From positions 1 to 32,445 of IMG/VR virus record IMGVR_UViG_3300025132_000159: a stretch of 32,445 bases of DNA. One strand, 5' to 3'. How positions within the stretch are numbered: position 1 is the first letter of the stretch; the number at the start of each line of letters is the position of its first letter. Below the pieces are notes generated by a model. That model had not been told where the DNA came from, searched no databases, and saw nothing but the letters and a program-made list of their open reading frames with translations. This DNA comes from a virus. The translations under genes and the position numbers were made by a program. Positions 1 to 32,445 of the stretch are shown here, in pieces.

Positions 1-3000
1 AGCAGGGTGTCTATGTTGCTATCCTTTAAAAGCTCCGTTTCAACAACGTCAGGCTTATGCTTGGATGCCTTCTCCGCGAGCCTTCTATAGACCTCTCCGG
101 CAGACAAGCCGTCTATGTAATTGCCAGCCATGTAAACGCTGCCAAACGAATCAACCAGCCCAGGGTGCAGGGCGGCCAGCTCTTTTGCGCTCATGTCTGG
201 GTGCAAGGCGACCTTGCCTTCGGCCATTGCTAATACGTCGTCAGCGTCTAGCGCACCGCCGCGCAACGAAGACAAGTCTGCCGCAGGCCTCCACCCTTGC
301 ACGTAAATGGGGAGATCATCTCCCATCTTTCCTTTCAACAGCCTGTAAAGCTCGGCAGGAGTGATAGAATCTCTGCCGACCATTATGTCTTGAATGGCTT
401 TACCCACGTCTGTTCTTACCGGGCCAAACCCCGACCTTTCGACAATGGGCCTTCCTTGGTCATCTAGAGCCGTAGCAGACCAAGGCTCTTTCCCAGACGC
501 TGCCAAGCCCTCAAGCTTTTCCGACTGTTTTTTGTCTTTATCAGCGCGAACCGACACTCCGAACTGCTCGTCTATCTTGCGTTGAAACCGAGCGAGCCTG
601 TCGCCCGTAGCCCCTCGCCCTTTTACGTCCCCTTTAAGAGCCTGCTGAGCTGTCTCTGGGCTGTCTTTGATAACGTATTCCCATCGCTTTTTTGCAACAA
701 GGAAGTCCTCCTCTTTAGCCTTTAAAATGCTTAATTTCTTCTCGGCGCTTGAGACTCCGTCTTGAACAGCCTTTTGCTTTGCAAGCCTCTTCTGCTCTCG
801 CAAAGCCCCCAGGGCAAGCTCTACGTTGTAGGCTGCGGCGCTTGCCCCGCCGTCAGTGACTACGTTGTACTGGTTTTTTAACCGGGCAATAAGCTCATCT
901 CTGCCTTTGGCGTTTAAGATCTTCCAGCCTTCTTCGTTTAATATTTTAAAGCCCGCTATAGCCTTGGCTTTCCCTTTCTTGATCTCTGGGCCTTTGCCTT
1001 TATTTTTTGATCGCTTGATTATTCGGTTAATCGCACTGGTAGTGCCTTCGCTTAACAAGACCTTTCCGTCTTTTCCTACTTCAGGAAGCATGGCGGCAAT
1101 GTCGTTCGCGTACTTGTCACGCCCTTTGGGAGACGTGTCGTCTTTAATTTTTTTTACATCGGCCTTAGCCGCGCTAATCCCAGCCTCGCGTGTCTTCACT
1201 TCGGCTGCTATCTTGTTGTAGATGTCGGTTACTTCTTTTAGCTTCTCAGGGGCTACTTTGTTTATCTCGTCTCTTTTCTTTAAGAGGTAGTCCCACGCGC
1301 TAATGTCCCCTGCCGACTTTGGGACAGGCACTGTCTTGTTGATAGCGTTAATGATTCTCTCAGCATCATCCGAGCCAAGCACCTCGGCGGCCAACAAGTT
1401 TACGTCTGCGATCGAGTCGTAAACAGTTCCTCGAGCCCCTTCACCCATCCTTGTGACGCTTCTGGCGGCCTGGGTTGTGTGCCTAGATACTGGGTCGCTT
1501 AAGTCTATGCCGCTTAAAACCCTAAGGATTCTTGCGGCGTCTTGCCTCAGCACTGCTGGCTGACGAACCTGCGACTCATACCAAAGCTCTGTTATTATTT
1601 GGCTGGCATCAGCGCCTGGGGGGAGCTTTGGCAAATTCTCTTTGACTTTACTGGCTAGGCCTTGAAGCTCTGCCAGCTGCTCTTCATTTAAAAAAGCAGC
1701 AATGTCGTCTGGCACACGCTCGCCTTTAAGAGCAGACTCCATTGCTTTTTGGCGAACAAGTTGCGGGTTTTCTGCAAGCTCTTTGTTTCGCTTGGCAGCT
1801 TCTATTCTTTGACGCTCTTTCCTGGCTACGCGCTCGAGCTCAAGCTGTTCTGCCTTCCTTGCAGCAGTGGCGGCGTCAAGATCTCGCACACCCTGCTCTG
1901 CCTCAAGCTCTATTAACTTGCTAATCTCATCAGGAGAAAGCTCTTCGCCAAGAGGGCCTTGCCTTGTCCGGGCTGACAATATCTTTTCTGCGTCTTCTAC
2001 TGACTGTCGCTGCTCTGAAAGCGGAGGCTCGTATCCGCTTGCCCTTTCAGAAACGGTTCTCTCATTGCCATCAAAAAGACCCGCCTGAGACGGCTCCTGA
2101 GAGCCGGGCAATACAGGCCGCTCTGCCTCAGGAGTCTTTCTGTATCTAACCAGAAGCTCTCGCGCTTGCTCGGGTGTAAGGGGCGGCAGTTCGCTTGCTT
2201 CGCGGCGACGTCCGTGCTCTAGCAAAAAGGCAGTCTCATCGCTGCTAATAACGCTGAAGTCTGTGTCGGGGTCTTTAACTATTGCGCCTTCAGATGCTTC
2301 CTGAGCCGCCCTTTGGTAGTCGTCGAGGTAGGCTCCGACGTTGGCGTTGTGCGATGCTGTGGAGTCTCCAAACGCCTTTAGCAAAGCCAGCCTTACCCCA
2401 GGCCTTTTGTTGTCTAAGCCAACAGTCACGGCTTTTTGAAACTTATTGCTTAGGTACTGGATGCCCTTGGCTAGCCTGCTGTTAGGGTCAAGCGTGTGAT
2501 ACATCGCCTTGCCTAGCCCTACTGCGTTCATTAACGCAATAGCCGGGTTGGCTCGTATAGACTCAATAGGCCTTTCAGCAAAAACAACAAGGTCTGCTAC
2601 AGAACCCACTCCCATCTCTTCGCCAAAAGCGGACCCCCTTTCCCAAGACTCCGCAATGACTTCATCTATAGTGACTGCGTTTCTAGTTTTTTCAGAGCTG
2701 TTAAGTCCAAGTATCTCTTTCCCGGCAACGGCAAAAATGTCTCCGATTAAGTCAAAGTCGTTGGCAAAATTCGACAAAACGGCAGGCCCCATTAGCTGAG
2801 TCACCTGATCGTTTCTTTGCTTCATTGACTTTGCAAAGCCTAGCCCTAGCTCTTGGCTTTTTGACGCAAACTTGTCCCGCCATGTCGGGCCGTCTTGCTT
2901 GCTCTCCTCTCCCAGCACATGGTCTAGAAGTGCGTCTTTTGTCTCCCCTACAGCGGCAGACACAACGTACCCCCCAAGGCCCGCAAGGCCTTCTAGGGTC

Positions 3001-4616
3001 CCCCTAATAAGGCTGGTGGCAGCGGCTGGTATTTTGGTCACTAGCTCCGTAGGAGCCCGCAGAGCCTCGTGAAAAAGCATCTCTTCAGGGCTGTAGTCTA
3101 CCTCTCTTCTTTTTGTTGCTAACTGCCTGCCTGCAAGAACTTCTGATTTAATTTGCTCTTCAGGGCTTAGAACCCTCATTGCGTATGGGTCTATTGGCCC
3201 AGTATCTCCAGCCCATAAGTCTGATGCGACAGCGCCTTGCGTTAAGTCTCTAGTAGCTCGAGATATAGGCGCTTGGCGGCTTAGCTTTGCTTTCTGCTGG
3301 TAGTTTGAATATCCGCTTTCAAACTCCGTTTCAGACGGCATGTACCTGTCACGCCGTTGGTTTTTTCTGATTTCTCCAGCACCTTCTTTTTTAAGATCTC
3401 TGCCAGACCACCATTGGAACGGCGCATATTCGTCTCCTGGCTCAAAGGCAATCTCTGCCCCTGTCCTTCCTGCCTCTTTGTCTTTAGCCAAAAGGGCTGC
3501 GCCGGGCTCCAACCCCGTGGAGCTAAGGTCTGAGCTTTCAATTTTGTTGTGCCACGACTGGATTATTAGCCCAGGCACTTTATCGCCGTACTCCTCCTTT
3601 ATCTTTCGAGCCCTAAACTTAGCCCGCCCTATTGCCGTGTCTTCAGACTCGGCGCCAGGAAGAAGGTCGATGTCATCAAATCTGTTTTGAATGTACGCAG
3701 GCACCGAAACGTCAGGCTGGCCCAAGAAAAACAAGTCCTCTTCGCTAGGATCAATGACTGGCTTTCCGTCTTCGTCAACACTACTAAAAACCAACCTTGG
3801 CTGAGCCGGAGCGCCTGTTTCGTCAGCACTCTCAATAAGCTTTGCCTTTGTCTTTAAAGGCTTTCCGTCAAGGCCTACAAGGTTAACGGGAACGTCTCTT
3901 TCAACAGACGTCTTTCTCCCCGACGATGGTATTGCAAGCGCAGACACCACACCTTGCCGCCTAAGCTTTTCCCGCACTAATGGATCAGCCGCAGAATACG
4001 GGTCAACTCCTGACCTTTCCCACACCCAAGAAGGAACAGCCTCAGTCGGAGCAACAAGCTGACGCTGATAATCTTCAGCCTGCCTCTCTATTGCAAGCTG
4101 CTGAATCGGCAAACTTCTTAGACGCTCCTCTACTGGAGCCTTTCTGCTAAAATCTTCCCTAGTCTCAATCGGGTCGCTAGGGTCTGAGTAAGGCCTATCT
4201 CTTTTGTAATCATGATAAGAATACCGGCCCTTTTGGCGCTGCTGGCGTTGCAGGCTTTGAGAAGCCGCCGGGCTCAGCCCCCCTGCTTTTACAGCGGCAT
4301 CTTGAAGCTGCCTGTATCTAGCGTCAGCTTGCTGTATTGGGACCTCTTCCCCCGTGTACCTTAAAGTCATGCCTTCAGGGCCTGTAGGCACGGTCATCCC
4401 TTCGCTCTCTCGATACCTTGCAGTGGTCTGCAACACTTCAGACAAGGGTTTGTGCTTGTTCGCAAGCACCTCATCCCAGGTCATCCCTAGCTGAGACTCT
4501 ATCCCTTTTATAAACCGACCGTCGCGATCATCAGAAGTCTCCCCCTCTCGCAAAGGCTCAGACCTTATTCTGTCTCGCTGCTTTATTGCGTAATCTTTTA
4601 GAGTCTGCTCTGCCAC
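1..4616 (-). CDS. Giant late protein, probable internal virion protein (3' end outside window)
   Basis: Reading the minus strand by hand from GTG at 4616 gives an uninterrupted frame of 1,538 codons to the window edge with no stop, so the gene is partial. The start is set by AAAGGAG at 4630-4624, 7 nt upstream, just after the stop of the preceding gene. The protein is hydrophilic and mostly helical in appearance. About residues 525-560 form a small Ala/Gly/Leu-rich hydrophobic patch (TKIPAAATSLIRG, LAGLGGYVVSAAVG). About residues 910-990 look like coiled coil (QLELERVARKERQRIE), and about 1150-1225 are Lys-rich. It follows two other internal-type proteins and the tail genes, so a role as an ejected or capsid-internal protein is inferred. 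Large polyvalent phage proteins with enzymatic domains are an alternative, because the catalytic part could lie beyond the edge. No domain is recognised with certainty. AGG and AGA arginine codons are frequent. Confidence 0.85.
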   Translation of the reverse strand, partial: MAEQTLKDYAIKQRDRIRSEPLREGETSDDRDGRFIKGIESQLGMTWDEVLANKHKPLSEVLQTTARYRESEGMTVPTGPEGMTLRYTGEEVPIQQADARYRQLQDAAVKAGGLSPAASQSLQRQQRQKGRYSYHDYKRDRPYSDPSDPIETREDFSRKAPVEERLRSLPIQQLAIERQAEDYQRQLVAPTEAVPSWVWERSGVDPYSAADPLVREKLRRQGVVSALAIPSSGRKTSVERDVPVNLVGLDGKPLKTKAKLIESADETGAPAQPRLVFSSVDEDGKPVIDPSEEDLFFLGQPDVSVPAYIQNRFDDIDLLPGAESEDTAIGRAKFRARKIKEEYGDKVPGLIIQSWHNKIESSDLSSTGLEPGAALLAKDKEAGRTGAEIAFEPGDEYAPFQWWSGRDLKKEGAGEIRKNQRRDRYMPSETEFESGYSNYQQKAKLSRQAPISRATRDLTQGAVASDLWAGDTGPIDPYAMRVLSPEEQIKSEVLAGRQLATKRREVDYSPEEMLFHEALRAPTELVTKIPAAATSLIRGTLEGLAGLGGYVVSAAVGETKDALLDHVLGEESKQDGPTWRDKFASKSQELGLGFAKSMKQRNDQVTQLMGPAVLSNFANDFDLIGDIFAVAGKEILGLNSSEKTRNAVTIDEVIAESWERGSAFGEEMGVGSVADLVVFAERPIESIRANPAIALMNAVGLGKAMYHTLDPNSRLAKGIQYLSNKFQKAVTVGLDNKRPGVRLALLKAFGDSTASHNANVGAYLDDYQRAAQEASEGAIVKDPDTDFSVISSDETAFLLEHGRRREASELPPLTPEQARELLVRYRKTPEAERPVLPGSQEPSQAGLFDGNERTVSERASGYEPPLSEQRQSVEDAEKILSARTRQGPLGEELSPDEISKLIELEAEQGVRDLDAATAARKAEQLELERVARKERQRIEAAKRNKELAENPQLVRQKAMESALKGERVPDDIAAFLNEEQLAELQGLASKVKENLPKLPPGADASQIITELWYESQVRQPAVLRQDAARILRVLSGIDLSDPVSRHTTQAARSVTRMGEGARGTVYDSIADVNLLAAEVLGSDDAERIINAINKTVPVPKSAGDISAWDYLLKKRDEINKVAPEKLKEVTDIYNKIAAEVKTREAGISAAKADVKKIKDDTSPKGRDKYANDIAAMLPEVGKDGKVLLSEGTTSAINRIIKRSKNKGKGPEIKKGKAKAIAGFKILNEEGWKILNAKGRDELIARLKNQYNVVTDGGASAAAYNVELALGALREQKRLAKQKAVQDGVSSAEKKLSILKAKEEDFLVAKKRWEYVIKDSPETAQQALKGDVKGRGATGDRLARFQRKIDEQFGVSVRADKDKKQSEKLEGLAASGKEPWSATALDDQGRPIVERSGFGPVRTDVGKAIQDIMVGRDSITPAELYRLLKGKMGDDLPIYVQGWRPAADLSSLRGGALDADDVLAMAEGKVALHPDMSAKELAALHPGLVDSFGSVYMAGNYIDGLSAGEVYRRLAEKASKHKPDVVETELLKDSNIDTL

Positions 4617-4628
4617 CTTGCAGCTCCT

Positions 4629-6554
4629 TTATTGGTCTAGCGCATCGGCTCTACTGGTCCCGGTTTCTCCAGTCGCTGGGGTCTTGGCCTCTCCGGGTTT
4701 TTGAGTTTTAGGCCTTGGGAGATTTTTGAGCTCTTCAGTGTGCTTGGCTCTTAAATCTTCAAGCCTTGCCACAGCGTTACCGAGTTTTCTTTTTGCTTTT
4801 GCCGCTTTGGCTTTCAATGCGTCGCTGTATTCGTTTTTATCCACTGCTAAAAGTGCATCCCTAAGACTCTTTGCAGCCCTAGAGACCTCTTCCTTTAGGC
4901 TCTCTTCATTTCCTGTCTGTGTCGCGGTGAGGCGTTTAAGATCGTCTGCACTGCGCTTAAAGCTCAAAGCGTTGTTAGCATTTGTTATTGCTAGCTCAAG
5001 GCGGCTTCTTGAAAGCTCTACCCCCTGGCCTGCCTTGGCGCTAGAGCGCCAGTCTCTCTCTGCTCTGCTGTTTCTAAACTTTAAGGCGTTTATATTAGCA
5101 AGGCCAAATTCGCTGGACTCTGCTGAGTCTGGATCTGGAACTGCTTCTCCGCTTACAGTTGTGTAGCCCTCGTCATGAGCTTCTTGCCACGGAACTCGCT
5201 TCTTTATTGGCTTGCCGGATTTGTCCCTGCCTACCACGACTACAATGTCTGGGTGGCCTCCCGATCCCTTTCCTCGCCTGCCTGTTCCACCTGTTCCAGA
5301 AGCTTTTTTGGGCTCCTTTATTGGAGTCATTCTGATCTGCTTAAACAGCTCTTTGTCTACCTTCACAAACGACTCAGCTATTTGTTTAATCTGAGCAATG
5401 CGATCCTTGGTGCTGATGCCTTTTGTGCCACCTACAATCTTCATCAGAACGCCAAGAGTCTTCTCCTCTCCACGCTCACGAGCACCGCTAAGACCTCTAA
5501 TGCCAGTCGTTAGCTTTGCGACCTCACCGCCCCTTCGCACAAGAGCCTTAATCTGCTCCTCGTTTAGTCCAGGGTTCTTCATCGCAAACGCAGCAATGTC
5601 GCTAAGGCTTCTAAACTCCCTCATTTGAGGCAGTTCAACGGGACGCCTGTTTTGTGCGCTTAACTGATCATGCAACTCTTCCGCTGCCTTGTAAGCAGTC
5701 TTCCAAGGGATCCCGCCGTGAGGGCTCCCGGTGGCTATCAAGTTTGCCCAAGCCCTCCCGATCAACTCATTGTTAAAGCTCATGAGCAAAAGGTTGTGAT
5801 CTTCAATCTTGCCCGACTCCCTAAACTTCTTAGTTAAAGAGTCTCTCATCCTCTTGCCCACACCGTTAATAGCTCTTTTAGCAGCAGTAACTCTAGCCGC
5901 CCCGGTTGCTTCAGCAGGCATTACTGGGCTTAGTACGTTAACGACCCCGGCGACAACAGGGTCTACCTGCTCTTCTGCTAAGGCTTGAGGAGCTTGAGGC
6001 CCTCTAAGCTGCAACTGGCCTTCCATTAACGAAGACTGACTACCAAGCCCTGGCGTTAACACTGGCGGCCTTGGCTGCAACACTCCAGTCTCCTTGTCCC
6101 TAATCATAGGTTCTGGAAGAGCTAAGTCGTTTACTGAAACCTCTGACGGCCTTGAGCCATAAGGCCTGCCCTCAAATTCTCTCATAAGGCTCATTTGAGG
6201 CGCCGTGCCTCCTTGAAGTCCAACTCCTCCTTGCCTTAGCATTGGGCTTGTCTCTGCATCTCCAAGCGAAGGCTCTTCAAGCTGCGGCGCTTGCCGCTGC
6301 CGCTGGGCCTCCTCTCTTTTCTGCATAGCCTTTTGAGCTATTTCTTCAGGGTCCATATCGCGTGATGCGTTGTAGATTTCATTGGTGATGTAAGACACCA
6401 ATGGGTTGTCTACAACCTTGCCGACCAGATCTACAGCTCGAGTAGCATCCGTTAACCAGTTGCTTTGCTGCTTTTGTGGACGACGGTACGCTTGGACGTA
6501 TTGAGGCTTAGCCGCCTTGAACGCGCCACCTGATGGGAAAATTACCCTGGCCAT
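4629..6554 (-). CDS. Probable internal virion / DNA-ejection protein, 641 aa
   Basis: ATG at 6554 follows GGAGGGTAGTAG, a good Shine-Dalgarno site. I do not recognise a named family. About residues 35-90 contain a short hydrophobic helix (DLVGKVVDNPLVSYITN) followed by a charged Glu/Gln/Arg stretch (EIAQKAMQKREEAQRQRQ). About 90-200 are Pro/Gln/Gly-rich and probably disordered. About 205-330 contain an Ala/Val-rich segment and a folded-looking helical region. About 440-460 are Gly/Lys-rich, and the last 150 residues are Lys/Ala/Leu helices suited to coiled coil, ending in a Thr/Pro/Lys-rich tail. This disordered-plus-helical composition, and its place between the tail genes and the giant ORF, fits the internal virion proteins of short-tailed phages. 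That role is inferred from position and composition. Confidence 0.75.
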   Translation of the reverse strand: MARVIFPSGGAFKAAKPQYVQAYRRPQKQQSNWLTDATRAVDLVGKVVDNPLVSYITNEIYNASRDMDPEEIAQKAMQKREEAQRQRQAPQLEEPSLGDAETSPMLRQGGVGLQGGTAPQMSLMREFEGRPYGSRPSEVSVNDLALPEPMIRDKETGVLQPRPPVLTPGLGSQSSLMEGQLQLRGPQAPQALAEEQVDPVVAGVVNVLSPVMPAEATGAARVTAAKRAINGVGKRMRDSLTKKFRESGKIEDHNLLLMSFNNELIGRAWANLIATGSPHGGIPWKTAYKAAEELHDQLSAQNRRPVELPQMREFRSLSDIAAFAMKNPGLNEEQIKALVRRGGEVAKLTTGIRGLSGARERGEEKTLGVLMKIVGGTKGISTKDRIAQIKQIAESFVKVDKELFKQIRMTPIKEPKKASGTGGTGRRGKGSGGHPDIVVVVGRDKSGKPIKKRVPWQEAHDEGYTTVSGEAVPDPDSAESSEFGLANINALKFRNSRAERDWRSSAKAGQGVELSRSRLELAITNANNALSFKRSADDLKRLTATQTGNEESLKEEVSRAAKSLRDALLAVDKNEYSDALKAKAAKAKRKLGNAVARLEDLRAKHTEELKNLPRPKTQKPGEAKTPATGETGTSRADALDQ

Positions 6555-6584
6555 CTACTACCCTCCGGCTTCTTCTTCATTGTC

Positions 6585-7370
6585 TTAATCCGAGTAGCTA
6601 AAAGCGTTCCTTCCACGCTCCTGGGCTTCTTCTAGGCGTCTCTCGCGATCAGCCATGTCTGCCGCGCTAATCCCTGGCGCATTTTCTGGAACTGGCACGC
6701 CAAGACGCTCTAGCTCTGCGGTGACCATTGGGTCGTGGCCTTGGTCGTAAGCCTCTTGAATCCATCGCTTACGCATTGGGTGGCCTTCGGGGTAGTTCAT
6801 GGCCTCGCTTACAAACGCAACGGCAATCTGCTTTCCGTCACCGCCTAGGTTGGCCATCATGGTGTTTCGCATGTCTGCGGTCGCAGCCCACTGGGAATTA
6901 ATAAAGTCTAGTTCTGTGCCCATTTGTGACAGCATCATGGCGTAATTTGCGTGAGCCCCAGCCTCTTGCGCCCTAGCGTCAGCAGCCGCCATGTTGGCCT
7001 CAGCCATGCGGTCGCCCATAGCCGCCTCAAACGCAGCCCTTTGTGCCCCACCAGCGGCGCCTATGCCTGCCATAGCCGCGATAGACCCGCCGCCCACAGG
7101 GCCTGCTCCCGCCGAGCCAATGCCTTGACGCCAAGACTCTCCCGCTCCGCGAGTCACAAGCCCTCTTCCAAGATCTGCCGTCCGACCTAAGCCCTGGACC
7201 CTTTGCTCGGCAGCTCGCGTAATGTCTCCGTACCCGCTGACAATCCCTTGGCCGGCTTTTCGCCCGTAATCCCGAACCGCTAATTGCTGTTCAAAGTCAC
7301 CAAGCGCGTCGTACTCGTCCTGGTCAAACCCCAAATTGTACTTGTTCAAAGAGTTGCTGTCGCCCGCCAT
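6585..7370 (-). CDS. Small Ala/Gly-rich probable internal virion protein, 261 aa
   Basis: The ATG lies 2 nt beyond the TAG stop of the upstream gene. GGGAGGTAGCA supplies both that stop and the ribosome-binding site, so the two genes are translationally coupled. The N-terminal 60 residues are charged. About residues 85-115 are very rich in Gly and Ala (GAGPVGGGSIAAMAGIGAAGG), and about 115-150 form an Ala/Met-rich amphipathic helix (DRMAEANMAAADARAQEAG). The C-terminus is charged and helical. Small Gly/Ala-rich helical proteins directly before larger internal proteins are typical of DNA-ejection modules such as P22 gp7/gp20/gp16 or T7 gp14/gp15/gp16. The function is inferred from composition and gene order, and I see no catalytic motif. 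Confidence 0.72.
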   Translation of the reverse strand: MAGDSNSLNKYNLGFDQDEYDALGDFEQQLAVRDYGRKAGQGIVSGYGDITRAAEQRVQGLGRTADLGRGLVTRGAGESWRQGIGSAGAGPVGGGSIAAMAGIGAAGGAQRAAFEAAMGDRMAEANMAAADARAQEAGAHANYAMMLSQMGTELDFINSQWAATADMRNTMMANLGGDGKQIAVAFVSEAMNYPEGHPMRKRWIQEAYDQGHDPMVTAELERLGVPVPENAPGISAADMADRERRLEEAQERGRNAFSYSD

Positions 7371-7372
7371 TG

Positions 7373-9253
7373 CTACCTCCCAGCCGTTTCAGACAAATGC
7401 TTTTTGCCAATCAAATAAACCCAGCACCCGCCGTATCCAACGTAGATTTCACCCGCTCTAGCCGCGTCATCAAGAACTGTGTTTGCATGGGATACGTGGC
7501 ACCTAACTTCTAGATGAGTCTCTCTTCCGTAAATGGCGGAATCGCTTCCGTCGAACATAGGCGTTCGCATACTAGCTATAGTTGCCGTTTCAGAGCCTGG
7601 CGAAATGCTAGTCATCGTAAAAGCAGAGGACGTCTCCTGAGTGCCTCGAGAGGCCCACACTGGATAGCCTTGCGAAAAATACCCAGTGCCGCTGCTTCCG
7701 ACTAGCGGTATGCTGTGAAGCTCCCAATCCCAAGTCGCCTTGCCAAACGTGCCCTCCCAAACAGCTCTTTGCGCGCTGTCTAAATTTGCTTTTACGCGGT
7801 CTATTAGCGTGTTGTTCCATATGCCTGAGCCTGGAGACGTGCTTAGGTTTTGGGGGGACTCCAAATCTAAAGACGCTATGTTTTGATAACCATACCCGTC
7901 AGACCTTAGGCCGTAGAATAAGTTGACTCCGACTTGCGCTTTGAATTGCGCTGAAGCCACTTTGTTTGCTTCAACGGACGTTCCGTATTGGTCTGCTGGC
8001 AAAAACGCTGACCAGTTCCACGCCAGTATTGCGTGATGGATTACAAACGGAAACGACAAAATGTCCCAATTTCTGTCTGCTATTATTTGGGTCCCTGCGG
8101 CTCCTGCTGCGTCAACCCACGGCTCTGACACGGGGATTGTGGAACCGCCTATGCCGCCGAACCTTCTCCCCGCAAACAAAGGTATTGCGCGCACCTCATA
8201 AGAAGCGTCGTGAAGTATTTCCCTTATTGGAGGTGGCTCTGCGGCTTGAGTGTAACCGCCTGACAGGCCTTGCCTTATTCGCTGGTCAACAGCCAGCATC
8301 GCCGTGTTAACCCCGTCTCCAGAATTAGCCTGCACCTGAGTCCCCACCGCAGGCTCTGTCAAGGCCACAGGAGACAAGAGCCCAGGCTTGGTGGGCATGT
8401 TTTGCACCGCATACGTGCCGGCGTTCCAGACATCGCGTTGCGTTAATGGCATGCTCATTAGCATCGATATTTCTACGCCAACCAGGGCCACGTTTCCGGC
8501 AAAGCCCTCAACGAAGGAATCGTTATTAAGCCCTTGGCAAAATAATTGAAACGCATACGTCTTATAGGGGGATATCTGTACCGACATCCCGCCCTGAACA
8601 ATAGGGTTAGCCCGTGCAGTTCCAGCAAACACTTCCGGCGGCAGAAAAAGGTTCCATACTTCACGCTCTATTTCATGGTCTTCATCTTGAACTGTTTGAG
8701 GATAATTCTCTGACCAAAACGTCTGAGTCTTTTCCCCTAGTGCTAGCCTTATTTCGTAAGACGTAATCTTGTCGTAATCTAAAAACCCGGCTGAAAATTG
8801 GGAACCTGCTAGCGCGTTAGACTGCCCTGAGTCATTCCAGAACTGGTCTAATATTGCCGCCGGTTCGCCGCGCTGGTCAAAGCCAAACGACACCTCCTCT
8901 AGGCGGTACATTAAATCGCCTGAAGGAATGCTGTAATAATTAGACGCATCCCCTCGGGAGAAGCTGAACTCTGGCTGCAACGGGGGCAGAGTAAAAGGTA
9001 TTGAGTAAGGCCTAAGGGGCGATGAGTCGGCGCTGTTAAACCGAATAAAGTCTGAGGCTATATAGGGGATAGACAGGTTCACCCTGAAGACACCCCTGGG
9101 TCGGCTCATTTGGTCTTTGACAATGTTGCCTGCGCCTATCTCTGCTGAAATTCCCTGTAGGCCTTTTTTTGGGCTAGCAGAAGAGTCTCCCCAGACATGC
9201 TTAGGGGTAAGCTTGCTTCCTCGCGCCAACTTGTCTCGGTCAACCTTGCTCAT
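7373..9253 (-). CDS. Tail or appendage structural protein of unknown type, 626 aa
   Basis: The start overlaps the stop of the preceding gene as ATGA. GAGGTAAGAGG supplies the ribosome-binding site. The protein is rich in Ser, Thr, Gly, Asn and aromatic residues, with short predicted strands throughout and few charged helices, which is typical of beta-sandwich virion proteins. I see no enzymatic motif and no collagen-like or coiled-coil fibre stretch. It lies between a tail protein of similar composition and the internal protein genes, so a role in the tail tip, fibre attachment or a head decoration is plausible. The family is not recognised. It is translated as part of the late operon, coupled to the genes on both sides. 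Confidence 0.75.
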   Translation of the reverse strand: MSKVDRDKLARGSKLTPKHVWGDSSASPKKGLQGISAEIGAGNIVKDQMSRPRGVFRVNLSIPYIASDFIRFNSADSSPLRPYSIPFTLPPLQPEFSFSRGDASNYYSIPSGDLMYRLEEVSFGFDQRGEPAAILDQFWNDSGQSNALAGSQFSAGFLDYDKITSYEIRLALGEKTQTFWSENYPQTVQDEDHEIEREVWNLFLPPEVFAGTARANPIVQGGMSVQISPYKTYAFQLFCQGLNNDSFVEGFAGNVALVGVEISMLMSMPLTQRDVWNAGTYAVQNMPTKPGLLSPVALTEPAVGTQVQANSGDGVNTAMLAVDQRIRQGLSGGYTQAAEPPPIREILHDASYEVRAIPLFAGRRFGGIGGSTIPVSEPWVDAAGAAGTQIIADRNWDILSFPFVIHHAILAWNWSAFLPADQYGTSVEANKVASAQFKAQVGVNLFYGLRSDGYGYQNIASLDLESPQNLSTSPGSGIWNNTLIDRVKANLDSAQRAVWEGTFGKATWDWELHSIPLVGSSGTGYFSQGYPVWASRGTQETSSAFTMTSISPGSETATIASMRTPMFDGSDSAIYGRETHLEVRCHVSHANTVLDDAARAGEIYVGYGGCWVYLIGKKHLSETAGR

Positions 9254-10296
9254 CCTCTTACCTCTTCAAGGATTGTCATCGAGCGCCAAAACTGCTGGCT
9301 GTATATCGAGCCAGGCCACGGCTGGTCTCTAGAGCCTTGATAGGCCTCCTTAAACCAGTTGAATGTTGTTCCCAGCCCAACCGTGTCAGCTCGAGCCGCT
9401 GCTGCTGAATACCCATACTCCGACGAAGACCATTGCGGGACAACTACGGACAGCCTAACCCTGGCGCCTGCGGGCACTGGTATGACGCACTCAACAGGCT
9501 CCCACACTCCAAAGTAAGGCTGGAAATTGCTACCAACGGCGTCTCCGGGGAAACTTGCAGGTGCGCCCTTAGGCCATAACGCAGCGGAAGTTTTCTCACG
9601 CTTAATTGCGGTCACACTGCTTTTCTGCACCTCAAACCGATGCCTTGCTATTTCAACAGCATTCAAAGCTCGATCGTCAGAATCGCCCAGCGGCGAATCT
9701 ACATGCAGAACCATTGACACATCTTTAACAGACTTTGTGGCCTCAGCCCCTGGCGGGTACGACACGCCTGCTGGCCACTCATACTTCTGGTTGTATCCGG
9801 CGCTTTTTACTGGAGACTCTCCTTCAGACACCATCATCAAGTCGAGGCGCCAGATAATCACAGGCCTTGCAAATTGCCACGAGCCTTCCCATATCCAATG
9901 CGTGCCCGCAGTTGGAGACCCCGCTGTAACGGGCTGGTTCTCGTCATTGAGTATTCCAGGCACAGCGTACCCCTTAACTCGCTGCCTGTTTTGGAAAGTA
10001 GCAGACGCAGAGTTCGCTGCGGCGAACGCCGTTGAGTTAAGCGATGGCAGGAACGGGAAGGGGTGCTGCTGCTTAAGCGCCGCCCCGCTGCCATCCGTGT
10101 AGTCGCTAAATATTTGAGGGCAGTACCCGGCAGTAAAGTGGGACTCCACAAGCCTTCTCTTTAGGTCTCCTATTGGTATGTGATTAAAATGGCTTGATAT
10201 TTGGCCCATTGCCAGATCTAGGCGGTTGCCATCAATCGTGCATTTAGAGTCAAATTGCTCGTCAGTAATTCTGCGTGGGCCACCGCTATATGCCAT
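9250..10296 (-). CDS. Tail-region structural protein of unknown type, 348 aa
   Basis: The ATG at 10296 shares its A with the TAA of the upstream gene (TAATG), which decides the start; an earlier in-frame start at 10350 would run 55 nt into that gene. The N-terminus reads MAYSGGPRRITDEQFD. The body is rich in Ser, Ala, Trp and Pro and looks like an all-beta protein (WEPVECVIPVPAGARVRLSV near the C-terminus). No known domain is recognised. Position after the tail nozzle and beta-helix genes, and before a second beta-rich protein, suggests a component of the tail appendage. The next gene overlaps its stop as ATGA, so these tail genes are probably made in fixed ratio. Confidence 0.75.
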   Translation of the reverse strand: MAYSGGPRRITDEQFDSKCTIDGNRLDLAMGQISSHFNHIPIGDLKRRLVESHFTAGYCPQIFSDYTDGSGAALKQQHPFPFLPSLNSTAFAAANSASATFQNRQRVKGYAVPGILNDENQPVTAGSPTAGTHWIWEGSWQFARPVIIWRLDLMMVSEGESPVKSAGYNQKYEWPAGVSYPPGAEATKSVKDVSMVLHVDSPLGDSDDRALNAVEIARHRFEVQKSSVTAIKREKTSAALWPKGAPASFPGDAVGSNFQPYFGVWEPVECVIPVPAGARVRLSVVVPQWSSSEYGYSAAAARADTVGLGTTFNWFKEAYQGSRDQPWPGSIYSQQFWRSMTILEEVRG

Positions 10297-10892
10297 TAGA
10301 ACGACCCCAGTACTGTGCCGCCAAACGCTGACCCGTAGGTGCGCTGGCATCCAATTACATAGCCATCAGTGGCAACGCCACTTGCAAGCCTAATGATGTC
10401 TGCGCCTGTCTTTCGTGAGCCTGTAAACAAGCAGCCTATAAATATTACGTTAGCGCCAGTATTGACCGACACCGTCTGGTCAGGCTCAGTCGCCATTCTT
10501 TTAAACGTGCAGTTAATGAACCTTGTGACGCCTTCATGCACGACAACCAGATCATTCTCGTTTTCTGAACTGCCAACAAAGTCTGCTCCAATTATCTCTG
10601 ATGACTCATGTATGTTGACTTGCTTTGTGAACCTGACGCCTGGCGCAATGCACCTAATACGAGTAAACGGCTTCTCAAGCTTAAAGCCGCCATAATCAGC
10701 AGGCGACAGCGCAAAAGCGTTAAACCTGTTCTTTGTTTCTTTGACAGGGTCTCCAGCGTTTAGCACTCCAAGCGAGGACATTAAATCTTGCCATGTGTCT
10801 AGCGTGTCTGCGTTGTACTGCTCTTCTTTTCCGAGATCGGCCCCTCGCAATATTCTGTTTAACGTAGGCCTTGTGTCTGGGCGCTGGTTCAT
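10296..10892 (-). CDS. Short right-handed beta-helix protein, probable tail appendage, 198 aa
   Basis: The N-terminal 70 residues are helical and charged (GADLGKEEQYNADTLDTWQD), resembling a virion-anchoring region. From about residue 80 on, short repeated turns occur with regular hydrophobic spacing (FTRIRCIAPGVRF, ESSEIIGADFVGS, VTRFINCTFKRM, ANVIFIGCLFTGS, GYVIGCQ). The recurring N/G-C-x-F pattern is typical of parallel beta-helix rungs. The protein is far shorter than an enzymatic tailspike, so it may be a truncated spike, an adaptor for a spike or a small tail-tip protein. Its ATG overlaps the TAA of the tail nozzle gene (TAATG), and the following gene starts on its own stop in the same way. 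Confidence 0.75.
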   Translation of the reverse strand: MNQRPDTRPTLNRILRGADLGKEEQYNADTLDTWQDLMSSLGVLNAGDPVKETKNRFNAFALSPADYGGFKLEKPFTRIRCIAPGVRFTKQVNIHESSEIIGADFVGSSENENDLVVVHEGVTRFINCTFKRMATEPDQTVSVNTGANVIFIGCLFTGSRKTGADIIRLASGVATDGYVIGCQRTYGSAFGGTVLGSF

Positions 10893-13819
10893 TATGACGT
10901 CCTCTTTCTACGCATAGGGCCAGAACGACCATGCTCTCGGATAAGAAGCCTTAAGGAATCAAAAACTAGCCTCACACCTCTTTGCTGAGCGTGGCCAAAG
11001 ATCATTGACGAAAGCGACGAGCCCTTTAGAAACTCGCTAGTGCGCTTTTCAAACACTTCCTCGTCGCCTATCAGCACGTTGCCAGTCAACTTGGTTGCCG
11101 GGTCAGCCCACACTATTTCAGCCCCGCCATCAAAAATAGCGTACAGCATTTGCTGAGACCCCCCAGACAAATGGGCAACCCGTGTTTGAATTGTCGCCTG
11201 ATTGATCATTCTCTCTATTGCCTCAAACACAAACTTATCTGTCGCGTCTTCAGCTTTCCCAGAATAGTCAATTATCTGAGACGAGTACTCCTTAAGGTCA
11301 GCTGAGCTCAAGGTGTTTAAAAGGCCTGGACCCCACGTTGGATAAAGGTTGTGGGCGGCATCGCCCCCGTGGCTTAGCGTGCGTATTGCCAGCCCCCTTA
11401 AAAGCCCCCTGTCTCCACTGCTAAGTCCTATCGACGGAGTCTTGTAGCACCAATCAACAGCCTGCGCCTTCCCTTGCGGAACAGCGGCTGGCAACGAGGG
11501 CACCGTCAAGGGCGACGTATTCCATTCTCGCCACAGCATCCCTGTCGTCAGTACTGACGTAGAGTCATTGTATAAAGTTCCGACAGTTGCAACTCCAGTA
11601 GCTGAAGACCAAGCAATCCCTGATGTGGCGTCAGCAGTCTTCCGATGCATTGGTATCCACATCATTAAATTCGGGCGCATGGCCGCTACGTTTAGCCTCA
11701 ACACGGCGCCGCCACCGCCCGTATCCCACGGCGTCCATGACCCAACCGTCCCAGAAGCAGGAGCTTTTGTTGCGTCAAAAGATATTTCAATCTTGCTACC
11801 ATCTCGGTCGGCAGGGACCCCTGTCGTACAAACCGTGCGCGGCGAGGCGGCGGCCCCCATGCCTGGGTGGTACCCGCATTCCGACGCCAGCCTTTCCGAG
11901 GGCATCAAGACTCTAAGTCGGGCACTCGTAGAGTCTCGAAAAACCGGACGCCAGTTAGCGTTGTCAAAATTAAATTTAACCGTGTATTTAACGACTCCGT
12001 CTGTAAAAGCTGCCGGAGGAATCATGTACATCGGCACTAAGAACGTGTTTGCTGCGGTAAACGCAGCCCCTCCTCCCGCGTCTAAAAACGTCGTCCCCTC
12101 TGGCACTGGCGCAGGCTTTCCAAGGACTATGATCCCATAGCCACCTGGCTTTGCTGGCGCTGGTATTGAGCCGGCCATTTCGTAACACCCAGCCACCACT
12201 CTGGCATCTTCATGGCCGTCATGACCTGCCAAGAACGGAGCCCCTGTTGTCCTGTCTAAAGCGCCGCCCTTGCCGTACTCTAGCACGTAAAAAGACTTGG
12301 ACGTTACGTTGAATGGCGTTCCATTAGTGTCAGAAAACGCTTCCTCATCAGGGCCTCCGACCATAAATAGGTCGTCGCCATCAGCCAGCATCCACGGGTT
12401 AGATATGTTGCGGGTAACCCCGACTGCGTCTACGCCTCCCGACTGATGGACTTGGCTCTCGGTCGACCACATTGACCACCTGCCGCTGCCTCCCACCAGC
12501 ACTGCGTTGTGCTCAGGGATAGAAAGCATCATCACTCGATAGCGCGGACTAAATGTTAGCGATGCCCTTTTAGAGTCGAAAGACCACTGGCAAGACGGCT
12601 GCTCGCTAGCCAAGCTTGTGTACCCGCTGTCAGCGTAATAGCTCGTCATCGGGTTTAAAAGGGCAGACCGGAACAAAGGCTCGACGTTTGATGTCAGCGT
12701 ATTTACCGTCAACCCTTCTGCTGTGTGTATGCCGTTGGAGTCAGCCCAAAATACGTTGTTGTTAACCTCTAGGCAAAGAGATGACGAAGAGCACCCGATG
12801 TCCTCAGACACCTTCTCAAGTCGCCCCATGGACTTTATGGCGCCACTGCTCGGCTGATAACGCCACGTTTCATGCGCTGAAAACAGCCACAACGCGCCGA
12901 GCTGGTGAGCGACTGCTGTAAGGTCTGTTTCGCAAGGCACCTCAAAGACGTTACTTGCAACTATGTTCCCTGGAAACCCAGGGTCAGTGATGTACACAGA
13001 GCGCCCAGACACATACACAACACTGTTGCCCATGGTTGTTGCGTCAGAAGCGGGAGGAAAGTCATCCCCTCTTATGTACGGGAACTCGTTGCCAAACGGC
13101 CCTTGGCCCACAGTAATTGCTGACACAAGAGAGGACTCTGAATAATGAGTCATCTTTGCCTCGTGAGGCAATATTGTATCTAGCTGCACGGGCTTTTTGA
13201 GTTTAGGAAGGACAGAGGGGACGTAGACAAAGTTGCCTATCTTGGCAGCGCCAAACAGCACCATCCCTCTAAACTCCTGAAACCACCAGTTGGAGTCGGA
13301 GTATTGTCGCCATGCTCGGTAGTCTCTGCCGCCTTGGCTGCCAGACGTTTCCTTGTGCCCATGCCAGTTTGCTAGCGGCCTCCAGTTCAAATCTGCCTGG
13401 CCAACCTTAATCTCTTGGACAACCGCGCTCTCTCCGGTTGACCTGAAAAGCACTTCTTCGTGATGAGTGTTGGTTGTTAGGTCGTAGATAATGACGGAGA
13501 TGCACCGTATGAAACTCGACTGAATTTCTGTGTGTGCATCGTAGCCAAGGTTCTCAAACACAGAGACAATTTGCTTATGCCCAAAAGTCGTGTTGATTAA
13601 TGTCGAGCCAAGGTGCTGCTGCAAGCCCCATGTGTCTGACACGCTTGCTGGCGCTTGTTTGGATAACTGGCTGTCGTACTGAGTTACTTGGCCAAAGCCC
13701 TTGCGTAGTTCCCACCTGTCTTGCGTGTACATCAAGTTCAATGCAAACGCGCCTTGATGCGGCTTCTTAGACTCAATGCCTGAGTCCATTGCCTCCAGTT
13801 CTTGGGTGGGTAGGGCCAT
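10892..13819 (-). CDS. Tail nozzle-like protein (tail tubular protein B type), 975 aa
   Basis: The N-terminus (FALNLMYTQDRWELRKGFGQV) introduces a beta-rich protein. About residues 300-440 contain ALWLFSAHETWRYQ, NNNVFWADSNGIHTAEG and SIPEHNAVLVGGSGRWSMWS, the kind of propeller-like repeats seen in podovirus nozzle proteins (T7 gp12 type), where 'n-vFWvs-nGi' blades are common. It follows the adaptor gene directly, which is the usual order of adaptor then nozzle in short-tailed phages. At 975 aa it is longer than T7 gp12 (about 794 aa), and the C-terminal 400 residues probably hold extra beta domains. The ATG at 13819 overlaps the adaptor TAA, with no good Shine-Dalgarno site, so reinitiation is likely. 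The nozzle call is an inference from order and sequence style. Confidence 0.75.
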   Translation of the reverse strand: MALPTQELEAMDSGIESKKPHQGAFALNLMYTQDRWELRKGFGQVTQYDSQLSKQAPASVSDTWGLQQHLGSTLINTTFGHKQIVSVFENLGYDAHTEIQSSFIRCISVIIYDLTTNTHHEEVLFRSTGESAVVQEIKVGQADLNWRPLANWHGHKETSGSQGGRDYRAWRQYSDSNWWFQEFRGMVLFGAAKIGNFVYVPSVLPKLKKPVQLDTILPHEAKMTHYSESSLVSAITVGQGPFGNEFPYIRGDDFPPASDATTMGNSVVYVSGRSVYITDPGFPGNIVASNVFEVPCETDLTAVAHQLGALWLFSAHETWRYQPSSGAIKSMGRLEKVSEDIGCSSSSLCLEVNNNVFWADSNGIHTAEGLTVNTLTSNVEPLFRSALLNPMTSYYADSGYTSLASEQPSCQWSFDSKRASLTFSPRYRVMMLSIPEHNAVLVGGSGRWSMWSTESQVHQSGGVDAVGVTRNISNPWMLADGDDLFMVGGPDEEAFSDTNGTPFNVTSKSFYVLEYGKGGALDRTTGAPFLAGHDGHEDARVVAGCYEMAGSIPAPAKPGGYGIIVLGKPAPVPEGTTFLDAGGGAAFTAANTFLVPMYMIPPAAFTDGVVKYTVKFNFDNANWRPVFRDSTSARLRVLMPSERLASECGYHPGMGAAASPRTVCTTGVPADRDGSKIEISFDATKAPASGTVGSWTPWDTGGGGAVLRLNVAAMRPNLMMWIPMHRKTADATSGIAWSSATGVATVGTLYNDSTSVLTTGMLWREWNTSPLTVPSLPAAVPQGKAQAVDWCYKTPSIGLSSGDRGLLRGLAIRTLSHGGDAAHNLYPTWGPGLLNTLSSADLKEYSSQIIDYSGKAEDATDKFVFEAIERMINQATIQTRVAHLSGGSQQMLYAIFDGGAEIVWADPATKLTGNVLIGDEEVFEKRTSEFLKGSSLSSMIFGHAQQRGVRLVFDSLRLLIREHGRSGPMRRKRTS

Positions 13820-14481
13820 TAGTTATATCCAAACGAAGCACCAACCATTTCCATCATATTGTCATCCCCCTGGAAATTACGCAGATAGTCTTCGTATCTC
13901 TGCATAATTCTCGCCTTTCTCAGCTCGAGTGGCTGGTTTAGCGCCGCATCCCTGATGGCGTAATGCTCATAAGCAAAACAAGGGATGAGGGAGTGTCCTA
14001 CGTCATAAGAGTCAACAGGGTCAGTGCTGTTGGTCCATGTGATTGCGTTTTTATATGAGTAAAAAAGGCGCAACGTCTTGCTGCTTTGGTGGTCCAGCAT
14101 TAGCCGAGTGCCCTGAAGTGACCACTTGTACTCTTGGCCCGATCGCATTGAGCGCAAAGCTCGAGTCCCTCGGTATGGCGAGCCTATCAGCCGGGTGCCA
14201 TCTATCTCTGTCAGCAGAAAAGCTTGAGACATTCTTAGCCCGTCAAGCGTCCCTGCCTTCATTACGCGGTGCGGAGCCACTGACAGGTCCACAACGTCCG
14301 ACCCGCCAAACGCCACGTCAATGTGCGTCATAAAAGCGTGAGGGAGTATCCGAGTTGTTTCGAGCCAAAAGTCGTTGTAGCCCATATCCAGATAAGCCGA
14401 TATGCGCGCATCGCTCAGAACGCCAGCATCCGACTCATCCATGTACTCCATGAACAATTCTCTGACTTGAGCAGGTGTCAC
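13819..14481 (-). CDS. Head-tail adaptor / tail tubular protein A-like, 220 aa
   Basis: The start is GTG at 14481, overlapping the portal TGA as GTGA, with GGGAGG 8 nt upstream inside the end of the portal gene. The N-terminus (TPAQVRELFMEYMDESDAGVLSD-type helices, then YLDMGYNDFW) is typical of connector proteins that dock under the portal: a helical bundle with a beta-rich insertion (about residues 55-150). The C-terminus again is helical (YEHYAIRDAALNQPLELRKARI, then QRYEDYLRNF). The size matches T7 gp11 and P22 gp4-like adaptors (about 165-200 aa). Position between portal and nozzle supports the call. Exact family membership is not certain. Confidence 0.8.
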   Translation of the reverse strand: MTPAQVRELFMEYMDESDAGVLSDARISAYLDMGYNDFWLETTRILPHAFMTHIDVAFGGSDVVDLSVAPHRVMKAGTLDGLRMSQAFLLTEIDGTRLIGSPYRGTRALRSMRSGQEYKWSLQGTRLMLDHQSSKTLRLFYSYKNAITWTNSTDPVDSYDVGHSLIPCFAYEHYAIRDAALNQPLELRKARIMQRYEDYLRNFQGDDNMMEMVGASFGYN

Positions 14482-16484
14482 GACATCGACCTCCCTTTCC
14501 CTATCTGCATAGACTCAGCTTTCATTTGGCCTCTAGACGCGACCTCTCGGCCTGCACTCGGACTCCCTCGATCTAACTGCTCCCCGCTTAGCGTTTGCGA
14601 CGGCACGCCTACGCTCCCAGGCCCTCCGCTGTCTACCGGCGGCATGGCAGGGTTCATGTTCCTCATGCTGCTAACCCTGGGCGAAACCCTGCGATTGCCC
14701 TTGAGTGCAGCATACTGCTCCTCTGCCATCCCAAACCCGATGACCTCGTAATAGACCTCGAGCAGCGCATCCTGTCTGTCGGGCGGAAGCTGGTAAAAGT
14801 CATAGGTCCGCATTGTCTGCTCAAGCACTTCTTGGAACACTTGCAGATTGTCGGTCGGGAATATCTCAGCCTGAGCCCCTTTCTTAACTGCGTCCACTAC
14901 GAATTGAGCGTGGCTGTAGTCTTTGACTCTCTTAATCCAGTGGACGTTCTGGCCGGTGGCCATCTCAAGCTGAGCCTCTTCAGGAGTAAGTATCCCCATT
15001 TGGACTTTTGCAAAGACTTCCTCAGCCATTGCGTCCTGCTCTTTCATAAACAGGGAACGCCCTTTAATTACTACATCTGGCTCGTCGTTAATATTTGCAG
15101 AGGTAACCATGAGATGCGTCCATGCACCGTCAGGCCCAAGCATAGCGTGGTATCGGTCCTCGTTATAAAAAACCTTCTGGAGCTTTAGGACTTGGCACAT
15201 GTGGTAAGCGACACTCTTTTCAATAGATGCCATCGTCACCTGGAGCTGCTGCGTGTCCCTTGCGGCTAAAGCGTTAATGGCTCGCCCAGACTCGATGCCG
15301 GGCTGCCTTCTCCCCGTTGATACTCCGTGGAACCCGGCAACGTCGTGCATTTTTGATTGCAACCGAATCGGGGCTTCTCGCACCCAGTCCGGCAGCTGAG
15401 GAGGCGACATGTACTGAGGAGCGCCGCCTGCTATGTGGTAGCCAATCTTCTCCCCTAGCTGGTTGTTGAACGAGTCAGACCTCACTCCAGAGCTGTACGG
15501 GATAAGCACCTTAGGCTTCCCCATCATAGACAGCGCATTGATAATAAGAGACTCAAACTCGTTATGCAGGTACTGGAGCTCGAGCAGAGGCTCTAGATAA
15601 GACAGCCCCCAGAGCCTTTCCTCAACATCAGTATATTTAGTAATTTGAACTGGGAAATGCCGAGTCGGCGCAGGCCACTCATCTTTAAAAATGAACTCAT
15701 TGCCTACGGATACTCCGTGCTTTCCATCGCGATAGAACCACTCAAACACTTCTATCCGGTTGGTCGGCCTGTCGGCTGACGTCTGACCTAAATAGGTGCT
15801 GTCCATGTTGTAGGCGTTAGGCGCGTCAGCAATCGCCTGCATTAGCTTGGCCTTGCCCTTGCCCCCTCTGTCCTTGTACGCCTCTTTGAGGGAGTCTCTC
15901 GACACTACGCTGCGAAGTGCTATCCACTCGCAATGCTCCATCCTCTCGAGCCCAGGCTCAGGGAAGATGTCGTAAGCGTTTTTTGTTCGTGAGTATATCT
16001 CGTCTTTTTCTTCGTCGTAGCCCGCGACCAGCGCAGCAGTGCCAAACGATATGACTTGCTGGATGTGACGGTTGATAACCTGCCTTAGCCCAGCAACTTC
16101 CCAGTGGTATCGCAGCGACACTTCAGCGCCAGTGGCCTTTGCCAAGTCTTCAATAGATGGGCTTACTGGTCGCACCCTTATTGTAGGGTACGTTGTCTGC
16201 AACGTAGACAGCGCCGTTCGGTATAAATCTAGAAGCAGGTTTACTGTGATGCGCCTGTTGCCTCCGCTGGCAGCTCGCAACTGGTCGTCAACCCCTCGCC
16301 ACGCGCTTGAGCTTACATCGAAGTTAAGCCACTGGTAGCCCGACAAGAACAGGCTGCTTAGGTCCCATTTGCGGCGCTCTTGAGACTTATCATCTCGCGC
16401 TCGATTTATAAGGCGTGTTGGGTCAGACGGGAAGCCGTCTTTTTTGTTGCCCTTGCCATACGATGTAGCCCCACCATAACTCAT
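14478..16484 (-). CDS. Portal protein, 668 aa
   Basis: This forms the dodecameric DNA channel at one capsid vertex. The N-terminal helical region carries RWDLSSLFLSGYQW-type aromatic residues near 40-60. About residues 75-200 match the usual portal clip and wing helices (NLLLDLYRTALSTLQTTYP, VISFGTAALVAGYDEE, NAYDIFPEPG). The stem region near 285-330 reads YLEPLLELQYLHNEFESLII, and about 380-440 hold the conserved 'G-x-S-T-G-RRQPG-x-x-SGRAI' helix. The C-terminal 80 residues are Pro/Ser/Arg-rich and probably disordered. The size is close to podovirus portals. The ATG at 16484 overlaps the previous TAA without a strong ribosome-binding site. The position is unusual: three small genes separate it from the capsid gene, and it comes after, not before, the scaffold and capsid. 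Confidence 0.9.
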   Translation of the reverse strand: MSYGGATSYGKGNKKDGFPSDPTRLINRARDDKSQERRKWDLSSLFLSGYQWLNFDVSSSAWRGVDDQLRAASGGNRRITVNLLLDLYRTALSTLQTTYPTIRVRPVSPSIEDLAKATGAEVSLRYHWEVAGLRQVINRHIQQVISFGTAALVAGYDEEKDEIYSRTKNAYDIFPEPGLERMEHCEWIALRSVVSRDSLKEAYKDRGGKGKAKLMQAIADAPNAYNMDSTYLGQTSADRPTNRIEVFEWFYRDGKHGVSVGNEFIFKDEWPAPTRHFPVQITKYTDVEERLWGLSYLEPLLELQYLHNEFESLIINALSMMGKPKVLIPYSSGVRSDSFNNQLGEKIGYHIAGGAPQYMSPPQLPDWVREAPIRLQSKMHDVAGFHGVSTGRRQPGIESGRAINALAARDTQQLQVTMASIEKSVAYHMCQVLKLQKVFYNEDRYHAMLGPDGAWTHLMVTSANINDEPDVVIKGRSLFMKEQDAMAEEVFAKVQMGILTPEEAQLEMATGQNVHWIKRVKDYSHAQFVVDAVKKGAQAEIFPTDNLQVFQEVLEQTMRTYDFYQLPPDRQDALLEVYYEVIGFGMAEEQYAALKGNRRVSPRVSSMRNMNPAMPPVDSGGPGSVGVPSQTLSGEQLDRGSPSAGREVASRGQMKAESMQIGKGRSMS

Positions 16485-16744
16485 TAGAATATGCCCATTA
16501 GCATAGCGGCAATGTCGCCAGCTCCACGCGCAATCGAGCCTACACTGTCGCGCTTTCCTTTTTTCTTTTCATCCCCAAAAAGATCGTCTCCAAGCCCGAT
16601 GACGCTTCCAAGGACGGGGATCGCTTCGTACCACTCAGCCTCGTCTTCGTCTTCGTCTTCTCGCTTATACACCGCGCTCTGCTGCGGGGCCTGCGGCTTT
16701 GTCATTTGCGGCATTGGGATAAAAGGTCCTTGGGCTCCGTACAT
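16484..16744 (-). CDS. Small acidic protein between capsid and portal genes, 86 aa
   Basis: Family not recognised. The N-terminus is Pro/Gln-rich (PMPQMTKPQAPQQ). An acidic run EDEDEDEAE follows near residue 30, encoded by an in-frame GAAGAC repeat. Two short Gly/Ala hydrophobic segments follow (AIPVLGSVIGLG and IARGAGDIAAMLMGIF), separated by a basic EKKKGKR stretch. It starts on the TAA of the upstream gene and its own TAA is the portal start (TAATG at both ends), so it is translated in tight coupling. It could be a minor structural or capsid-interior protein. Nothing shows a specific function. Confidence 0.65.
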   Translation of the reverse strand: MYGAQGPFIPMPQMTKPQAPQQSAVYKREDEDEDEAEWYEAIPVLGSVIGLGDDLFGDEKKKGKRDSVGSIARGAGDIAAMLMGIF

Positions 16745-17076
16745 TATCGCCGCCTAAGTCTGTGTGAGTATAGGTTCTCTGGCTGGCCTGGCCTTGGTCC
16801 CCTAAGCATTTCTATTTCGGCAGGCTCAGGATACGGCTCAAGGTACTCAAACATTGGCTCGACGTGCTTTTCTTTAGGCAACTCTGGGTACAAAGGAAGC
16901 TTTTCCCGTCGCGCATACATAGGCATCTCAGCCGCCATCTTTAAATGGCGCGTATCAAGGGGAGGTGTTGCCTGTCTCTGCGTCATCGCCTCCACAACCC
17001 TTGTCTCGTCTTCTTCCTCTTCCATGCCCAAAGACAAAAAAAACTGTTCCCAAAAGTCTGAATCGCTACTCGCCAT
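16744..17076 (-). CDS. Small acidic/Pro-rich protein, 110 aa
   Basis: Family not recognised. The N-terminus is short, aromatic and acidic (DFWEQFFLSLGMEEEEDE). The C-terminal half is rich in Pro, Glu and Tyr (EYLEPYPEPAEIEMLRGP) and the protein ends in RRR. The ribosome-binding site AAGGAGG lies 5 nt before the ATG, inside the end of the preceding gene, and start and stop codons overlap (TAATG). It belongs to a group of three small genes between the major capsid and the portal. A head-completion or assembly role is possible but only from position. Confidence 0.65.
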   Translation of the reverse strand: MASSDSDFWEQFFLSLGMEEEEDETRVVEAMTQRQATPPLDTRHLKMAAEMPMYARREKLPLYPELPKEKHVEPMFEYLEPYPEPAEIEMLRGPRPGQPENLYSHRLRRR

Positions 17077-17264
17077 TAGTACCTCCTTCCATGAATGCCA
17101 TGGTCGATAAAGGCAGACGGCGGCAATCCATCAAGCCTGCCGTCTTCAATCTTCTGGGAATTGGCTGCACGCCCTTGCTGCAACTTTTGCCATAACAGCA
17201 ATGTGGCTAGCACCGCTGGAGGAGTATAGGCAATACAGAGTACGCACAGGATGGATTCCAACAC
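17076..17264 (-). CDS. Short single-span membrane protein, 62 aa
   Basis: The start is GTG at 17264 with AAGGGAG about 8 nt upstream, 13 nt after the capsid stop. Residues about 4-26 are a membrane-spanning stretch (SILCVLCIAYTPPAVLATLL) containing two prolines and two cysteines; the rest is charged and hydrophilic. The short length and single span would be compatible with a small holin or pinholin, and no other holin candidate is visible here. However, its place within the head genes, away from the transglycosylase, is not a typical lysis cassette. The next gene starts on its stop codon. Function unassigned. Confidence 0.6.
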   Translation of the reverse strand: MLESILCVLCIAYTPPAVLATLLLWQKLQQGRAANSQKIEDGRLDGLPPSAFIDHGIHGRRY

Positions 17265-17277
17265 TTAGGGGTCTCCC

Positions 17278-18804
17278 TTAGACTGTTAAGGACAAGCCGC
17301 ACAGAACGCCGTTAGCGTTCGGGTGCTTGCAAATAAGCTGCATGTACCAAGCATAGTAGGCGCTGTAGACGTCACTTCCAGACACTCGCGACAGCACTGC
17401 TCCGTCATCGTCTGCCCACTTGCCAGGGCCAAGCTCGAGCACGCTCCAGCTTCCAAGGTTCAGGAAGATGATCATCCCCTTGGGAACATGCTGACCAGAC
17501 TTGATGGGAATGCCGCCGTACTTCAGCGTATCCACGTCAACGCCGACGTCATTACCAGACGCCATCTTGCGAGTGAAGTTGGTCGATGCAATGTTGCCGA
17601 TGAGCAGGTGAACGTAAGTAGCCTCCTGCATGTAGTTCATCAGCAAACAATCGGGGGCAAGACGTGACCCGACTTTTTGTCGAATCTCTGACAGCACTTC
17701 CTGCATCCGAGATGCGTTCAACGCTACGCGAGTCGCAGTTCCCGCTGTGCTCGCAGTCATGATGTTGCTTTTTAGCACCGGGTACGTGTCGGGCGTGGCC
17801 AAGTCATTACGCGGAACACCGCCAGTCCCAGGGATCGAAGTTTGGCCGCCAAGCTCCGGCAGAGAAAGGTTGCCGAAAATTCCAGTCACCTCAGGGTGCT
17901 TCGTCCCGGTAAAATAGCCAGAGGTTGTGTTACCGGTAAACCCAAACACAGCCGGTGATTGCCCTTGATACGGAGCAGTCGGGACCGCGTCATGGCCTTG
18001 GACTTCGTGAATAACAACCGCGCAGGCTACGCCAATTGCAGAAGTCACACCGCCGCTAGTCTCAGTAGTAAACGTGTCACCGGCAGCATCGCTTGCAAAC
18101 CGCAACTTAAGCGTAGACGCCGCTGCGTCGTACCCTGAAATGAAAATGCCCGCCAGTCCCGCAGCCGGAGCACCCGTCACGTCCACCTCTTCATAGGTGT
18201 CCATCCGAATCAGCTTGATACGAATCCAGCTCGCACCAGCGGCATCCGTCGGCTGAAGGGCAAGCGCCTGAAGTCGAGTAAACTCGCCGCTAAATTCCCA
18301 GTCTTTTGCCGCGCCACAGTCAGCCGGCAAATTTGCGCTTACGCCTGCTGCACCGACGGTTCCGTTAGACGCCTTGTACTCGTTAATGTAACCGATGCAC
18401 GTACCACCAGAGATGGTCATGCGGTCGGTAAAGTTCAGCACATCGTTGCGACAGCCATCAAGCTCGAGGTCTGCCCACGAGATAACGGCGCCAACACCCT
18501 TGGACTCAGCGGCAGCCATCGCTGCACGGTCTACCTGAATCCGACCGTAGATGCGCTTGTGTCGCACCTGCATCTTAACGGTCTCTTGGGAGTTGGCTGT
18601 CGGCAGCGAGCCATCATCGCTAACGCCCACGCCAATGTTACGGCCAGTCCGCAAGAACAGAACGCACATGTTGCCGTTCCACTCCACCACCTCTTTTTGG
18701 AACAAGTCCAACACGAGGTAGTCGCGGTTGAGCTGGTCTTCCAGCTCGCTCAAATAATAACGCTTAAGAATCCCTTCGAAAGTATCGATCGTAGTAGTCG
18801 CCAT
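17278..18804 (-). CDS. Major capsid protein, HK97-like with inserted domain, 508 aa
   Basis: This protein forms the head shell. The N-terminal region (about 1-110) includes a strand pair and E-loop-like segment (VVEWNGNMCVLFLRTGRN, VKMQVRHKRIYGRIQVDRAAM), followed by a spine-helix-like AAAESKGVGAVISWADLEL. About residues 140-330 are Gly/Thr/Ala-rich and beta-type, probably an inserted surface domain. The P- and A-domain features return at about 350-500 (LNASRMQEVLSEIRQKVG, PDCLLMNYMQEATYVHLL, LKYGGIPIKSGQHVPKGMI, FLNLGSWSVLELG). GGAGGAG lies 11 nt before the ATG. The gene follows the scaffold by 22 nt. Codon use appears more selective than in the left-end giant gene, as expected for the most abundant virion protein. 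Confidence 0.88.
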   Translation of the reverse strand: MATTTIDTFEGILKRYYLSELEDQLNRDYLVLDLFQKEVVEWNGNMCVLFLRTGRNIGVGVSDDGSLPTANSQETVKMQVRHKRIYGRIQVDRAAMAAAESKGVGAVISWADLELDGCRNDVLNFTDRMTISGGTCIGYINEYKASNGTVGAAGVSANLPADCGAAKDWEFSGEFTRLQALALQPTDAAGASWIRIKLIRMDTYEEVDVTGAPAAGLAGIFISGYDAAASTLKLRFASDAAGDTFTTETSGGVTSAIGVACAVVIHEVQGHDAVPTAPYQGQSPAVFGFTGNTTSGYFTGTKHPEVTGIFGNLSLPELGGQTSIPGTGGVPRNDLATPDTYPVLKSNIMTASTAGTATRVALNASRMQEVLSEIRQKVGSRLAPDCLLMNYMQEATYVHLLIGNIASTNFTRKMASGNDVGVDVDTLKYGGIPIKSGQHVPKGMIIFLNLGSWSVLELGPGKWADDDGAVLSRVSGSDVYSAYYAWYMQLICKHPNANGVLCGLSLTV

Positions 18805-18826
18805 GACTCATAGCTCTCCTCCGACC

Positions 18827-19762
18827 TTAGACTTCGTAGCGCGATGCGTCCTCTTTGCGGCGACGTTGGTCACGATTGCGGAGCCAGCTGCTAATTGCTT
18901 TGATGCCCTTTCCTTTTGGAGCATCTGCACTATCACTGGCCTCTGGTCTATTGACCCCTGACCCACCTGCTGGGCGCAATCTTGGGGCAGCCTTTGGCCG
19001 TCCTGATTGTCGCTTGCTGTGGCGTTCAAGTATCCGCTTTTCCTGCGCCTCGTACCACTCGATAGACTTCTTCGCTACGTCGTATAGGTCGGCATGTGGA
19101 TTAATCGTGATAGCTTGACGAAACACCGCCTCGGGATCCTCAAAGTATTCTTCAAGGTTTGGATGGGCATCCAGCACCTCATCTACCTCTGCGTAGAACG
19201 TATTCTCCGCTGAACTAGAGGCGTTTGATTTCACATTACGCTCAAGCGACTCAATCTTTTGAAGCAGCTTTTGCATCTGTGGGTTTTGCTCTTGCTGCTG
19301 AGAATCTTCCCCCAGCAGGTTTTCGAGCCAATCGTCGCTGGTGCTTTCCCGATTCTGAGAAGACGAGGACTCCAGGCGCTGCTCTAAAGAAGCAATCTTC
19401 TGCTCTAAAGCAGAAATGCTTTGCTCTCGCTGAGACAGCTGGCTTTGCGCCTCTTGACGTTTGCGCCGTTCACCATGAAGTGCTGATGCAGGAAAGCGGC
19501 CTCGACGACGGCGCCTTCGCTGCGTAGACTTCCCGGCCTTATTCTCTGAGGTGCTATCTTCGCCCTCAGCGTTCTGGCCGGTCCCTTCATCTTCTCCTGA
19601 TGCCGCAGGGGATGACGTCTCGCCCCCTGCGTAACCATCCGTACCGCTTCCTTTGGCATGTCCCGTTTCAGGCGTGCCCGAACTTTCGGCGGGAGGAGAT
19701 CCCCCGTCGAGCCCAAGGTCTGCCATCATAGCCGATTTTTGCTCAGCGTTCAGAACACTCAT
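18827..19762 (-). CDS. Scaffolding protein, 311 aa
   Basis: This is an internal assembly core protein lying between TerL and the capsid gene. About residues 15-75 are Gly/Ser/Glu-rich and disordered, and 80-88 hold a run of arginines (QRRRRRRGR). About 95-185 are an evident coiled coil (LSQREQSISALEQKIASLEQ, later LLQKIESLERNVKS). About 190-245 form a helical folded segment (AEVDEVLDAHPNLEEYFEDP). The C-terminal 50 residues are strongly basic, ending in RNRDQRRRKEDAS, which fits the basic capsid-binding helix at the C-terminus of P22-type scaffolds. The ribosome-binding site is GAGGTAAAGG. No protease is visible nearby. Confidence 0.85.
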   Translation of the reverse strand: MSVLNAEQKSAMMADLGLDGGSPPAESSGTPETGHAKGSGTDGYAGGETSSPAASGEDEGTGQNAEGEDSTSENKAGKSTQRRRRRRGRFPASALHGERRKRQEAQSQLSQREQSISALEQKIASLEQRLESSSSQNRESTSDDWLENLLGEDSQQQEQNPQMQKLLQKIESLERNVKSNASSSAENTFYAEVDEVLDAHPNLEEYFEDPEAVFRQAITINPHADLYDVAKKSIEWYEAQEKRILERHSKRQSGRPKAAPRLRPAGGSGVNRPEASDSADAPKGKGIKAISSWLRNRDQRRRKEDASRYEV

Positions 19763-19783
19763 TGCCTTTACCTCGTGCGGTTA

Positions 19784-21472
19784 TTAACCGAGCCGGCCTG
19801 TCTGGCCGAGCGCCTCGCTAGGGGAGGCGACAGAGGATGGATTCCCCTGCTTATCAAGAAAGCGATCTTTCTGATCGGGTAGATACATACCCGTTTGAGC
19901 CTCCCAGCGCAATCTTTCTTCAGGACCCGCAGGGGCCGTGGCCCACATTCGCTCCTGCTCTACCTGGAAAGTCTGGTCCATCCCCATCATCGCCAAAGCT
20001 GTCGCGATAATCATATCGTCCAAGCACCCAGGCGCAGCTTCACCACGCTGATTGTCACCGAACACAAACGTATTTACCTGTGATTTCGTAACCTTACAGC
20101 GCGGCTCGTACATCCCCTTGTTAAGGTACGCGGCAATTCTTTGCAGCATAAGCCACCTGCTGTCCTCTCTGGTAGCAAACCCTAACTGCTCTTTGTAGCG
20201 CGACTCCGCTCTGCGAGAATCGTATTTCACGCGGCGATAAATATAAGGGTAACCCTCGTCTACAAGGTAGTTGAGGATAACAATTCCGTTGGCGTTGATC
20301 TCAGGAACAACCATCGCCCCGTACTTAGTTGCTACCTCAAGAACCATCTTAGCAAAATCGGATGGCCTAATCTTGCCGTTGTATTTGTAGACATCACGCG
20401 GGTGCTCTTTGTCGCTGACGTCCAACACCTTAATAGCACTGTCAGAGCCAAACGGAGAGCCCGATGCAGTGTCGCATCCAAGCACATATATCTTGTACCT
20501 CTTCGGCTCCTCAAAGACTTCAGCCCCATTATCAGCCTTCACAAACTCGTAATAAGGCTCGAAGAAGCGGTCAGAGGTGGCGATAAACGCCATGTTAGCG
20601 TTACAAGGGCGCTCCTGGCAGAAGGACTTCCACGAACCTCCACACTTAGTGTCTAACGTGTATTGGCCCCAATAGACCTGCTTCTTCTTCAGTCTTTGCT
20701 GTATAGCCAGGTCGTGCAGCTTAGGGTGGATTTCCTTGGGCTTTTGAGAGCGAACGGCAGTCGGGTCGTGCTGCCACCCAATAAACAGCTTCTCAAAACC
20801 GTTATTCTCTACCCACAAATCGTAAACCCTGTTGCGGCCACGAGCCGTCGTCTCCAACACAATGTCAGGGTTGTCAGACGCAGTGTTCAAGACAGCGTTC
20901 ATGACGTCGTCAAAGTTCCCGTACTTAGCAGCCTCGGTCATGTGGATGTAGTTGAACGTAGCTGAACGAGCGCCCTCGGCGCCTCGTCCTGCTGTAATCG
21001 CTAAGATGTAGCCATCATGGTTAAACTCCATCTCATTGCGGTTATCCGTCTTGAGCTGGAACCACTTAACGCTTTTCATCCAAGTCGGTAAGTACTTGTA
21101 ATAACGACTATAAATACGAAACACGTACCTCGTGGACGTTGCATCTAGCGAAGTGACGATTGCCTCGTGACCAAAGTTAAACATCACCTTCCAGAAATAG
21201 AAGGCGCTAATAACGGTAGTGAGCCCTAGCTTTCTGCTTTTAACGATAAGCGTGTTGCGGTTTTTGGCTCGAGACTTAAGCCACATCATCTGGGCTGGCC
21301 AGGGGTCTAAGTTGACGAGCCTTTTAGCCCTGTCTCTGATTCGGAGGTAGTTCCTAGAAAAGTACAGAAACGATTTCGCGCACCGCCTGAGCTCCCTTCG
21401 CTGCCACGGAGTAAGGTCTTTGAGATCGTCTACCCAAGACGTGTCTATAGCGGCTGCTTCTTCTTTGGTCAT
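19784..21472 (-). CDS. terL: Terminase large subunit, 562 aa
   Basis: This is the ATPase/nuclease of the DNA-packaging motor. Residues 76-86 (IVKSRKLGLTT) are the terminase-style Walker A loop, 175-181 (YIHMTEA) the Walker B/catalytic Glu region with E180, and 207-213 (ETTARGR) the coupling motif. The C-terminal RNase H-like nuclease shows CDTASGSPFGSDSA with D334, PEINANG with E391, and CLDDMI with D485/D486. The length is usual for this family. It starts inside the TerS stop (ATGA overlap). The absence of a homing insert or frameshift suggests it is functional. TerL type, and so the packaging strategy (headful or cos), cannot be decided without a tree. Confidence 0.95.
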   Translation of the reverse strand: MTKEEAAAIDTSWVDDLKDLTPWQRRELRRCAKSFLYFSRNYLRIRDRAKRLVNLDPWPAQMMWLKSRAKNRNTLIVKSRKLGLTTVISAFYFWKVMFNFGHEAIVTSLDATSTRYVFRIYSRYYKYLPTWMKSVKWFQLKTDNRNEMEFNHDGYILAITAGRGAEGARSATFNYIHMTEAAKYGNFDDVMNAVLNTASDNPDIVLETTARGRNRVYDLWVENNGFEKLFIGWQHDPTAVRSQKPKEIHPKLHDLAIQQRLKKKQVYWGQYTLDTKCGGSWKSFCQERPCNANMAFIATSDRFFEPYYEFVKADNGAEVFEEPKRYKIYVLGCDTASGSPFGSDSAIKVLDVSDKEHPRDVYKYNGKIRPSDFAKMVLEVATKYGAMVVPEINANGIVILNYLVDEGYPYIYRRVKYDSRRAESRYKEQLGFATREDSRWLMLQRIAAYLNKGMYEPRCKVTKSQVNTFVFGDNQRGEAAPGCLDDMIIATALAMMGMDQTFQVEQERMWATAPAGPEERLRWEAQTGMYLPDQKDRFLDKQGNPSSVASPSEALGQTGRLG

Positions 21473-22011
21473 TCGTACAGCTCGTCGTCACTCACGTCAG
21501 CATCGTGCTCGTCCACCTCTAAATCGAGCACCTTAATCTCTGGCGGCAGCTCAGTTGGCACCCCGCCTCTTGTTATCTCCACAATCTTTGCTTTCTTGAT
21601 TGTGTTCTTTAGCTCTTGCTCCTCAGCCTGTAGCTCAGCAAGACGCTCTTTAAGGTGCGTTGACACCTTTCCGTCAGTTCTAAAGCGGCTGTCTCCCACT
21701 TCAAGCAGCCATTTAGCGGCACGCCAGTCATCGGCAGCAGACTCTCTTACTTTTAAAACAAGCCCCATTAAAGAGTCTGCGTGGGCTCTTTGGCACCTGT
21801 CCCAGAACCTTAAGTAATCGCAATTCGCGTCTGTAGTGTCAGATGCCTTAAAGACTTCCATTAGCTGCCGCTCGCTAAGGCCTACTGACGCTGCTGCTGA
21901 ACCAAACGGCATTCCGCTTGTAAGGTTTCGTACTATGATCCCTCTTTCACGCGCCTTAGGTAGAGCCGGTTTTGGTTGCCCTGGTACGCGCTTGTCCTCT
22001 TCCACAGCCAT
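21469..22011 (-). CDS. terS: Terminase small subunit, 180 aa
   Basis: The product recognises phage DNA and loads TerL. I choose ATG at 22011 (MAVEEDKRVPG) because GGAGG lies exactly 7 nt before it; an in-frame ATG at 22026 lies on the wrong side of that site. About residues 25-60 form a helix-turn-helix-like DNA-binding region (GMPFGSAAASVGLSERQLMEV). About 75-120 match the usual TerS pattern (ADSLMGLVLKVRES, DDWRAAKWLLEVGDSRF). A coiled coil follows (ERLAELQAEEQELKNTIKKA), with an acidic tail DEHDADVSDDELYE. The start overlaps 79 nt of the upstream winged-helix-like gene, and the stop overlaps terL. Confidence 0.85.
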   Translation of the reverse strand: MAVEEDKRVPGQPKPALPKARERGIIVRNLTSGMPFGSAAASVGLSERQLMEVFKASDTTDANCDYLRFWDRCQRAHADSLMGLVLKVRESAADDWRAAKWLLEVGDSRFRTDGKVSTHLKERLAELQAEEQELKNTIKKAKIVEITRGGVPTELPPEIKVLDLEVDEHDADVSDDELYE

Positions 22012-22385
22012 TCGTTTCGCCTCCATTTAGACTTTTTAGCCTTTCTCTCAATAAGCCCTTTGTTTTCAAGGCGTTCCAATGCGTAGTGCAGTTGTACGCG
22101 ACCTATGGTCGGCATCCCGTACATCCTAATCCTGACCCTAAGGTCGTCTCGCTCCATCCAGTCGCCGTTAAGTGCGCGATAAGTAATGCGCTCTAGCCTT
22201 CCTTTGAGGTACACTGGGCTCTGTTCTTTTTTAATGGTGTTCTCACCTCGAGTGGGTGATGGGGGACTTCCCGACTTTTCTTCATCACCCTTTTCCATTT
22301 CTTGAGCAGCCGGTAATGCGCCGTAGATTCTCCGCACCGTTTTTTCCCGCCGGACCTGACGGCTCTGGCCTCCGCTGTTCTCCAT
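21933..22385 (-). CDS. Probable winged-helix DNA-binding protein, 150 aa
   Basis: ATG at 22385 lies 7 nt behind AAAGGAG, a strong ribosome-binding site located inside the transglycosylase gene. The first 50 residues are charged and flexible. About residues 58-130 resemble a winged-helix domain: YLKGRLERITYRALN, then RDDLRVRIRMYG, TIGRVQLHYALERLENKGLI, then a basic wing (ERKAKKSKWRRN). Because it precedes terS, it may regulate late genes or help recognise the packaging site. It overlaps the transglycosylase by 193 nt and terS by 79 nt, both out of frame, so its reality rests on the good start and the domain-like sequence. Confidence 0.65.
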   Translation of the reverse strand: MENSGGQSRQVRREKTVRRIYGALPAAQEMEKGDEEKSGSPPSPTRGENTIKKEQSPVYLKGRLERITYRALNGDWMERDDLRVRIRMYGMPTIGRVQLHYALERLENKGLIERKAKKSKWRRNEWLWKRTSAYQGNQNRLYLRRVKEGS

Positions 22386-22795
22386 AGTCGCTCTCCTTTG
22401 TGTTTACAGAGCTTGCGCGTCTTCTTAAGCTGCCTAACTACGTGATGCAGGTATGTCTCTACCGAGTGGTGCGCGTTCCATCTATCCACTCCGTAGCGGC
22501 GCTCCCACCAGGGCCATAGCTGGGCAAAGCCCTTAGCCATGCATTTCCCGTAGCCGTAGTTGCAATCGCCTAGCGCCAAAGGGCGATATCCAGACTCAAC
22601 ACACCCCGTGCTTAGCGTGATGCCTCTCATAGACGCTGGGACATTGGCCGAATCTTCCAGGCGCAGCACAGAGAGGAGAAACCAGGGGTCAGGGTCTCGA
22701 GCATTACGACAAGTCACCGCCTGCTCCACAATCTCTCTTTCCTCGAGAGAGGGAGGCATCCCCAATACAGACAGGGCCATCATGGTGGCGATCAT
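22193..22795 (-). CDS. SLT-like lytic transglycosylase / endolysin candidate, 200 aa
   Basis: A probable peptidoglycan-degrading enzyme of the GH23 type. LSTGCVESGYRPLALGD (about residues 61-77) fits the catalytic Glu motif of this family, with E67 as the likely catalytic residue. AKGFAQLWPWW (87-97) fits the following G-x-x-Q-L motif, and a further helix contains YGVDRWNAHHSVETYLHHV. The N-terminus (MIATMMALSVLG) is mildly hydrophobic but lacks a typical basic n-region, so export is uncertain. The last 80 residues are strongly basic. Start and stop of the upstream gene overlap (ATGA). From about residue 137 on, the DNA also encodes the next gene in another frame. It may serve lysis or DNA entry. 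Confidence 0.78.
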   Translation of the reverse strand: MIATMMALSVLGMPPSLEEREIVEQAVTCRNARDPDPWFLLSVLRLEDSANVPASMRGITLSTGCVESGYRPLALGDCNYGYGKCMAKGFAQLWPWWERRYGVDRWNAHHSVETYLHHVVRQLKKTRKLCKHKGERLWRTAEARAVRSGGKKRCGESTAHYRLLKKWKRVMKKSREVPHHPLEVRTPLKKNRAQCTSKEG

Positions 22796-23007
22796 GCCTT
22801 GTACCTCTCTCTGTCCTCCTCAGTAGCCTTGCGGGCAATCCTTGAAGCAGGCACCACAACAACACGGCCATCAGGACGCTGAACGCGAGCACGGTTAGAC
22901 CCACCCGTGTAACGAACCCCCTCAAACACAACCAAAGTGTGCTTGCACGTAAACGCACCCATGCGCTCAACATAAAGCTCACCCTCTTCCATATCTACAA
23001 GTCGCAT
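22792..23007 (-). CDS. Small protein of unknown function, 71 aa
   Basis: GGAGG lies 7 nt before the ATG, inside the end of the resolvase gene, and the two genes overlap by 13 nt. The sequence has a short beta-rich pattern (GELYVERMGAFTCKHTLVVFEGVRY, then GRVVVVPASRIARKA) with a basic tail, like a small SH3- or OB-like fold. That is only an impression. Family not recognised. It is followed immediately by the transglycosylase with an ATGA overlap, so all three genes form one translation unit. Confidence 0.7.
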   Translation of the reverse strand: MRLVDMEEGELYVERMGAFTCKHTLVVFEGVRYTGGSNRARVQRPDGRVVVVPASRIARKATEEDRERYKA

Positions 23008-23402
23008 ATCGTAACCTCCATACGAGGCTCCCCACCTCGCTCTGAATATCGCTTCTTAGCCACTAAATCGACTACCTGGGCATCATCACCCCACAAACAC
23101 GCACAACCATCCAAAACAGCCTTCACATAGTTGTCTATGTCAGGACGGGTAGGACAAGGAAGCAAACCATCAGGGTCAGACTTCCGCATCAAACGCTTAG
23201 GACGTGGAACAACCGCTAACAACTCCACACGCAAAGGACCCTCAAACACACCCTTTTTAGCCAGCTGAGCGCATTGAGAAACTAACCGCTCATAGGCGCG
23301 AGTTGCTTTAGGCGTAAACGCCCTAGCGTGCCCATTACGAACCGTTACGCGAGGTCTACCCTTAGCCTTAGGTGGACCAGGGATTGAGAAATGGATTTCC
23401 AT
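22995..23402 (-). CDS. rusA: RusA-type Holliday junction resolvase, 135 aa
   Basis: This is an endonuclease that cuts branched DNA, helping to resolve recombination intermediates before packaging. The N-terminus (IHFSIPGPPKAKGRPRV) is the classic RusA start, and RPDIDNYVKAVLDG (87-99) is the family signature with D88, D90 and D98. GDDAQVVDLVAKK (105-117) supplies the second acidic pair and basic residues. The length matches RusA (about 120 aa). There is no strong ribosome-binding site before ATG at 23402. It heads a run of overlapping genes leading into packaging, which fits a role at the replication-to-packaging switch together with the ERF-type recombination genes of the early region. Confidence 0.93.
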   Translation of the reverse strand: MEIHFSIPGPPKAKGRPRVTVRNGHARAFTPKATRAYERLVSQCAQLAKKGVFEGPLRVELLAVVPRPKRLMRKSDPDGLLPCPTRPDIDNYVKAVLDGCACLWGDDAQVVDLVAKKRYSERGGEPRMEVTICDL

Positions 23403-23609
23403 TTTTTAGCCGTGCTCGGGAAATTGGTTAGCCAGGGGTATTTTAATCCCAAAACCCGATGGTACCCCTGTCCATCCACACCCCTAAAATGAGGGGGTAT
23501 CAATTAAATATCAATTGCTTACGGCCATTTCCACATGGGGAGCCTGGCTTTGATGAGCTCTAGAACAATCGACTAGGGGATATCATTTGCTAGTGGATGT
23601 TTTTGGCTA
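23403..23609 (-). promoter_or_regulatory. Gene-free stretch with palindromes upstream of the resolvase-packaging run
   Basis: No ORF is supported here. It contains ACCCC-TAAAATGAG-GGGGT (23480-23498), an interrupted palindrome. It also has two copies of TATCAATT 11 nt apart (23498-23505 and 23509-23516), about one helical turn, which read TTGATA-like on the minus strand. A third element (23435-23450) reads GGGATTAAAATACCCC on the minus strand. TAAAAT in it resembles a -10 box, but I find no matching -35 box. A leftward promoter and operator for the late operon is likely from position, but not proven. Confidence 0.45.
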
Positions 23610-24113
23610 TCAACCATCCTCCGTCATGCGTTTATCCTGCCCTACACAGGCCTTGCGAACGATTCCCATCGTTTCAATAACCGCGCTCAGAAGCTCAATC
23701 CCTAATGATTCTGCTAACTTGTCGTCAATCTTCCACGTTGCAGTCTCTACCGCCAGATCATACAGCTTCATAAGAGCTTCGCGGGCTATCCTGTGTGACG
23801 GTCTTAGTGTCTCAGTCTGTATAGGCTCTAGGCTGTCAACTAGTGGCTGAAGCTTCCGAACTAGCAGGCCTTGAAGAGTCCTGATTCGTGAGACCGTGTC
23901 ACTTAAGCCCGTGTGGCTAGACTTGTCGGGGTCTATAGCTAATAGGCTCAGCCTAAGCTGGCCTATGGTCTCAATAAAGACTGACTCTAGGACGTGTGCA
24001 GGAGGTGTGCCTTGATACCTAATGATAGGGATATCCTTATCATTATATAGGCTCGATTCTTTGTCCTGATTAACAAGAGAAATATCTGTGCTTTCTTTAA
24101 CCATTTCAGACAT
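23610..24113 (-). CDS. Unknown protein, 167 aa, first leftward gene
   Basis: Family not recognised. The N-terminal 40 residues are charged and polar (MSEMVKESTDISLVNQ). About residues 40-167 are a set of amphipathic helices (VLESVFIETIGQLRLSLLAI, VSRIRTLQGLLVRKLQPLVD, HRIAREALMKLYDLAVETA), giving an all-helical appearance. ATG at 24113 is used here; ATG at 24104 is an equal alternative, as neither has a strong ribosome-binding site. It is divergent from the plus-strand genes across a 211-bp gap and separated from the resolvase by 207 bp, so it is probably its own transcription unit. A regulatory role is possible from position only. Confidence 0.65.
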   Translation of the reverse strand: MSEMVKESTDISLVNQDKESSLYNDKDIPIIRYQGTPPAHVLESVFIETIGQLRLSLLAIDPDKSSHTGLSDTVSRIRTLQGLLVRKLQPLVDSLEPIQTETLRPSHRIAREALMKLYDLAVETATWKIDDKLAESLGIELLSAVIETMGIVRKACVGQDKRMTEDG

Positions 24114-24194
24114 TTGGACAGCACCGTTACCGTAGGCTGACAGGTAGCGTCGTAGTTGGGGCGTTGTTTATCATGGATTCGCATTCTGGTAAAC

Positions 24195-24211
24195 CCCTAA
24201 AATTATTAGGG
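24195..24211. promoter_or_regulatory. Palindrome in the divergent intergenic region
   Basis: The 211 bp between the leftward (24113) and rightward (24325) genes holds no ORF. In its middle lies CCCTAA-AATTA-TTAGGG, a perfect 6-bp inverted repeat with a 5-nt centre. The same ACCCCTAAAAT string occurs at 23480-23490. Placed between two divergent starts, it would suit an operator. A clear sigma70 promoter is not visible nearby; only weak matches exist. Confidence 0.45.
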
Positions 24212-24324
24212 AAACATGATTTACGCTTAACTTGGTGATCTTTTTCTGTGTCGTGTCTCTTGCGCTACATGATTCATGCATGTACTGTGCTCGAGTATTC
24301 ACTCACACAACGGAGTTTAAGATC

Positions 24325-24495
24325 ATGAGTCACCCAGTAACTCGAGCTATCACAATGAAAATGCACGACCGCTACCTTTACATCGAAAGCCTTAAGAAGG
24401 ATCTGGAAATAGCGCGCCAAAACGTCGATCGGGACGTTGCGCGTTGGAAACGTGCTGTCGCTGCTTACCGCGCTACGGTTGAAAGCACGGACTAA
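24325..24495 (+). CDS. Small helical protein, 56 aa
   Basis: I choose ATG at 24325 because CGGAG lies 9 nt before it; a longer frame from 24232 would begin in the promoter region with an unlikely hydrophobic N-terminus. The sequence is one long charged helix (RYLYIESLKKDLEIARQNVD, then WKRAVAAYRATVE). Family not recognised. It is the first rightward gene and is followed by a good hairpin terminator, so it is probably expressed early and alone, or limits readthrough into the next gene. Confidence 0.65.
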   Translation: MSHPVTRAITMKMHDRYLYIESLKKDLEIARQNVDRDVARWKRAVAAYRATVESTD

Positions 24496-24515
24496 GGCCT
24501 TATCTCTTCTCACCG

Positions 24516-24541
24516 TGCCCGATCCATGGTCGGGCATTTTT
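24516..24541 (+). terminator. Rho-independent terminator after the 56-aa gene
   Basis: A perfect 7-bp stem TGCCCGA / TCGGGCA with a 7-nt loop is followed by TTTTTA. It lies 20 nt after the stop at 24495 and 19 nt before the next start, so it probably acts as a partial terminator or attenuator between the two genes. Confidence 0.85.
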
Positions 24542-24559
24542 ATATCCGGAGTTCTCACA

Positions 24560-25300
24560 ATGAAGATCACAAATAGCTACAAAGTGTACGACGGCCCCTC
24601 ATTAATTAATGGTGAACGCATCTTTGTTGCCGTCACTGGCATCAAAAACCCATCGAATAACGCCAAGACGGGAACACTCGCTCAAGCTTTCATCTTGGCC
24701 TACGATGAGCCACCACACGAAGCGATCAAGTCTGGCAAAGATGCCGCCGTCTGTGGTGATTGCCCCTTGCGACCTATCACAATGAAGCTTCGTAGGGCTG
24801 GCAAGATCAAGGACGGTCTAGAGCACATTAAACTGTGCTACGTGAAGACCTTCCACGCTCCTTTGTCTACTTGGAAGTGTAACAGAGACAAGCCAGTCAC
24901 AGACCCTGCTATCATCCACGATCTATTGCGCGCCGATTTGCGCGAAGGAGCGTACGGTGACCCCGGCGCGGTCCCGATCGAAGTATGGGAAGCCTTAAGG
25001 CCTAATCCTAAGCGCGGTAACAGTTATACTCATCAGTGGAGGCAAGCAAAGCTACAAGCGCGTGCTATGGCATCCACGCACACGATCGCAGAACTAAGGG
25101 AAGCAGAATCATTAGGATACCGATCCTTCCGAACGGTACCCAAGTCCGTGTTCAACGTGCTAGGTGATCAAGCCTTAGATCCTAGTGAGATATGGTGTCC
25201 TAACCAGACCGACGGTATCCAATGCATCAAATGTATGAGATGCAATGGCAAGAAGGGCGAGCACGACAACCGGCCAAGCATTGCCATCGTTGAGCACTAG
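24560..25300 (+). CDS. DUF7227-like Cys-rich protein of unknown function, 246 aa
   Basis: ATG at 24560 follows GGAG by 8 nt. The sequence fits, from memory, a family of uncharacterised phage and plasmid proteins (DUF7227). Its pattern is SNNAKTG (32-38), DAAVCGDCPLR (61-71), a single CYV (93-95), then REGAYGDPGAVPIEVW (128-143), YTHQWRQ (156-162), GYRSFR (186-191), and a C-terminal cysteine cluster CPNQ...CIKCMRCNGKKG (213-233) followed by IAIVEH. Conserved cysteines suggest a metal or iron-sulfur site. No reaction is known. It stands between two hairpin terminators as a separate early unit. Confidence 0.85.
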   Translation: MKITNSYKVYDGPSLINGERIFVAVTGIKNPSNNAKTGTLAQAFILAYDEPPHEAIKSGKDAAVCGDCPLRPITMKLRRAGKIKDGLEHIKLCYVKTFHAPLSTWKCNRDKPVTDPAIIHDLLRADLREGAYGDPGAVPIEVWEALRPNPKRGNSYTHQWRQAKLQARAMASTHTIAELREAESLGYRSFRTVPKSVFNVLGDQALDPSEIWCPNQTDGIQCIKCMRCNGKKGEHDNRPSIAIVEH

Positions 25301-25324
25301 ATCGCTCCCATAACATCCGAGATC

Positions 25325-25354
25325 AGCCCCGATCGCCTGTGTGGTCGGGGCTTT
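25325..25354 (+). terminator. Rho-independent terminator after the DUF7227-like gene
   Basis: A perfect 8-bp stem AGCCCCGA / TCGGGGCT has a 12-nt loop and is followed by TTCGTCGTTT, a weak T-tract. It lies 24 nt after the stop codon and closes the first early block before the 25301-25723 regulatory stretch. Confidence 0.8.
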
Positions 25355-25542
25355 CGTCGTTTCAGGCCTAATGACGTCACAAGCTTGTGCGATAGGGCCT
25401 AGAATCGATTGCACGCGATCAAGGGGACCACCTATAGGCTACGACCGATAAAGCACGCTCAAAGCATGCCCACGACTAGGGCCTTGGCCTGTTTACGGCG
25501 TTGACCTAAGGCATGAAGCGAAGACCGAAAGATCGCAAAAAC

Positions 25543-25566
25543 CACTGAATGACCATTCATTCAGTG
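25543..25566. repeat. Perfect 10-bp inverted repeat
   Basis: CACTGAATGA, a 4-nt centre (CCAT), and its exact reverse complement TCATTCAGTG. No T-tract follows, so terminator activity is unlikely. It lies about 100 nt upstream of the promoter at 25664 and could be a repressor or activator site, or an RNA hairpin if transcribed. Confidence 0.7.
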
Positions 25567-25663
25567 AATTATTTGATAGTTCGGCTCACCGTTTTTTGTC
25601 CGTTTCTATCCTCGTGAACCGAGGCAACGCTAAAATTATTTACGCTTTTTGCATGAACACTGT

Positions 25664-25692
25664 TTGACACGTACATAACTAACGTGTAGAAG
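25664..25692 (+). promoter_or_regulatory. Sigma70-like early promoter with palindrome in the spacer
   Basis: TTGACA (25664-25669, full consensus), a 17-bp spacer and TAGAAG (25687-25692, four of six). It precedes the ribosome-binding site GGAGGTG and ATG of the first gene of the large early operon. An inverted repeat ACACGT (25667-25672) and ACGTGT (25682-25687) overlaps the -35 and -10 boxes, so a dimeric regulator bound there would block RNA polymerase. Confidence 0.75.
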
Positions 25693-25723
25693 CAAAATCT
25701 CTTTCTCACTACGGAGGTGTCTT

Positions 25724-25921
25724 ATGGGCAGCAAGACCGGATTTTCGAAGCGAGGCTTAGAGCTTCAAATTGACCATTACCTCGTCACACTCGGACAGCT
25801 GGACATGCTGGATATCGAGTACGGCGAGGCAGGGCGTGACGCTCGCGCTCAGGGGCGCCTGTCTACCCAGCGTCTGCTGGATGAGTGCGTAGCCGAGCTT
25901 AAGGCGATGGAGGCAGAGTAA
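25724..25921 (+). CDS. Small early protein, 65 aa
   Basis: Strong ribosome-binding site GGAGGTG 4 nt before the ATG, directly downstream of the early promoter. The sequence is charged and helical (RGLELQIDHYLVTLGQLDML, STQRLLDECVAELKAMEAE). Family not recognised. Its TAA overlaps the next start (TAATG). As the first gene of a host-RNA-polymerase-type operon it may be a host-takeover or regulatory protein, but nothing specific shows this. Confidence 0.7.
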   Translation: MGSKTGFSKRGLELQIDHYLVTLGQLDMLDIEYGEAGRDARAQGRLSTQRLLDECVAELKAMEAE

Positions 25922-26262
25922 TGAAAATTACATTTACCATTGAGGTATCCGACGAGGAGCTTAGCTGGCATCTGCGGAACTGCCACCAGCACATCAAGTG
26001 TCACGAAAGCGGTGTCACGGGAGACCAAGCTATACTCCTACCTCACGACGAGGTTACCGACGACAGCGAACAGGTGGCTATCTGGATGCGCGAGCCCCTA
26101 AAGCAGGCTCTCGATAAAGTTCACGGCGGCGAGGCGATATGTCTCGACGACTTCCTCAACGACGCAGCCATCGAGGTGCTCGAGGCTCACTTTGACTACG
26201 GCCCATCAGTTGATGAGCCTGGCGATGACATTCGCCCATACTACAAGGGCGATTTGACATGA
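25921..26262 (+). CDS. Acidic early protein, 113 aa
   Basis: The ATG shares its A with the previous TAA. The N-terminus is a beta-strand then an acidic helix (MKITFTIEVSDEELSWHLRN). The protein is acidic overall (many Asp and Glu, DDFLNDAAIEVLEAHFDYG), with a His/Cys-containing segment (NCHQHIKCHESG) near residue 20 that could bind metal. Family not recognised. DNA-mimic proteins are also small and acidic, but there is no direct support for that here. Its stop overlaps the next start as ATGA. Confidence 0.65.
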   Translation: MKITFTIEVSDEELSWHLRNCHQHIKCHESGVTGDQAILLPHDEVTDDSEQVAIWMREPLKQALDKVHGGEAICLDDFLNDAAIEVLEAHFDYGPSVDEPGDDIRPYYKGDLT

Positions 26263-26477
26263 CAGAAAGAAGGACAGTGGCCGCCGGCAAGCGCGGCCCA
26301 GGATTTAAGAGCTTAGTCGTCGAGGCAGGTCTCGGCGGCTACCAACCTGAGCAGCTGGTGGCTGTGCGCTGTACGTGCGGGGGCATCGCTCACGTTCTCC
26401 AGTGCGAGTACGTCGAGCTGGCGGTGGTGAAGGGCGAGGCAATTCTCTGCGATAATTGTGTGCGAGGAGGTGAGTGA
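26259..26477 (+). CDS. Small zinc-ribbon-like protein, 72 aa
   Basis: The N-terminus is basic (TERRTVAAGKRGPG). RCTCGG (37-42) and LCDNC (63-67) give a C-x-C...C-x-x-C arrangement about 24 residues apart, like a zinc ribbon, with one more Cys at about 49. Zinc-ribbon proteins of this size are common in phage early regions and often act in regulation, but no partner is visible. The C-terminus RGGE is encoded by the ribosome-binding site of the next gene. It overlaps the neighbours at both ends. Confidence 0.65.
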   Translation: MTERRTVAAGKRGPGFKSLVVEAGLGGYQPEQLVAVRCTCGGIAHVLQCEYVELAVVKGEAILCDNCVRGGE

Positions 26478-26480
26478 TGA
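26462..26480 (+). repeat. 19-nt translational junction repeated at 26707-26725
   Basis: GCGAGGAGGTGAGTGATGA occurs identically at 26462-26480 and 26707-26725, each time as ribosome-binding site, stop (TGA) and overlapping start (ATG). A shorter copy, GGAGGTGAGTGATGAG, lies at 28134-28149. In all three the codons force the preceding protein to end in GGE. Confidence 0.9.
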
Positions 26481-26722
26481 AAGACGACCAGACCAGCGTG
26501 CTCCTGAGGGAGCTTGCGAACAATCTTAGCCCGCTGCTTCATCATCTAATATCTAACGCGGAAAAGAAGGGTGATGAGCTTGGCTGTCACCTAAGCAGGT
26601 CTGCGTGTCACCGCCTTAACAGGTGGCTGACCGTCCGCGCCCCCCTGCTTCCGGGGCACGAGCACGGGTGGAATATTGAAAGCGATGGGCAAGATGCCCT
26701 TAGGTGGCGAGGAGGTGAGTGA
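26477..26722 (+). CDS. Small early protein, 81 aa
   Basis: I use ATG at 26477, which shares its A with the preceding TGA; a GTG 3 nt before it in the same frame is less likely given GGAGGTG 5 nt upstream. The sequence starts with helices (SVLLRELANNLSPLLHHLIS, then AEKKGDEL) and has HLSRSACHRLNRWLTVRAP. It has two Cys and five His, but I see no clear metal motif. Family not recognised. It ends in RWRGGE, whose codons form the next ribosome-binding site. Confidence 0.6.
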   Translation: MKDDQTSVLLRELANNLSPLLHHLISNAEKKGDELGCHLSRSACHRLNRWLTVRAPLLPGHEHGWNIESDGQDALRWRGGE

Positions 26723-27012
26723 TGAGTGCTATGCGTGCTTCTTTTTTGTTTGTTCCCGGCTACCCTGACGTGTCTCGCAATGCCGTCTGGGCTTTGTGCA
26801 GGCTCCCTAAGAGCTTTTGGCGTGGCCTTCCTACCATCTACGAGGGGGTCATGTCTGACCTCAAGCTGAGCACCTCCCGGTGGCGGTTTGCTCTGTCGCG
26901 ACTGACCGTCGCAGACGGTGTCGATAGTGACTTCTGCGTACAGATCTTTGCGAAGATGTCTGACGGCGGTTGGGATTGTGTCGCCTTAATCTCTGAACAG
27001 CAGGAGGGCTAA
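26722..27012 (+). CDS. Small early protein, 96 aa
   Basis: Same junction as the previous gene: a 19-nt stretch around the ribosome-binding site is identical, and the ATG at 26722 shares its A with the TGA. The N-terminus (AMRASFLFVPGYPDV) is followed by a Trp-rich, compact-looking sequence (LPKSFWRGLPTIYEGVMSDL, STSRWRFALSRLTVADGV). Family not recognised. Its TAA at 27010-27012 is immediately followed by a GTG and, 5 nt later, by the methyltransferase ATG. Confidence 0.6.
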   Translation: MSAMRASFLFVPGYPDVSRNAVWALCRLPKSFWRGLPTIYEGVMSDLKLSTSRWRFALSRLTVADGVDSDFCVQIFAKMSDGGWDCVALISEQQEG

Positions 27013-28074
27013 GTGACATGGCTTTACATACCCTATCTCTCTTCGCCGGATACGGAGGGCTTGACCTCGGTATCCACCGAGCAGCTCGCGGGAAGGCTCA
27101 GACAGTCTGTGCTGTGGAGATCGAGGCCTATGCCGCTGCGAACCTCTCGTCGCCTCGCGTCCAGCGCAAGCTGGGTAGGTTTCCTATCTGGTCTGACGTT
27201 GCCACATTCGACGGTACAGCGTGGCGCGGACAGGTTGATGTCTTGGCTGCTGGAATCCCGTGCCAGCCATGGAGTGTCGCAGGTGCCCGCAAAGGCAGTG
27301 CCGACAAGCGATGGCTCTGGGCAGACACCTTCCGCATCCTGCAGGAGTGCGGCGCAAGTATGCTCATCCTCGAATGCACCCCCAACCTCCGAAAGGGGGG
27401 CCTTCCGATCATCCTTGACGACCTTGCCAGCATCGGGTGGTCTGCGGAATGGGGCACTTATACCGCGCAAGAAGCGGGAGCACCCCACCGTAGGGCGAGG
27501 TTCTTCTTGGTCGCGTGGGACGTTTCCCACACCGACCGCGTCTCGGTATGGTTCAAGTCAGAACGGATGCAACGGGAAGGGGGGAGCGTTCGAGAGGCCC
27601 TCGGCGGGGACTCCAAGCCTGGATACGTGGGCGAGAAGCTCGTACCGCCTTGCTCATCCCTGGTGGCCGACGCCAACCGTAGACCCGATGCGATCTCGCA
27701 GCGGCAGCAGGAAAGCAGAGCCGACGCTGCACTCAATGGCGAAGGCCTGGCCGACACCAACAGCGAGCGACTCTCGCAGCAGCGGAAGGCACACAACAAC
27801 GACTGGGGTGATGCACCCCGGCACGAGCTTGACCGACGCGATGCGCGGGTGGGCAACACCGACAGCTCGCGACCACAAGTCCACACGAGCCAGCGCAGCC
27901 ACACACAGCAGGAACTCTCGACCGCTCAGCGGGCAGGTGGGGGAGTGGTCTGGCCGCCGAGACCAGACGACGAGCACGGGTGGCGAGAGTACATCGCAGC
28001 CGGTGGTGCTCAACCCGGAGTTCTTGGAGGCCCTCATGGGCCTGCCGACAGGGTGGACCGAGTGCGGCTCTTAG
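27013..28074 (+). CDS. Alternate-frame ORF nested with the methyltransferase, 353 aa
   Basis: This frame opens with GTG at 27013, 4 nt after GGAGGG and directly after the previous TAA, and overlaps the methyltransferase almost fully. From about residue 130 the sequence is structured: FRSSLTTLPASGGLRNGALI, then FPTPTASRYGSSQNG (171-185), WPTPTVDP (218), WPTPTASDSRSSG (246), WATPTARDHKST (280), NSRPLSGQVGEW (301) and the end LNPEFLEALMGLPTGW (333-348). From memory, this run of W-PTPTA-D motifs with a terminal LNP-x-(F/W)-(V/L)-E-x-LMG-x-P-x-GW is a widespread protein type near phage methyltransferases, often misannotated as methyltransferase. The role is unknown. The first 100 residues may be just a shadow of the conserved methyltransferase frame, so the real start could be internal. 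Expression is not proven. Confidence 0.6.
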   Translation: MTWLYIPYLSSPDTEGLTSVSTEQLAGRLRQSVLWRSRPMPLRTSRRLASSASWVGFLSGLTLPHSTVQRGADRLMSWLLESRASHGVSQVPAKAVPTSDGSGQTPSASCRSAAQVCSSSNAPPTSERGAFRSSLTTLPASGGLRNGALIPRKKREHPTVGRGSSWSRGTFPTPTASRYGSSQNGCNGKGGAFERPSAGTPSLDTWARSSYRLAHPWWPTPTVDPMRSRSGSRKAEPTLHSMAKAWPTPTASDSRSSGRHTTTTGVMHPGTSLTDAMRGWATPTARDHKSTRASAATHSRNSRPLSGQVGEWSGRRDQTTSTGGESTSQPVVLNPEFLEALMGLPTGWTECGS

Positions 28075-28145
28075 GGAACGGCGTCGTTCCGCAGCAGGCT
28101 GAGCTTGCCATCATTGACTTGTGCTCTCGCATTGGAGGTGAGTGA
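27018..28145 (+). CDS. C5-cytosine DNA methyltransferase, 375 aa
   Basis: Methylates cytosine in DNA with S-adenosylmethionine, probably to protect phage DNA from host restriction. LSLFAGYGGLDLG (6-18) is motif I, AVEIEAY (32-38) motif II, AAGIPCQPWSVAG (78-89) motif IV with nucleophile C82, LECTPNLRKGG (118-128) motif VI, GAPHRRARFFLVA (154-166) motif VIII, and RLLGNGVVPQQAELAI (350-365) motifs IX/X. Motif VI has ECT where ENV is usual. Residues about 215-315 are low-complexity with repeated 'ADxN/ADTNSER/GNTDSSR' elements, in place of a normal target-recognition domain. The same DNA is open in another frame (27013-28074). The shared ribosome-binding site is GGAGGG, 9 nt upstream. Confidence 0.9.
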   Translation: MALHTLSLFAGYGGLDLGIHRAARGKAQTVCAVEIEAYAAANLSSPRVQRKLGRFPIWSDVATFDGTAWRGQVDVLAAGIPCQPWSVAGARKGSADKRWLWADTFRILQECGASMLILECTPNLRKGGLPIILDDLASIGWSAEWGTYTAQEAGAPHRRARFFLVAWDVSHTDRVSVWFKSERMQREGGSVREALGGDSKPGYVGEKLVPPCSSLVADANRRPDAISQRQQESRADAALNGEGLADTNSERLSQQRKAHNNDWGDAPRHELDRRDARVGNTDSSRPQVHTSQRSHTQQELSTAQRAGGGVVWPPRPDDEHGWREYIAAGGAQPGVLGGPHGPADRVDRVRLLGNGVVPQQAELAIIDLCSRIGGE

Positions 28146-28234
28146 TGAGCTTTAAGGGCGCTATGCTTTCGAGCGCGTCGAACGAGTCTCGTCGCAGGCC
28201 AGTCATCAGTCACGTTGAATTACCGAGGAGGTAA
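28145..28234 (+). CDS. Micro-ORF, 29 aa
   Basis: ATG at 28145 shares its A with the methyltransferase TGA and lies 5 nt after GGAGGTG, exactly as at the two upstream small-gene junctions. It encodes a short Ser/Arg-rich peptide (MSFKGAMLSSASNESRRR start) ending in PRR. The codons of that end, plus its stop, form the ribosome-binding site CGAGGAGGTAA of the next gene. It may be a real peptide or a translational bridge that carries ribosomes from one gene to the next. Confidence 0.5.
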   Translation: MSFKGAMLSSASNESRRRPVISHVELPRR

Positions 28235-28237
28235 ATT

Positions 28238-28507
28238 GTGAAAGAGAAGAACGTGGATAAAGCGCGCAACATATTGTTTGCGCTAGCGGGAGATGGAGGC
28301 TCCAGTCTCGCAGACATCATGGACGTGATAACAAACAGCGCCGTGATGTGTGCAGACACTGTTGCCTCTCACGTTCCTGAGTGTAACGGGGAGTTGAATG
28401 CTCTCGGCTTGATGATCAGCAATATGCTTGAGCGTCACGCTGAGACGAGGTCCCTTCCGCGTGAGGTCTTTATGGTAGCCGACGCAGATGAAACGGAGGT
28501 TCACTAA
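28238..28507 (+). CDS. Small early protein, 89 aa
   Basis: GTG start at 28238 with CGAGGAGGT 5 nt upstream. The sequence is helical (VDKARNILFALAGDGGSSLA, ELNALGLMISNMLERHAETR) with two Cys and an acidic end (VADADETEVH). Family not recognised. Its TAA shares its last A with the ATG of the following gene (TAATG). Confidence 0.65.
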   Translation: MKEKNVDKARNILFALAGDGGSSLADIMDVITNSAVMCADTVASHVPECNGELNALGLMISNMLERHAETRSLPREVFMVADADETEVH

Positions 28508-28938
28508 TGGACAACCGAGTTGAGATGTCATCCCATGCAATGTTCCCAACGATCGAAGACTTTGAGGAGATGAAGGCGGGCACCCTCTACATGAGGCACG
28601 CTGGACTAGACCTTCACGACCTCGTCAAGCTTAAGGGGCACGAGGCTATAGCCGAGGACTGCGCGACAGGAGAGCGAAGCCTTAAAGCGTGGTTGTGCGG
28701 GCAGAACCCTCCGTCGTTTGACAGCCTTTACAGGCTGGCATGCATACACCCTGACTTCTCCGTCGTTAAGACCGTGCTACGCATTGGCTACATGAGGGAG
28801 ATAAAAGGAGTTGACCGACGGACTCTTGAGTACAAGCCCATGGGGTTCGCCGCTATGCGCCCTGGACAGGCCAGCGAGTGCGCTAGAGTGGCGCTCCGAA
28901 AGCGAGAGGAGAACAGAAGGAGGACTGACAATGGATAA
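28507..28938 (+). CDS. Probable HTH-type protein, 143 aa
   Basis: About residues 30-95 look like a helix-turn-helix domain: HAGLDLHDLVKLKGH, AIAEDCATGERSLKAWLCG, NPPSFDSLYRLACIHPDFSV. The 'rt-t-r-s-L-k-a-W-l-x-G-x-x-P-p' pattern is typical of small Xre-like domains in phage genes. The C-terminal 30 residues are basic (ALRKREENRRRTDNG). It could regulate the early operon, including the palindrome in the early promoter, or be a replication accessory because it directly precedes the helicase loader. It overlaps that gene by 8 nt. Family membership is an inference. Confidence 0.6.
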   Translation: MDNRVEMSSHAMFPTIEDFEEMKAGTLYMRHAGLDLHDLVKLKGHEAIAEDCATGERSLKAWLCGQNPPSFDSLYRLACIHPDFSVVKTVLRIGYMREIKGVDRRTLEYKPMGFAAMRPGQASECARVALRKREENRRRTDNG

Positions 28939-29746
28939 GCCATGTCTAAGGTGCCAAGGGTACGGGCATTATGAGAAGGACGGTTACACGTTTGCTTGTG
29001 CCTGCTCGATGGGCAGGGTGAACCGCGACAAGCCGCTATGGCTGCGGAATAGCGAGGCCATGGAGGCCATATCTCGCGGCGTTCCATCTAAGGTTCGCCA
29101 GTTTACGGCGGGCAAGTATCGCTATGCCCTTGACCATCGCGGTGAAGCTAACCGACTGATGATAGAGTGGCTGCGGTGCAGGCTTCGACTTAATACTGGG
29201 CACCCCTCGCTTTATTTTTGGGGTCCGACGGGGACGGGAAAGTCGGTGATAGCAGCCGAGGCATGTCGCCTGGCGCTTGTCGAAGGCCTTACCCGCACGT
29301 TTCTATGGCTGAGCGAAGGCGAGCTGGTGACAGCCATCAAGTCGAGGTACACAAAGGACGCGCAGTCTGACGCTAGAAAGACACTGTCTAACGCAAAGGA
29401 CTGCGGTCTTTTGATTATTGATGAGTTCACCACTCAAGGTCTTAGTCTTTACTCAACTCAGGCTAAGCGAGAGGTGGTTGATATGCTGGCAGATCGCTTT
29501 GATAACGACCGACCTACCATTATGACCAGCAACCGGCAGTGGCGGTCTTCTGAGTGGCCTGACAGGCTTGTATCCCGATGGGAGAGGAGTGTGCGCGAGG
29601 TAGAGATAAGCGGATGCGACTTACGCAGTACGACGAGTGGCGGGGATGTTGCAACTCACCCCCACCACTCTAGCTCTCTCTCTCACAACAAAGCTGACGA
29701 GGAGGTTAATTGTATGGATCAACAAAGTAAAGGGGCGGTTACATGA
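28931..29746 (+). CDS. DnaC-like AAA+ helicase loader, 271 aa
   Basis: This protein loads the replicative helicase onto phage DNA. I choose ATG at 28931 because AAGGAGG lies 7 nt before it; longer in-frame starts would run through the previous gene. CLRC...CAC (5-8 and 23-25) forms an N-terminal zinc-binding knot as in DnaC-type loaders. GPTGTGKS (98-105) is Walker A, LLIIDE (160-165) Walker B, MTSN (198-201) sensor 1, and RLVSRWERS (212-220) the arginine-finger region. The last 40 residues are Ser/His-rich and probably disordered. No replicative helicase gene is visible, so it probably recruits the host DnaB. Confidence 0.9.
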   Translation: MDKPCLRCQGYGHYEKDGYTFACACSMGRVNRDKPLWLRNSEAMEAISRGVPSKVRQFTAGKYRYALDHRGEANRLMIEWLRCRLRLNTGHPSLYFWGPTGTGKSVIAAEACRLALVEGLTRTFLWLSEGELVTAIKSRYTKDAQSDARKTLSNAKDCGLLIIDEFTTQGLSLYSTQAKREVVDMLADRFDNDRPTIMTSNRQWRSSEWPDRLVSRWERSVREVEISGCDLRSTTSGGDVATHPHHSSSLSHNKADEEVNCMDQQSKGAVT

Positions 29747-30315
29747 GTGGCAACGAAACGGTGGCTGAGCTTCGCCGGCAAGCAGACGAGTTAATGGTTA
29801 TGCTTCACGGCCAGCTTAATTCCAAGGGCCAGTCCTTGACGGACCAAGAGTTTGCGCAGCTGCTAGGCGACTGGGTAAGCAGGGCCAGCAACAAGCTGGT
29901 CGCGTGCCGGCAAGTGATAGCAAGCTGTGCGGCCAGAAGGGAGTCTTACGAGGGCGAGATCGAGGCGTTTGCAGTTCTTGTCGAGCGCGAGAGCAAGGCG
30001 ATCGACAGGGTTAACGACTACGCTCTTATGCTCTTGGACAAAGAGCTCGAGGTGGCCAATGCCACTGCCGAGGAAGGCAAGTCTGTCGACAAGGTCAAGC
30101 TACCTGATGGCAGCTGGGCCAAGCTTTATCTTGGTAAAGGACGCCTTGTAAACGTAACCAACTGGGACATGTTGCCTCAGGAGTTCGTCGTTAGTCGTGC
30201 CGACAAGGCTGCGATTAGGGACGCCATCAAGGCCGGTCATTCCGTCCCAGGAGCAGAGATTGTTGAGAGTCACAAGCCAGCCCGCGTCCAATGGGGCGGC
30301 AGGAGAAAGAAATGA
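29743..30315 (+). CDS. Gp157-like protein, 190 aa
   Basis: The N-terminal 120 residues form a long coiled coil (ELRRQADELMVMLHGQLN, then KLVACRQVIASCAARRESYE). The C-terminal part has KVKLPDGSWAKLYLGKGRLV, then WDMLPQEFVVSRADKAAIRDA and a GHSVPGAEIV-type end. This is the pattern of the Siphovirus Gp157 family, which occurs with ERF and SSB genes and is named after a Streptococcus phage resistance protein. Its exact role in replication or recombination is unknown. It starts inside the helicase-loader stop (ATGA) and its own stop overlaps the next start. Confidence 0.85.
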   Translation: MSGNETVAELRRQADELMVMLHGQLNSKGQSLTDQEFAQLLGDWVSRASNKLVACRQVIASCAARRESYEGEIEAFAVLVERESKAIDRVNDYALMLLDKELEVANATAEEGKSVDKVKLPDGSWAKLYLGKGRLVNVTNWDMLPQEFVVSRADKAAIRDAIKAGHSVPGAEIVESHKPARVQWGGRRKK

Positions 30316-30941
30316 TCAGAAGCGAGCTTACTAACAGAAGTGAATTAACCACTAGCGCAGAGGTGGATAAGATTTACCCTGCTCTCATTAAGGCAATCCA
30401 CAGCATGCCTGTCGTAGGAAAGAACGCGCCTAACCAGAGCTGGCTGTTTGCCAACCTTCAGGCTGTCACCGAGGCGTCTCGCGACCCTTTGCGCGACAAC
30501 GGGCTGGCGATCACCTGCTTCGCAGCCAACCACGACATGCATTACGGCGTGATCGCGAGGCTTATTCACGAGTCAGGGCAGTGGATGGAGTGTCCGGTGT
30601 ATCTTCCATCTAAGAACCGTGGCAACGCCGACCAAGGTGCTGGCAGCAGCTTCACTTACACACGCCGTTACGTGATGTGCTGCATTCTTAACATTGTCAC
30701 CGGCGAGGACAACGACGCCAACAGCCGGCAGCAGGAGATTAAAAGACTACAGCAGGAGGAGGTTGTGTCTAAGCTTGAGGAGAAGAAGTTTAGAGCGTCG
30801 TGCCGTGACCTTTTGCACCACTTAAAACCTAGCGGTATCACATGGGCCACGATTGCCGAGAAACATGGCTTTGCCTTAAGGCCGGATGAAATACCAACAC
30901 ACCAGCGAGAAGAAGTTCTTGCCGCACTGAGGAGCGCATAA
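30312..30941 (+). CDS. erf: ERF-type single-strand annealing protein, 209 aa
   Basis: Promotes annealing of complementary single strands, as in P22 Erf. AGGAG lies 6 nt before ATG at 30312; a GTG/ATG-type start at 30291 would place it further back within the previous gene. The core SAEVDKIYPALIKAIHSM, then NLQAVTEASRDPLRDNGLAI, then GVIARLIHESGQWMECPVY, and the signature SSFTYTRRYVMCCILNIVTG followed by EDNDAN (YxRRY-type loop) match the family. The C-terminal 60 residues are a coiled coil and small helical domain. It is followed by the SSB-like gene in a TAATG junction, so both are made together. Confidence 0.88.
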   Translation: MIRSELTNRSELTTSAEVDKIYPALIKAIHSMPVVGKNAPNQSWLFANLQAVTEASRDPLRDNGLAITCFAANHDMHYGVIARLIHESGQWMECPVYLPSKNRGNADQGAGSSFTYTRRYVMCCILNIVTGEDNDANSRQQEIKRLQQEEVVSKLEEKKFRASCRDLLHHLKPSGITWATIAEKHGFALRPDEIPTHQREEVLAALRSA

Positions 30942-31423
30942 TGCCTGAACTAGAAAATCCATTTGACGCAACTGACTGGGTCCACGACACGTCTCCACCC
31001 GACCGTCACGAGTGGTTCCACGTTAAGATACTTGAGTCGACGTTCTCTGACATGCCGAACGACGCCAAGATGCTGCACTTTCATTTGCTGTGCATCGACG
31101 GTAAGGAGACCGGCGACCTATACAAGGGTCGTGTCTGGAGATGCGGCTTGTGGTGGGAGCACAGCAACCCTAAGTGCGTCAGCATAGGTCGCACTCAGAT
31201 TGCCAACCTTGCCATAGCTGCTGGCAAGCCACGGTTTACAAACAGCGACGAGCTTAACGGCGTCGAGCTTATGGCCAATGTCGGCCCTGGCTACAAGCCA
31301 GAGTATCCAGAGGCTAGCAAGTTTGCTGGGCTCCCCAGGGAGAGCCGTCAATCGCACGAGCACTACCGCCCTGAGGGTGTTCCTTCAGGCGGCTCCTTGA
31401 GCGATGATGAGATCCCCTTCTAA
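30941..31423 (+). CDS. DUF669-like ssDNA-binding protein with SSB-type acidic tip, 160 aa
   Basis: The sequence (HEWFHVKILESTF near residues 23-35, HFHLLCIDGKETGDLYKGRV, then ISVG-like RTQIANLAIAAGKP, DELNGVELMANVGPGY) fits the phage DUF669 pattern of OB-fold proteins thought to act as ssDNA-binding proteins beside ERF/Gp157 genes. The C-terminus is a flexible Ser/Gly/Pro-rich tail ending in DDEIPF, the same type of tip that bacterial SSB uses to recruit repair and replication proteins. That tip is visible directly. Its TAA overlaps by 4 nt the TAG of the convergent minus-strand gene. Confidence 0.8.
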   Translation: MPELENPFDATDWVHDTSPPDRHEWFHVKILESTFSDMPNDAKMLHFHLLCIDGKETGDLYKGRVWRCGLWWEHSNPKCVSIGRTQIANLAIAAGKPRFTNSDELNGVELMANVGPGYKPEYPEASKFAGLPRESRQSHEHYRPEGVPSGGSLSDDEIPF

Positions 31424-31659
31424 GCTCCAGGGATAAACACAACGAAGCTCACCATGCCTGGATCCATCCGAGGCAATGGTCCTTTGAGCGCAGCTTCAGG
31501 AGTGTCGTAGCCTTCTGCGTCAGTTAAAATACGCACCTGGTTTTTTACACTCTCCCATTTGTAAGCGTGAAACCACTTGCCTTTCGGCATTGCTGGTTTC
31601 GCGCTTTTCTTTTTTGGTGCTGCCTTCTTCTTTGGTGCTGCTTTTTTTTCTGCTGCCAT
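31420..31659 (-). CDS. Lysine/alanine-rich small protein with histone H1-like tail, 79 aa
   Basis: ATG at 31659 is set by GGAGGT 5 nt before it, 2 nt after the stop of the upstream gene. Residues about 2-25 repeat a 6-residue AAPKKK unit (EKKAAPKKKAAPKKKSAKP), encoded by an 18-nt periodic DNA repeat (31613-31641). The rest is a small folded-looking domain (GKWFHAYKWESVKNQVRIL, EGYDTPEAALKG, GMVSFVVFIPG). H1-like tails bind DNA, so a role in DNA condensation or a virion-internal protein is possible. It is last in the leftward tail cluster and its stop overlaps that of the ssDNA-binding protein. Confidence 0.72.
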   Translation of the reverse strand: MAAEKKAAPKKKAAPKKKSAKPAMPKGKWFHAYKWESVKNQVRILTDAEGYDTPEAALKGPLPRMDPGMVSFVVFIPGA

Positions 31660-31661
31660 GA

Positions 31662-32445
31662 TTACCTCCGTGGCAATGTCGACGTAACGGTTAGCGTGGC
31701 GTTGGCTCCTACAACTGGAGCGCCTACGCTCCAATCGTAAACCACGTATATGCATTCGATGTCAGTAATTAACGCGCAGTTGTAGATGTTGTCTGCGTTC
31801 GCCGGGTCTATCCCTCCCTCAAGGTCCAACACCCAGACTCTGGTGCTGTTAGTCATCGCTACAGAACTGCAATGCAACGGCATTGCCTTGGCCGTGTTGC
31901 GTAACTTTAAATGCATCTGAGGGCGAGAGCTCGAGGACGCTCCATTGTCCAGCAGCACCTGCAATCTGTACGGGTATCCGGCTATGATGTGGCCTAACGA
32001 TTCAGCAGTTATCTTCCAGCCTGGATTCCCGTTTGCGTTGTTCTCCGAGACTAGGCACGGAGCCCAGCTATCACTGTATTCGCTAGCTGTTTTTGTGAAC
32101 GTCTTTGAAGACTTAATCCATGCCCCTGCCCGGTTGCTGGCAGACCCGCCACCTGAATAATCAAGTGAACAATCCAACTGAGCTACCTCATACGCTCCAA
32201 TCGATGGTGTTGAGTTGAAGGCAGTGCGAGCTATGTCTAAAGCGGGCGCGTAAGTGGTGTCGCCTTTTTCAAAAAGCAAATGGCCGACGCCAGTAAACGG
32301 AGAAAAGTCTCTGGCAGCAGCGTCGTTAAACACGACGGCAGAGGACGACACACCAGAGCTTCTAACCACGTTGGTTGTCGTGGACGAACCACCGCCCGAA
32401 AGGTCGGAATTATCACCCCATCGAGCGCCATACAACACGCTGTCA
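31662..32445 (-). CDS. C-terminal part of a beta-helix tailspike-like protein (5' end outside window)
   Basis: The frame is open from the window edge (first complete codon at 32444-32442) to TAA at 31664-31662, giving at least 260 residues. The internal GTG at 32438 is only the first possible start in the window. RDFSPFTGVGHLLFEKGDTT and PSIGAYE (about residues 45-85) match the typical end of right-handed beta-helix proteins, where 'DFSLxxGSPaIDaG...PxIGAYE' occurs. A further C-terminal domain (about 90-260) is rich in beta strands and may be a trimerisation or receptor domain. Probably a host-binding or polysaccharide-degrading spike. No catalytic residues are visible in this part. Confidence 0.7.
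   Translation of the reverse strand, partial: DSVLYGARWGDNSDLSGGGSSTTTNVVRSSGVSSSAVVFNDAAARDFSPFTGVGHLLFEKGDTTYAPALDIARTAFNSTPSIGAYEVAQLDCSLDYSGGGSASNRAGAWIKSSKTFTKTASEYSDSWAPCLVSENNANGNPGWKITAESLGHIIAGYPYRLQVLLDNGASSSSRPQMHLKLRNTAKAMPLHCSSVAMTNSTRVWVLDLEGGIDPANADNIYNCALITDIECIYVVYDWSVGAPVVGANATLTVTSTLPRR

Follow-up and report, generated by a model that had tools for sequence, protein, structure and literature searches.

Two-polypeptide C5-cytosine methyltransferases

In 1995 Lee, Kam and Shaw reportedly found the small chain of M.EcoHK31I to be encoded in an alternative frame inside the gene for the large chain, with both chains needed in vitro. The large chain carries motifs I–VIII and X and a predicted target-recognition domain (TRD) and the small chain only motif IX, while M.AquI is split in its variable region into two polypeptides, with motifs IX and X on the small chain (PMC3404938). 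Long same-strand overlaps with selection acting in both frames have rarely been documented in bacteria and phages.

The window analysed here is an IMG/VR viral record of 32,445 bases, in which the locus at 27013-28145 contains two open frames, termed alpha and beta (Table 1). We consider it highly probable that they encode a two-subunit C5-cytosine methyltransferase, the subunit genes being overprinted in two frames from paired starts. Compared by description, the locus looks like a start-coupled and widespread variant of the M.EcoHK31I-type split enzyme in which beta carries the recognition domain. As in M.EcoHK31I (YGGCCR), motifs I–VIII and X are in one chain and motif IX, or here a motif IX-like sequence placed by position and resemblance, is in the other; the smaller chain is likewise read in another frame within the gene of the larger, and is under selection. 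However, beta extends along the whole gene, its start being paired with that of alpha, and the recognition region is selected in beta, not alpha, whereas the TRD of M.EcoHK31I is predicted in the larger subunit (PMC3404938), which counts against placing recognition in beta. M.AquI (CYCGRG) is also a two-polypeptide C5 methyltransferase, but at this locus motif X stays with alpha. Searches of plasmids and E. coli for an M.EcoHK31I homologue identified a related subtype, none so named. The openly accessible literature yielded no previous account of the phage family, although REBASE or subscription journals may contain one.

Locus organisation and paired start codons

Both long ORFs reported in the first-pass annotation are real, as are all the peptides that it quoted, and LADTNSER of alpha (27747-27770) and WPTPTASD of beta are the same DNA read one base apart. 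Position 2 of beta codons is position 3 of alpha codons, and the beta wobble position is alpha position 1. The start codons (27013/27018) are 5 bases apart, with the end of the GGAGG core of a Shine-Dalgarno-like sequence 5 nt from the beta GTG and 10 nt from the alpha ATG, and one ribosome site may serve both. According to the ORF listing, minus-strand frames at the locus are long too.

Table 1 Features of the overlapping alpha and beta frames in the window.
Feature	Position	Strand	Remarks
Shine-Dalgarno-like AGGAGGG	27002..27008	+	Direct sequence reading
Beta ORF	27013..28074	+	GTG start directly after TAA of upstream gene; 353 aa; +1 frame relative to alpha
Alpha ORF, C5-cytosine methyltransferase	27018..28145	+	ATG start; 375 aa; motifs I–VIII and X
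Beta N-terminal WLYIP motif	27019..27033	+	VTWLYIP in window; conserved in family (M-x-W-L-Y-x-P)
Alpha motif I, LSLFAGYGGLDLG	27033..27071	+	Aligned with C5 methyltransferases
Alpha motif IV region, GIPCQPWS	27249..27320	+	Catalytic-type PCQ; aligned with C5 methyltransferases
Alpha motif VI region, LILECTPNL	27363..27389	+	E-C-T where ENV is usual
Alpha motif VIII, GAPHRRARFFLVAW	27477..27518	+	Constraint switches from alpha to beta just downstream
Region between motifs VIII and X	27522..27971	+	Codon-position rates reversed: beta constrained, alpha not
Beta FPTPTASRYGSSQNG	27523-27567	+	In VIII–X region
Beta WPTPTVDP	27664-27687	+	In VIII–X region
Beta WPTPTASD	27748-27771	+	In VIII–X region
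Beta WATPTARDHK	27850-27879	+	In VIII–X region
Beta C-terminus, LNPEFLEALMGLPTGWTECGS	28009..28071	+	Motif IX-like; best conserved stretch of beta; homologue of FSEWMQGWPLGW in single-chain enzymes
Alpha motif X, DRVDRVRLLGNGVVPQQAEL	28047..28106	+	Overlaps end of beta; constrained in both frames in relatives

Of 96 loci in which the beta start could be placed, 92 have the two starts no more than 5 nt apart; this count is biased towards motif-bearing loci because beta starts were located via a WLYxP-like motif. Alpha starts 4 nt before beta in 62 loci (ATGNATG), 2 nt after it in 26 (ATGTG or GTGTG) and 5 nt after it in four, including the window. Across clades the beta N-terminus conforms to M-x-W-[LI]-[YV]-x-P, and 63 of 68 alphaproteobacterial leaders encode MTWLYLP or MTWLYIP, the next residues of alpha being more variable. 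These leaders evolve as beta-coding sequence, with alpha-frame rates of 0.154/0.107/0.096 at codon positions 1/2/3, position 1 being the fastest.

Alpha matches Pfam PF00145 above the cut-off (E 6.8e-30) and phrog_363 (1.5e-47), and in a profile search against solved structures its I–VIII part matches HhaI/HaeIII. The PCQ of motif IV is accompanied by motifs I and VIII, and a motif X with the GN pair (LLGNGVVPQQA) lies in the same frame. The claim that this frame carries motifs I–X holds for I–VIII and X, with E-C-T instead of ENV in motif VI (Glu retained, N and V absent), and fails for motif IX, which is not recognisable in the alpha frame; a motif IX-like sequence sits in the +1 frame. Alpha thus departs from the ordinary single-chain layout, where the TRD and motif IX lie between motifs VIII and X of the same chain. 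The E-C-T variant is apparently common to the clade of locus L091, as judged from the matching beta frame.

Genes downstream of the pair (28811-30938) match an AAA/IstB-type loader, Siphovirus Gp157 and ERF. The methyltransferase looks like an orphan, since none of the ten neighbouring ORFs scanned has a Pfam restriction-enzyme match, the only hit of this kind being a sub-threshold one to ResIII on the loader.

Stop codons in the +1 frame

Openness alone had been flagged as weak evidence, and this caution was justified: the window has no +1 stop, where synonymous shuffling predicts 2.3 (P about 0.05). Comparison across loci settles the question. In 30 distinct loci, picked by the alpha frame alone, there are no +1 stops where about 90 (90.2) are expected by synonymous shuffling, and 340 stops against 383 expected in the +2 frame. 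Because many of the loci are related to one another, the counts cannot be treated as independent, although the base compositions of the loci are very different. Five loci with 43–50% GC (L169, L161, L077, L078 and L080) have +1 frames open for roughly 330–390 codons and 22–30 stops in the +2 frame; in L169 (43% GC) the first +1 stop is at codon 391 of 414. Single-chain control enzymes have 99 +1 stops against 133.5 expected. Frequent stops in homologous loci, which would have spoken against a second protein, are not seen, and the frame beginning at 27013 is kept.

Over alpha residues 10–168, the 116 loci examined contain two +1 stops against about 181 expected. Stop avoidance is equally strong over the catalytic region, as would be expected if translation of beta began at its extreme N-terminus rather than internally, close to the point where constraint changes frame. 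L074 and L076 are more distant homologues in which the tested span contains one or two +1 stops; they are possibly beta variants with other boundaries. L064, in which an indel near codon 93 joins the alpha N-terminus to the beta frame, was set aside as a probable assembly error or pseudogene.

Selection in the two frames

Constraint is handed over along the gene: alpha is constrained in motifs I–VIII, beta between VIII and X, and both near the end. In a first set of 37 disjoint pairs, alpha-frame rates at codon positions 1/2/3 are 0.073/0.052/0.183 for residues 1–100, 0.055/0.035/0.169 for residues 101–168 and 0.086/0.045/0.132 from residue 319 on, while residues 169–318 give 0.229/0.075/0.074, the pattern of coding in the frame of beta. 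A second set, obtained by scanning bacterial genomes, comprises 74 usable alphaproteobacterial contigs, many relatives of which are also in the viral set. In its 36 Rhodobacterales pairs, omega in the catalytic region is 0.21 (0.18-0.25) for alpha and 0.70 (0.62-0.80) for beta; in the recognition region, 1.30 (1.07-1.64) and 0.12 (0.10-0.14), respectively; and in the IX/X overlap, 0.12 (0.06-0.17) and 0.21 (0.13-0.34), so both frames are constrained at once near the end (LNPEFLEALMG/GNGVVP).

Alpha residues 169–318 behave as unselected filler, the peptides that shadow beta across this region being VADANRR, LADTNSER and VGNTDSSR. Since alpha is unselected between motifs VIII and X (omega about 1.3), it is without a conserved recognition domain of its own. 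The same reversal, although weaker, is found in seven pairs outside the alphaproteobacterial clade (0.326/0.178/0.194 in the VIII–X region), and the window compared with L091 gives 0.49/0.30/0.27 in the recognition stretch. Single-chain control enzymes have no reversal (0.186/0.107/0.299) and position 3 is fastest throughout. Third positions of alpha are thus constrained exactly where beta matters; an absence of such constraint had been anticipated if the +1 frame were meaningless. Together, stop avoidance, codon-position rates, two-frame omega and the conserved start strongly support the first-pass annotation in its proposal of an ancient dual-coded locus with a selected second protein.

The constraint boundary is sharp just after motif VIII, where a programmed +1 frameshift would sit. 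Such a shift would yield a fused chain carrying motifs I–VIII, the recognition region and motif IX, with the unshifted product as the chain bearing motif X and no N-terminal start for beta, and single-chain enzymes show that the fused order works. However, the +1 frame is open across the whole upstream catalytic region (two stops against about 181 expected, as given above), and the conserved M-x-WLYxP of beta begins with a separate start codon no more than 5 nt from that of alpha, in a leader evolving as beta-coding. As a replacement for separate initiation, frameshifting therefore seems improbable, although a frameshift product could possibly be made in addition to alpha and beta.

Sequence content and homology of beta

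The N-terminal part of beta, over the catalytic region, is long and weakly constrained except for the first residues. The conserved half consists of PTPTxxD modules and ends in LNPxFVExLMGWPxGWT. Pfam and NCBIfam contain no family for beta, but it matches phrog_1008 (‘DNA methyltransferase’), as do 53 of 54 beta proteins; this is a family profile rather than a mechanism, and the two frames of the window match different parts of it. The two signatures had been described as treated separately near phage methyltransferases. This is correct in that usually one half is annotated, but some annotators list both ORFs as methyltransferases, PHROG 1008 is itself named as one, and M.EcoHK31I is a two-polypeptide precedent (PMC3404938). 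In phages Alfacinha3 and Ssp-JY39 it is the beta frame that is annotated, over the alpha frame.

Single-chain actinophage enzymes (Mycobacterium prophage prophi91-1 gp16 and relatives; alignment A5) carry motifs I–VIII, PTPTxxD modules, FSEWMQGWPLGW and GNGVVPQQA in one frame. They resemble the locus in these elements, including (F)SEWMQGWPxGW, but form one chain without dual coding. The conserved half of beta, as a 14-row alignment of the constrained part, aligns to their VIII–X segment (hhalign 98.3%, E 1.8e-14), and alpha aligns to their residues 1–184 in a profile comparison (E 1e-29). Because in single-chain homologues this segment sits in frame, flanked by motifs VIII and X, beta is apparently the target-recognition and motif IX-like part of a methyltransferase, of which alpha is the part with motifs I–VIII and X. 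By position and resemblance, LNPxFVExLMGxPxGW may correspond to motif IX of M.HhaI. A link to motif IX by direct profile match to solved structures was tried and rejected, as the matches of the alpha and single-chain profiles did not reach beyond motif VIII, and the beta profile gave only chance matches to coat proteins and designed proteins.

An AF2 model of beta alone, from 52 homologues, is mostly of low confidence (mean pLDDT 55), except for the C-terminus (pLDDT 88–89). The single-chain enzyme was also modelled with low confidence (pLDDT 41) and its recognition region failed too.

The idea that the second protein modifies or inhibits the enzyme fares less well. Beta does exceed the length of a minimal recognition domain and carries a conserved motif at its N-terminus, as might be expected of a separate regulator or inhibitor. 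However, homology of its conserved half to the VIII–X segment of single-chain enzymes, in combination with the lack of selection on alpha over that stretch, makes such a role unlikely, and beta is best read as the recognition and motif IX half.

A probable two-subunit enzyme encoded in two frames

In the two-subunit enzyme that we favour, ribosomes at one site would start at either the beta GTG or the alpha ATG and read each subunit to its own stop. Alpha would supply the catalytic domain (I–VIII) and motif X, and beta the target-recognition region, made up of the PTPTxxD modules, and the motif IX-like end; the two would assemble into one enzyme methylating phage DNA, presumably as protection from host restriction. 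Where a subunit is encoded over the working domain of its partner, its sequence would be largely filler, needing only to stay open. That the +1 ORF is instead a passive, untranslated shadow of a GC-rich methyltransferase gene, as the marginal openness of the window alone and the long antisense frames might suggest, was rejected and is extremely improbable given stop avoidance (0 versus 90 expected) and openness at 43–55% GC, codon-position rates, a beta omega of 0.12 where alpha is unconstrained, homology of beta to a single-chain enzyme domain and single-chain control genes without these features.

The dual-frame arrangement most likely arose from a single-chain ancestor by two frame changes, one between motif VIII and the recognition region and the other between motifs IX and X. 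Mycobacterium phage GaugeLDP (gp82/gp81; L172:1290-2520) has an M.AquI-like split at the same junction: gp82 stops after motif VIII, and the modules, the IX-like sequence and motif X lie in gp81, which is read in a different frame. It is intermediate between the single-chain and dual-frame layouts.

The layout is found in many phages and in the 74 alphaproteobacterial contigs examined, mostly in prophage-like context. These loci probably represent a large unrecognised class in phages and prophages, where one initiation site with starts 2–5 nt apart in different frames would yield a heterodimer, its catalytic and recognition subunits both being obligate; the frame under selection would alternate along the gene, and recoding alpha, as in codon optimisation, would silently destroy the enzyme. 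The products of the two frames look like two halves of a single enzyme, function moving between frames along the gene. Gene callers usually keep one frame, so that annotations lack either the catalytic or the recognition half, and alpha genes that are cloned or codon-optimised may be inactive for an unsuspected reason. The locus offers a natural split methyltransferase, and yields a testable claim about where recognition is located in the M.EcoHK31I type.

Related loci with internal beta starts

Paenibacillus larvae phages have a methyltransferase with a nested +1 ORF, as in the pair Bloom_56/57 (ATPTASE, WPTPAAQD and LNPDWVECLMGFP), both annotated, but here beta starts inside alpha and stops interrupt the early portion of the +1 frame. 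A related pair was identified in Burkholderia phage BcepC6B, in phage-plasmids of Enterobacteriaceae and in E. coli prophages such as that of ETEC H10407. This BcepC6B-like subtype is related to the window locus and occurs in E. coli and Salmonella. Its +1 frame is interrupted by stops early on and is then open from an internal point, so beta of the Salmonella/E. coli subtype must start internally. Three BcepC6B-like loci from E. coli prophages, ETEC H10407 among them (L280:676-1689, L281:1063-2097 and L282:656-1684), have +1 frames open over most of the gene.
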